Below are positions 1 through 43,201 of a stretch of 43,201 nt of DNA, in pieces. Location of the stretch: IMG/VR virus record IMGVR_UViG_3300047560_002016, positions 1 through 43,201 of that record; one strand, written 5' to 3'. This DNA comes from a virus. The number at the start of each line of letters is the position of its first letter. Positions within the stretch are counted from its first letter, which is position 1. The position numbers and the translations under genes were made by a program. The notes beneath the pieces are model-generated. The model did not search any database. It worked only from the letters and a program-made list of their open reading frames with translations, and had not been told where the DNA came from.

Positions 1-19
1 ATTTGTAATTGATTCAAAT

Positions 20-87
20 ACCTCATCTCTTATATGAGGTCACCCTATAATCAAGTAATCTCATTTAGGCACAATTCATTAGCCTAA
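20..87 (+). promoter_or_regulatory. Leader with two inverted repeats upstream of the scaffold gene
   Basis: The 106 bases before the first gene hold two small inverted repeats: ACCTCAT at 20-26 with ATGAGGT at 34-40 (7 bp, 7-nt loop), and TTAGGC at 65-70 with GCCTAA at 82-87 (6 bp, 11-nt loop). Neither is followed by a T-run, so neither looks like an intrinsic terminator. All three forward frames close within the first 37 bases, so at most the last few codons of an upstream gene are present. Function is unknown; a 5' leader structure or mRNA processing site is possible. Confidence 0.3.
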
Positions 88-106
88 GCAAATTCACAAA
101 AATAAG

Positions 107-1219
107 ATGAATAGCAAATTGTTAAAAGAAGCAATTGCAGACGCTAAAGCCGTTAGAGAAACTGCATTAGCAAACGCAAAAATCGCTCTTGAAGAAGCAT
201 TCACTCCGAAATTGCAATCTATGCTTTCTAGAAAATTACAAGAAGAATTAGAAAACGATGATGACAAGAAGGAAGAAGAAGCTCCAGAATTAACTCAAGA
301 GAATGATGTATCTTCTGAAATCGGTAAAGGTGATGGTACTAAAATGCCAGCAGCCAAAGCTAACGATTCAGCAGCAGAATCAGACGAATTAGCAGCAGCA
401 GATGTTGATAAAATTTCTGCAGAAGTTGGTTCTGAAGATGAGAACGCTGAAAAAGTAGCAGGTATCACTGAAAACAACGATGAAGATGGAGACGACATCA
501 CAGGGGCAACTCCTGATTCAGCAATGAATGAAGAAGAAGAAAATGATGAAGACGATTTAGATATCGATGAAATCATTAAAGAATTAGAAGCTCAATCTGA
601 TGAAACTGATGCTGAAGAAGCACCGGTTGCAACAGTAGAAGGTGAAGATTCTCATAGCGAACCTGATGCTGATAATGCAGGTGGTGCAAGTGACCACGAT
701 GCAGATAACGCAGGTGAAGATGAAATCGATTTAGATGAAATCTTAAGAGAAATGGGATATGGTGATGACCAACCTGAAGAAGAAGCTCCAGTAGCTGAAT
801 CAGATGATGCAGATGCAGATGATGCAAACGCAGAATTGAAAGCTAAAGAAGCTGAATTAGGTGAAGCATATGCTGTAATCGCATCTTTAAAGAACACTAT
901 CAACGAAGTAAATCTTTTAAATGCTAAATTATTGTATGTAAACAAATTGTTCAGAGCATACAGTTTAACAAACGAACAAAAGACTAAGGTTGTTGAAACT
1001 TTAGACAGAACTAAAAATGTAAGAGAAGTGAAATTAGTTTACACTACAATTGCTGAATCATTTAAAATTGGTTCAACTGCAACTAGAAAAACTGCAACTA
1101 AACTTACTGAAAGTTACGCATCAAAACCAGCAGCATCTACTGCACCTGCAAAACAAATTATCGCTGAAGATAATTCTGCAGCAGACAGATTTAAGAAATT
1201 AGCTGGTATTATCAAGTAA
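107..1219 (+). CDS. gp22: Acidic prohead core (scaffold) protein, gp22-like
   Basis: Probable internal scaffold of the prohead, the transient core around which the capsid shell assembles before the prohead protease degrades it. The 370-residue product has a helical, charged N-terminus (about 1-60), a very acidic low-complexity middle (about 50-245, dominated by Asp, Glu and Ala), and a helical C-terminal part (about 245-325) ending in a basic tail, RFKKLAGIIK. It lies 32 bp upstream of the major capsid gene, as gene 22 does relative to gene 23 in T4. Several L-x-E tripeptides could be prohead protease sites. The call rests on composition and position, because scaffold proteins diverge quickly. 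The start is the first ATG after an A-rich leader without Shine-Dalgarno sequence. Confidence 0.7.
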   Translation: MNSKLLKEAIADAKAVRETALANAKIALEEAFTPKLQSMLSRKLQEELENDDDKKEEEAPELTQENDVSSEIGKGDGTKMPAAKANDSAAESDELAAADVDKISAEVGSEDENAEKVAGITENNDEDGDDITGATPDSAMNEEEENDEDDLDIDEIIKELEAQSDETDAEEAPVATVEGEDSHSEPDADNAGGASDHDADNAGEDEIDLDEILREMGYGDDQPEEEAPVAESDDADADDANAELKAKEAELGEAYAVIASLKNTINEVNLLNAKLLYVNKLFRAYSLTNEQKTKVVETLDRTKNVREVKLVYTTIAESFKIGSTATRKTATKLTESYASKPAASTAPAKQIIAEDNSAADRFKKLAGIIK

Positions 1220-1251
1220 TTGAACAAAAAAATTAAAAACAAATAAACAAA

Positions 1252-2904
1252 ATGGCAAACTTTAATGTTAAATCATTATTAGAGGCGAAAAATCCTCAAG
1301 CTGTAATGTTGGAGCAAACAAGAGGTTTGAAAACAAAGTGGTCTAAGACTGGTTTGTTAGAAGGCTTAAAAGAAAGAGACCAACATCAAATGGCAGTATT
1401 GTTAGAGAACCAAGCTCAACAATTATTATCAGAAGCATCACAAACTAACGCTAACGGACAAGGTTCTGAAGAGTGGTCTGGTGTTGCTTTACCTTTAGTT
1501 AGAAGAATCTTCGGAGAAATCGCTGCTAAAGAATTCGTTTCAGTTCAACCAATGAACTTACCTTCAGGTTTGATTTTCTTCATGGACTTCAAATATGGTT
1601 CTACAAAAGATGGTAGAACTGCTGGTGATTCTTTATATGGTGGTACTGGTGCTAAATTTGGTAGAACAGATGCTGCAACAGGCGGTCTTTATGGTGAAGC
1701 TCAATATGGCTACACTATGGCACCAACTTCAAGTGCAAACATCACTTCTGCTACAATCACTGATGCAACTCACGCTGATACTGGATTCAACACTGCATAC
1801 TCTGCATCAGTTGAAGCTAAGCAATTAAGAAAAGTAGTTTTAACTGCTTCTCAATTAACTAACTTAGATTTAGAATCAATCAAATTGATTTCTTTAACAT
1901 CTAACACTGGTTCAGTAGTTATCCCAGCTGCGGGACAAATTGAAGAATTAGCACAACACAACTATGCTGGTTCAACTATCACATTGTTCTTCTCTGCATC
2001 TACTGCAACTGCTTTCACAACTGGTTCTAAGACTTTCGCAGGTCAATTAACTGCTTCATTCCACACTCAACCATTATCTTATAGTAGAGGTGATTTCGAA
2101 GACCAAACTCCAATTCAAAATGGTGCAAACCAATTGAGCGGTACTAACTTAAACATCCCAGAAGTTGATTTAGAGTTAAAGAGCGAATCAATCGTTGCTA
2201 AGACTAGAAAATTAAAGGCTGTATGGACTCCAGAGTTGGCACAAGACTTAAATGCTTACCACTCAATTGATGCTGAAGCTGAATTAACTTCAATGTTATC
2301 TGAATACATCTCTTTAGAAATCGATTTAGAAATCTTAGATATGTTACAAGTAAACGCATTGACAGTTGATTACTGGTCAACAAATGTTGGTGAAGAGTAT
2401 AACGCTGCAACAGGTGTTTGGACTGCAGGTTCATCATCTTTAGCATACCAAAAAGCTACATGGTTCCAGACTTTAGGTGTTAAATTGAACAAAGTATCTA
2501 ACAAGATTCATCAATTAACAATGAGAGGTGGAGCAAACTTCATCGTAGCTTCTCCAGATGTATGTACAATCTTAGAATCAATTCCAGGATTCCATGTTTC
2601 TGCTGAGAAAGATGCATTACAATTCGCTGCTGGTGTATCAGTAGTTGGAGCTATCTCTAACAGATACACAGTATATAAGAACCCTTATATGACTTCTAAT
2701 CAAATTTTATTAGGATTCAAAGGTTCTAACTTCCTTGAGACTGGTGCGGTATATGCTCCGTATGTACCATTGATTATGACTCCATTAGTGTATGACCCAG
2801 ATAACTTCACTCCAAGAAGAGGTGTTATGACAAGATACGCTAAGAAAATCGTAAGACCAGAATTCTATGGTAAGATTTATGTTAAAGATTTAGCTAACTT
2901 GTAA
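1252..2904 (+). CDS. gp23: Major capsid protein, gp23-like
   Basis: Forms the hexamers of the head shell. At 550 residues it is close in length to T4 gp23. The N-terminal 61 residues are helical and charged and look like the propeptide removed by the prohead protease. A consensus cleavage site (L/I-x-E) is L59-S60-E61 before A62, near the equivalent site in T4 (E65/A66). Downstream comes the conserved region LVRRIFGEIAAKEFVSVQPM (about 82-101) and SGLIFFMDFKYGS, characteristic of the gp23 family. The C-terminal half carries further family-like segments (PDVCTILESIPGF, YAPYVPLI, FTPRRGVMTRYAKK). The gene is followed by a strong terminator. The start is preceded by an A-rich stretch only. Confidence 0.93.
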   Translation: MANFNVKSLLEAKNPQAVMLEQTRGLKTKWSKTGLLEGLKERDQHQMAVLLENQAQQLLSEASQTNANGQGSEEWSGVALPLVRRIFGEIAAKEFVSVQPMNLPSGLIFFMDFKYGSTKDGRTAGDSLYGGTGAKFGRTDAATGGLYGEAQYGYTMAPTSSANITSATITDATHADTGFNTAYSASVEAKQLRKVVLTASQLTNLDLESIKLISLTSNTGSVVIPAAGQIEELAQHNYAGSTITLFFSASTATAFTTGSKTFAGQLTASFHTQPLSYSRGDFEDQTPIQNGANQLSGTNLNIPEVDLELKSESIVAKTRKLKAVWTPELAQDLNAYHSIDAEAELTSMLSEYISLEIDLEILDMLQVNALTVDYWSTNVGEEYNAATGVWTAGSSSLAYQKATWFQTLGVKLNKVSNKIHQLTMRGGANFIVASPDVCTILESIPGFHVSAEKDALQFAAGVSVVGAISNRYTVYKNPYMTSNQILLGFKGSNFLETGAVYAPYVPLIMTPLVYDPDNFTPRRGVMTRYAKKIVRPEFYGKIYVKDLANL

Positions 2905-2948
2905 TCTTCGGATTCAGTTAAATAAATTCTAACATGATAGAATAAATT

Positions 2949-2978
2949 AGAGGGGTGAGAAATCACTCCTCTTTTTTT
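2949..2978 (+). terminator. Intrinsic terminator after the major capsid gene
   Basis: A 10-bp stem (AGAGGGGTGA with TCACTCCTCT, one G-U pair) closes a GAAA tetraloop and is followed by seven T's. This is a textbook rho-independent terminator and ends the scaffold-capsid transcription unit. Confidence 0.9.
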
Positions 2979-3001
2979 ATGTCTTTTTGATATATAATAA
3001 T

Positions 3002-3649
3002 ATGAGGTTACACACAATAAAGGATAAGTATGAAATCGGGAAGATTAAGACTTATGAAGATGTTCCAGGTTGGATAGGATGTGCAGAAGATATTTACAAA
3101 ATCATAATTGATAAATTAGAAGATGGTGATTCGGTTGTAGAAATTGGAACATTCTTTGGTCAATCAACAATTTTTATGGCTTCTCTAATTAAAGAAAGTG
3201 GTAAAAAGGTAAAGTTTGATACAATAGATTCTCTTTGGCAAATTGATGCGGATGTGAGAAGAGGAGACCATCCTAAATCTTTTTATGAATATAGATTTTC
3301 TCAACAACTTAAAGATATTCCAATTGATGAATTAATAAAGGCTCACTACCGATTATGTGGTGTAGAAGAATATATAAATCTTATGATTGGGGATAGTAGA
3401 TGGTTGTGGAAATGGTATGATGAAGAATCTCTTAAATTTGTTTATATAGATGGAGATCATAACTATGAAATTGTTAAATTAGATATGGATAATTGGTGGA
3501 GCAGGGTTAAAAAAGGAGGATATATGGGAGGAGATGATATAGATGCATATCCATCGGTTTTACAGGCAATGAATGAATTAATTGAAAAAGAAGGTATTCC
3601 AAAAGAAAGAGTTCATATATTCCCTAATTCGTTTTTAATAGAAAAATAA
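3002..3649 (+). CDS. SAM-dependent methyltransferase (class I, Methyltransf_24-like)
   Basis: A 215-residue protein with a Rossmann-type methyltransferase core. Motif I is VVEIGTFFGQST (about 45-56, SAM-binding glycine loop), followed by an acidic strand end in FDTIDSLW, and FVYIDGDHNYE with KKGGYMGGDD further on, all typical of the Methyltransf_24 group often found next to glycosyltransferases. The substrate cannot be told from sequence; sugar, lipid or protein targets are all possible. The frame is open back to a TTG at 2987, but ATG at 3002 is the more natural start. It begins only 24 bases after the capsid terminator, so it is read by readthrough or from a very short promoter region (TATATAATA at 2991-2999). 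It is an accessory gene lodged between capsid and neck genes. Confidence 0.8.
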   Translation: MRLHTIKDKYEIGKIKTYEDVPGWIGCAEDIYKIIIDKLEDGDSVVEIGTFFGQSTIFMASLIKESGKKVKFDTIDSLWQIDADVRRGDHPKSFYEYRFSQQLKDIPIDELIKAHYRLCGVEEYINLMIGDSRWLWKWYDEESLKFVYIDGDHNYEIVKLDMDNWWSRVKKGGYMGGDDIDAYPSVLQAMNELIEKEGIPKERVHIFPNSFLIEK

Positions 3650-3657
3650 TATTTATT
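3649..3657 (+). promoter_or_regulatory. Late-motif copy ATATTTATT
   Basis: An exact copy of the recurring ATATTTAT(A/T) motif, overlapping the methyltransferase stop codon. It ends only 3 bases before the ATG at 3661. If it is a promoter core it would give a leaderless or internal start, so this copy fits a promoter role least well. Confidence 0.3.
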
Positions 3658-3660
3658 GGT

Positions 3661-4026
3661 ATGGAAGAAATTTTATCGGTATTATTTCATAGTAGAACTC
3701 AAGCACACACCTTTCATTTAGGTGCTAAAGGTGTTGGTTCATTTGCTATACACAAAGCATTGGATGGTTATTACAATGATATAGTTGGTATCATAGATGA
3801 ACTAGCAGAGAGCTGGCAGGGTAAATATGGAATTATTAACTATAAGAACATTACCGGTTTAGAACAATTTGAATCTAAGGAGCAAGTACTCGGATATTTT
3901 GAAAAGATACTTAAAATTATAGAAATTAAAAGAAAGGGAATTAAGGAATCTTACATCCAAAATCAAATAGATAATGTGGACCAATTAATATATTCCACAC
4001 TTTATCTTATTAAAGAGTTATCATAA
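3661..4026 (+). CDS. Small Dps/ferritin-like helical protein (DUF5856-like)
   Basis: A 121-residue, probably all-helical protein. The segment LFHSRTQAHTFHLGAKGVGSFAIHKALDGYY, then IVGIIDELAESWQGKYGII (about 8-58), resembles small phage proteins described as DUF5856 or Dps-like, where H and E residues lie on a ferritin-type four-helix bundle. Here H10, H16, H19, H31 and E47 are the visible candidates. Whether it binds metal or DNA is unknown. It sits between a methyltransferase and the neck genes. The conserved part begins within 10 residues of the ATG, which supports this start even though it is only 11 bases after the preceding stop. Confidence 0.6.
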   Translation: MEEILSVLFHSRTQAHTFHLGAKGVGSFAIHKALDGYYNDIVGIIDELAESWQGKYGIINYKNITGLEQFESKEQVLGYFEKILKIIEIKRKGIKESYIQNQIDNVDQLIYSTLYLIKELS

Positions 4027-4047
4027 CCATCTTTATTTCGTAATTTA

Positions 4048-4056
4048 ATATTTATA
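4048..4056 (+). promoter_or_regulatory. Candidate late promoter motif ATATTTATA
   Basis: An exact motif copy ending 17 bases before the neck gene ATG at 4074. It is flanked by a perfect 8-bp inverted repeat, CGTAATTT (4039-4046) and AAATTACG (4064-4071), that encloses the motif. Confidence 0.5.
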
Positions 4057-4073
4057 GATAAACAAATTACGAG

Positions 4074-5231
4074 ATGTCAGTAGGCTTAACTATAAATCAC
4101 TATCCAGGTTCATCTTCTTTCACAACGGGTCAAACCCCTTTTGGAATATATGATGAAGATACACTATTTTCAGATGATGCTCCAAAGGTATCATTGTGGT
4201 GTGCAAGAAGATTAGGATACCCTATTATTGATGTGGAATTAATAGATGAGCAGTTTTATGCTTGTTTAGAAGAAGCAACTTCTGAATATTCCTCTCAAGT
4301 AAATCAATTTAATATACGAAACAATTTATCAGTTTTAACTGGTCAATCAACATCAACCAACTTTACAGGTCAATTGGTAGAGGGTTCATTTGTTCCTACA
4401 ATTGTAAAAATAAGTGATGCTTATGGAACTTTAGCAGGAGTGGGTGGTGCAACTGATATCAAAAGAGGATTTGTTAGTGCGAGTGCTGGTGTGCAAAATT
4501 ATGATTTAAAAGCATTATTTGCAGATGAGTATGAGAGCGGAAGTAGAATTGAAGTAACAAAAGTATTTTTTGAACAAACTCCGGCATTAGCCCGTTTCTT
4601 TGATCCATATGCGGTAAGTGGTATGGGAACTCTAAACATTACTCAAGAGTTTGGATTCACATCGTTTTCTACTGCAACTCAATTCGTATTATTACCTTTC
4701 TATGAGGATATGTTAAGAATTCAGGCAATTGAATTTAATGACCAAATTCGTAAATCGGCACATACTTTTAATATCGTAAATAACAATTTACAAATATTTC
4801 CAATGCCAACTACGGATCATATTATCTATTTTGAATATTTTGTAAGAGACGAATGGGAAGTAAATTCAACATCAGTTAGACCTGGTGTAGTATCGGATTA
4901 TTCAAACATCAAATATAATTTTATTCCATATAGAAAGATAAATGATGTGGGTAAACAATGGATTAGAAAATACACACTGGCATTGGCTAAAGAATTATTA
5001 GGAGCAATTAGAGAAAAGTATAATACTATTCCTATTCCTGGTGGTGAAACAACTTTAGATGGTGCACAATTAAGAGCAGAGGCAACTACTGAAAAAGAAA
5101 ACCTAATTACACAATTGAGAGAGAATTTGGAAGAAGTGAGTAGAAAAACTCAATTTGAAAATAAGGCTAATGAAGCCAAACAACAACAAGAAATGTTACA
5201 AAAAGTACCTTTAGCAATATATGTTGGATAA
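4074..5231 (+). CDS. gp13: Neck / head-completion protein, gp13-like
   Basis: A 385-residue structural protein, first of three tightly coupled genes that match the order gp13-gp14-gp15 of T4-like phages (neck ring, neck, tail sheath stabiliser). The N-terminal part has a conserved-looking block, VSLWCARRLGYPIIDVELID, followed by an acidic helix (FYACLEEATSEYSSQVNQF), the kind of helical start seen in connector proteins. The C-terminus has a helical segment (KQWIRKYTLALAKELLGAIR), the motif PGGETTLDGAQLR, then a Glu- and Lys-rich coiled-coil-like tail. Identification relies on order and general form rather than a diagnostic motif. Its stop overlaps the next start (TAATG), suggesting translational coupling. 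Confidence 0.55.
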   Translation: MSVGLTINHYPGSSSFTTGQTPFGIYDEDTLFSDDAPKVSLWCARRLGYPIIDVELIDEQFYACLEEATSEYSSQVNQFNIRNNLSVLTGQSTSTNFTGQLVEGSFVPTIVKISDAYGTLAGVGGATDIKRGFVSASAGVQNYDLKALFADEYESGSRIEVTKVFFEQTPALARFFDPYAVSGMGTLNITQEFGFTSFSTATQFVLLPFYEDMLRIQAIEFNDQIRKSAHTFNIVNNNLQIFPMPTTDHIIYFEYFVRDEWEVNSTSVRPGVVSDYSNIKYNFIPYRKINDVGKQWIRKYTLALAKELLGAIREKYNTIPIPGGETTLDGAQLRAEATTEKENLITQLRENLEEVSRKTQFENKANEAKQQQEMLQKVPLAIYVG

Positions 5232-5686
5232 TGCCTAGATTTAATTCACCCAGAGATATTAGATTTTTTCAGCAGATTTCAACTGAATTGGTTGATGATG
5301 TAATTGAAACATTAGTAACCCTTTTTAAGGTGAATGTGTTAGAAACTGCATACAACCTTTACGGAGAATCTTTGAGTAAAAAATATTACAAAGGAATGGA
5401 AACATTTTGTGTAATAGATAGACAAGATACTGAAACTAATTATGAAGGATTTGGTTCGGATACGATGAGAAATTCTACATTTAGATTTAATCGTCATACT
5501 CTAATAGAAGCAGATTTTTATCCTCAAGTAGGTGATATAGTTTTATTAGATGGTTCTTACTATGAACTTTCAAATGTAAGAGAAGACCAATGGGTAGGTG
5601 GACAAAGTGAAAGTAAGTTTTCAGTTATATGTGAAGGATTCTTAAGTAGAAATACTACAATTGATTTAGAACAAATCGTTAGATAA
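5231..5686 (+). CDS. gp14: Neck protein, gp14-like
   Basis: A 151-residue protein, shorter than T4 gp14 (about 256). It begins with a helical region (about 10-50) and carries a beta-rich core with VGDIVLLDGSYYELSNVRED followed by QWVGGQ, a pattern similar to the core of gp14 proteins, where G-D-hydrophobic strand, hairpin and E-hydrophobic strand are followed by a G-Q turn. It overlaps the upstream gene by one base (TAATG) and the downstream gene in the same way, so all three are probably translated as a coupled set. Likely role: closing the filled head and providing the tail docking site. The assignment is moderate and depends mainly on position. Confidence 0.5.
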   Translation: MPRFNSPRDIRFFQQISTELVDDVIETLVTLFKVNVLETAYNLYGESLSKKYYKGMETFCVIDRQDTETNYEGFGSDTMRNSTFRFNRHTLIEADFYPQVGDIVLLDGSYYELSNVREDQWVGGQSESKFSVICEGFLSRNTTIDLEQIVR

Positions 5687-6576
5687 TGGCAGATAAAGAA
5701 TTTTCTAAAATAGTTAAGCAGGATGAATCCAAAATGTTGGAAATATCCATAATAGATGTAGACACTGTCATAGCATCTTATATGGAAAAACATTTGATTC
5801 CTGAATTAGAACAAAATGGAAATAAAGTAAACATTCCTTTGGTATATGGAAATGCCGAAAGATGGAAAACTGCACAACAAGATGGATACTTAAAAGATAA
5901 GTTGGGTAAAATTCAATTACCTATAATAATGTTTAGAAGAAATACCATTGCTCAAAATGAGACAATGAAATTCTTAAAAGATTTTAGAGTAACATATCCG
6001 ACTGTAAAAAAGTATTCACAAAAACATGCATACGATAGATTCTCATTATTAAATCCTGATTTCAAAAGAAGATTTGAGGCATATGATGTGAGAATGCCTA
6101 ACTATGTAACTCTAACATATCAAGTAACATTTTGGACTGGATTTACGGAACATAATAATAAAATAATTGAACAATTTCAATATGCAAATGAGCAATATTG
6201 GGGAGAGAAAGGAGATTACAAATTTAGAGTAGTAGTAAGTGATTTTGATAATCAACAAGATATAGGTTCTGGAACTGAAAGAATTATTAGAACTAATTGC
6301 ACTTTGACTGTTAATGCTTACTTATTACCTAAGAGATTTGATGGGCAACCTACAACTCAAAAAGGATTTAGTATTCGTAAAGTTGTTGTATCAAATGAGG
6401 TTTTAATACAAGGAGGAAATGGTTATGATGTAAACGGAAAATTAACAACTGCCTTAGAAAAACCATTAGATAAGTATGGTAATGCGATATTAGGTAATGT
6501 AATTGAAGAGGAATCACCAGATGTATTTGGACCGGCGTTACAAGATGAAAGCGGAAACGATTTATTTGCAGAATAA
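5686..6576 (+). CDS. gp15: Tail sheath stabiliser / tail terminator, gp15-like
   Basis: A 296-residue protein close to T4 gp15 in length (272). Features that fit: IPLVYGNAERWKTAQ (about 49-63), comparable to the VPITYAS segment of T4 gp15; a central LPIIMFRRN strand; VTLTYQVTFWTGFTEHNNKI, which parallels the YELSIFTRYEDD segment; then IIEQFQYANEQYWG and a final IIRTNCTLTVNAYLLP block. gp15 forms the hexameric ring at the top of the tail tube and sheath and joins the tail to the neck. The C-terminal tail (about 245-296) is acidic and probably flexible. It is the last gene of the neck trio; the fibre block starts 11 bases later. Confidence 0.65.
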   Translation: MADKEFSKIVKQDESKMLEISIIDVDTVIASYMEKHLIPELEQNGNKVNIPLVYGNAERWKTAQQDGYLKDKLGKIQLPIIMFRRNTIAQNETMKFLKDFRVTYPTVKKYSQKHAYDRFSLLNPDFKRRFEAYDVRMPNYVTLTYQVTFWTGFTEHNNKIIEQFQYANEQYWGEKGDYKFRVVVSDFDNQQDIGSGTERIIRTNCTLTVNAYLLPKRFDGQPTTQKGFSIRKVVVSNEVLIQGGNGYDVNGKLTTALEKPLDKYGNAILGNVIEEESPDVFGPALQDESGNDLFAE

Positions 6577-6587
6577 TATAATATAAG

Positions 6588-9500
6588 ATGCCAAAAATAT
6601 CAGCATTACATACAATTGAACATTTAACAACAAGTAGTGTATTACCTGTTGTAGATGGAGGAGAAACTCAAAAAGTTAGTTTACAAAAAGTAGTAGAATT
6701 CGTTAGCGCGAGTTTAGAGCCAACTTTTGCAACTGATATAGAGTTGTTGAGAAGTGCATCGGCTATTACTTCATCTTTGAATGCTTTTGCTAGTGCATCC
6801 GTTTTATCGGTAGCTACTAAATTATCAACTGCATCTTTTGAAACATATACTGCATCAATTCAAACTATAAACACTGGTTCGTTTGCAACAACTGGTTCAA
6901 ATCATTTTACTGCAAATCAAACAATTGATGGTATTATATACACATCACAAATTCAAAATTTAAGTGGAAGTATTTATATTGCAACTCCTGGTAATAATGT
7001 TGAAATTCAAGGAAGTAATTTAGTAGTACCAAATGGTGGTATTTCATCAGCATTTAATGTATCGGCTAGTTCTTTAACGGGATCAATTGATTATTCAAAT
7101 TTAACAAATGTTCCATCTTTAATTAGTGGTGCAAACCAATTAATCAATATAGGATTTGCTACAACAAATTCTTTAGCGAATGTAACACCATTTTTATCAT
7201 CATCTATTTTTAATAGTTATACTTCTTCAAATAACACCACTAACACAACTCAAAATAGTAGATTAACATCATTAGAAAATAATAGTGGTTCTTATTTATT
7301 AAAATCAGAAACTGGAAGTTTCCTAACATCTATTCCAAATGGTATTGTTAGTTCATCTGCACAAATAACTTCATTTGGATTTATTTCTCAATCAACTGAT
7401 TTAACTGCACTCAATAGTTTCACATCATCTATTGATACAACTATTAAGAATAAATTAAATAATGATAATGTAATAAGTGGAAGTATTTCATATACATCTT
7501 TAACTAATATACCAAACGGAATTATTAGTAGTTCATGGCAACTTGATAATTTAGGGTATGCGCAAACATCTTTAATAACTGGATTAAATACCAGAATAGA
7601 GATGGCAAACTATTTATCTTCATCCGTTTTTAATAGCTTTACTTCATCATATACAATTGCAAGTAGTTCATTTGATAGTAGAATAATTGCAGCAACGAAT
7701 GAACAGGATTTAAGTGGATTGGTAACAACATCATCATTTAATTCTTATACTTCATCAAATGATAGTAAAGTAAATTCTTTGATAAATGTAACATCTTCTT
7801 ATTTAACATCTCTTCCTAATGGGTTAGTAAGTGGTAGTTCTCAAATATTAATTGGTAGTGGAATTTATAGTTCTTCTGCACAATTACCATCCGGATTAAT
7901 AAGTGGTAGTTCTCAAATTAGTGTATTAGGATATGCAACAACATCTTCATTAAATGGAGTAATAAGTTCTTCTATACAAATAACTAATTATGGTTTTGCA
8001 ACTACTTCTTCAGTATTAAACATTGATACATCTTCATTAGTAACAACATCATCGTTTAATACTTTCACTTCATCATACAAAACTGATAGTGGAAGTTTTG
8101 ATAGTAGAATAAATGCAATTGCAACTTCTGGCGTACCAGCAGGAACAATTTCAGGTTCAACTCAAATAATAGGTTTAGGATTTGCAACTACATCTTCAAT
8201 ATTAAATGTAGATACATCTTCATTATTAACTACTGCATCATTTAACATTCATAGTGCTTCTTTTGATAGTAGATTGGATGCTTTAGAAGGATATGTTGAT
8301 GTTGATAATTATGTAACTACATCTTCATTTGAAACATATACTGCGAGTATTAATTTAGAAACTGCAAGTTTAATAACTTCAATAAATAATTTAACAAATG
8401 CAACCGCATCATACGAAGTTAAGGGAAGTGGTATATTATCTGGATCAATTGTAACAATTTCGGAAACAAAACCTTCAAGTAGTGTTGGCAATCTTTGGTA
8501 TGATAGTACAATTGGTAATATGTATCTTCATTATGATACAAATACATGGGTAGATACTTCAAATGGAGTTATTCAATCTATAATAAATGATGGTTCAGTT
8601 TTAACAACCGCATCATTTAATAGTTGGACTGCAAGTTATGTTGCATCCGTACCAGCTGGAACTATATCGGGTTCAACTCAAATAACTAATTTAGGATTTG
8701 TAAGTGGTAGTTATGAAACAACTGGTAGAGGAATTATTTCATCTTCTGCACAATTACCTTCCGGATTAGTAAGTGGTTCATCTCAAATTAACGGAACACA
8801 AATAACAAATAATATTATTACAATTGCAGGAACATCAACTGCATTAGGAGGTAGTATAACATTAGGAACTATTACAAACGGAAGTGGAATAATTTCAGGT
8901 TCTTCTCAATTATCAAACTTAGGATTTGCAACAACTGGTTCTCAAACTATAAATGGTAACTTAGTAGTAACGGGATCAATAACTGCACAATCTTTAATAT
9001 TTAGTTCTTCGGTTTATTATACAACTGCATCATTCTCATCGGGTTCTACTATTTTTGGTAACTCTTTAGATGATACACATCAATATACTGGTTCAGTTTC
9101 TATAACAGGATCTTTAACAATTAATGGAGGTTTAACTTTATCTCCTTCTGCATCATTAGGTGCTAAATTGTGGCAATTAAGTGATGTAAATGATACTGCT
9201 TCTGGTTCAATAACAAATGGTTATCAATTAGCATGGAATAGTTCAAATTCTCAATGGGAGCCAACTGCTGGTGCAGCTGCAAAAGGAACTATCCGATTGT
9301 ATATGGCAACAAACCGAAGTAATGGTAACGCATTTTATTTTAATGCTAATACAAGAACTGCTTCCGATTCACCCTCTCCATCATCTGATACTGCATTTAT
9401 GGTTACAACTGCGTTATTAAGTAAAGTGACTGTTTATTTAAGACAAGATGGAGCAGGACCTAATAGTACAATAGTTGGTGTTGCAAAAAATGCAAATGGA

Positions 9501-9674
9501 AGTGCATTTTCAACTGCAACTTTATTAGCAACCGCATCATTAAGTTTAACACAGGATACAATTCAAACATATACTTTTAGTGGATTAACATTAAACCAAT
9601 TTGATTCGCTTCATGTTTATTGTGACCCGGCATCAACACCTGGTACTTTATACTCAATTGTAACAGTAGAATAA
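6588..9674 (+). CDS. Large Ser/Thr/Asn-rich tail fibre with beta-sandwich-like tip
   Basis: A 1028-residue fibre. The N-terminus (MPKISALHTIEHLTTSSVLPVVDGG, about 1-25, then TQKVSLQKVVEF) is a common phage-fibre opening that probably anchors to the baseplate. Residues about 70-860 are a long repetitive shaft built from units of the type SSSAQLPSGLISGSSQI, GFATTSS, and SFNSYTSS, expected to form a trimeric beta/coiled shaft. A short module with GNLWYDSTIGNMYLHYD lies near residues 635-655. The C-terminal 135 residues (from about GTIRLYMATN) have alternating hydrophobics and few repeats, like a jelly-roll tip that could bind the receptor. It is transcribed directly after the neck genes with an 11-bp gap. 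Host-range function is inferred. Confidence 0.8.
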   Translation: MPKISALHTIEHLTTSSVLPVVDGGETQKVSLQKVVEFVSASLEPTFATDIELLRSASAITSSLNAFASASVLSVATKLSTASFETYTASIQTINTGSFATTGSNHFTANQTIDGIIYTSQIQNLSGSIYIATPGNNVEIQGSNLVVPNGGISSAFNVSASSLTGSIDYSNLTNVPSLISGANQLINIGFATTNSLANVTPFLSSSIFNSYTSSNNTTNTTQNSRLTSLENNSGSYLLKSETGSFLTSIPNGIVSSSAQITSFGFISQSTDLTALNSFTSSIDTTIKNKLNNDNVISGSISYTSLTNIPNGIISSSWQLDNLGYAQTSLITGLNTRIEMANYLSSSVFNSFTSSYTIASSSFDSRIIAATNEQDLSGLVTTSSFNSYTSSNDSKVNSLINVTSSYLTSLPNGLVSGSSQILIGSGIYSSSAQLPSGLISGSSQISVLGYATTSSLNGVISSSIQITNYGFATTSSVLNIDTSSLVTTSSFNTFTSSYKTDSGSFDSRINAIATSGVPAGTISGSTQIIGLGFATTSSILNVDTSSLLTTASFNIHSASFDSRLDALEGYVDVDNYVTTSSFETYTASINLETASLITSINNLTNATASYEVKGSGILSGSIVTISETKPSSSVGNLWYDSTIGNMYLHYDTNTWVDTSNGVIQSIINDGSVLTTASFNSWTASYVASVPAGTISGSTQITNLGFVSGSYETTGRGIISSSAQLPSGLVSGSSQINGTQITNNIITIAGTSTALGGSITLGTITNGSGIISGSSQLSNLGFATTGSQTINGNLVVTGSITAQSLIFSSSVYYTTASFSSGSTIFGNSLDDTHQYTGSVSITGSLTINGGLTLSPSASLGAKLWQLSDVNDTASGSITNGYQLAWNSSNSQWEPTAGAAAKGTIRLYMATNRSNGNAFYFNANTRTASDSPSPSSDTAFMVTTALLSKVTVYLRQDGAGPNSTIVGVAKNANGSAFSTATLLATASLSLTQDTIQTYTFSGLTLNQFDSLHVYCDPASTPGTLYSIVTVE

Positions 9675-9696
9675 AATAAAATATATAAAATAAAAA

Positions 9697-11490
9697 ATGG
9701 CATTAGTATTTCCTTTATCACCAACAAATGGACAAACTTATCAAAGTGGTAGTTCTCCAATATACACCTATAATGGTAGAGTGTGGGAATTATCATCTGC
9801 TAATAATGGAATAGCAGCATTAAACCAATATACTGCTTCCTTAAAAACTGCGTTACAACTTACGGGTTCAAACGCAACAATGTTAGGAAACTTAAGTGTA
9901 CAAGGAACTCAAACTGCACTAAACCAATCTTCATTACAAATTAGTGATAAAACTATTCGTATATCAAGTGGTTCAACAACTTCAGCACAATCAAATGGTG
10001 CGGGTATTTTAATTGATGGTGCAGGTGTAACAATGAGTTGGGATAGTTCTAATGCTTTATTTAATTTTGGAACACAAGTATCCGCATCTAAGTATTATGG
10101 GGACGGTAGTGGATTGACCGGTGTTAGTTCATATACAAATTCGGATAATTTAACATATCTAAATTCAAAAGGAGTAATATCTGGATCATCTCAAGTGATT
10201 TCAATATTAACTTCATTAAACTCTTATACGGCTTCTAACAATACTTCTATAACTGCAATTCATACTGCAACTGGAAGTTTAAACACATTTACTTCATCAA
10301 TCAACACAACTATTAAATCAAAGTTGAATACCGATGGTGTAATTAGTGGAAGTTCTCAAGTATTAAACGGAAGTGGAATATGGAGTGGCAGTGCTCAATT
10401 ACCTTCAAATATTATTAGTGCAAGTTCTCAAATAAATGGATTGGGATATGCATTAACATCTTCATTATCAAATGTAACTCCGTTTTTAAGTTCTTCTACT
10501 TTTAATACTTTCACTTCTTCATTAAGTGGTGTTGTAAGTAGTTCAGCACAAATAACTGGATTTGGATTTGCGACAACATCTTCGGTGGTGAATGTGAATA
10601 CGAGTAGTTTATTATTAACTTCTTCATTCAATACATTTACTTCTTCATATAATGTAGCAAGTGCTTCATTTGATAGTAGAATAAATGCGGTAGTGAATGG
10701 TAGTGGATTTGCAACAACATCTTCATTCAATAGTTTAAGCGCTAGTTTTAACTCATATAGTTCTTCAATTAATACATTTACTGCAAGTGTTAATAGTGTA
10801 ACTGCTTCGTTAAATGGAAAAACGGGTTCATATGCAACAACTGGTTCAAACCAATTTAATGGTAATCAGAGTATTACGGGATCATTGACAATAAATAGCG
10901 GAACAATTATCAGTTCATCTTTAACTACAAATAGTTCATCGTTATATTTGAATAGTGGTAGTAATTTATACATTCAAAATAATGGTGTAGCTGAAATTAG
11001 TGGTTCGTTAAGAGTAAGTGGTAGTTTAGTATTGACAGGTTCAATTAGTATTAGTAGTGGTTCAATCACAATGAATGATAGACCTGCATTTAGAGTAGTA
11101 GGTGCAGGAGGAACAAAAGCTGCAACAACGGTCATATCTGGTAGTTATATGGTTGCTGATTATTCACAAGGTAGTGGGTGGAATCAATCAACCGGAACAT
11201 TTACTGCACCTATTGCGGGATTATATCAAGTAAATATTGTTGCAAGATGTGCTGGTAACTCAAACCCATCCGCGCAGGTAATAGTATATAAAAATAATAC
11301 AACAACATCACCTGGTCCCGATGGAACTGCACAAATAATGTTAGAATGGGCTGCAAATACAACCGCAAATCATATAGGTGGTTCTACTATTTGTAAATTG
11401 GCAGTAGGTGATACCCTCAAAGCAATAGTGGCACTTGGGACAATTTCATTTGACGGAAACGATAATTTTTCAGTAGCATATATAGGATAA
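9697..11490 (+). CDS. Tail fibre with C-terminal C1q-like domain
   Basis: A 597-residue fibre protein. The N-terminus (MALVFPLSPTNGQTYQ, then YTYNGRVWEL) is a short module frequent at the start of phage fibre proteins. Next comes a WD-type fibre module (about 60-150, with ISDKTIRISSG and MSWDSSNALFNFG), then SGSSQ / FTSS repeats to about residue 460. The C-terminal 135 residues match a C1q/TNF-like jelly roll: TGTFTAPIAGLYQVN is the typical F-x-A-P-x-x-G-x-Y strand, followed by LAVGDTLKAIV and a final FSVAYIG strand. Such domains trimerise and often bind carbohydrate or protein ligands. Likely a receptor-binding fibre. It follows the previous fibre gene by 22 bp. Confidence 0.8.
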   Translation: MALVFPLSPTNGQTYQSGSSPIYTYNGRVWELSSANNGIAALNQYTASLKTALQLTGSNATMLGNLSVQGTQTALNQSSLQISDKTIRISSGSTTSAQSNGAGILIDGAGVTMSWDSSNALFNFGTQVSASKYYGDGSGLTGVSSYTNSDNLTYLNSKGVISGSSQVISILTSLNSYTASNNTSITAIHTATGSLNTFTSSINTTIKSKLNTDGVISGSSQVLNGSGIWSGSAQLPSNIISASSQINGLGYALTSSLSNVTPFLSSSTFNTFTSSLSGVVSSSAQITGFGFATTSSVVNVNTSSLLLTSSFNTFTSSYNVASASFDSRINAVVNGSGFATTSSFNSLSASFNSYSSSINTFTASVNSVTASLNGKTGSYATTGSNQFNGNQSITGSLTINSGTIISSSLTTNSSSLYLNSGSNLYIQNNGVAEISGSLRVSGSLVLTGSISISSGSITMNDRPAFRVVGAGGTKAATTVISGSYMVADYSQGSGWNQSTGTFTAPIAGLYQVNIVARCAGNSNPSAQVIVYKNNTTTSPGPDGTAQIMLEWAANTTANHIGGSTICKLAVGDTLKAIVALGTISFDGNDNFSVAYIG

Positions 11491-11500
11491 ACGATATATT

Positions 11501-12607
11501 ATGGCAATTACATTTTTAGGAGCATTAACTATATCACCAACTGCGTTGTATCCATTTACATCATTTACATTTACACCGGTTGGTACAACTGGGCCAAATG
11601 GGCCTTCTGGCTCCACATTATTAGTTGCTTATACCGGTTCTACATCTGGAAGTTATTTTTCTAATCCATTGTATTTTACAACCGGTGCTTTTAACGGATA
11701 TCAAGTTTGGACAGTTCCTTCATCTGCTACATATGAAATTGAAGTTGCTGGTAGTAGAGCTGGAGTTCCAATAAATAACTTTTCAATTGGTTATGGAAAA
11801 GGTGCTATTATTAAAGGAAGAATTTATTTATCTCAAGGGCAAAAATTGACTATGGTAGCAGGTCAATATATGGATGCAAGTGGTTCAAATATATTTCAAT
11901 CTGCATCATATATGGGATTAGGAGGTGGAGGTGGTTCTTTCGTTGCTTTATCCGGTTCATCTCAAACTCCTTTATTCGTAGCAGGAGGTGGGGGTGGAAC
12001 TGGTAGATATGTATCATTCAATGGAGGAACTGCTCAAGTTGGAAAAAATGGCGTAACAACCATATCAGGTTCTTCATCTGTATTGGGTGCACCTGGAGGA
12101 ACTGGAAGTTTAGGAGGTCGTTCCCATATAAGCACAGGTTCGGTGATATCCGTAAACTCCTATGATGGCGGCGCTGGTGCCGGGTGGAATGGAAATGGTC
12201 AAAATGGTGATGGAACTCTTACAAGACCATTTACAGGTGGAACATATGGGGAAGGTGGTAATTCATTTGTAAGTGGTTCAAAAGGCGGAAGTGCAAATTC
12301 ATCATGGGGTAATCCATCTACATATGCAGCATCTTGGGGTGGATTTGGTGGAGGTGGATCTGGTAATGGTATTATTGATGGTGGAGGTGGAGGTGGATAC
12401 TCCGGAGGTGGAGGTGGATATTGGTCAGCATCTCCTGCAGCAGATGGTGGAGGTGGAGGAGGTTCATATATAACTTCTTCGGTAACAAATGTATCAACAT
12501 CAGATGGTAACTATGATGGATTATCAACATTCAGCGGAAGTGTTATTACAAATCTTTCTTCATATAATAGCGGAAGTGGATATATTAAGATAACAAAAAT
12601 AGGTTAG
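11501..12607 (+). CDS. Glycine-rich adhesin (ALK-type glycine-rich domain)
   Basis: A 368-residue protein dominated by a glycine-rich domain like that of ALK/LTK receptors (Pfam Gly_rich). The order of signatures fits: YQVWTVPSSATYEIEVAGS (about 67-85), GKGAIIKGRIYLSQGQKLTMVAG (about 105-127), GGGGGSFV, PLFVAGGGGG, then several runs of five or six glycines to about residue 325. This family folds with packed polyglycine II helices; a comparable polyglycine sandwich is seen in gp38 adhesins at the fibre tips of T-even phages such as S16. No anchor domain is evident, so it may cap one of the neighbouring fibres. The start lies 11 bases after the previous stop. Confidence 0.75.
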   Translation: MAITFLGALTISPTALYPFTSFTFTPVGTTGPNGPSGSTLLVAYTGSTSGSYFSNPLYFTTGAFNGYQVWTVPSSATYEIEVAGSRAGVPINNFSIGYGKGAIIKGRIYLSQGQKLTMVAGQYMDASGSNIFQSASYMGLGGGGGSFVALSGSSQTPLFVAGGGGGTGRYVSFNGGTAQVGKNGVTTISGSSSVLGAPGGTGSLGGRSHISTGSVISVNSYDGGAGAGWNGNGQNGDGTLTRPFTGGTYGEGGNSFVSGSKGGSANSSWGNPSTYAASWGGFGGGGSGNGIIDGGGGGGYSGGGGGYWSASPAADGGGGGGSYITSSVTNVSTSDGNYDGLSTFSGSVITNLSSYNSGSGYIKITKIG

Positions 12608-12632
12608 TAATATACATTATTTTTTCAACCTT

Positions 12633-12641
12633 ATATTTATT
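12633..12641 (+). promoter_or_regulatory. Candidate late promoter motif ATATTTATT
   Basis: An exact motif copy in the 58-bp gap before the S74 fibre; it ends 24 bases before the ATG at 12666. Confidence 0.5.
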
Positions 12642-12665
12642 AAAGAATTCAACAATAAATAAGTA

Positions 12666-15600
12666 ATGGCATTATTTCAGATAAGAAGAGGTAGCAGTAG
12701 TTCAAAAGGAACTTTAGCATATGGAGAACCATATTTAAACTCCGATAGTCAAAGTGTATTGTTTGGTGTAGATGGTAATGAAGAAATTACACTTGTAAAA
12801 TTAAACAAAGGAGCTTCATCTGATTCAAGATGGAGTGGAGCTTATGCTAACTCCGGTTCTTTATCTTTAACAGGTGATATCACTGCATCTAATGCTTACT
12901 TTAGAGGTGATGTTTATATTAGTGGTAGTATCCAATTAGGAGATAATGCCGTACAAGATACTATTACAGTAATTGCGGATTTTAACTCAAACTTAGTTCC
13001 ATCATCAAATAATCAATATACTTTAGGTAGTGGAGGTAGAGTTTGGAATACATTATATGCAACAACTGCATCTATAACTTATGTTCCTACTTTTGGAAAT
13101 ATTGTTGATTTTTCATCTTCATTGGATTCAAGAATTAATGCACAAAATTTAAGTTCATTAAACGCATATACTGCATCAAATGATTTGCATATTACTGCAC
13201 TTCACATTGCAACTTCTTCATTAAATTCTTATAGTGCTTCTAATGATAGTAAGATAAGTGCTATTCATACTGCTACAAGTAGTATCAACTTATTTACATC
13301 TTCTATTAATAACACTATTAAAAGTAAGATGGATGCAGAAGGAGTAATATCTGGATCATCACAAATTACATTTAGTTCAACAACTGGATATACTACATAT
13401 AGTTCTTCAGTTGCAACAACTACATCAGCGAGTAACGCTAGAATTTCAAGATTAGAAACGGAAAGTGGAAGTATTAGAACATATACTTCTTCAATGAATA
13501 CTTATACGGCTTCAACTGATGCTAAATTAACTGCTATTCATACTTCAACATCAAGTTTGAACACATTCTCTTCTTCAGTTTTAGCTGGCTTAGAATTTAC
13601 TGGATCAAATGTAACTATTAAAGGAAACTTTTTAGTAAAAGGAACATCGACAATTGTAAACTCAACAACAATTGAAGCAGGTGATAATATTATTGCATTA
13701 AATGGAACGGGTGCAAGTAATGGTGGTTTAGTTGTAAGAGATGCAACTGGAGCTTCATTAATTTCGGGTTCTTTATTATGGGATACTACAAATGATTATT
13801 GGATTGCCGGTAAATTAGGAAGTGAAGAAAAAATTATTCTAAACACTGAATTCAATACATTATCATCATCTGCACATAATAGAATTTCAACATTAGAAAC
13901 GGAAAGAACAAATATTCAAACTTATACCGCTTCTATAAATTCTTACACTGCTTCTAATGATGGTAAAATAACTGCGATTCATACTGCAACTGCATCATTG
14001 AATTTATTTACATCTTCTATTAATTCTACAATTAAAAGTAAATTAAATAGTGATGGTATTGTTAGTGGTTCATCTCAAGTAGATATAACATCTACAACTG
14101 GATATGATACATTTAGTTCTTCAATAGCTGCAATCAATTCAGCAGAAGAAACTAGAATAAGTAATTTAGAAAATGTATCCGGAACATTCTTTGCATATAC
14201 ATCATCTAATAATACAACAAACTCTACACAGAATAGTAGAATTGCATTATTAGAAATATCAACAGGTAGTATAAATTCATTCACTTCATCTGCTAATAGT
14301 AGATTGAATAGTTTGGAAACTGCAAGTGGAAGTATTAGAACTGATTTTAATACTCATACTTCTTCATATATTGCAGCGAGTTCATCATTCAACACAAGAG
14401 TTGGTGCATTAGAAACATTTAGTTCTTCATTGAATGCTAGTTATGTTTCTGAAACTGAATTTGGTGTATGGAGTGGTTCAATTCATTCATTTACTTCATC
14501 AGTTAATAATACAACTGGATCACAAAATAGTAGATTAAATGCTTTAGAAATAACAACCAGTTCTCTTAATATAGCTACTGCAAGTTTATTCACTTCAGCA
14601 TCACAAATAACTTCATCATTATCTGCAATATCTCAATCGTTCAATTATAGAATTAATCAATTCGTAGCGGGAACTGGATTTATTGATGCATTTACTTTTG
14701 AAGGATATACATCTTCATTAGATGCTTATACCGGTTCAATTGAAAATAGATTAACTGCTATTCATATTGCAACAAGTAGTTTAAATAGTTTTACTTCTTC
14801 TCAAAATAGTAAGAATACTTCTCTATTCACTGCAACTGCATCATTGAACACTTATACTGCATCAAACGATGTTAATATAAGTGCAATTCATATTGCAACT
14901 TCTTCATTAAATTCTTATACATCATCTCTAAAATCGGCAATTGAATTGACCGGTTCTGCGGTGACAATTAAAGGAGATTTATTAGTAAAAGGAACTACTT
15001 CTACTATTAATTCTACTACAATTCAAATTGATGATAATATTATTTCATTAAATGCAGCTGGAACTGCTAATGGTGGAATCATAGTTAGAGATGCATTAGG
15101 AGGTTCAACAACTTCTGGTTCTTTATTATGGGATGTAACAAATGATTATTGGAAAGCTGGAATAAATGGTTCAGAACAAAAAATTGTATTAGAAGGAGTA
15201 TTAAATTCTTACACTGCTTCTAATGATGGTAAGGTAAATGCAATTCACACTGCAACTGCAAGTTTGAATACTTCAACTGCAAGTTTGAATTCTTATACTG
15301 CATCTAATAATATAAACATAACTGCAATACATATTTCAACTGCATCGTTAAATACTTCAACTGCAAGTTTGAATTTATTTAGTGCTTCAGTAAATACAAC
15401 TACATCTTCTCAAAATAGTAGATTAGTTTCTTTAGAAAACAAAACTGGAAGTTATGCAACAACTGGTTCTAATAGTTTCTTAGGAACTCAAAATATTACC
15501 GGTTCATTGGTGATTTCACAAAACTTAACAGTTTTGGGTTCATCATCTTTGGTATATGTAACTTCTTCACAATTATCAGTATCATCTTCATTTATTAGTG

Positions 15601-16805
15601 TAAATGTATTTGAACCGGCTGAAAGATTTGGTGGGTTAAAGGTATATGATAGTGGTAGTTCAAATGCAACTGCATCAATTGCTTGGGATTCATTAAATAA
15701 TAGATGGATTTACCAAAATGTAGATGGTGCAAGTTATCATGGTGCAATGTTTATTGCTGGACCGAGAAATACCGGTTCAATGGGAGATGAATTAACTCTT
15801 ACCAACCAAAGAATACCAAAATCAATTGGTGGAGACCATATTGGAGATTCTATTATATTTGAATACACTTCATCTAATTCAATTGGCATCAGTGGAAGTT
15901 TAAGTGTAACGGGATCAATTGTAGCAAGTGGAACAACATTGGTGAGTGGTTCATCGCAAATAGATGCAACTGCAACTACAAACTGGAGTAGCGGTGTTAA
16001 AACTCAATTAAATAACAACACAGTAATATCTGGATCTTCTCAAGTTAGTGGAATTACAAATACACAATTAGTAAATAGTTCAATTACAATTGCCGGTGCA
16101 ACAACTGCTTTAGGTAGTTCAGTAAGTGCGGCAACTATTGGTAATGCAATTGGTGCATTCAGTGGTTCATCACAAGTTGATTTAACTGCTACATCAAACT
16201 ATGCAAGTGGAATATTAAGTAGATTAAATGCAGTTGGTGTAGTAAGTGGTTCATCACAAATAGATGCAACTTTAACTACAAACTGGAGTAGTGGAATTAA
16301 AACACAATTGAATAATAATACAGTTGTGAGTGGTTCTTCGCAAATTGCAATTGCTTCTACAACTGGATTTGGAACATATATTAATCAGAATGTATTAACA
16401 ACTTCAAATGTTCAATTCAATTCATTAGGAGTTGGAATGGCGGCATCTGCTACCGCTGGTAGAATTGATGCTACAAATGATGTTGTGGCTTACTCATCAT
16501 CTGATAGAAGATTTAAAGAAAATATAATTCAAATCGGAACTCCAATTGAAAAAATTAAGAAAATTGGTGGATACGAATATGATTGGATTCCAAATATTGA
16601 ACATGGATACGAGGGGCATGATGTTGGTGTTATTGCTCAAGAAATTGAAGCGGTGATTCCAGAATTGGTTCAGACGAGAGAAAGTGGGTACAAAGCTGTA
16701 AAATATGATAAATTGGTAGCTTTATTAATAGAAGGTATTAAGGAGCAACAAAACACAATAGAAAAATTAGAAGCTAGAATCAATAAATTGGAAGGCGGAG
16801 AGTAA
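12666..16805 (+). CDS. Long tail fibre with C-terminal peptidase S74 chaperone (copy 1)
   Basis: A 1379-residue fibre. The N-terminus (ALFQIRRGSSSSKGTLAYGEP, positions 2-22) is the same type of anchor as in the second S74 fibre. The shaft contains repeated coiled units (AIHTATSSLNSYTASND) and two copies of a module with IKGxLLVKGT...ALNGTGASNGG...SLLWDxTNDYW (about 315-395 and 765-845). About residues 930-1067 form a block nearly identical to the other S74 fibre. The last 101 residues are an intramolecular chaperone of family S74: SDRRFKENI with probable catalytic S1279 and K1284, then HDVGVIAQEIEAVIPELV and a terminal coiled coil. These domains help trimerise the fibre and then cut themselves off just before the serine. 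Confidence 0.88.
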   Translation: MALFQIRRGSSSSKGTLAYGEPYLNSDSQSVLFGVDGNEEITLVKLNKGASSDSRWSGAYANSGSLSLTGDITASNAYFRGDVYISGSIQLGDNAVQDTITVIADFNSNLVPSSNNQYTLGSGGRVWNTLYATTASITYVPTFGNIVDFSSSLDSRINAQNLSSLNAYTASNDLHITALHIATSSLNSYSASNDSKISAIHTATSSINLFTSSINNTIKSKMDAEGVISGSSQITFSSTTGYTTYSSSVATTTSASNARISRLETESGSIRTYTSSMNTYTASTDAKLTAIHTSTSSLNTFSSSVLAGLEFTGSNVTIKGNFLVKGTSTIVNSTTIEAGDNIIALNGTGASNGGLVVRDATGASLISGSLLWDTTNDYWIAGKLGSEEKIILNTEFNTLSSSAHNRISTLETERTNIQTYTASINSYTASNDGKITAIHTATASLNLFTSSINSTIKSKLNSDGIVSGSSQVDITSTTGYDTFSSSIAAINSAEETRISNLENVSGTFFAYTSSNNTTNSTQNSRIALLEISTGSINSFTSSANSRLNSLETASGSIRTDFNTHTSSYIAASSSFNTRVGALETFSSSLNASYVSETEFGVWSGSIHSFTSSVNNTTGSQNSRLNALEITTSSLNIATASLFTSASQITSSLSAISQSFNYRINQFVAGTGFIDAFTFEGYTSSLDAYTGSIENRLTAIHIATSSLNSFTSSQNSKNTSLFTATASLNTYTASNDVNISAIHIATSSLNSYTSSLKSAIELTGSAVTIKGDLLVKGTTSTINSTTIQIDDNIISLNAAGTANGGIIVRDALGGSTTSGSLLWDVTNDYWKAGINGSEQKIVLEGVLNSYTASNDGKVNAIHTATASLNTSTASLNSYTASNNINITAIHISTASLNTSTASLNLFSASVNTTTSSQNSRLVSLENKTGSYATTGSNSFLGTQNITGSLVISQNLTVLGSSSLVYVTSSQLSVSSSFISVNVFEPAERFGGLKVYDSGSSNATASIAWDSLNNRWIYQNVDGASYHGAMFIAGPRNTGSMGDELTLTNQRIPKSIGGDHIGDSIIFEYTSSNSIGISGSLSVTGSIVASGTTLVSGSSQIDATATTNWSSGVKTQLNNNTVISGSSQVSGITNTQLVNSSITIAGATTALGSSVSAATIGNAIGAFSGSSQVDLTATSNYASGILSRLNAVGVVSGSSQIDATLTTNWSSGIKTQLNNNTVVSGSSQIAIASTTGFGTYINQNVLTTSNVQFNSLGVGMAASATAGRIDATNDVVAYSSSDRRFKENIIQIGTPIEKIKKIGGYEYDWIPNIEHGYEGHDVGVIAQEIEAVIPELVQTRESGYKAVKYDKLVALLIEGIKEQQNTIEKLEARINKLEGGE
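15453..15866 (+). repeat. 414-bp fibre block duplicated at 23016-23429 (copy A)
   Basis: This encodes the segment from YATTGSNSFLGTQNITGS to DHIGDSIIFEYT. The same 138-residue block recurs at 23016-23429 in the other S74 fibre with only a few residue changes (for example Q/D, L/Y, S/A, D/E, L/V), although many third codon positions differ. Confidence 0.85.
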
Positions 16806-16834
16806 TTAAAATATTTGATTATATTTTCTTTACC

Positions 16835-16843
16835 ATATTTATA
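16835..16843 (+). promoter_or_regulatory. Candidate late promoter motif ATATTTATA
   Basis: An exact motif copy in the 70-bp gap after the first S74 fibre; it ends 32 bases before the ATG at 16876. Confidence 0.5.
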
Positions 16844-16875
16844 GTAGATTAAAACAAAACAATTTATTAATTCAG

Positions 16876-17283
16876 ATGTCAGCGGGAAAATACTCATTTA
16901 CAATAGAGCAGGGAGCAACTTATAGATTCGGTATAGAATATACTGATGCATCGGGATCATATATCGATTTACAAGGATATGATGCCAAAATGCAAATCCG
17001 TTCTGATTATGCAGATAATACTAAAAACAAACTTTTTGCAACCCTACCTTTAATAACTTCTTCACAAGCACAAACTGGAAGTTATTTGGCGTTTAGTGGA
17101 AGTGGAGGAACTGGTAGTGCAGCTGCGATAAGTGGTGCAGTATTAGTTTATTTACATGCTGATACAACAACCCATTTTAATTTTGAAGAGGCCGTATATG
17201 ATATTGAATTATATAGTGGTGACGAAGTTTACAGATTGTTAGAAGGAACAATATTGAATAGAAAAGAAGTAACTAGAATCTAA
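16876..17283 (+). CDS. Small baseplate/fibre-associated protein with Ig-like fold
   Basis: A 135-residue protein of a type often found beside phage fibre genes: it opens with FTIEQGATYRFGIEYTDASG, continues with IDLQGYDAKMQIRSD, and ends with AVYDIELYSGDEVYRLLEGTI. This strand pattern (a G-x-T-hydrophobic opening, then DL-x-GY and a QIR strand) is like the N-terminal Ig-like domain of baseplate upper proteins (BppU/DUF2479), so it may link fibres to the baseplate. The middle holds a Gly/Ser-rich loop (about 68-90). It is separated from the next gene by 2 bases, so the two are probably co-translated. The role is inferred from context. Confidence 0.5.
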   Translation: MSAGKYSFTIEQGATYRFGIEYTDASGSYIDLQGYDAKMQIRSDYADNTKNKLFATLPLITSSQAQTGSYLAFSGSGGTGSAAAISGAVLVYLHADTTTHFNFEEAVYDIELYSGDEVYRLLEGTILNRKEVTRI

Positions 17284-17285
17284 TA

Positions 17286-17954
17286 ATGGCTAGTAATAAA
17301 GTAATCATAAATAGTGAGAACAATACAGTCGTAGTTACGGAGCCGATTGAAGGTGCTAGGATTGTAAAAGTTATTGCAGCTGGGCCACAGGGTGCTAGAG
17401 GTGAGGGATTTAATACAGTATCATCTTCTCTTAATGAAAGAATTGATGTATTAGAAGCATTTAGTGGTTCTTATACGGGTTCATTTAGCGGAAGTTTCTT
17501 TGGAGACGCAAGTGGATTAATAAATATTCCTGCCGGTGGAGTTGTAGGATTGCAATTAAATCAAATTGCAAGTGGAGATATAACTGCATCAGTTAGTGCA
17601 GGAGCAACTGCTTTTCAAATATTTAATACCGATACTCAATTATTAGATTTAAATTCCAATGGAAAACTTTGGGTAACGGGATCAGTAAGTGCATCTTTAA
17701 TATTTGGAGAGGTAGTAAGTGGAAGTGAATTGATTTTTGCTAAGTTGAGTACATCTCAAAGTGTAGCTTCTCAATTAGTAATAGGAAACTCTTACAATAA
17801 TTATGCAAACAAACAAACCACTATTTTTAAGAATGGTGATGTTATATTAAGTGGTAGTATGGTGTTACAACCTCAATTATCTGCTCCAATGGCGGTTAGT
17901 GGTGGTATATATTTCTCTACCGATGGTTATTTCTATTTATCAGATGGCTCATAA
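17286..17954 (+). CDS. Short tail fibre protein with collagen-like motif
   Basis: A 222-residue protein. Residues 1-33 form a small beta domain (NKVIINSENNTVVVTEP). It is followed by a minimal collagen-like sequence, AAGPQGARGEG (about 31-41), a heptad-like helix (SSSLNERIDVLEAFSG) and a fibre module shared with neighbours (GSFSGSFFGDASGLINI). The C-terminal 100 residues contain a module with FQIFNTDTQLLDLNSNGKLWVTGS and end in IYFSTDGYFYLSDGS, a tip pattern seen in small phage fibres. No enzymatic signature is present. With the preceding 135-residue protein it forms a two-gene unit ending at a 90-bp gap. Confidence 0.6.
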   Translation: MASNKVIINSENNTVVVTEPIEGARIVKVIAAGPQGARGEGFNTVSSSLNERIDVLEAFSGSYTGSFSGSFFGDASGLINIPAGGVVGLQLNQIASGDITASVSAGATAFQIFNTDTQLLDLNSNGKLWVTGSVSASLIFGEVVSGSELIFAKLSTSQSVASQLVIGNSYNNYANKQTTIFKNGDVILSGSMVLQPQLSAPMAVSGGIYFSTDGYFYLSDGS

Positions 17955-17988
17955 TAAAATAATATAATATCTTTTTATAGAGATCTAT

Positions 17989-17997
17989 ATATTTATA
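17989..17997 (+). promoter_or_regulatory. Candidate late promoter motif ATATTTATA
   Basis: An exact motif copy in the 89-bp gap; it ends 46 bases before the ATG at 18044. Confidence 0.45.
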
Positions 17998-18043
17998 TGT
18001 GTTATTTAATATAACCCCAAAACTCATAAAGTAAAAATATAAC

Positions 18044-19075
18044 ATGGCACAGTGGAAAAAAATTATAGTATCCGGATCTAATGCGGAATTATCTATTGTA
18101 TCGGCTTCAAACGCAATTGTAGTTGGTGCAAATGGATATAATGTGATTGGAACGGGTCAATCAACTACAATCCTATCAGGTTCTTTCACAGGATCTTTTG
18201 TCGGAGAAGGTAGTGGTTTGACTGGTTTAGTATCAACCTTAAACATTAGTGGTTCTGATGCATCAACCGGGGCAATTCAGTTAAAAACTCAAGATTTAAC
18301 AATTACCGGTGCTTCTAATGAAATTAACACAACAGTTAGTGGTCAGACGGTAACAATTGGGTTAGTAGATAATCCTACAATTACCGGTGATATCACAATT
18401 GGTGGTAATGATATTAAAGCAAGTGATGGTAATACAAACATTACTTTAACATCTAATACTTTAACTACTTTTGCAGGTGATGTGAAAGTTGGAGGAAATG
18501 ATATTCAGGCATCAGATGGTAATGCTAATATTACTTTAACTTCAAACACTTTAACTACTTTTGCGGGTGATATTAAGGTTAGTGGAAACGATATCAGTTC
18601 ATCTACTGCAACTGCTTTAACCTTAAGTGGTGAAGATGTAAAAGTTGTAGGAGATTTAACAGTTGGGGGAAATGATATTAAATCTAACGGAGGAACAACT
18701 GCTATTACATTAAATGGCGCTAATGTATCGATGCCAGGAGCATTGACAGTTAGTGGTGATTTGACTGTAAATGGTGATTTATCATACTTAAATGTAACTA
18801 ACTTAGCGGTTGAAGATAAATTCATCTTATTAAATAGCGGTTCAACAAATCCAGATGAAGCCGGTTTAGTAGTTGATGAAGGAAATGGTATTGGACATGC
18901 ATTTGCGTTTGATGCGGGAACATTGAGATGGGGTTTCAGTGGTTCATTTGATTCATCTGCAACTTCATTCGCACCGGATGCATATGTAGCATCAGTTGTA
19001 ACAACGGATATTCCTGCATATCAACAAGTAGGTAATATTAGAGTACAAGGTGGAGAGATTTATATTTATGTTTAA
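18044..19075 (+). CDS. Tail fibre with WKK-type anchor and 30-residue tandem repeats
   Basis: A 343-residue fibre. The N-terminus MAQWKKIIVSGSNAELS is nearly the same as that of the fibre starting at 19572 (MPNWKKVIVSGSDASLS), so both probably dock at the same baseplate site. FTGSFVGEGSGLTGL follows, a module shared by several fibres here. Residues about 120-190 are tandem 30-residue repeats (GGNDIKASDGN, ITLTSNTLTTFAG). The module VEDKFILLNSG...GLVVDEGNGIG...LRWGFSG (about 258-305) is the same type as the SLLWD modules of the S74 fibres. The C-terminus is short (NIRVQGGEIYIYV), so it lacks a large tip domain and may need a partner or act as a short fibre. Confidence 0.65.
   Translation: MAQWKKIIVSGSNAELSIVSASNAIVVGANGYNVIGTGQSTTILSGSFTGSFVGEGSGLTGLVSTLNISGSDASTGAIQLKTQDLTITGASNEINTTVSGQTVTIGLVDNPTITGDITIGGNDIKASDGNTNITLTSNTLTTFAGDVKVGGNDIQASDGNANITLTSNTLTTFAGDIKVSGNDISSSTATALTLSGEDVKVVGDLTVGGNDIKSNGGTTAITLNGANVSMPGALTVSGDLTVNGDLSYLNVTNLAVEDKFILLNSGSTNPDEAGLVVDEGNGIGHAFAFDAGTLRWGFSGSFDSSATSFAPDAYVASVVTTDIPAYQQVGNIRVQGGEIYIYV
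18401..18610 (+). repeat. 90-bp tandem repeat inside fibre gene
   Basis: Units start at 18401, 18491 and 18581, each encoding G-G-N-D-I...ITLTSNTLTTFAGD. The first two are close copies, the third diverges after about 20 bases, and a further partial match begins near 18665. The repeat keeps frame, so copy number could change without breaking the gene. Confidence 0.7.
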
Positions 19076-19097
19076 TAATTAAAATAGAAATAAGGTT

Positions 19098-19343
19098 ATG
19101 GGTATTTTTTCAAAAGTTGCTACTAAAGAACAAAAGCAACCGACAGAAGTTGAACAACCGATACAAAAAGAGGAAGTTCAGCAACCAAAAAAAGAAAAAT
19201 CAACGGGAGTTGATTTAACTATTGAAGAGTTTGAATATCTCTTCAATTTAATTAAAAACTCAACATTCAAAGGTACAGAGTTAGAAATAATTTATAGTAT
19301 TATACTCAAATTACAAAAGAGATATTTAGAGAAGAAACAATAA
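19098..19343 (+). CDS. Small hypothetical protein, charged linker plus helical domain
   Basis: An 81-residue protein of unknown function. The N-terminal half is a Lys/Glu/Gln/Pro-rich low-complexity linker (about 8-37). The C-terminal half (about 39-80) is a compact predicted helical domain, VDLTIEEFEYLFNLIKNSTF followed by KGTELEIIYSIILKLQKRY, a pattern I associate with small phage proteins near fibre genes, without a known role. A Shine-Dalgarno-like AAGG lies 7 bases before the ATG, unusual in this window. It is followed at once by an intrinsic terminator, so it closes the transcription unit that starts at the 17989 motif. Confidence 0.6.
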   Translation: MGIFSKVATKEQKQPTEVEQPIQKEEVQQPKKEKSTGVDLTIEEFEYLFNLIKNSTFKGTELEIIYSIILKLQKRYLEKKQ

Positions 19344-19366
19344 TCCGAAAGGGTTATTGTTTTTTT
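19338..19366 (+). terminator. Intrinsic terminator after the 81-residue gene
   Basis: A 9-bp stem (CAATAATCC with GGGTTATTG, one G-U pair) closes a GAAA tetraloop and is followed by seven T's. The left arm overlaps the stop codon of the preceding gene. Confidence 0.9.
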
Positions 19367-19385
19367 CTTTTATTAAAAAAATCTA

Positions 19386-19394
19386 ATATTTATT
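19386..19394 (+). promoter_or_regulatory. Candidate late promoter motif ATATTTATT with long leader
   Basis: An exact motif copy 20 bases after the terminator T-run. It lies 177 bases upstream of the next ATG (19572), much further than other copies (about 17-46 bases), so a transcript from here would carry a long leader. Confidence 0.5.
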
Positions 19395-19399
19395 GTTGA

Positions 19400-19547
19400 T
19401 ATTGTTGGCCTGAAAAGGGAGTGGGCACATAAAGTGTTACCAACCGCGATAGAAAAAAAGAAATAATCAATTGAAAAGACTCATAATGGGTAACACTATT
19501 ATTGTGTCAATCTTATATTCTATCCAACCCATAATTTTCCAACAATA
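19400..19547 (+). ncRNA. Possible structured RNA or leader with nested inverted repeats
   Basis: The 228-bp gap between 19344 and 19571 has no good reading frame but several paired segments. TATTGTTGG (19400-19408) pairs with CCAACAATA (19539-19547), enclosing AGTGTTACC (19433-19441) with GGTAACACT (19489-19497); both are perfect 9-bp pairs. An alternative local fold pairs GTTGG (19404-19408) with CCAAC (19440-19444) around a CCT-GAAA-AGG hairpin. Base composition is less AT-rich than other gaps. It could be a small RNA, a switching leader for the fibre gene at 19572, or a relic. No known RNA family was recognised; in particular no hammerhead core and no tRNA arms were seen. Confidence 0.35.
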
Positions 19548-19571
19548 CTAACTTTCAAATCGTAGTATTAA

Positions 19572-20924
19572 ATGCCAAATTGGAAAAAAGTCATTGTTAG
19601 TGGTTCGGATGCTTCCCTTAGTAATTTATTAGTAGATGGAAATGTAACCGCTTCAATATTCTCCGGAAGTCAATTCACAGGTTCATTTTATGGAGATGGT
19701 AGTAATTTATCTGGAATTGTAGTAGATGATGGTTTACCTAATAATGGTTGGGATTTTAATATTGATGATTCTACTCCGATAAATGATTTTCAAACTGCAT
19801 CCTTAGTTTATTTAATTGATTTTAATAATCTTCCTTTAGTTGGAACTGAAGCGGGTAAAATTGCATGGATAGGTAATACAACTGGGACATCACAATTACT
19901 TCCTGCATCAAATGGTGTGTATATTATAGCAGGTGATACAACTGCTGGATATATAACTTCCGAAGGATATAGTGGTAGTATAGTTGGTATTGGAAATGTA
20001 ATGGATTATAGTGCATCGGTTGATAATAAATGGAAAAGAACTGCTACAACCGGTTCAAATATATTCATTGGAAACCAAACTATTACGGGTTCACTTTTAG
20101 TAACTGGATCAACAACTCAAATTGGAAACAATACTTTAATTGGAAATACTATATTGAGTGGAACTTTGGATGTAAGTGGTTCTACTACATTTAAAGGAGC
20201 ACATGAATTAAGTGGCTCAAACACAATTTTAGGAAACACTATAATGAGTGGTTCGGTTAATATTAGTGGTTCTACTAATATAGAAGGAAATACTAATATA
20301 AAAGGCATGTTATTTGTCAGTGGAGCTACTGATTTCCAAAACCATACAATTACAATGACTGGTTCAATGTTTACAAGTGGTTCGCAAGTAATTACTGGTT
20401 CATTGGATATTAAAGGAAATGTAAATGTAGCAAGTGGTTCAGAATTTTATTTAGCAGGAAACAAGCTATTTAATTACGGACAATTTAGTGATACAACTAC
20501 ACAAAGTGGTTCAGCAAATACTGCATATGCAAAAAAATTAAACACAACCGATTTTGTACATAATGTTTTAATTGAAAGTGGTAGTAGAATTAAAGTTCTA
20601 AACACAGGTATCTATAATTTACAATTCTCAACTCAATTAGCAAATACGGCAAATACAAACATTACATTTGATATATGGTTGGCATATACCGGTAGTAATG
20701 TTGCAAACTCAAATACTCAAATTGATGTAAACAAATCAGCAGGTCAAATTGGTCGTTCAGTTGCAGCTTGGAACTTTATGTTACCAATCAAAGCAAATGA
20801 TTATGTTGAATTAATGTGGAGTTGTAACGCATCTACTGGAATATTGGCAGCAACAGGTTCTGCATCTAACCCAAATAGACCTGCAATTCCATCGGTAATT
20901 GCAACTTTAACACAAGTAGGATAA
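19572..20924 (+). CDS. Tail fibre with WKK-type anchor and C1q/TNF-like tip
   Basis: A 450-residue fibre. N-terminal anchor MPNWKKVIVSGSDASLS matches the fibre at 18044, followed by the shared module FTGSFYGDGSNLSGI. Residues about 165-285 are short beta repeats of the form GNTILSGTLDVSGSTT. The C-terminal 150 residues resemble a C1q/TNF-type jelly roll common in environmental phage fibres: VLNTGIYNLQFSTQL, TFDIWLAYTGSNV, SVAAWNFMLPIKANDYVELMW, and a final RPAIPSVIATLTQVG. Such tips trimerise and may bind surface glycans. It is preceded by an unusual long, structured leader. It is probably an alternative receptor-binding protein to the fibre at 18044, since both share the anchor. Confidence 0.72.
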   Translation: MPNWKKVIVSGSDASLSNLLVDGNVTASIFSGSQFTGSFYGDGSNLSGIVVDDGLPNNGWDFNIDDSTPINDFQTASLVYLIDFNNLPLVGTEAGKIAWIGNTTGTSQLLPASNGVYIIAGDTTAGYITSEGYSGSIVGIGNVMDYSASVDNKWKRTATTGSNIFIGNQTITGSLLVTGSTTQIGNNTLIGNTILSGTLDVSGSTTFKGAHELSGSNTILGNTIMSGSVNISGSTNIEGNTNIKGMLFVSGATDFQNHTITMTGSMFTSGSQVITGSLDIKGNVNVASGSEFYLAGNKLFNYGQFSDTTTQSGSANTAYAKKLNTTDFVHNVLIESGSRIKVLNTGIYNLQFSTQLANTANTNITFDIWLAYTGSNVANSNTQIDVNKSAGQIGRSVAAWNFMLPIKANDYVELMWSCNASTGILAATGSASNPNRPAIPSVIATLTQVG

Positions 20925-20947
20925 AATAATGAATAGTTACAAAAAGG

Positions 20948-20956
20948 ATATTTATA
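20948..20956 (+). promoter_or_regulatory. Candidate late promoter motif ATATTTATA
   Basis: An exact motif copy in the 72-bp gap; it ends 40 bases before the ATG at 20997. The following leader ends in AAAGGAAACTAG, one of the few Shine-Dalgarno-like sequences in the window. Confidence 0.5.
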
Positions 20957-20996
20957 CATATAACAACAAATAACGGACTAAAAAAAAGGAAACTAG

Positions 20997-23900
20997 ATGG
21001 CACTTAAATTTAGACGTGGGACAACCGCACAAAAATCAGGTTCATTAGCATTTGGAGAACCATTTGTTAATACAACATTAGGAACATTACAAATTGGTTT
21101 AGATACCGGTGATGTTACTCTCGCAACAACGGGAGAATCTGCATCATTGAATGTATTATCAGTATCGGCATCATCATTTATTAGTGGTGGAGCATTACAC
21201 ATTACTGGAGATGGTGAAATTAAAGGTAACTTTGTAATTGGTGGTAATATTACAATTGGTGATCAATCATCCGATACTATTGCAGTAACGGCTAATTTAA
21301 GTTCATCTTTAATTCCTCTAACTACAAACACATATGATTTAGGTAGCTTAACTAAGGCTTGGAGAGATTTATACATTTCTACTGGTTCTATTAAAATAGT
21401 TGATCCTGGAACAAACACAGTTGTTGGAACGATTAGTTCTAATGCAACTGGAGATTTAAAAATAAGTGGAGAGATAAGTGGTTCTACTATTGCAGGATTA
21501 GGAACTGCTGCATATTATAGTGCTTCAGTAAATAGTAAATTAGATAGTATCCATTCAACTACTTCATCATTGAATAGTAGAGTTGGTGCATTGGAAACAA
21601 AAAGTGGAAGTATAGAGCAATCATTCCACACTTATAGTGGTTCAATGAACACTTATACGGCTTCTAACAATACTACTAATAATACTCAAAATAGTAGATT
21701 GAATTCTTTAGAAACTGAAAGTGGAAGTATTAGAACTGCATTTAATTCTTATACTTCTTCAAATGATTCTACTAACACAACTCAAAATAGTAGATTAACA
21801 TCTTTAGAATCTAATAGTGGAAGTTTAAATACTTTTTCAGCATCAGTTGCAAATGCAATCCAATTAACTGGTTCAGCTGTAACAATTAAAGGTGATTTAT
21901 TAGTTAAAGGTTCGACAACAACAATCAATTCAACGACTGTAAACATTGAAGATAATATTGTTCAATTAAACGGAAGTTCGGTAAGTAATGGAGGAGTTCA
22001 AGTATTGGATTCAACATCAGGTGAAACCGGTTCTATGTTGTGGGATAATACTAACAACTATTGGAAGGCGGGAACTATTAATAACGAAGATAGAATTATA
22101 TTAGCAGCTGAATACAATTCTTATACATCTTCTAATAATGCAAATCATCAATTACAGGCAAATCAATTAACTGCAATTCAAAATACAACTGCAAGTTTAA
22201 ACACATATACTGCATCTAATAATACTAATATCTCTTTACATACAAATAGATTAGGTTCATTAGAAAATGCAACATCAAGTTTATATTCATTTACACAATC
22301 GGTTAATATTACAACCGGTTCATATGGTGCTAGATTGAATTCATTAGAATTTGAAAGTGCAAGTAGTAGATATGATTACAACTTATTTAGTGCATCGGTA
22401 AACACAACTACATCATCATTTGGTAATAGAATTAGTTCATTAGAAAGTGAAAGTGGAAGTGTAAGAAGTGCGTTCAATGTTTATACGGCATCAAACGATT
22501 CTACAAATACTGCACAAAATAATAGATTGAGTGCAATTGAAACCGCAACAAGTAGTTTAAACACACACTCTCAATCAATAGATGCTAAAATAACTGCAAT
22601 TCATACTGCAACTGCAAGTTTGAATTCTTACACCGCATCTAACAATTCAGTAATAAGTGCTTTAAACTCTTATACATCATCTAATACTACAAATATAAAT
22701 GCAATTCATACATCAACAAGTAGTTTGAATTCATTTACATCTTCAATCAACACAACGATTAAGAGTAAATTAAATAGTGATGGTGTAATTAGTGGTTCTT
22801 CACAAATTACTCTTTCTTCAACAACTGGGTATTCAACTTATAGTGCATCGGTTGCTACATTAAACGATTCTACTAATACATCATTAAGTAGTTCAATTTC
22901 AGCTAGTATTAATTTATTATCTGGATCTATTGCAACTACTACAAATGCATTAAGTACATCAATTGCGGTAACTGATTTATCACAAAATAATAGATTAACT
23001 ACAATTGAAAGTAGATATGCAACAACTGGTTCTAATAGTTTCTTAGGAACACAAAACATTACTGGTTCGTTGGTAATTTCGGATAACTTGACAGTATATG
23101 GATCATCTTCATTAGTATATGTAACTTCTTCTCAATTAGCAGTAAGTAGTTCATTCATATCAGTAAATGTATTTGAACCGGCTGAAAGATTCGGAGGATT
23201 AAAAGTTTATGATTCGGGTTCATCTAATGCAACTGCATCAATTGCTTGGGATAGTTTAAACAATAGATGGATTTATCAGAATGTAGATGGTGCAAGTTAT
23301 CATGGTGCGATGTTCATCGCCGGTCCTAGAAATACGGGATCAATGGGTGAAGAGGTAACTTTAACTAACCAAAGAATACCAAAATCAATCGGAGGTGACC
23401 ACATTGGTGATTCAATTATCTTTGAATATACGGGTTCACAAACAATTGGTATTAGTGGAAGTTTAGTTGTAACTGGATCAATATTAGCAACTGGTACAAC
23501 ATTAGTATCAGGTTCATCACAAATAGATGCAACTGCAACTACAAACTGGGCGAGTGGAATAAAGACACAATTAAATTCAAATAGTGTAATCAGTGGTTCA
23601 TCACAAGTATTCTCAAATGTAAGTGGTGATATTACAATCGCTTCAAATGGTGTTGCTACAATCGCTGCCGATTCAGTAGCATTAGGAACTGATACAACCG
23701 GTAACTATGTTGCTTCATTAGTAGCAGGAAGTGGTGTTACACTTTCTAATAATAGTGGTGAAGGTGCAACTCCAACAATTGCTTTAACTAATAACTCAAT
23801 TACTATCGCTGGGCAATCAACTGCTTTAGGCGGAACAGTAACTGCGGCAACAATTGGTGCGGCAATCGGAGCATTCAGTGGTTCTTCTCAAATAGACCAT

Positions 23901-25154
23901 AATGCAACTACAAACTACGATGCCAATAAGCATGTGGATCATACTTCAGTTTCAATATCTGCGGGATTAGGTTTAAGTGGAGGTGGAACGATTGCTGCGA
24001 CAAGAACATTATCAATTGATACTGCAATAACTGCGACAGTAACGGGTTCTCAAACTCTTACAAATAAAACAATTGCAGCGGGTTCAAACACAATTAGTGG
24101 TTTAACAAATGCTAATTTAAGTGGAACTGCTGGAATTACAAATGCGAATTTGGCTAATAGTTCAATCACAATTGCAGGAACATCAACTGCATTGGGTGGT
24201 TCAATTACTGCGGCAACTATTGGTAATGCAATTGGAGCATTTAGTGGTTCATCACAAGTTAGTGGTATCACAAATGCACAATTAGTAAATTCAACAATTA
24301 GTGGTATTTCGTTAGGTTCTAACTTAGCAACTTTAACAATTGGAACTGGTTTAAGTGGAACATCATATAATGGTAGTGGTGCGGTAACAATTGCAAATAC
24401 CGGTGTAACTTCATTCAATACTAGAACCGGTGCAGTAACATTAGCGGCAACGGATGTAAGTGGATTAGGTGCTGGTATAATTTCAGGTTCTTCTCAAATC
24501 ACAGGTTTAACAACTTCTAACTTAAGTGGAACTGCGGCTATTACAAACGGACAATTAGCTAACTCTTCGGTGACTGTAACTGCTGGAACTGGTTTAAGTG
24601 GAGGCGGTGCAGTATCATTAGGTAGTTCAGTAACATTATCAAATGCCGGTGTAACTTCAAATGTTGCCGGTACGGGTGTGACAGTAAGTGGAGCGACTGG
24701 TGCGGTAACGATTTCAATCGGACAAGCGGTTGCTACTTCATCAAATGTTCAATTTAACTCATTAGGTATAGGTATGGCGGCATCTGCTACCGCTGGTAGA
24801 ATAGATGCGACAAATGATATTGTTGCTTACTCTTCTTCGGATAGAAGATTTAAGGAAAATATAACTCCAATTGAAAACCCATTAGGAAAGATTACTAAGA
24901 TTGGTGGTTATACATACGATTGGAAAGAAGAGAATAAAATTGAGCACGGATACGAAGGAAATGATGTGGGTGTAATCGCACAAGAAATTGAAGAAGTATT
25001 ACCTCAATTAGTTCAGACAAGAGAAAGTGGATATAAGGCGGTTAAATATGATAAGTTAGTTGCTTTATTGATTGAAGGTATAAAAGAACAACAAATTCAA
25101 ATCAACGATATGAAAGTTGAGATTGAAAATTTGAAGAAACAAAAAGGTTTGTAA
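20997..25154 (+). CDS. Long tail fibre with C-terminal peptidase S74 chaperone (copy 2)
   Basis: A 1385-residue paralogue of the fibre at 12666. The N-terminal anchor LKFRRGTTAQKSGSLAFGEP is the same type. The shaft has AIHTATASLNSYTASNN coils, one IKGDLLVKGST...LLVK/SMLWD module (about 295-365), the 138-residue block shared with copy 1, and a long TIAGTSTALGGSITAATIG-type beta-repeat region (about 930-1250) that is far more extended than in copy 1. The last 105 residues are the S74 chaperone: SDRRFKENI with probable catalytic S1281 and K1286, NDVGVIAQEIEEVLPQLV, then a coiled coil ending KKQKGL. The next gene starts 3 bases after its stop, implying coupled expression with the glycosyltransferase. 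Confidence 0.88.
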   Translation: MALKFRRGTTAQKSGSLAFGEPFVNTTLGTLQIGLDTGDVTLATTGESASLNVLSVSASSFISGGALHITGDGEIKGNFVIGGNITIGDQSSDTIAVTANLSSSLIPLTTNTYDLGSLTKAWRDLYISTGSIKIVDPGTNTVVGTISSNATGDLKISGEISGSTIAGLGTAAYYSASVNSKLDSIHSTTSSLNSRVGALETKSGSIEQSFHTYSGSMNTYTASNNTTNNTQNSRLNSLETESGSIRTAFNSYTSSNDSTNTTQNSRLTSLESNSGSLNTFSASVANAIQLTGSAVTIKGDLLVKGSTTTINSTTVNIEDNIVQLNGSSVSNGGVQVLDSTSGETGSMLWDNTNNYWKAGTINNEDRIILAAEYNSYTSSNNANHQLQANQLTAIQNTTASLNTYTASNNTNISLHTNRLGSLENATSSLYSFTQSVNITTGSYGARLNSLEFESASSRYDYNLFSASVNTTTSSFGNRISSLESESGSVRSAFNVYTASNDSTNTAQNNRLSAIETATSSLNTHSQSIDAKITAIHTATASLNSYTASNNSVISALNSYTSSNTTNINAIHTSTSSLNSFTSSINTTIKSKLNSDGVISGSSQITLSSTTGYSTYSASVATLNDSTNTSLSSSISASINLLSGSIATTTNALSTSIAVTDLSQNNRLTTIESRYATTGSNSFLGTQNITGSLVISDNLTVYGSSSLVYVTSSQLAVSSSFISVNVFEPAERFGGLKVYDSGSSNATASIAWDSLNNRWIYQNVDGASYHGAMFIAGPRNTGSMGEEVTLTNQRIPKSIGGDHIGDSIIFEYTGSQTIGISGSLVVTGSILATGTTLVSGSSQIDATATTNWASGIKTQLNSNSVISGSSQVFSNVSGDITIASNGVATIAADSVALGTDTTGNYVASLVAGSGVTLSNNSGEGATPTIALTNNSITIAGQSTALGGTVTAATIGAAIGAFSGSSQIDHNATTNYDANKHVDHTSVSISAGLGLSGGGTIAATRTLSIDTAITATVTGSQTLTNKTIAAGSNTISGLTNANLSGTAGITNANLANSSITIAGTSTALGGSITAATIGNAIGAFSGSSQVSGITNAQLVNSTISGISLGSNLATLTIGTGLSGTSYNGSGAVTIANTGVTSFNTRTGAVTLAATDVSGLGAGIISGSSQITGLTTSNLSGTAAITNGQLANSSVTVTAGTGLSGGGAVSLGSSVTLSNAGVTSNVAGTGVTVSGATGAVTISIGQAVATSSNVQFNSLGIGMAASATAGRIDATNDIVAYSSSDRRFKENITPIENPLGKITKIGGYTYDWKEENKIEHGYEGNDVGVIAQEIEEVLPQLVQTRESGYKAVKYDKLVALLIEGIKEQQIQINDMKVEIENLKKQKGL
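23016..23429 (+). repeat. 414-bp fibre block duplicated from 15453-15866 (copy B)
   Basis: Same length and reading frame as copy A. Protein sequence is almost unchanged while synonymous sites differ often (for example GATTCGGGTTCATCT against GATAGTGGTAGTTCA for the same DSGSS). Confidence 0.85.
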
Positions 25155-25157
25155 TAA

Positions 25158-26171
25158 ATGTTTGATGTATATTTTACCACAGGAATAGGTAAAATCAATA
25201 CGGGAGTAGATATTTGGGTAAACAACTGGTTGAGTGAAATAAGTAACAACTTAGACACTCAACCGGTTTTACTTATTTATAGAAATAAACCCGTTGATTT
25301 TAATTTTGAAATACCAATTGAACATTATTGGTATAACGATGAAACCGGAAATCACAAAGATATATTTGAGGAGAAATTTAGAGAATGTAGAAATGTAAAC
25401 ATATTACATGCTCACTACACTCCTTTAGAATTGATTGAAGAAAATTTAGATAAATTACATAGCTATATAATTCATAATGATTTAAGTAGAGTATATGTTC
25501 AAAGTGGATTATCCGATACTGAATTCGGTTGGATACCACATTATTCAAAAGAATGGGAAGATAAAATAATGACTCATTCTAAGAATAAAGTTTGGGTAGG
25601 ATTATATGAATTATATGAGAATGTATTTAATGGATATGAAACAATTCCTTCTTATTATGAATTCAATAAAAATCAACCATTATCCGAATCAAATAAAATA
25701 GGGTTTACCAGTAGATGTGAGAGTAGAAAAAACCCACACTATTTAGATGGATTGGAAGGATATATGTTTACTAATATAAGACCATTTCAAAAGACATGGT
25801 TAAAAGAAAAGAGTTTGGATTTTAGTAAGTTAAGAAAGATACAATATGAAAGTGAATATTCCAAAAAATATTATCAGATGGATTGGGGAATTTCTCATTC
25901 CGCTTTTACTGCTGAGCCGTTTGGTTATTCAATATTTCAAAATGTAGATAACGGAAAATTACCTATATTAGAAACCGATTGGTGTAAGGATATAGAATAT
26001 AAGTTCAGAGCTGGTAATAAAAAAGAATTTGTAAATATTTATAGAAGTATCATAGAGTTATCATATGAAGAAAGAGTAAAAGAATTCAATTCTCTAAAAA
26101 CTCAATTAATAGATAAGTTTGGTGATAAACAAAATTGGAAAGAAAAATTATTAAAGATATATAATGGCTAG
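25158..26171 (+). CDS. GT-B fold glycosyltransferase (GT4-like)
   Basis: A 337-residue enzyme that probably transfers a sugar from a nucleotide-sugar donor. N-terminal Rossmann-like half includes NILHAHY (about 81-87), the usual 'HaH' region of GT4 enzymes. The second half starts with NKIGFTSRCESRKNP (about 179-193), the position of the donor-binding R/K strand, and has EPFGYSIFQ...GKLPI (253-270), which corresponds to the E-x7-E motif EPFGxxxxE; here the second Glu is Gln261. It lies 3 bp after an S74 fibre and overlaps the next fibre gene by 8 bp, so it is co-expressed with them. Glycosylation of Ser/Thr-rich fibres, or of host surface sugars, is a reasonable but unproven role. Confidence 0.7.
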   Translation: MFDVYFTTGIGKINTGVDIWVNNWLSEISNNLDTQPVLLIYRNKPVDFNFEIPIEHYWYNDETGNHKDIFEEKFRECRNVNILHAHYTPLELIEENLDKLHSYIIHNDLSRVYVQSGLSDTEFGWIPHYSKEWEDKIMTHSKNKVWVGLYELYENVFNGYETIPSYYEFNKNQPLSESNKIGFTSRCESRKNPHYLDGLEGYMFTNIRPFQKTWLKEKSLDFSKLRKIQYESEYSKKYYQMDWGISHSAFTAEPFGYSIFQNVDNGKLPILETDWCKDIEYKFRAGNKKEFVNIYRSIIELSYEERVKEFNSLKTQLIDKFGDKQNWKEKLLKIYNG

Positions 26172-27450
26172 AACATCAGGAGATACTTTATCGTTATCTA
26201 ATTTGCAAGGAGCGACTGGAGCAGCAGCTAAATCATTATCATCTGCGGCAGGAACAACAACAGGTCCAATCGCAATGTCTGAATTCAGTATCGGTTCAGT
26301 AGATGCAATCAGTGGATACACATATGTAAAGGAATCAACTTCTGAAACATTCACATTAGGATTTACCGATGCAGGTAGCCGTTTTTTAAGTAGAGTAGGT
26401 TCGGTGAGCACAAACTTCAGTTGGTCAATAGATGCACCTTCTGAATTTTCTTTTCAAGCAAATCCTCCATATAACCCTTCGGTAACTGCTGCGGCAATCG
26501 GTAGTGGTGCAACATTAGCAGCACCTTCTGCAAGAACAATTGGTGTAAAATTTAACGATGGTTTTAATGACCATGCGACTGGATATAATGTAAACAAAAC
26601 GAAGACCGTTTACAATGTGGATGATTATGCAGGTGCGAGTGGTTTATGTTTACACTTAGATGAATTAGTAACATTGGCTGATGGAACTACAAAGAAGGCT
26701 GGTGATTTAATAGAAGGTGATATTCTTAAATCTTATTACCCTCCTTATGTTGATCAATTAACGGATTACAACTTCTATGATTGGCAATATAAAACCCCTG
26801 GTGGAGTTCTTACAGATTCAGTGGTAGTGGGAGTGGCATACACATTCGTTGATAGATGGAACATTGTAACTACTGATAGTGGTTCAGTAAGAGGTAATGG
26901 TGAACATCCTATGTTTGTATGGGATGTAAACGAAGAACTATATAAATTCAAACCATTAGGATTAGTTCAACCTGGAGATAAATTTATTAAAGTATTAGGT
27001 GATAACGAAGTGGAAGAAGTAGTGGTATTAGAAAACAATGTTCAAAATTCTACAATAGAAGTAGTATCAATTGACGTTGAAGAAGTGGATACTTACATAG
27101 TAAACGGATTCGTAACTCACAATAAAGGTTCTAACTCATTTGCAGGATATTCTATTTCTGCAACTCCGACCGTTTCCGTTTCAACAGTAACAATTGGTGG
27201 AGAAACTTATAGAAGATTGACAATATCATTGAACTCTGCGGTGGTATCACCTGGTTCAACGGCTATTTCGGCTAACTATTCATTTGATATTCAAATTGCA
27301 TCCGATAGTGGGTTTGGAACTATATTAATAGCACCAACATCATTCAGTGGAACTACATATGACTATAAGAGTGGAACTGCGATTTATGCAAGAGCTAAGA
27401 CCAATTTTGCAGGTTTAGCTACCTCTTATGGTGCAAGTGCGACAGGATAA
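26164..27450 (+). CDS. Fibre/adhesin protein carrying a Hint (intein-like) domain
   Basis: A 428-residue protein. Residues 1-161 form a fibre-type N-terminal part (MARTSGDTLSLSNLQGATG, then PIAMSEF). Residues 162-320 are a Hint domain about 159 residues long, the size of a mini-intein without homing endonuclease: block A CLHLDELVTLADGTTKKAGD (C162), block B GNGEHPMFV (H248), and block F VDTYIVNGFVTHN (H319, N320). The residue after the terminal Asn is Lys, not Cys, Ser or Thr, so normal splicing is not expected; cleavage is possible. Residues 323-428 look like an Ig/FN3-type domain (VSTVTIGGETYRRLTISLNS, FDIQIASDSGF). The start overlaps the glycosyltransferase end by 8 bp. Confidence 0.75.
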   Translation: MARTSGDTLSLSNLQGATGAAAKSLSSAAGTTTGPIAMSEFSIGSVDAISGYTYVKESTSETFTLGFTDAGSRFLSRVGSVSTNFSWSIDAPSEFSFQANPPYNPSVTAAAIGSGATLAAPSARTIGVKFNDGFNDHATGYNVNKTKTVYNVDDYAGASGLCLHLDELVTLADGTTKKAGDLIEGDILKSYYPPYVDQLTDYNFYDWQYKTPGGVLTDSVVVGVAYTFVDRWNIVTTDSGSVRGNGEHPMFVWDVNEELYKFKPLGLVQPGDKFIKVLGDNEVEEVVVLENNVQNSTIEVVSIDVEEVDTYIVNGFVTHNKGSNSFAGYSISATPTVSVSTVTIGGETYRRLTISLNSAVVSPGSTAISANYSFDIQIASDSGFGTILIAPTSFSGTTYDYKSGTAIYARAKTNFAGLATSYGASATG

Positions 27451-27511
27451 TCTTTTTTAGAAATATTTTTTAATATGTATCTTAAATATTAGAGTTATGA
27501 AAAAATTCTTA

Positions 27512-27534
27512 ATATTTATAGATATATATTTATT
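27512..27534 (+). promoter_or_regulatory. Two overlapping-spaced late motifs, ATATTTATA and ATATTTATT
   Basis: Exact copies at 27512-27520 and 27526-27534, ending 34 and 20 bases before the ATG at 27555. They mark the gap between the fibre block and the sheath genes. Confidence 0.5.
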
Positions 27535-27554
27535 TACAATAAACAAAGATTACA

Positions 27555-27809
27555 ATGGAAGTTAAGAAATTGTCGGAAGACGAGTTACAACAAATCAATC
27601 AGTTAAGTGCAGATTATTCAAGAGCTTATCAAGCAATCGGTTCAATTCAATCACAAATCAGAGAATTAGAAGTAGAAAACAACAAAAATTTCGCAATATT
27701 AGGTGAAATTAAACAAAAAGAAACCGAATTATTTGATAGATTGAAGGGGATTTACGGAATCGGAAATGTAAATTTGGAAACCGGTGAATTTACCCCAACT
27801 GAAGAATAA
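27555..27809 (+). CDS. Small coiled-coil protein upstream of tail sheath
   Basis: An 84-residue protein of unknown function. Residues about 5-65 are a continuous predicted helix with heptad-like spacing of Leu and Ile (LSEDELQQINQLSADYSRAY, then IGSIQSQIRELEVENN), followed by a short GIGNVNLETGEF tail that looks like a beta hairpin. It has no cysteines and no membrane segment. It lies alone between two late motifs, directly upstream of the sheath gene, and is probably expressed late. It may be an assembly helper or minor virion protein; I do not recognise a family. Confidence 0.6.
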   Translation: MEVKKLSEDELQQINQLSADYSRAYQAIGSIQSQIRELEVENNKNFAILGEIKQKETELFDRLKGIYGIGNVNLETGEFTPTEE

Positions 27810-27828
27810 CTTTTCCTCACTGATTTTT

Positions 27829-27837
27829 ATATTTATA
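27829..27837 (+). promoter_or_regulatory. Candidate late promoter motif ATATTTATA
   Basis: An exact motif copy in the 64-bp gap before the sheath gene; it ends 36 bases before the ATG at 27874. Confidence 0.55.
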
Positions 27838-27873
27838 TAGTGAAACAACAAAGAAAATTAAATTAAAAAAAAT

Positions 27874-30153
27874 ATGGCAGAAAAAATTGTATCACCTGGT
27901 GTATTTACGAGAGAAAATGACCTTTCTTTCTTACCTCAAGGTATATCACAAATAGGTGCAGCAGTAGTTGGTCCGACAGAAAAAGGGCCTGCATTTCTTC
28001 CAACTTTGATTCAAACTCAAGCAGAATACGAATCAATTTTTGGAACACCTAAAGATTATTATACGGGTTATGCGGTTCAGAATTATTTAAGAGATGCTGG
28101 TGCGGTGACAGTAGTAAGAGTTGCCGGAGTTGATGGATACTCATTGGATAATGCATATGAAATCATTGCATCATCTGGTTCAGTATCACAATCTATTGGA
28201 TTATTAGCACCTGCTAGTAGCACAAATGATGTAGCACCTACTTTTAGAGCTGACACTGCTGGTAAATTCGTAGTATCGGGTTCTGGTTTGAATCCTATTA
28301 GTTCTAGTATTTTTACTGCCGATTCAAATACAATAGATGATATCTTCGGTAAAAATCCGTTCTTCGGAAAAGCATTATATGCTTATACATTCTTCGATAT
28401 CAAAGAAGCTGGTTCTGCGTTAAGTGCAAGTTTTGCAAGCACTTCAAATCTTACATTAAGTTTTGCAGAAGTTGATTCTCAAGATTTTACTAATGGATAT
28501 AGTAATGCTTATACTCCATTTGTATTATCACAAACTTATAGTGGAACAAGATATGAATTATTTAAAGTTCATACATTAGCAGATGGTGAAGGTGAAAACA
28601 AGAGATTTAAAATTCAAATCTCAAATGTTAAATCATCTGATGGAACTAAATACGGAACATTCTCTTTATTAGTTAGAGATTACAATGATACTGATAAGAG
28701 AAAGACTGTATATGAGCAATATAATAACTTAGATTTAGACCCTAACTCTCCTAACTTCATTGCTAGAAGAATTGGTGATAGACAAATTAGTATTGATGCT
28801 ACTGGTAAAATAACTGAAAACGGAAATTACCAAAATAGAAGTAAGTATATCAGAATAGAAGTAGCTGCTGAAGGAACATATCCTTTAACTGCGATTCCAT
28901 TCGGACATAAGGCTTATTCAAACCCAATTGCTGTAACTACGGCTAATACTTATCCAGTTGTTACTTTTACAACTGCATCATTAGATTCATCAGTTTACTC
29001 AAGTGGTATTGATTTTGTTATCAAAAATAACGAAAACTATTTCAAAGCTATTCCTGATAGTACATCAACTGGTGCAAATAAAGTTTTTGCATTAGATAGT
29101 GCAGCTGGGGCAACAAATGAATTTAACTTAGGTATATCATCAGCTGAAACAACTGATTCTGCTGAATTATCTAAAAGAAATTTTGTTATTGGATTCCAAG
29201 GTGGATTCAACGGACAAGACCCAACAATTTCAGTTGAGAAAGGTGCTAATATCACAGGAGATAACACTCAAGGATTTGATTGTTCAACTTCTACTTCAGC
29301 AGGTTCAGTAGCATATGCAAAAGCATTAAATGCTATTTCTAACCCAGATGAATTTGATATTAACTTATTGATTACTCCTGGTATTGTTAGACAATTCCAC
29401 CCTTATGTAACAACTAAAGCTATTGATGTTTGTGAGGCAAGAGAAGATGTATTCTACATCGGAGATTTTGCTGGAGCTGAAGCTACAATTGCTGAAGCAG
29501 TTGAACAGGCATTAGGTGAAGATACAAACTATGCGGGTACTTACTATCCATGGATTAAAACAATTGATGTAAATACTAATAAAGTAATAACAGTTCCACC
29601 TTCAGTATTAATGGCCGGAACATATGCACAAAATGATAGATTAGGAGCTGAATGGTTTGCACCTGCAGGTTTAAATAGAGGTGGTATTAATGGAGCTATT
29701 CAAGTAGTAAATAGATTAACACAATCTGAAAGAGATACATTATACGAAGGAAAGGTAAACCCAATTGCGGCATTCCCTGGACAAGGTATCAGTGCATTTG
29801 GACAGAAAACTTTACAAGATACTGCATCTGCATTAGATAGAATCAATGTAAGAAGATTGTTAATCAACTTAAAGAAGTTTGTTGCATCTACTTCAAGATT
29901 CTTAGTATTCGAACAAAATACTGCAACAACTAGAAGTAAATTCTTAAACACAGTAAACCCTTATTTAGAGAGTGTTCAACAAAGACAAGGTTTATATGCG
30001 TTTAGAGTGGTTATGGACGAAACAAATAATACACCAGATGTAATTGATAGAAACATTTTAGCGGGTTCTATCTTCTTACAACCTGCAAAAACTGCTGAAT
30101 TCATCACAATTGATTTCAACATTTTACCAACAGGTGCTACATTTAATGTATAA
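27874..30153 (+). CDS. gp18: Contractile tail sheath protein, gp18-like
   Basis: Forms the contractile sheath around the tail tube. At 759 residues it is longer than T4 gp18 (659), with the extra length in the variable middle. The N-terminal sheath domain has VSPGVFTRENDLSF...GAAVVGPTEKGPAF and AVQNYLRDAGAVTVVRVAG (about 5-85). The C-terminal domain is well conserved: KTIDVNTNKVITVPPS, MAGTYAQNDRLGAEWFAPAG, NPIAAFPGQG, ALDRINVRRLLINLKKFV, and the end VVMDETNNTPDVIDRN with FNILPTGATF, the strands that link subunits into the sheath mesh. A strong call from several collinear motifs. It is followed directly by the tube gene, as in T4. Confidence 0.93.
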   Translation: MAEKIVSPGVFTRENDLSFLPQGISQIGAAVVGPTEKGPAFLPTLIQTQAEYESIFGTPKDYYTGYAVQNYLRDAGAVTVVRVAGVDGYSLDNAYEIIASSGSVSQSIGLLAPASSTNDVAPTFRADTAGKFVVSGSGLNPISSSIFTADSNTIDDIFGKNPFFGKALYAYTFFDIKEAGSALSASFASTSNLTLSFAEVDSQDFTNGYSNAYTPFVLSQTYSGTRYELFKVHTLADGEGENKRFKIQISNVKSSDGTKYGTFSLLVRDYNDTDKRKTVYEQYNNLDLDPNSPNFIARRIGDRQISIDATGKITENGNYQNRSKYIRIEVAAEGTYPLTAIPFGHKAYSNPIAVTTANTYPVVTFTTASLDSSVYSSGIDFVIKNNENYFKAIPDSTSTGANKVFALDSAAGATNEFNLGISSAETTDSAELSKRNFVIGFQGGFNGQDPTISVEKGANITGDNTQGFDCSTSTSAGSVAYAKALNAISNPDEFDINLLITPGIVRQFHPYVTTKAIDVCEAREDVFYIGDFAGAEATIAEAVEQALGEDTNYAGTYYPWIKTIDVNTNKVITVPPSVLMAGTYAQNDRLGAEWFAPAGLNRGGINGAIQVVNRLTQSERDTLYEGKVNPIAAFPGQGISAFGQKTLQDTASALDRINVRRLLINLKKFVASTSRFLVFEQNTATTRSKFLNTVNPYLESVQQRQGLYAFRVVMDETNNTPDVIDRNILAGSIFLQPAKTAEFITIDFNILPTGATFNV

Positions 30154-30165
30154 TTTGAATAAGTA

Positions 30166-30174
30166 ATATTTATA
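30166..30174 (+). promoter_or_regulatory. Candidate late promoter motif ATATTTATA
   Basis: An exact motif copy in the 39-bp gap between sheath and tube genes; it ends 18 bases before the ATG at 30193. It would allow separate high expression of the tube protein. Confidence 0.55.
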
Positions 30175-30192
30175 TAAAAGAAATAACATAAC

Positions 30193-30684
30193 ATGGCAGA
30201 AGTATTAGAATTTAATGAGATGTTCTATACGAACTTTGAACCAAAGATGAAAAATAGATTCGTCTTTGAAGTAGACGGAATCCCTTCATATTTAGTAAAG
30301 GCTGGTAATAGACCAACATTACAATTTGAAACAGTAGTATTAGACCATATCAACATAAAAAGAAAGTTAAAAGGAAAAGGTGATTGGCAAGATTTGGAAA
30401 TCACTTTATACGACCCAATCGTTCCATCTGGAGCACAGGCTGTAATGGAATGGGTTAGAGCATCTCACGAATCTTTAACCGGTAGAGATGGATACGCAGA
30501 ATTCTATAAGAAAGATGTGGATTTCTATATGTTAGGGCCAGTAGGTGATAAGATTGAACAATGGAAATTAAAAGGAGCATTTATCTCTCAAGCTAACTTC
30601 GGTGACTTGGATTGGTCAAATGCTACGGATCCAGCATCAATCTCCGTAACTCTTACTTACGATTACGCAATATTGGAATTCTAA
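30193..30684 (+). CDS. gp19: Tail tube protein, gp19-like
   Basis: Forms the stacked hexameric rings of the inner tail tube. It is 163 residues, the same length as T4 gp19. Typical segments are FVFEVDGIPSYLVKAGNRP (about 23-41), DHINIKRKLKGKGDWQDLEI (about 52-71), a long helix around MEWVRASHESLTGRDGYAE, and WKLKGAFISQANFGDLDWSN with a final ISVTLTYDYAILEF strand, all matching the T4-type tube family. It follows the sheath gene with its own late-motif copy and is closed by a terminator 20 bases downstream, giving a short monocistronic option suited to an abundant protein. Confidence 0.93.
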   Translation: MAEVLEFNEMFYTNFEPKMKNRFVFEVDGIPSYLVKAGNRPTLQFETVVLDHINIKRKLKGKGDWQDLEITLYDPIVPSGAQAVMEWVRASHESLTGRDGYAEFYKKDVDFYMLGPVGDKIEQWKLKGAFISQANFGDLDWSNATDPASISVTLTYDYAILEF

Positions 30685-30703
30685 TAACTCTCAATATAAC
30701 ATT

Positions 30704-30736
30704 AAAAGGATATCAGAAATGGTATCCTTTTTTTTT
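30704..30736 (+). terminator. Intrinsic terminator after the tail tube gene
   Basis: An 11-bp stem (AAAAGGATATC with GGTATCCTTTT, one G-U pair) with loop AGAAAT is followed by a T-run to 30736. It separates the tube gene from the small regulatory island. Confidence 0.88.
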
Positions 30737-30789
30737 GTCATAAATCATTGATTTTCAATAAAAAATTTTAAAAATATTTGATAAAAGAC

Positions 30790-30820
30790 TTGGAAATCTC
30801 AAATCTTTTTACTACCTTTA
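30790..30820 (+). promoter_or_regulatory. Host-type promoter candidate (TTGG-N19-TACCTTTA)
   Basis: TTGG at 30790-30793 and TACCTTTA at 30813-30820 are separated by 19 bases, as in the Bacteroidota -33/-7 promoter (TTTG, TAnnTTTG), with one mismatch in each box. It lies 24 bases before the winged-helix gene and just after a terminator; no copy of the ATATTTAT motif occurs in this gap. Confidence 0.45.
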
Positions 30821-30844
30821 TTATGTAATCAAAAGAGATAAGAT

Positions 30845-31132
30845 ATGAATATTAATGAATTAAACTTAACGGAATTAGAATCAAAAACCCTTTCAACTTT
30901 TATTGATTGTTTATATGCTGAACCGGGTTTCTCCGATGTGGATGTAAATGATATTAGTGAATGTACTGGTATTTCTACCAAAACAATTAGAGGAGCTTTA
31001 GGTTCTTTAGTTAAAAAAGGTTTCGTTACCATTAACACAAACGATAGTGGATATGATATCATCGATTTGAATACCAAATATTGGTACTTAGTAAATGAAG
31101 ATTGGGCTGAAGAAGCTAAAATGTATCTTTAA
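30845..31132 (+). CDS. Winged-helix DNA-binding protein
   Basis: A 95-residue protein. Residues about 8-75 fit a winged helix-turn-helix: a first helix (LTELESKTLSTFIDCLYAE), a helix-turn-helix VDVNDISECTGISTKTIRGA (about 33-52) with LGSLVKKGFV as the end of the recognition region, and a wing strand pair (TINTNDSGYDIIDL). This arrangement is as in MarR/ArsR-type regulators or phage-encoded repressor-like proteins. It is isolated from the late genes by a terminator and has its own host-type promoter candidate, so it may be expressed earlier than the virion genes. Its target is unknown. It could control the late switch or a host operon. Confidence 0.65.
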   Translation: MNINELNLTELESKTLSTFIDCLYAEPGFSDVDVNDISECTGISTKTIRGALGSLVKKGFVTINTNDSGYDIIDLNTKYWYLVNEDWAEEAKMYL

Positions 31133-31167
31133 TTGTAAATTTTTTAAACTATAAAATATAAAACATT

Positions 31168-31434
31168 ATGACTTATTCAGAATTATCAAACCTATCAGTA
31201 TCAGAATTACGAAACATCAATCAGATTGTTGTTGATTTAATTAAACAAAAGCGAACAATTGAATCACTTCAAAAGAAAATGACATTGCAAGTTGGAATGA
31301 AAGTAAAGGTAAACCATCCTAAATTGGCTGGTAAAGAGCTCTTTGTTAATAAAATTAACCGAACAAAAGCTACTCTAAGTTTAATCAATGGAGGTGTGTA
31401 TAATGTGCCAGTATCAATGATTGAAATGATTTAA
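31168..31434 (+). CDS. Small protein with KOW/SH3-like domain
   Basis: An 88-residue protein. A helical N-terminus (about 1-35, ending KQKRTIESLQKKMTL) is followed by a small beta-barrel-like region: VGMKVKVNHPKLAGKELFV (about 42-60), INRTKATLSLINGGVYNVP, ending in SMIEMI. The pattern of a G-x-x-V-x-V strand, a turn with KLAG and a later VxKIxRT strand suggests a KOW/SH3-like fold seen in nucleic-acid-binding proteins. It lies 35 bp after the winged-helix gene, in the same unit, and is closed by a terminator. RNA or DNA binding, or a role in transcription, is inference. Confidence 0.55.
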   Translation: MTYSELSNLSVSELRNINQIVVDLIKQKRTIESLQKKMTLQVGMKVKVNHPKLAGKELFVNKINRTKATLSLINGGVYNVPVSMIEMI

Positions 31435-31459
31435 TGTAGAATTTAGATAGTAAATATAT

Positions 31460-31492
31460 AAAATGGTAGAGAGAAATCCCTACCATTTTTTT
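31460..31492 (+). terminator. Intrinsic terminator after the KOW-like gene
   Basis: A 10-bp perfect stem (AAAATGGTAG with CTACCATTTT) with a 10-nt loop is followed by a run of T's. It ends the two-gene regulatory island. Confidence 0.88.
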
Positions 31493-31513
31493 ATTTTCCA
31501 AAAGTATTATATA

Positions 31514-31522
31514 TATCTATAT
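31514..31522 (+). promoter_or_regulatory. Variant late motif ATATCTATA
   Basis: One mismatch from the ATATTTATA motif; it ends 19 bases before the ATG at 31542, the same spacing as the exact copies at 4048 and 30166. Confidence 0.35.
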
Positions 31523-31541
31523 ACAATAAATAAGTTTTATT

Positions 31542-32303
31542 ATGCAAGAACAAAAATACGATTTCCCAACGGAAGTTATATCATTACCATCAGAAGGTAA
31601 AGGTTATCCTGAAACTCATCCTTTGGCAAAAGGAACAATTGAGATTAAATATATGACCGCAAAAGAGGAGGAAATATTAGCTTCTCAAAATTTAATCAAA
31701 AAGGGATTGGTATTGGACAAATTATTTGAATCAATTATAGTTGAAAAAGATGTAAATCCAAACGATATCTTAGTTGGTGATAAAAATGCTATTATGTTAG
31801 CTACTAGAATTTTGGCATATGGCCCAGAATATGAAGTAGAAGTGTTTGCATCCGATGATAGTGTTGATAATGTTATAGTTGATTTAGGTAAAGTTAAAAC
31901 CAAAGAAATCAATACGGATTTGTTAAAAAGAACAAATAGATATGATTTCACTACTCCATCTGGCAATAAATTAGTAATAAAGTTATTAACTCATGGAGAT
32001 GAGCAAAAAATTGAAGAAGAGATAAGAGCATTGAAAAAGTTCAATAAAAATGGAGTAAGTGCTGAATTAACTACTAGATATAGATATATTATAGTAGAAG
32101 TGGATGGTAAAAACGATACAAAAAGTATTGTTGATTTCATTAATAACAAATTCATAACAAGAGATACAAGAGCTTTAAGAGAGTTCATTAAGAGTATCCA
32201 ACCTGATATTGTAATGGAATTTGAATATGAAGATCCAGAGACTGGAGAAAAGGAGGTACGCCCGATTCCAATGGGTGTAGGGTTTTTTTACCCTTCCCTC
32301 TAA
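31542..32303 (+). CDS. gp26: gp26-like baseplate hub / tail assembly chaperone (short form)
   Basis: A 253-residue protein of the T4 baseplate protein family (gp26, PF12322-like). Markers: LPSEGKGYPETHPLAKGTIEIKYMTAKEEEIL (about 16-47), LVLDKLFESIIVEKDVNPND and ILVGDKNAIMLATRILAYGPEY (about 59-102), then the second half with FTTPSGNKLVIKLLTHGDE and a C-terminal IPMGVGFFYPS. In T4 these proteins act in hub assembly and are not in the finished virion. It sits upstream of the tape measure gene, the usual place of the G-type tail assembly chaperone. The zero-frame ends at TAA 32301-32303, but a conserved-looking frame continues in +1, so this is probably the short product of a frameshifting gene. 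Confidence 0.75.
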   Translation: MQEQKYDFPTEVISLPSEGKGYPETHPLAKGTIEIKYMTAKEEEILASQNLIKKGLVLDKLFESIIVEKDVNPNDILVGDKNAIMLATRILAYGPEYEVEVFASDDSVDNVIVDLGKVKTKEINTDLLKRTNRYDFTTPSGNKLVIKLLTHGDEQKIEEEIRALKKFNKNGVSAELTTRYRYIIVEVDGKNDTKSIVDFINNKFITRDTRALREFIKSIQPDIVMEFEYEDPETGEKEVRPIPMGVGFFYPSL

Positions 32304-32511
32304 CTATTCGGTAGTATTACATAGCCAAATATTTGAGTTGTGTTACTACGGAAACGGATTCATTCAATCAGATGTCTATAATTTGCCAGTGCACCTTAGA
32401 AATTTTTACTATAAGCAATTATTAGATACTAAGAAAAAGGAAAATGAATCCACCAAAGCAATTAAACAAAATAGTCCGAAATCCCCATCTAAAGTGAGAG
32501 TTAATAAATAA
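32281..32511 (+). CDS. +1-frame extension of the gp26-like gene (gp51-like, no ATG)
   Basis: An open +1 frame of 76 codons between TAG (32278-32280) and TAA (32509-32511). It has no ATG; the only usual alternative start, TTG at 32338, would cut off the start of the motif. The product contains SQIFELCYYGNGFIQSDVYN followed by LPVHLRNFYYKQLLDTKKKE, which resembles the small gp51-like/chaperone extension that follows gp26-like proteins in T4-like phages. A +1 slip at CTC-TAA-C (32298-32304, CTC to TCT) would join ...FFYPSL to NYSVVL. The RF2 gene uses a comparable site, CTT-TGA-C. The transcript's hairpin terminator lies at the end of this frame, not of the short form. Confidence 0.65.
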   Translation, partial: GFFTLPSNYSVVLHSQIFELCYYGNGFIQSDVYNLPVHLRNFYYKQLLDTKKKENESTKAIKQNSPKSPSKVRVNK

Positions 32512-32523
32512 CTCTCATTTTAG
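32494..32523 (+). terminator. Hairpin terminator at the end of the +1 frame
   Basis: A stem of 8 perfect pairs (GAGAGTTA 32496-32503 with TAACTCTC 32509-32516), extendable by an A-T and a G-T pair, with loop ATAAA, is followed by ATTTTAGTTT. The T-tract is interrupted, so it is weaker than the others. It overlaps the +1-frame stop codon. Confidence 0.6.
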
Positions 32524-32531
32524 TTTATATA

Positions 32532-32540
32532 ATATTTATA
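32532..32540 (+). promoter_or_regulatory. Candidate late promoter motif ATATTTATA
   Basis: An exact motif copy just after the preceding hairpin; it ends 21 bases before the ATG at 32562 and would drive the tape measure unit. Confidence 0.5.
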
Positions 32541-32561
32541 CTTAACGAAACTTATCTTAAA

Positions 32562-32819
32562 ATGAAAATAAAAGCAAGTAAAGAAGAACAAATTAGATTG
32601 AAGGAAGTTCTAACAAAGCATAAAGGTATCAATGAAGGTATTGTAAAATGGTTGTTCAATAAATTACTTCTTAATAAGATTAAAGGAGATTCTACCCTTA
32701 TGGGTAAATTAAATGCAGCTGATAAAGCTATGGATACTTTAAAAGACACAATTGCAGATAGAGAATCTAAAGGATTATATGTTGCACCTGAACTTAAAGC
32801 AATGGTTGGTTTAAAATAA
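32562..32819 (+). CDS. Small helical hypothetical protein before the tape measure
   Basis: An 85-residue, Lys-rich, probably all-helical protein (EEQIRLKEVLTKHKGINEGI, then VKWLFNKLLLNKIKGDSTLM, then DKAMDTLKDTIADRES). No known motif is visible. It is encoded 12 bp upstream of the tape measure gene, after the tail-assembly chaperone. In many phages small proteins in this spot belong to tail assembly, so a chaperone role is a guess from position only. Confidence 0.55.
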   Translation: MKIKASKEEQIRLKEVLTKHKGINEGIVKWLFNKLLLNKIKGDSTLMGKLNAADKAMDTLKDTIADRESKGLYVAPELKAMVGLK

Positions 32820-32831
32820 TTTTTAGAATAA

Positions 32832-35348
32832 ATGGCAGGTCATAAATCACATCACTCCGCTCCACCAAAAGAAGAAACAAAGGAATATGAAGACTTATTA
32901 AAAATGAGTTCTTCGGTGATTACTGGTATCCAAAAGCAAATGCAAAACTGGGCCGATACCACTAAACATCTTGGTAAAAATCAGAGAGAATATGTTGAAA
33001 AATTAAAAGCTGGAGTAGGAGAATTAACTGATCAGGAATCAATTAATAAACATATCAATAAATTAAATGATGTAAGAAGCCAATTATTAAAAAATCAAAA
33101 AGTGCACCAATCTTCTTTCAATCAAATTGGTATTAGTAATTTAAAGATAATCACAGAAGCATTACAACTTGAATTTAAAAGACAAGTAGCAATTGAAGGT
33201 GTACAAAATGCATCAGAACATTTGGCGAGTACACTCAATGATACTTTTGATGGTATTGAAAGTGGATTACATCATATTCCATTAATCGGTGGTATTCTTA
33301 GTAGTATTGCTAAAGGGCCAGTTGAAAAACTTAAGGAATCGGTAACTTCTGCAGCCGGAGCATTTACTAAAAAATTCGGTGAATCATTGAAAGCGGGTGC
33401 GGGTTCGTTTAATTCATTAAAAGCAGCCGGTTCGGAAGCATTTAGTGGTATTATGGCTGCAATGAATCCAGTTACTTTAGCAATAATAGGAATTGGGGCG
33501 GCTATAACAATGGCATTTTTAAGATTCCATGAATTAGAAACTGCAGCCGATGATTTCAAAGAACAAACCGGATTGGCAGTTGCTGATGCTCATGAATTGG
33601 AACATTCTATTCAAATGGTTTCAAATAAAATGGGTTATTTGGGAGCAAGTGCAGCGGATGTGAGTAAAGCTATGAGTGATTTCACAAAGGAATTTGATAA
33701 TATGACAATTCCAATGGAAAGTACAGTTGAATCAATGGTTATGTTAAATAAAAACTTTGGGATAGCAACTGATACTGCATCTGAAGTGAACAAAATCATG
33801 CAAAATATGGCTGGGCTATCGGAAACCCAGGCACAATATTTAACAAATTCGGTTGTTGAAATGTCTAATTTGGCAGGAGTAGCACCTCAATCCGTAATGA
33901 AAGATATTTCAGATAGTGCTGAAGAATCATATAAGTATTTTAAAGGTGATGCAAAAGAATTAGCTAAAGCAGCAGTTCAGGCAGCTAAGATGGGAACATC
34001 TCTAACTAATATAATGAAAACATCTGAAAAACTTTTAGATTTTGAACAAAGTGTAACGGATGAATTAGAGTTTTCTGCATTAGCCGGAAAGGATATCAAT
34101 TTAGGAAAAGCTAGAGAATTAGCATTTTTGGGTGACGAAATAGGAATGCAAAAAGAGTTGGGTAATCAACTTGCTAAGATAGGTGATATAAATTCATTAT
34201 CTGTCTATGAGAAACAAAAGTTGATGGATTTAACTGGGCAAGATTTAAAAACATTAACTAATACTCAAAGAATTGCTTCTAAGTTTGGAGATTTGGATAA
34301 AGAAAGATTAGCAGCGGCAAATGCTTTATTAGGTAAAGGTTTAGATATAAAAGATATAGGAGAATCCGAATTAGAAGATCAGGCAAATAGATTGAAGAAG
34401 CAAGAGCAGATGCAAGATATGATGGATCAAATTGGAAATAGAATGAGCCAAATGGGAACTGCTTTTATGGATATGTTTGCACCAATAGGTGGAGTAATAA
34501 TCAAAACTTTAATGTTTGCAGTGAAAGCTATTTCCGGTATATTGATACCGGCATTTCAAATGTTAGGAAAGGCTATTTACATTGCTACTTTACCAATTCA
34601 ATCATTATTACATGGGTTTGAAGTAGCTATTGAATATATAAAGAAATATATTGATTATGTAGCTGCAGCAGGAGTTGGAATGGCATTAGTAGTAGCTTGG
34701 CAAGAAAAATCAAATATACAAAGTGCATTGAGTAATGGTTATGAAGCTGTAAAGGCTGCATTTCAAAAAGATGGATTGATATATAATATTGCAACGGAGG
34801 CTTCTAAAAAGGCACAGGCTGCATGGGATTTATTAAGTGCTGGATATGCAGCAACAAAAGCGGCTATTGAAGAAAAAGGTTTATTGAGAGGAATAGCTGC
34901 AATGGCAATAAAGGCGTTTAACTCATTAGCAGATATTCCAGTTGTAGGTTGGGCATTAGGAGCAGCGGCGGCAGTTGGTGCATATGCATTGGGTAAATCA
35001 TATATGTCAAAAGCGGGAGACGTTTATTCACCGGCTGATGGTAAAACACAAATATCTACTAAAGAAGGTGGATTGTTTGAATTATCTAAAAATGATGATG
35101 TATTAGCAGGTCCTGGTTTAGGTGAACAAATGAAAAACCAAAATGCTCAAAGTGGAATAGTTGCAACTAATGGAGAAGGTGGTGGTGGAAATAGTGCAAT
35201 AGCTGGATTAGTGAATTCTATGATTAGTGAGATTCAAGGATTAAGAACTGATTTAACATCAGGAAAGGTTGCAGTTTATATGGATGGTCAGCTTGTAACT
35301 TCTAAAGTTGCAGGTGTAGCAGCAAATAACCCAGTAACAGGAAGATAA
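32832..35348 (+). CDS. Tail tape measure protein
   Basis: An 838-residue protein that probably sets tail length and sits inside the tube; by the rule of about 0.15 nm per residue it would correspond to a tail near 125 nm. The N-terminal half is helical and coiled-coil-rich. Hydrophobic segments are typical: about 214-231 (VTLAIIGIGAAITMAFLR), about 558-590 (GVIIKTLMFAVKAISGILI), about 615-630, and about 715-740 (VVGWALGAAAAVGAYALG). A Met-rich amphipathic region (EQMQDMMDQIGNRMSQMG) precedes the second one. The C-terminal GDVYSPADGKTQISTKEGGL followed by FELSKNDDVLAGPG is a pattern common at the end of phage tape measure proteins. It is followed by baseplate genes with TAATG overlap. Confidence 0.8.
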   Translation: MAGHKSHHSAPPKEETKEYEDLLKMSSSVITGIQKQMQNWADTTKHLGKNQREYVEKLKAGVGELTDQESINKHINKLNDVRSQLLKNQKVHQSSFNQIGISNLKIITEALQLEFKRQVAIEGVQNASEHLASTLNDTFDGIESGLHHIPLIGGILSSIAKGPVEKLKESVTSAAGAFTKKFGESLKAGAGSFNSLKAAGSEAFSGIMAAMNPVTLAIIGIGAAITMAFLRFHELETAADDFKEQTGLAVADAHELEHSIQMVSNKMGYLGASAADVSKAMSDFTKEFDNMTIPMESTVESMVMLNKNFGIATDTASEVNKIMQNMAGLSETQAQYLTNSVVEMSNLAGVAPQSVMKDISDSAEESYKYFKGDAKELAKAAVQAAKMGTSLTNIMKTSEKLLDFEQSVTDELEFSALAGKDINLGKARELAFLGDEIGMQKELGNQLAKIGDINSLSVYEKQKLMDLTGQDLKTLTNTQRIASKFGDLDKERLAAANALLGKGLDIKDIGESELEDQANRLKKQEQMQDMMDQIGNRMSQMGTAFMDMFAPIGGVIIKTLMFAVKAISGILIPAFQMLGKAIYIATLPIQSLLHGFEVAIEYIKKYIDYVAAAGVGMALVVAWQEKSNIQSALSNGYEAVKAAFQKDGLIYNIATEASKKAQAAWDLLSAGYAATKAAIEEKGLLRGIAAMAIKAFNSLADIPVVGWALGAAAAVGAYALGKSYMSKAGDVYSPADGKTQISTKEGGLFELSKNDDVLAGPGLGEQMKNQNAQSGIVATNGEGGGGNSAIAGLVNSMISEIQGLRTDLTSGKVAVYMDGQLVTSKVAGVAANNPVTGR

Positions 35349-37345
35349 TGCCTACAATATTAGAATTATTTAAAAAATCAAAAGAGGCAAAGCAAATACC
35401 TCAAACAAAACCTTCTTCAGGAACTCCTCAAGCGGGACAATTGTTGTTACCCAATGTTGCTGGAAAGGTTGGGGAAAAGTTTTTTGATCCATTAAATGAA
35501 ACTCTATTTGAAGAGGAATTAACTGGATTAAGACCTCAAACTGCTATAAATCAATTAACTCTATACGGAACTGATATATTAAGAATTACATCACAAAAAA
35601 CATCAGATGTTGATGCAATGATTCTTTCTAAAAATCCAGATGCACAAATTAGTTTAGGAAAGATAGGAAAGTTTATTCAGAAAGTAGGAGATACTGCAAA
35701 CAAATTATTAGGTGTTCCTCAACATGTTTTTCCAACTTATGTAATTGGAACAAAAGAATTTAAGGAATCTAAAACTCCTAATAGAATGGTTGCGTTAGGG
35801 CAAATTAAAAAAGATGCAAGAGGAAGTGCATTGGGTAGATTTTTAATATCAACCGGTGCGGGAACTCCTAATCAAATTGCTAAACAATCAATAGGGCAAG
35901 GTATTAATTTGGCTAAAGATGCAATGAGAAGTGCATTAATTGGAAGTCAAACCATTCCGGTTACTTCCGGTAGTTTGGATAACTTCAATCAAAAATATTA
36001 TTATAGTAACGGAGAGTTTGAAGGAAATTATAGCTACTCAATGAAAGGAGTTACTCAACCGGCTGCTGGTAGTTCTTATGATATTTCAAATGTATCTATA
36101 ACTAAGATTGGGTTTGATGCAAAAGATGGATTGTTTGGTAATGCTTTAAGATTTGCTAATAAATCAACTTATGCATTTCAATTATCGGAAAATAGTGGAC
36201 ATAAGAAATTTGGTGAACCTACACAAGTGCAATTATCTGCTAACTATAATACCCCTACAAAAACGGGTAAAAGTATGGGGCCTTATGGTACTGATGGTAA
36301 GAAATTAGATGACCAAAATGGTGGATTGTTAAAATCACAAGATAACTTATTGAATTTTATTAGACCTAAATCATTGAATAGAGGTAATTGGAAAAAGGAT
36401 AGATATTCAACTAACAATACTAAAACCTCAATATCTAATTTGGGTAAAAGCACTTATTCAAATAAATTGGATACAAAAAGAGGTATATTCAGTACAAAGG
36501 ATGTTATTAACCAAACTGGTAGATTAACAAAAGATGAATTAAAGAGTGTAAAGTATAATGGTAAAACATTAGATGAAGTTGATTTAGTTCCATTGAGATT
36601 TCAAAAATTAAATGATGGTAGTGGTGTTTATTTCCGTTCAATTGTAACCGGATATAACGAGGATATAGAACCAGCATGGGAGAGTAGTAAAATGTTAGGT
36701 TCTCCGTTTAATTTTTATAGTTATACCGGAGTTGAGAGAAAATTGAGATTCAATATGAAAATATATGCAATGTCTCAAGCTGAATTAGTATTGATGTGGA
36801 GAAGAATAGAATATTTATCACATTGTGCTTATCCTCATACATACAATAATGGTATAATAGAACCAACTATTTTATATTTTACATTTGGTAATGTTTATAC
36901 TAATAAGGCATGTTTTTTAGATTCTATAACTTATGCAATAGAAGATGCTGAAAATCTTTGGGAATTAGGAGGTGGACAATTGCAAGTTAAAGAAGGTAAT
37001 TTTGAAGATGGTATGAATAATAGATTTTTTGTTGGTCATACAAATGATAGCACATCTGGAACATTTGGAGTTAGTAAAGGAATCGGTGGTTCATATGATA
37101 AGTTAAATATGGATTGGATTAAAGAAGGAGAAAATGAAGTTGCTAAGAAAAATGGAAACTCTTATATCAGTAATATAACTAACAAAAAAAATAAAGTAAA
37201 TGTAAATACTGCAAATGTGAATATGGATAATTACAAACTTCCTAAATTCATTAATGCCAGTGTTGGTTTAACATTCATAGAAACAAAAGGAACAACTGAC
37301 CAAAATATTTACGGATACGGAAAGAAAATAGGAACAGGAATATAA
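35348..37345 (+). CDS. Baseplate protein (tube-initiator / gp48-gp54-like)
   Basis: A 665-residue protein. The first 200 residues are low in recognisable motifs, with a helical KIGKFIQKVGDTANKLLG region. The C-terminal part has a pattern typical of proteins that cap the baseplate hub and start the tail tube: VTGYNEDIEPAWESSKMLG, SYTGVERKLRFNMKIYAMS, ELVLMWRRIEYLSHCAYPHT, GIIEPTILYFTFGNVYT, then LDSITYAIEDAENLWELGG and a last strand with NASVGLTFIE (about 420-655). This is the same fold type as distal tail-tube proteins with the Y-x-G...R motif. Specific T4 number is uncertain. It overlaps the tape measure stop (TAATG) and is followed 1 base later by the LysM protein. Confidence 0.5.
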   Translation: MPTILELFKKSKEAKQIPQTKPSSGTPQAGQLLLPNVAGKVGEKFFDPLNETLFEEELTGLRPQTAINQLTLYGTDILRITSQKTSDVDAMILSKNPDAQISLGKIGKFIQKVGDTANKLLGVPQHVFPTYVIGTKEFKESKTPNRMVALGQIKKDARGSALGRFLISTGAGTPNQIAKQSIGQGINLAKDAMRSALIGSQTIPVTSGSLDNFNQKYYYSNGEFEGNYSYSMKGVTQPAAGSSYDISNVSITKIGFDAKDGLFGNALRFANKSTYAFQLSENSGHKKFGEPTQVQLSANYNTPTKTGKSMGPYGTDGKKLDDQNGGLLKSQDNLLNFIRPKSLNRGNWKKDRYSTNNTKTSISNLGKSTYSNKLDTKRGIFSTKDVINQTGRLTKDELKSVKYNGKTLDEVDLVPLRFQKLNDGSGVYFRSIVTGYNEDIEPAWESSKMLGSPFNFYSYTGVERKLRFNMKIYAMSQAELVLMWRRIEYLSHCAYPHTYNNGIIEPTILYFTFGNVYTNKACFLDSITYAIEDAENLWELGGGQLQVKEGNFEDGMNNRFFVGHTNDSTSGTFGVSKGIGGSYDKLNMDWIKEGENEVAKKNGNSYISNITNKKNKVNVNTANVNMDNYKLPKFINASVGLTFIETKGTTDQNIYGYGKKIGTGI

Positions 37346-37346
37346 T

Positions 37347-37625
37347 ATGAGATATAACCTTAAAAATATTAAAAGATTAGCAAATGGTAAGAAAGTATTA
37401 AAAACTTCTATACCTAAAACTATTCCTAAGAAAGATGACGATATCTATATAATAACTCAAGAAACTGATAGATTAGATTTATTGGCAAATGAGTATTATG
37501 GTGATACCAGATTGTGGTGGATAATTGCAAATGCTAATAATCTTAATGGTGTAAATATTGGATTAGATGCTGGAATACAACTAAGAATTCCTAAGAACAA
37601 ATTTGATGTATTAAATAATATATAA
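37347..37625 (+). CDS. LysM-domain baseplate protein (gp53 / gpX-like)
   Basis: A 92-residue protein whose C-terminal 55 residues are a LysM domain: IYIITQETDRLDLLANEYYG (about 29-48), DTRLWWIIANANNLNG, and IGLDAGIQLRIPKN. The YGDTRLWW block is the typical phage baseplate form of LysM, as in gpX of P2 or the LysM-like part of T4 gp53. It probably glues hub and wedge or tube parts rather than binding peptidoglycan as an enzyme. The N-terminus is short and basic. It sits between two larger baseplate genes with 1-2 bp gaps, so it is co-translated with them. Confidence 0.8.
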   Translation: MRYNLKNIKRLANGKKVLKTSIPKTIPKKDDDIYIITQETDRLDLLANEYYGDTRLWWIIANANNLNGVNIGLDAGIQLRIPKNKFDVLNNI

Positions 37626-37627
37626 TA

Positions 37628-39748
37628 ATGGCGTTTCCGTTTTACAAAAGTATAGATAGTTTTATTGTAAATGAATTAAATAAAAGAACACCTGATAACA
37701 ATGTTCAGTTATCTAAATTGGTGCCTTGGATAAGAGCAACCTCTAATTTGGGTGGGCAATACACATTAGGTACTGATACATATTCAACTTTATTTGATGG
37801 AACTGCAACTGATGCATATAGAAACATACCTGGATCACAATGGAAATTTAGACCTAATCCAATCATAACTGAATTTGCGGTAGATTTTGCAAGTAGAGGA
37901 ACTCTACGAAGATGTACACTTAACATAAAATGTTTTTCACCCGATCAATTAACTCAAGTACAAGAATATTTTTTAGAACCTGGTATTAGTTGTTTTATAC
38001 AATGGGGATGGAACTATTCATTGGCCAGTAATAAAACAATTGGATGGTTGCCGGCAAATGTGGATAATGTAAACAAATATAATAGAAATGCAGAAGCATT
38101 AATAGACATTCGTTCTGCAAATAATGGATGTTATGATAATTTTGTAGGTATTATTACCGGTGGGCAATCATCTATAAGTGGAGACGAATTTACTATTCAG
38201 GTAAAATTAGCATCTATGGGAGAAATTCTATTTAGTAAAACTTCAGAAAGTGTAACTAAAAAAGAAGAAAATGTTGTTCCTATAACATATGACAAAAAAA
38301 AGATGATGGAATATGGTTACTCAAAATCCAACAAGATAAATTTTGCATATTTCTTTAATCAATTGCCCGAAGAATTAAGAACTAGAGATATTATGGGTAT
38401 GGTTGATAAATTTAAGAATGAATCCGATTTCATAAATTTTAATGAATCTTTGATGGAAGAGGCTAAATCAGAAACAACCGAAGGATGGTGGAATGGTCAT
38501 TTATCATTCAAAGGAGCTAAATTCGAAGCAGCTGATTCTGAAAGCCCAATGAATGGTAGTAAATTTTTAAGTTTTGATTCATTTGTAAAATTATTAAATC
38601 AAACTAGAGTTAAATTTACAAAACAAGGTGCGGTTGATTTTAATATTGATATAACTGATACATATTGTAGTTCATTTCCTGGTATATTTTCAACTGATGA
38701 ATCATTATATATACCAAATAGTGAATGTTACAATTATCTAAAAGATATGCCGTATATGTTAGTATCAGGTGTGCAAACCGGAGATACTATTGATTGTTCA
38801 ATTAATGGTAGAAGTTTTCCTAAAAAAACATCCACAACAATAAAAACGGAAGATGGTAATGTAACATTTAATCCAAACACCCATGGATGGATAGGAGATG
38901 TGTATATTTCAGATACAGTTGCATTTGAAGCATTGAGAAATCAAACTGAACCTGTAAAAGATATATTAGATGGAGTATTAAAAAAAATGTCTGATGCCGT
39001 TGTAGATTTATGGGAATTTCAAATTAGAGAAGAAAAAGATGGTAAAGGTGGAGTGAAGATGGTAATAGTTGATTCTAATTTAAGAAATAATAGAAGTGGT
39101 AAAGAAGGAGCACAGGTACAAGTTTTTGATATGTATGGCCCTAAGAGTTGTTTTTTAGATGCGAGTTTTGATTTAGATATTCCAAAGGCTATGGCTAGTA
39201 AAGTATTTATGGAAAAATCAACTGAAGGAGTTGAAGCACATGATGAATTAACAAAAGGATTATTCTCTGATAAAAAAGATACAATCTTAACTAAATTAAC
39301 TCAAGATGTATCTGATAAAAATTCAAAGCCAGAAGGTGAAGGCACTACAATAGAAGCTAAAGATTTATGGACTGATTTTAGAAGAAATGTTAGATTCTTA
39401 ATGAATCCTACTAAACTTCAAATTAGTGATATTGGTGATGGTAATATGGATGAATGGGCACTAATCGGACAATACTTAAATAAAAGAAAATTCAATGAAA
39501 TCAAAGGTAAACAACTATATACATCTAATACTGAAGTATATGTAGGTAGAACACTGCCAGTTGGATTTACATTTACAGTATTAGGAATGAGCGGATTTCA
39601 AGTGGGTCATCTATTTAGAGTAAACGGATTACCTAAACAATATTCAACGGATAGAGGTGCGTTTCAAGTGGAAGAGATTAAACATAAAATAGATGGAAAA
39701 CTTTGGACAACTGAAGTTTCAGCACATTATAGACCATTTTACAAATAA
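37628..39748 (+). CDS. Baseplate hub protein (gp27/gpD-like)
   Basis: A 706-residue protein. The N-terminal third contains NPIITEFAVDFASRGTLRRC and FSPDQLTQVQEYFLEPGISC, followed by IQWGW and DNFVGIITGGQSSIS, a region resembling the first hub barrel of gpD/gp27-type proteins. A long central insertion follows, containing a long charged segment and WEFQIREEKDGKGG near residues 455-470. The C-terminal end has VLGMSGFQVGHLFRVNGLPK then GAFQVEEIKHKIDGKLWTTE, the usual closing motif of hub proteins (G-I/M-x-G-F-x-x-G-x-x-F ... F-x-V-x-x-x-x-H-x-I ... W-x-T). It probably forms the trimeric hub under the tube. No lysozyme domain was seen, so the cell-puncturing enzyme lies elsewhere. Confidence 0.6.
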   Translation: MAFPFYKSIDSFIVNELNKRTPDNNVQLSKLVPWIRATSNLGGQYTLGTDTYSTLFDGTATDAYRNIPGSQWKFRPNPIITEFAVDFASRGTLRRCTLNIKCFSPDQLTQVQEYFLEPGISCFIQWGWNYSLASNKTIGWLPANVDNVNKYNRNAEALIDIRSANNGCYDNFVGIITGGQSSISGDEFTIQVKLASMGEILFSKTSESVTKKEENVVPITYDKKKMMEYGYSKSNKINFAYFFNQLPEELRTRDIMGMVDKFKNESDFINFNESLMEEAKSETTEGWWNGHLSFKGAKFEAADSESPMNGSKFLSFDSFVKLLNQTRVKFTKQGAVDFNIDITDTYCSSFPGIFSTDESLYIPNSECYNYLKDMPYMLVSGVQTGDTIDCSINGRSFPKKTSTTIKTEDGNVTFNPNTHGWIGDVYISDTVAFEALRNQTEPVKDILDGVLKKMSDAVVDLWEFQIREEKDGKGGVKMVIVDSNLRNNRSGKEGAQVQVFDMYGPKSCFLDASFDLDIPKAMASKVFMEKSTEGVEAHDELTKGLFSDKKDTILTKLTQDVSDKNSKPEGEGTTIEAKDLWTDFRRNVRFLMNPTKLQISDIGDGNMDEWALIGQYLNKRKFNEIKGKQLYTSNTEVYVGRTLPVGFTFTVLGMSGFQVGHLFRVNGLPKQYSTDRGAFQVEEIKHKIDGKLWTTEVSAHYRPFYK

Positions 39749-40128
39749 TGATGATAATAGATAACTATAAAAAATTAAAGAAGGTGGGTATAATAAATAC
39801 TCCCCCAAAAACCTATTTTCCTAATCCAACTAATGATGATTATGTTAGAGGATTTATAGTTAGATATTTTACTCAAAGAAGAGATACCAAAGGTTCTCCT
39901 ATATTTGAATTAAAAAATGATGTATATGGAAATTATTCAAATACTCCATATTGGAAAGGAATACAACTTAATTGGAAAATTAGTGGTAATTTGGATGATA
40001 GATATAATGATGAAGGTGGATATATTCCATCGGTTCAAAGTGTAAATAGATTGGGAATTATGGAAGCAAGTAAGATTATGCCTGATATAGAATTGTATTT
40101 GGTTAATCTATCTCAATTCTATAAATGA
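39748..40128 (+). CDS. Small baseplate-associated hypothetical protein
   Basis: A 126-residue protein rich in Tyr, Asn and Lys. Segments such as PPKTYFPNPTNDDYVRGFIV, RYFTQRRD, and SNTPYWKGIQLNWKISG point to a small mixed alpha/beta protein. I do not recognise a family. It overlaps the hub gene stop by one base (TAATG) and ends the coupled baseplate run, so a baseplate or hub-associated role is likely from position. It is followed by a 78-bp gap with an inverted repeat and a late motif. Confidence 0.5.
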   Translation: MMIIDNYKKLKKVGIINTPPKTYFPNPTNDDYVRGFIVRYFTQRRDTKGSPIFELKNDVYGNYSNTPYWKGIQLNWKISGNLDDRYNDEGGYIPSVQSVNRLGIMEASKIMPDIELYLVNLSQFYK

Positions 40129-40140
40129 GGAATATCATTT

Positions 40141-40165
40141 TAATATTTGGTAAATTAAAATATTA
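40141..40165 (+). repeat. Inverted repeat upstream of the oxygenase gene
   Basis: TAATATTT (40141-40148) and AAATATTA (40158-40165) form an 8-bp perfect inverted repeat with a 9-base spacer, just before a late motif at 40171. It could be an operator, but A+T content makes chance pairing plausible. Confidence 0.3.
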
Positions 40166-40170
40166 GTAGT

Positions 40171-40179
40171 ATATTTATA
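40171..40179 (+). promoter_or_regulatory. Candidate late promoter motif ATATTTATA
   Basis: An exact motif copy ending 27 bases before the ATG at 40207. It partly overlaps TATATTTG (40176-40183), a match to the Bacteroidota -7 box, but no -33 box is found at 19 bases. Confidence 0.45.
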
Positions 40180-40206
40180 TTTGTAAAGTTTTAATAAAAA
40201 ATTGTT

Positions 40207-40989
40207 ATGGCAAATTTCAAACATTTAACGGATTTAGAAATCCAACAAATGACCTTTGATTGGAGATACAAAGGTTTTACGGTCTTAGAATTACTTACGG
40301 AAGAAGAGTGTGATGAAGTAAATGCAGAATTAGAAAAACTGCGTTTAGAAAGACAAAACACTACAACCGAAGATGGCAACCAATGGGGAGAATGGGATCC
40401 ATTTGCTTACCCACATAAAATTTCCGAAAAATTAGAAAAATTATTTGTTCATCCGAAAATCATTGAGGCGTGTGAGTTTTTAATGGAGGGTGATATTGTT
40501 GGTATGCAAACTTGGGCATACTTCAAACCACCTGGACAATTAGGTAGAGACCAACATCAAAATGCGTTTTACACCGGATGTGGACATAATGAAATCATCA
40601 ACACTGCATTGGCATTAGATAATCATGATCCAGAAAATGGAGCAGTATGGAACTATGAAGGTTCTCATAGATTACCAGTATTACCAATTGAAGTGGATGA
40701 AGAAAGAACAAAAACAAATCCTACATTTTGGAGAAATGAAAGAGGTAAACCTTGTGTAATGCCAGAAGGTCATGATTTCAGAAAAGTAGAAGGTTACTTA
40801 AGAAAGGGACAAGTGGTATTATTACACTCACATTGTGTTCATGGTTCTGAACCAAATAACTCTCAAAGATTTAGAAGAAACTTCTTAGGAGGTTATTTGA
40901 AAAGGGGTGCTAAATTCAATCAGGGCTCTCATATGAAGAGAGAACCAATTGAGTTAAAACCTTTGCAAGAAAAATATTGGAATTCTTAA
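40207..40989 (+). CDS. Phytanoyl-CoA dioxygenase-like Fe(II)/2-oxoglutarate oxygenase
   Basis: A 260-residue double-stranded beta-helix oxygenase of the PhyH type. It has WAYFKPPGQLGRDQHQN (about 103-119), INTALALDNHDPENGAVWNYEGSH (about 131-154), and the distal motif HSHCVHGSEPNNSQRFRRNF (207-226), where H212 would bind iron and an Arg 2-oxoglutarate. The proximal H-x-D motif reads H117-Q118-N119, with Asn where Asp is usual, so metal binding may be altered or the acidic ligand may lie elsewhere (for example D115). Substrate unknown. It lies between the baseplate genes and a polymerase-like gene and has a late motif upstream. Confidence 0.75.
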   Translation: MANFKHLTDLEIQQMTFDWRYKGFTVLELLTEEECDEVNAELEKLRLERQNTTTEDGNQWGEWDPFAYPHKISEKLEKLFVHPKIIEACEFLMEGDIVGMQTWAYFKPPGQLGRDQHQNAFYTGCGHNEIINTALALDNHDPENGAVWNYEGSHRLPVLPIEVDEERTKTNPTFWRNERGKPCVMPEGHDFRKVEGYLRKGQVVLLHSHCVHGSEPNNSQRFRRNFLGGYLKRGAKFNQGSHMKREPIELKPLQEKYWNS

Positions 40990-41007
40990 AAATATTTCGT
41001 ATATTTG
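40977..41007 (+). promoter_or_regulatory. Host-type promoter candidate (TTGG-N19-TATATTTG)
   Basis: TTGG at 40977-40980 and TATATTTG at 41000-41007 are 19 bases apart. The -7 box is an exact TAnnTTTG match and the -33 box has one mismatch to TTTG. The start site would fall about 5-7 bases after the box, almost at the ATG at 41014, so the mRNA could be nearly leaderless. Confidence 0.45.
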
Positions 41008-41013
41008 TTTCCT

Positions 41014-42255
41014 ATGGTGAAATTCGTAGAGAACAAAAATAACGGAGGAGAATTCCTAAAAAGATACACATCTGAAAGCAGTGTAATATTTCCACTCTTT
41101 AGGAACAGGAAAGAGCACCCCATAGTGAACAAACTATTGGGTGCTTTTGTTTTTATGGGTAAGGATTGTTATGTTCTTATGAATGGGCATAATGATTGTT
41201 TGGATGTTCCCTTAGAAGTTTTACAAAAAAGCGATTCCCCTAAATTTATTTTTGATAGTAAATGGTTTATTCATCAAATGGAATTACCTAACTATCAGAG
41301 TATGGATGTATTATATCATTTGAATCAGTTCAAATCTTATGAGTATGATATGATATACAATAATTTCACTAAGGGGTATAGGGGTAATGATGATTTAAGT
41401 TTTATACCAATCAGTATTATACTAAAGGGTGTAGTAGATTTTGTAAATGAAAACCTTAAGTATGCAAATACGGAGGGGGTTGGGGGTTACGATTACTACA
41501 ATTCCCTTGTCCTACCGGAATTCAAAAAAATTGAGAGCAATGGTATCCCAACAACTTATGGGTACGAATATTCCCTATACAACAACTTCACAACGACTGG
41601 AAGACCATCGAACACCTTTGGGGGAACGAACTACTCGGCTCTAAATAAATCAGATGGTAGTAGAGATTTCATTGTGAGTAAGAATGGAGAATTGGTGCAG
41701 TTTGATTTTGATGGATACCATGTCCGTCTGATAGCTCGTTTAATAGGAGAGACCATTCCCGAAGATTCCGCACATGAATGGTTAGGTAAACAATATTTTG
41801 GAAAAGAGGAACTAACCGATGAGGATTATGGAAATAGTAAGAAACTAACATTCCAACAATTGTATGGTGGGATTGATGTGGAAAACTTAGAAATCCCATT
41901 CTTTCAAAAGACAAATGATTTCATCAACAAACTATATAAGGATTTTCTAATCAACGGATATTTGGAAACAAAAGTTGGTAAGAAAATACCTTTTACAAAA
42001 ATAGATAACCATAACCCGCAAAAGGTGTTTAATTACTATTTGCAGGCCCTGGAAACCGAAACCAATACTTATGTTATCCGTAAGTTAAATCGTTTGTTAG
42101 AGGGGAGAAAAACGAAGTTGGTCTTATACACTTATGATTCATTCCTATTTGATGTTGATAAAGAGGAAACCACTTTAATTGATGATATAAAAATGGTGTT
42201 AGATGGAGTTTCCCCTACCGATATGATAAAGGATTATTGTTATGGAAATATTTAA
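41014..42255 (+). CDS. Small family A DNA polymerase-like protein
   Basis: A 413-residue protein matching the palm and fingers of DNA polymerase I. NNFTTTGRPSN (about 190-200) and TNYSALN correspond to the T-x-T-G-R-L-S and N-L-Q-N-I-P region. Motif A is LVQFDFDGYHVRLIARL with D231; motif B is the shortened KKLTFQQLYGG (277-286), keeping K and YG; motif C is LYTYDSFLFDV with D375. The N-terminal 150 residues lack clear exonuclease motifs, though KFIFDSKWFIHQ recalls the end of a decayed 3'-5' exonuclease domain. The frame is open from TTG 41005, but ATG 41014 is preferred. T4 itself uses a family B polymerase, so this is a notable gene. It overlaps the next gene by 14 bp. Confidence 0.78.
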   Translation: MVKFVENKNNGGEFLKRYTSESSVIFPLFRNRKEHPIVNKLLGAFVFMGKDCYVLMNGHNDCLDVPLEVLQKSDSPKFIFDSKWFIHQMELPNYQSMDVLYHLNQFKSYEYDMIYNNFTKGYRGNDDLSFIPISIILKGVVDFVNENLKYANTEGVGGYDYYNSLVLPEFKKIESNGIPTTYGYEYSLYNNFTTTGRPSNTFGGTNYSALNKSDGSRDFIVSKNGELVQFDFDGYHVRLIARLIGETIPEDSAHEWLGKQYFGKEELTDEDYGNSKKLTFQQLYGGIDVENLEIPFFQKTNDFINKLYKDFLINGYLETKVGKKIPFTKIDNHNPQKVFNYYLQALETETNTYVIRKLNRLLEGRKTKLVLYTYDSFLFDVDKEETTLIDDIKMVLDGVSPTDMIKDYCYGNI

Positions 42256-43015
42256 TAGTATGGAAGGATTAAGAAAAACGGGATATCACATAGGAAAGTT
42301 TGAGGAGATATTTTCAATGGAAGAAATTGAATTTCTAAAAAGGATTACTAAGGAAATTTCTAAAAAGTTTCAAAATGGAGATAATGTAGAATGTAAAACC
42401 CAACATACGGGTGGAGTTCATATGTATCCATTTTACAAAGAGGAAACTTATATACACCCTTACAATGATTTGGAAAAGATAGACGAGTTTATGGAAGAGA
42501 AAGGACTGAAGATTTTTCAAAGATGGAAGAATTTAAAAGGTAGTGTTCCGTTTGAAGGAAATCGTAAACTAACCGAATTGTTGAATAGGACTAAACTTAA
42601 TATCATAAACGAATATTATGGTGAGTTTGGATTTGAAATAGGAAATTTAAATTTGGGAGGGATAGGAACGATTGCGATGTATGAAAAGGGTGATAAACAA
42701 CCTCCACATTTTGATGCCGGTAGTGAGAAAACTCTATACGGAATTATTGTATATCTGACACCTGAAGAGGATTGGAATGAAGAAATGGGTGGTGAATTCT
42801 TCATAAATCATACGGAGGAAAAGGTAGCACCGGTATTTGGAAATTATGTATTATTGGATTTTGTAGATAACTTAATTGAACATCAGGTATTGGAATTATT
42901 GGGAGATTACAAACGATATACTTTAATATCATTTCCATCTATACATAACAACGGAGAAGAGGACACATTAAAATTTTTGAAATATAAAAAAAGTAAAGAG
43001 GTTTTTATCCCCTAA
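42242..43015 (+). CDS. 2OG-Fe(II) oxygenase (prolyl-hydroxylase-like)
   Basis: A 257-residue protein with a complete oxygenase motif set: the iron ligands H156-x-D158 in QPPHFDAG, a middle strand TLYGIIVYLTPEEDW followed by MGGEFFI, the distal iron ligand H214 in NLIEHQVLEL, and R225 in DYKRYTLISF for 2-oxoglutarate. The N-terminal 110 residues are helical and not recognised. It probably hydroxylates a protein, nucleotide or small molecule. The start at 42242 overlaps the polymerase-like gene by 14 bp; ATG at 42260 is an alternative that loses only 6 residues and leaves a 4-base gap. Co-transcription with the polymerase-like gene is expected. Confidence 0.8.
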   Translation: MEIFNSMEGLRKTGYHIGKFEEIFSMEEIEFLKRITKEISKKFQNGDNVECKTQHTGGVHMYPFYKEETYIHPYNDLEKIDEFMEEKGLKIFQRWKNLKGSVPFEGNRKLTELLNRTKLNIINEYYGEFGFEIGNLNLGGIGTIAMYEKGDKQPPHFDAGSEKTLYGIIVYLTPEEDWNEEMGGEFFINHTEEKVAPVFGNYVLLDFVDNLIEHQVLELLGDYKRYTLISFPSIHNNGEEDTLKFLKYKKSKEVFIP

Positions 43016-43040
43016 GTCTATAAAAAAAATGACTTACGGA

Positions 43041-43049
43041 AATATTTAA
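43041..43049 (+). promoter_or_regulatory. Degenerate late motif before the last gene
   Basis: ATATTTAAT with a nearby ACTTATATAG gives a near match to ATATTTATA about 37 bases before the ATG at 43087. Weak evidence. Confidence 0.25.
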
Positions 43050-43086
43050 TACTTATATAGTAGAAAAAAGTATTAAAAGATAATAG

Positions 43087-43201
43087 ATGAAAACACAGTT
43101 ACTATGCACATTCGCTGAAACGGAAAATTTGCAAGATATATTACAAAAAATAAGAGAAAACTATAAAATTGTATATAATTACATATATGTGTTGCAAAAT
43201 A
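43087..43201 (+). CDS. Start of a hypothetical gene, cut by the window end
   Basis: An ATG at 43087 opens a frame of 38 codons without stop to the window end. It starts MKTQLLCTFAETENLQDIL and continues with a Tyr- and Ile-rich stretch ending YNYIYVLQN. The upstream sequence is A-rich, like other genes here. Too little is visible to name a family. Confidence 0.55.
   Translation, partial: MKTQLLCTFAETENLQDILQKIRENYKIVYNYIYVLQN

Follow-up and report, generated by a model that had tools for sequence, protein, structure and literature searches.

The gp26-like tail assembly chaperone gene of the window very probably contains a programmed +1 frameshift of the lambda G/GT type, in which a slip on YUU_U would give a short and a long form of the chaperone. 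The window is the whole stretch of viral DNA analysed here, 43,201 nucleotides long (positions 1 to 43,201 of IMG/VR record IMGVR_UViG_3300047560_002016). The production of both forms via a +1 frameshift is well supported by the comparative analysis of related sequences. The original prediction had proposed a shift of this kind and sign, and the +1 frame is retained in nearly all relatives. It had placed the slip at CTC-TAA-C, and this placement is not upheld.

The short form (TAC-N, gpG-like; 253 aa) is encoded at 31542..32303 on the plus strand, as are all other features described below. The gene ends in GGT GTA GGG TTT TTT TAC CCT TCC CTC TAA, with the zero-frame stop of the short form at 32301..32303. 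The zero-frame product ends in GVGFFYPSL*, which retains the FFYPS end described originally. The +1 frame is closed on its upstream side by TAG at 32278-32280 and is open until TAA at 32509-32511. The +1-frame extension (TAC-C, gpT-like; 32290..32511) comprises 73 codons and a stop, and the fused product is 322 aa long. No ATG or GTG is present in the +1 frame of the window between 32278 and 32511, and the earliest TTG, at 32338, is within the conserved domain.

The window gp26-like protein matches PHROG 150 ('baseplate hub', E 1.2e-7), as do 16 of its 17 homologues. Eight of the 17 homologues also match PF12322, which is not matched by the window protein itself. T4 gp26 and T4 gp51 both match PHROG 150 and PF12322, and T4 gp51 has an additional C-terminal part that is absent from T4 gp26. 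On the basis of these profile matches, the window gene is assigned to the T4 gp26/gp51 tail assembly chaperone family. A sequence search of the PDB gives no match.

The junction was read in 110 loci, which are 25 + 80 IMG/VR relatives and the phages immuto, Mel-JY01, LR756508, GXN1 and LR756511. One locus (L038) ends before the extension, leaving 109 assessable loci, and another (L056) is cut off within it. Of the 109, 108 carry the extension in +1 and one (L031) carries it in -1. Bacillus phage SP-15, LIS04 and 14/14 readable genome-contig loci at 33-65% identity likewise carry it in +1; two of these contig loci (L224 and L225) duplicate each other. Across 158 pairs, the dN/dS of the +1 extension is about 0.12 and changes at the three +1 codon positions number 1149/711/2564. 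Site counts are based on 69 representatives with identity <=85%; among the 68 complete ones, the extension is 64-94 codons long. The homologue in Alishewanella phage Slickus01 (L122:2387-3208) does not have the FF run and is followed by a short +1 frame.

The gene order around the junction is that of a G/GT-type locus, with the chaperone gene (31542) between the tail tube gene and the likely tape measure gene. The tail sheath protein is encoded at 27874..30153 (PHROG 23, E 1.6e-74) and the gp19-like tail tube protein at 30193..30684 (PF06841, E 5.9e-7; PHROG 4542, E 2.6e-28). The likely tape measure protein (838 aa; 32832..35348) has no convincing match of its own in family profile searches and is named for its position, since the gene in the equivalent place is annotated as tape measure in immuto, SP-15 and LIS04. 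The same order is found in these three phages, in agreement with the position just upstream of the tape measure gene that was cited originally for such genes in tailed phages. The extension is followed by a small ORF of 85 aa (32562-32819), ahead of the likely tape measure gene; this ORF has no family match, and a similar ORF is present in close relatives. Between the tail tube and chaperone genes, 30845-31132 encodes a small winged-helix-like protein (TrmB-type match). A terminator-like hairpin is predicted over the +1 stop (32489..32523), where one had been noted originally, and is conserved across 67 representatives (mean z -4.0, compared with -0.6 for a control stretch).

The proposed slip site is TTT-TTT-T (32283..32289), at which the P-site codon 32286-32288 would re-pair at 32287-32289. 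Among the 69 representatives, 67 have G or C immediately before the run, 2 have A and none has T; the window has G. The first codon of the run is TTT in 67 and TTC in 2, and the second is TTT in 65, CTT in 3 and CTA in 1. The codon after the run, which would occupy the A site, is TAC in 42, TGG in 22, TAT in 3 and another codon in 2, and the codon that follows is CCT in 68 and CCC in 1. In these same genes, TTC makes up 27% of Phe codons, TAT 80% of Tyr codons and CCT 29% of Pro codons. TTC is never the second run codon (0/65), with P about 2e-9 if the representatives are treated as independent, which is overstated given their kinship. The absence of T before the run has a log10 P of about -36 under the same assumption, and is overstated for the same reason. 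Elsewhere in these genes, in-frame TTT TTT T is found 0 times in 16,267 other codons. This distribution demonstrates nucleotide-level selection on TTT-TTT-T.

The position of the slip is bounded on both sides. The +1 frame of 23/69 representatives has a stop 14 bases upstream of CCT, and Mel-JY01 reaches its zero-frame stop at the second codon past CCT, which leaves only a few codons where the slip can occur. Among these, TTT_T and CTT_T allow the best +1 re-pairing. UUU_U is present in the 65 of 69 representatives with TTT as the second run codon, less one (L030, TTC TTT CGT), and CUU_U in 3/69. Flavobacterium phage immuto_2-6A carries CUU_U. YUU_U is proposed because re-pairing and conservation agree, and it is the likely slip site. 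In LIS04 (TTT TTT A) and in L029 (TTT CTA TTC), the slip would have to fall on the first TTT. Sites of +1 shifting more often present a stop codon than a sense codon in the A site, which counts against a slip at YUU_U.

The CTC-TAA-C sequence at the zero-frame stop (32298-32304) is limited to the window and a single close relative. In the other loci, the last sense codon of the zero frame is ATC, ACC, AAC, GAC, GAG, AGC, AAG, CTA, GTA or another, and the stop itself is 2 to 9 codons after CCT. As the pre-stop codon varies freely, CTC-TAA-C is not the signal. The conserved site is 12-15 bases upstream and is either TTT-TTT-T or, in some relatives, TTT-CTT-T. The likeness to RF2 drawn in the original prediction is correct for the kind of site and incorrect for its place, since it applies to the upstream YUU_U.

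A sequencing error or a decayed gene is effectively excluded. Nothing beyond the frame break itself points to either, and the identical break occurs in >120 contigs and isolate genomes, and the sequence is under purifying selection both before and after it. The T7 run is identical in many independent assemblies, consistent with the original view that it is no homopolymer error. It is extremely improbable that the extension is a separate gene with a start inside the +1 frame. An in-frame ATG, GTG or TTG precedes the conserved LH motif in 39/69 representatives; Mel-JY01 is annotated with its own gene here, and separate genes are likewise annotated for cyanophage gp51 and KVP40.0327. Against this, ATG is present before the motif in only 7/69, start positions are not conserved, and the window has no candidate before TTG 32338. 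The conserved FFxL..N-Y also begins upstream of any shared start. The extension overlaps the 3' end of the gene in another frame and has no start of its own, as in G/GT-type genes. The sequence comparisons establish that the +1 frame codes for protein, is conserved and continues the gene with no start codon in between.

RNA polymerase slippage on the T7 run, giving mRNAs one U short, is very unlikely, though marginally less so than a separate gene. A run of seven T is present in most representatives, but seven is short for efficient RNA polymerase slippage, and the +1 extension is kept where the run is interrupted, as TTTCTTT (L002, L021-L027, L112), TTCTTTT (L105) or TTTCTAT (L029). A +1 slip on the proline codon CCT (to CTN), with another role for the T run, is the strongest of the alternatives and is still improbable. 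Slips of this type on CCC_U are known from Listeria phage PSA (PMC5009743), and CCT, followed by NCC, is present in the representatives far more often than its usage in these genes. However, TTT-TTT is kept and CCT is absent in SP-15 (TTT TTT CAC GCC) and LIS04 (TTT TTT AGT ACC), and the proline codon is therefore not the common factor. The constraint on CCTNCC is explained by Leu-Pro coding in the +1 frame after an upstream slip. A CCT slip also leaves unexplained the lack of TTC, the preference for TAC over TAT (42 to 3) and the lack of T before the run.

A GGAGG element (32252..32256) lies 26 bases before the T run and is conserved at synonymous positions. Its two wobble positions are G in 62/69 and 64/69 representatives, and the codon GAG is present in 64/69. 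GGAGG is also found in most of the more distant loci, and its spacing to the run is 23-29 bases in most +1 phages. Only 5/29 window genes have a Shine-Dalgarno-like start. Several related contigs are binned with Bacteroidota, binning being weak evidence of host. Pairing of GGAGG with CCTNCC was considered and rejected, as GGAGG is unchanged where CCTNCC becomes CCTAGC or CCTGAC and there is no covariation.

A 5' stem-loop of 8 pairs is predicted at 32257..32279, ending 3 bases before the T run. A small hairpin at wobble positions -25/-16 is weak (paired in 39/69 representatives, shuffle p 0.025). The fold around the site has a mean Z of -2.35 against synonymous randomisation and is not clearly better than dinucleotide shuffles (Z -1.0, compared with -1.06 for a control stretch). 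The predicted folding around GGAGG and the site is at most suggestive. An Rfam search returns nothing relevant. One tentative reading is a +1 signal of new layout, made up of YUU_U and a sense A-site codon, enhanced by GGAGG and perhaps by a 5' stem-loop, in phages whose genes for the most part lack Shine-Dalgarno starts. On this reading, the gene would also have switched its direction of shifting over time, together with a matching change of the base before the run.

In the proposed mechanism on YUU_U, most ribosomes would terminate at the TAA at 32301, which yields the short form. In a minority, peptidyl-tRNA-Phe would be on the second UUU with UAC in the A site. It would slip one base forward and re-pair on the overlapping UUU, ACC would be read next, and translation would continue for 73 codons. 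The long form of 322 aa would have the junction GVGFF-TLPSNYS. The lambda gpG/gpGT pair suggests roles for the two products, with the short form coating the tape measure protein and the extension recruiting tube subunits; neither product is expected to stay in the virion. Expression of the two forms, the nature of the event as a ribosomal slip on UUU_U, how often it happens and what the products do in tail assembly are all inferred.

The +1 extensions may be linked to the C-terminus of T4 gp51 through intermediates. Compared directly, their profile matches that C-terminus (PHROG 634) only weakly (2.6%). In profile comparisons, the +1 extensions match the extension set of jumbo phages, SP-15 and LIS04 at 96.6% (this set includes two +1 phages) and the cyanophage/KVP40 extension set at 78% (E 1.8e-5). 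The cyanophage/KVP40 set in turn matches the T4 gp51 C-terminus at 97.3% (E 1.8e-11).

Some relatives shift in the opposite direction. KVP40, cyanophage Bellamy, Atu_ph07, Vibrio 2.275, PA5oct, PBECO4, XacN1 and RAS14 have NNT TTT TTY and a -1 extension. In this group, T precedes the run and the -1 extension is present in 93/93 loci read, most of which are close Bellamy relatives; the canonical -1 heptamer T_TTT_TTY with an open -1 frame is found in these 93 loci. It is not found in the 69 +1 representatives, which have no conserved -1 extension. LR756511 (L031:3001-3834) has its -1 extension at GGT TTT TTC; its N-terminal part is near those of the +1 phages SP-15 and GXN1, with an uncertain position on a long branch.

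A tree built from the N-terminal part recovers the main +1 clade with support of 99/96; its deep branches are long and partly unresolved. The -1 phages fall in at least two groups of the tree, and the sign has therefore changed at least once. Within the -1 phages, T4 gp26 branches next to T4 gp51 as its sister group, a placement that fits a gene duplication. Separate gp51 or hub assembly catalyst genes are annotated in Bellamy, KVP40 and P-SSM7 (L115, L116, L209). These genes are better read as putative -1 frameshift extensions of gp26 at T_TTT_TTC, and the relatives of these genes do not retain the start codons. In many phage annotations, small genes named 'gp51' or 'hypothetical' are probably the second half of the chaperone.

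In phage chaperones the frame mostly shifts by -1, and +1 shifts in bacteria typically depend on a stop codon or a rare codon. Here, contractile-tail phages of a large group retain a +1 shift on UUU_U/CUU_U with a sense codon in the A site. The homologous gene has three solutions to one stoichiometry problem, namely a +1 shift, a -1 shift at the same spot and two genes (T4), which makes it a good system in which to ask what sets the direction of the shift. Vladimirov, Gautam and Davidson (2022, Virology 566:9-15) reportedly described frameshifting in several T4-like groups, with genes 26 and 51 separate in T4. A passage of PMC12846349 describes poly-T -1 signals in T4-like TAC-N genes, citing Vladimirov et al. 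2022. T4-like phages with such chaperones, some of them using a -1 frameshift, are already published. In the open literature, no description of the +1 group was found, and judged by those papers the +1 lineage is a new variation on the T4-like chaperone frameshift.

T4 gp26 (TAC-N) and gp51 (TAC-NC) share their family (PHROG 150, PF12322) with the window gene, as well as the arrangement of a short form and a long form with a C-terminal domain. The window lineage shifts +1 instead of -1, at UUU_U/CUU_U. G-T frameshifting is described as conserved 'except T4' (PMC5009743). In lambda, a frameshift at low level close to the 3' end of the gene extends gpG by a C-terminal domain to give gpGT, and the gene is upstream of the tape measure gene (PMC5009743). 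The window gene shares the place before the tape measure gene and the added C-terminal domain; the lambda shift is -1 and that of the window +1, and the comparison concerns gene place and layout. The archaeal myovirus HSTV-2 is a likely +1 case (PMC5009743). Listeria phage PSA likewise uses +1 shifts in structural genes, but slips on proline CCC in its capsid and tail shaft genes. The natural shift sites of RF2 (prfB) are UUU_U and CUU_U, with re-pairing on UUU (PMC5009743), and a P-site CUU or UUU followed by U is common to RF2 and the window family. RF2 has a stop codon in the A site, unlike the UAC, UGG or UAU of the window family. In RF2 a Shine-Dalgarno sequence lies 3 bases upstream of the P codon, whereas only 24/69 of the +1 representatives have GGG there and their GGAGG is far upstream.
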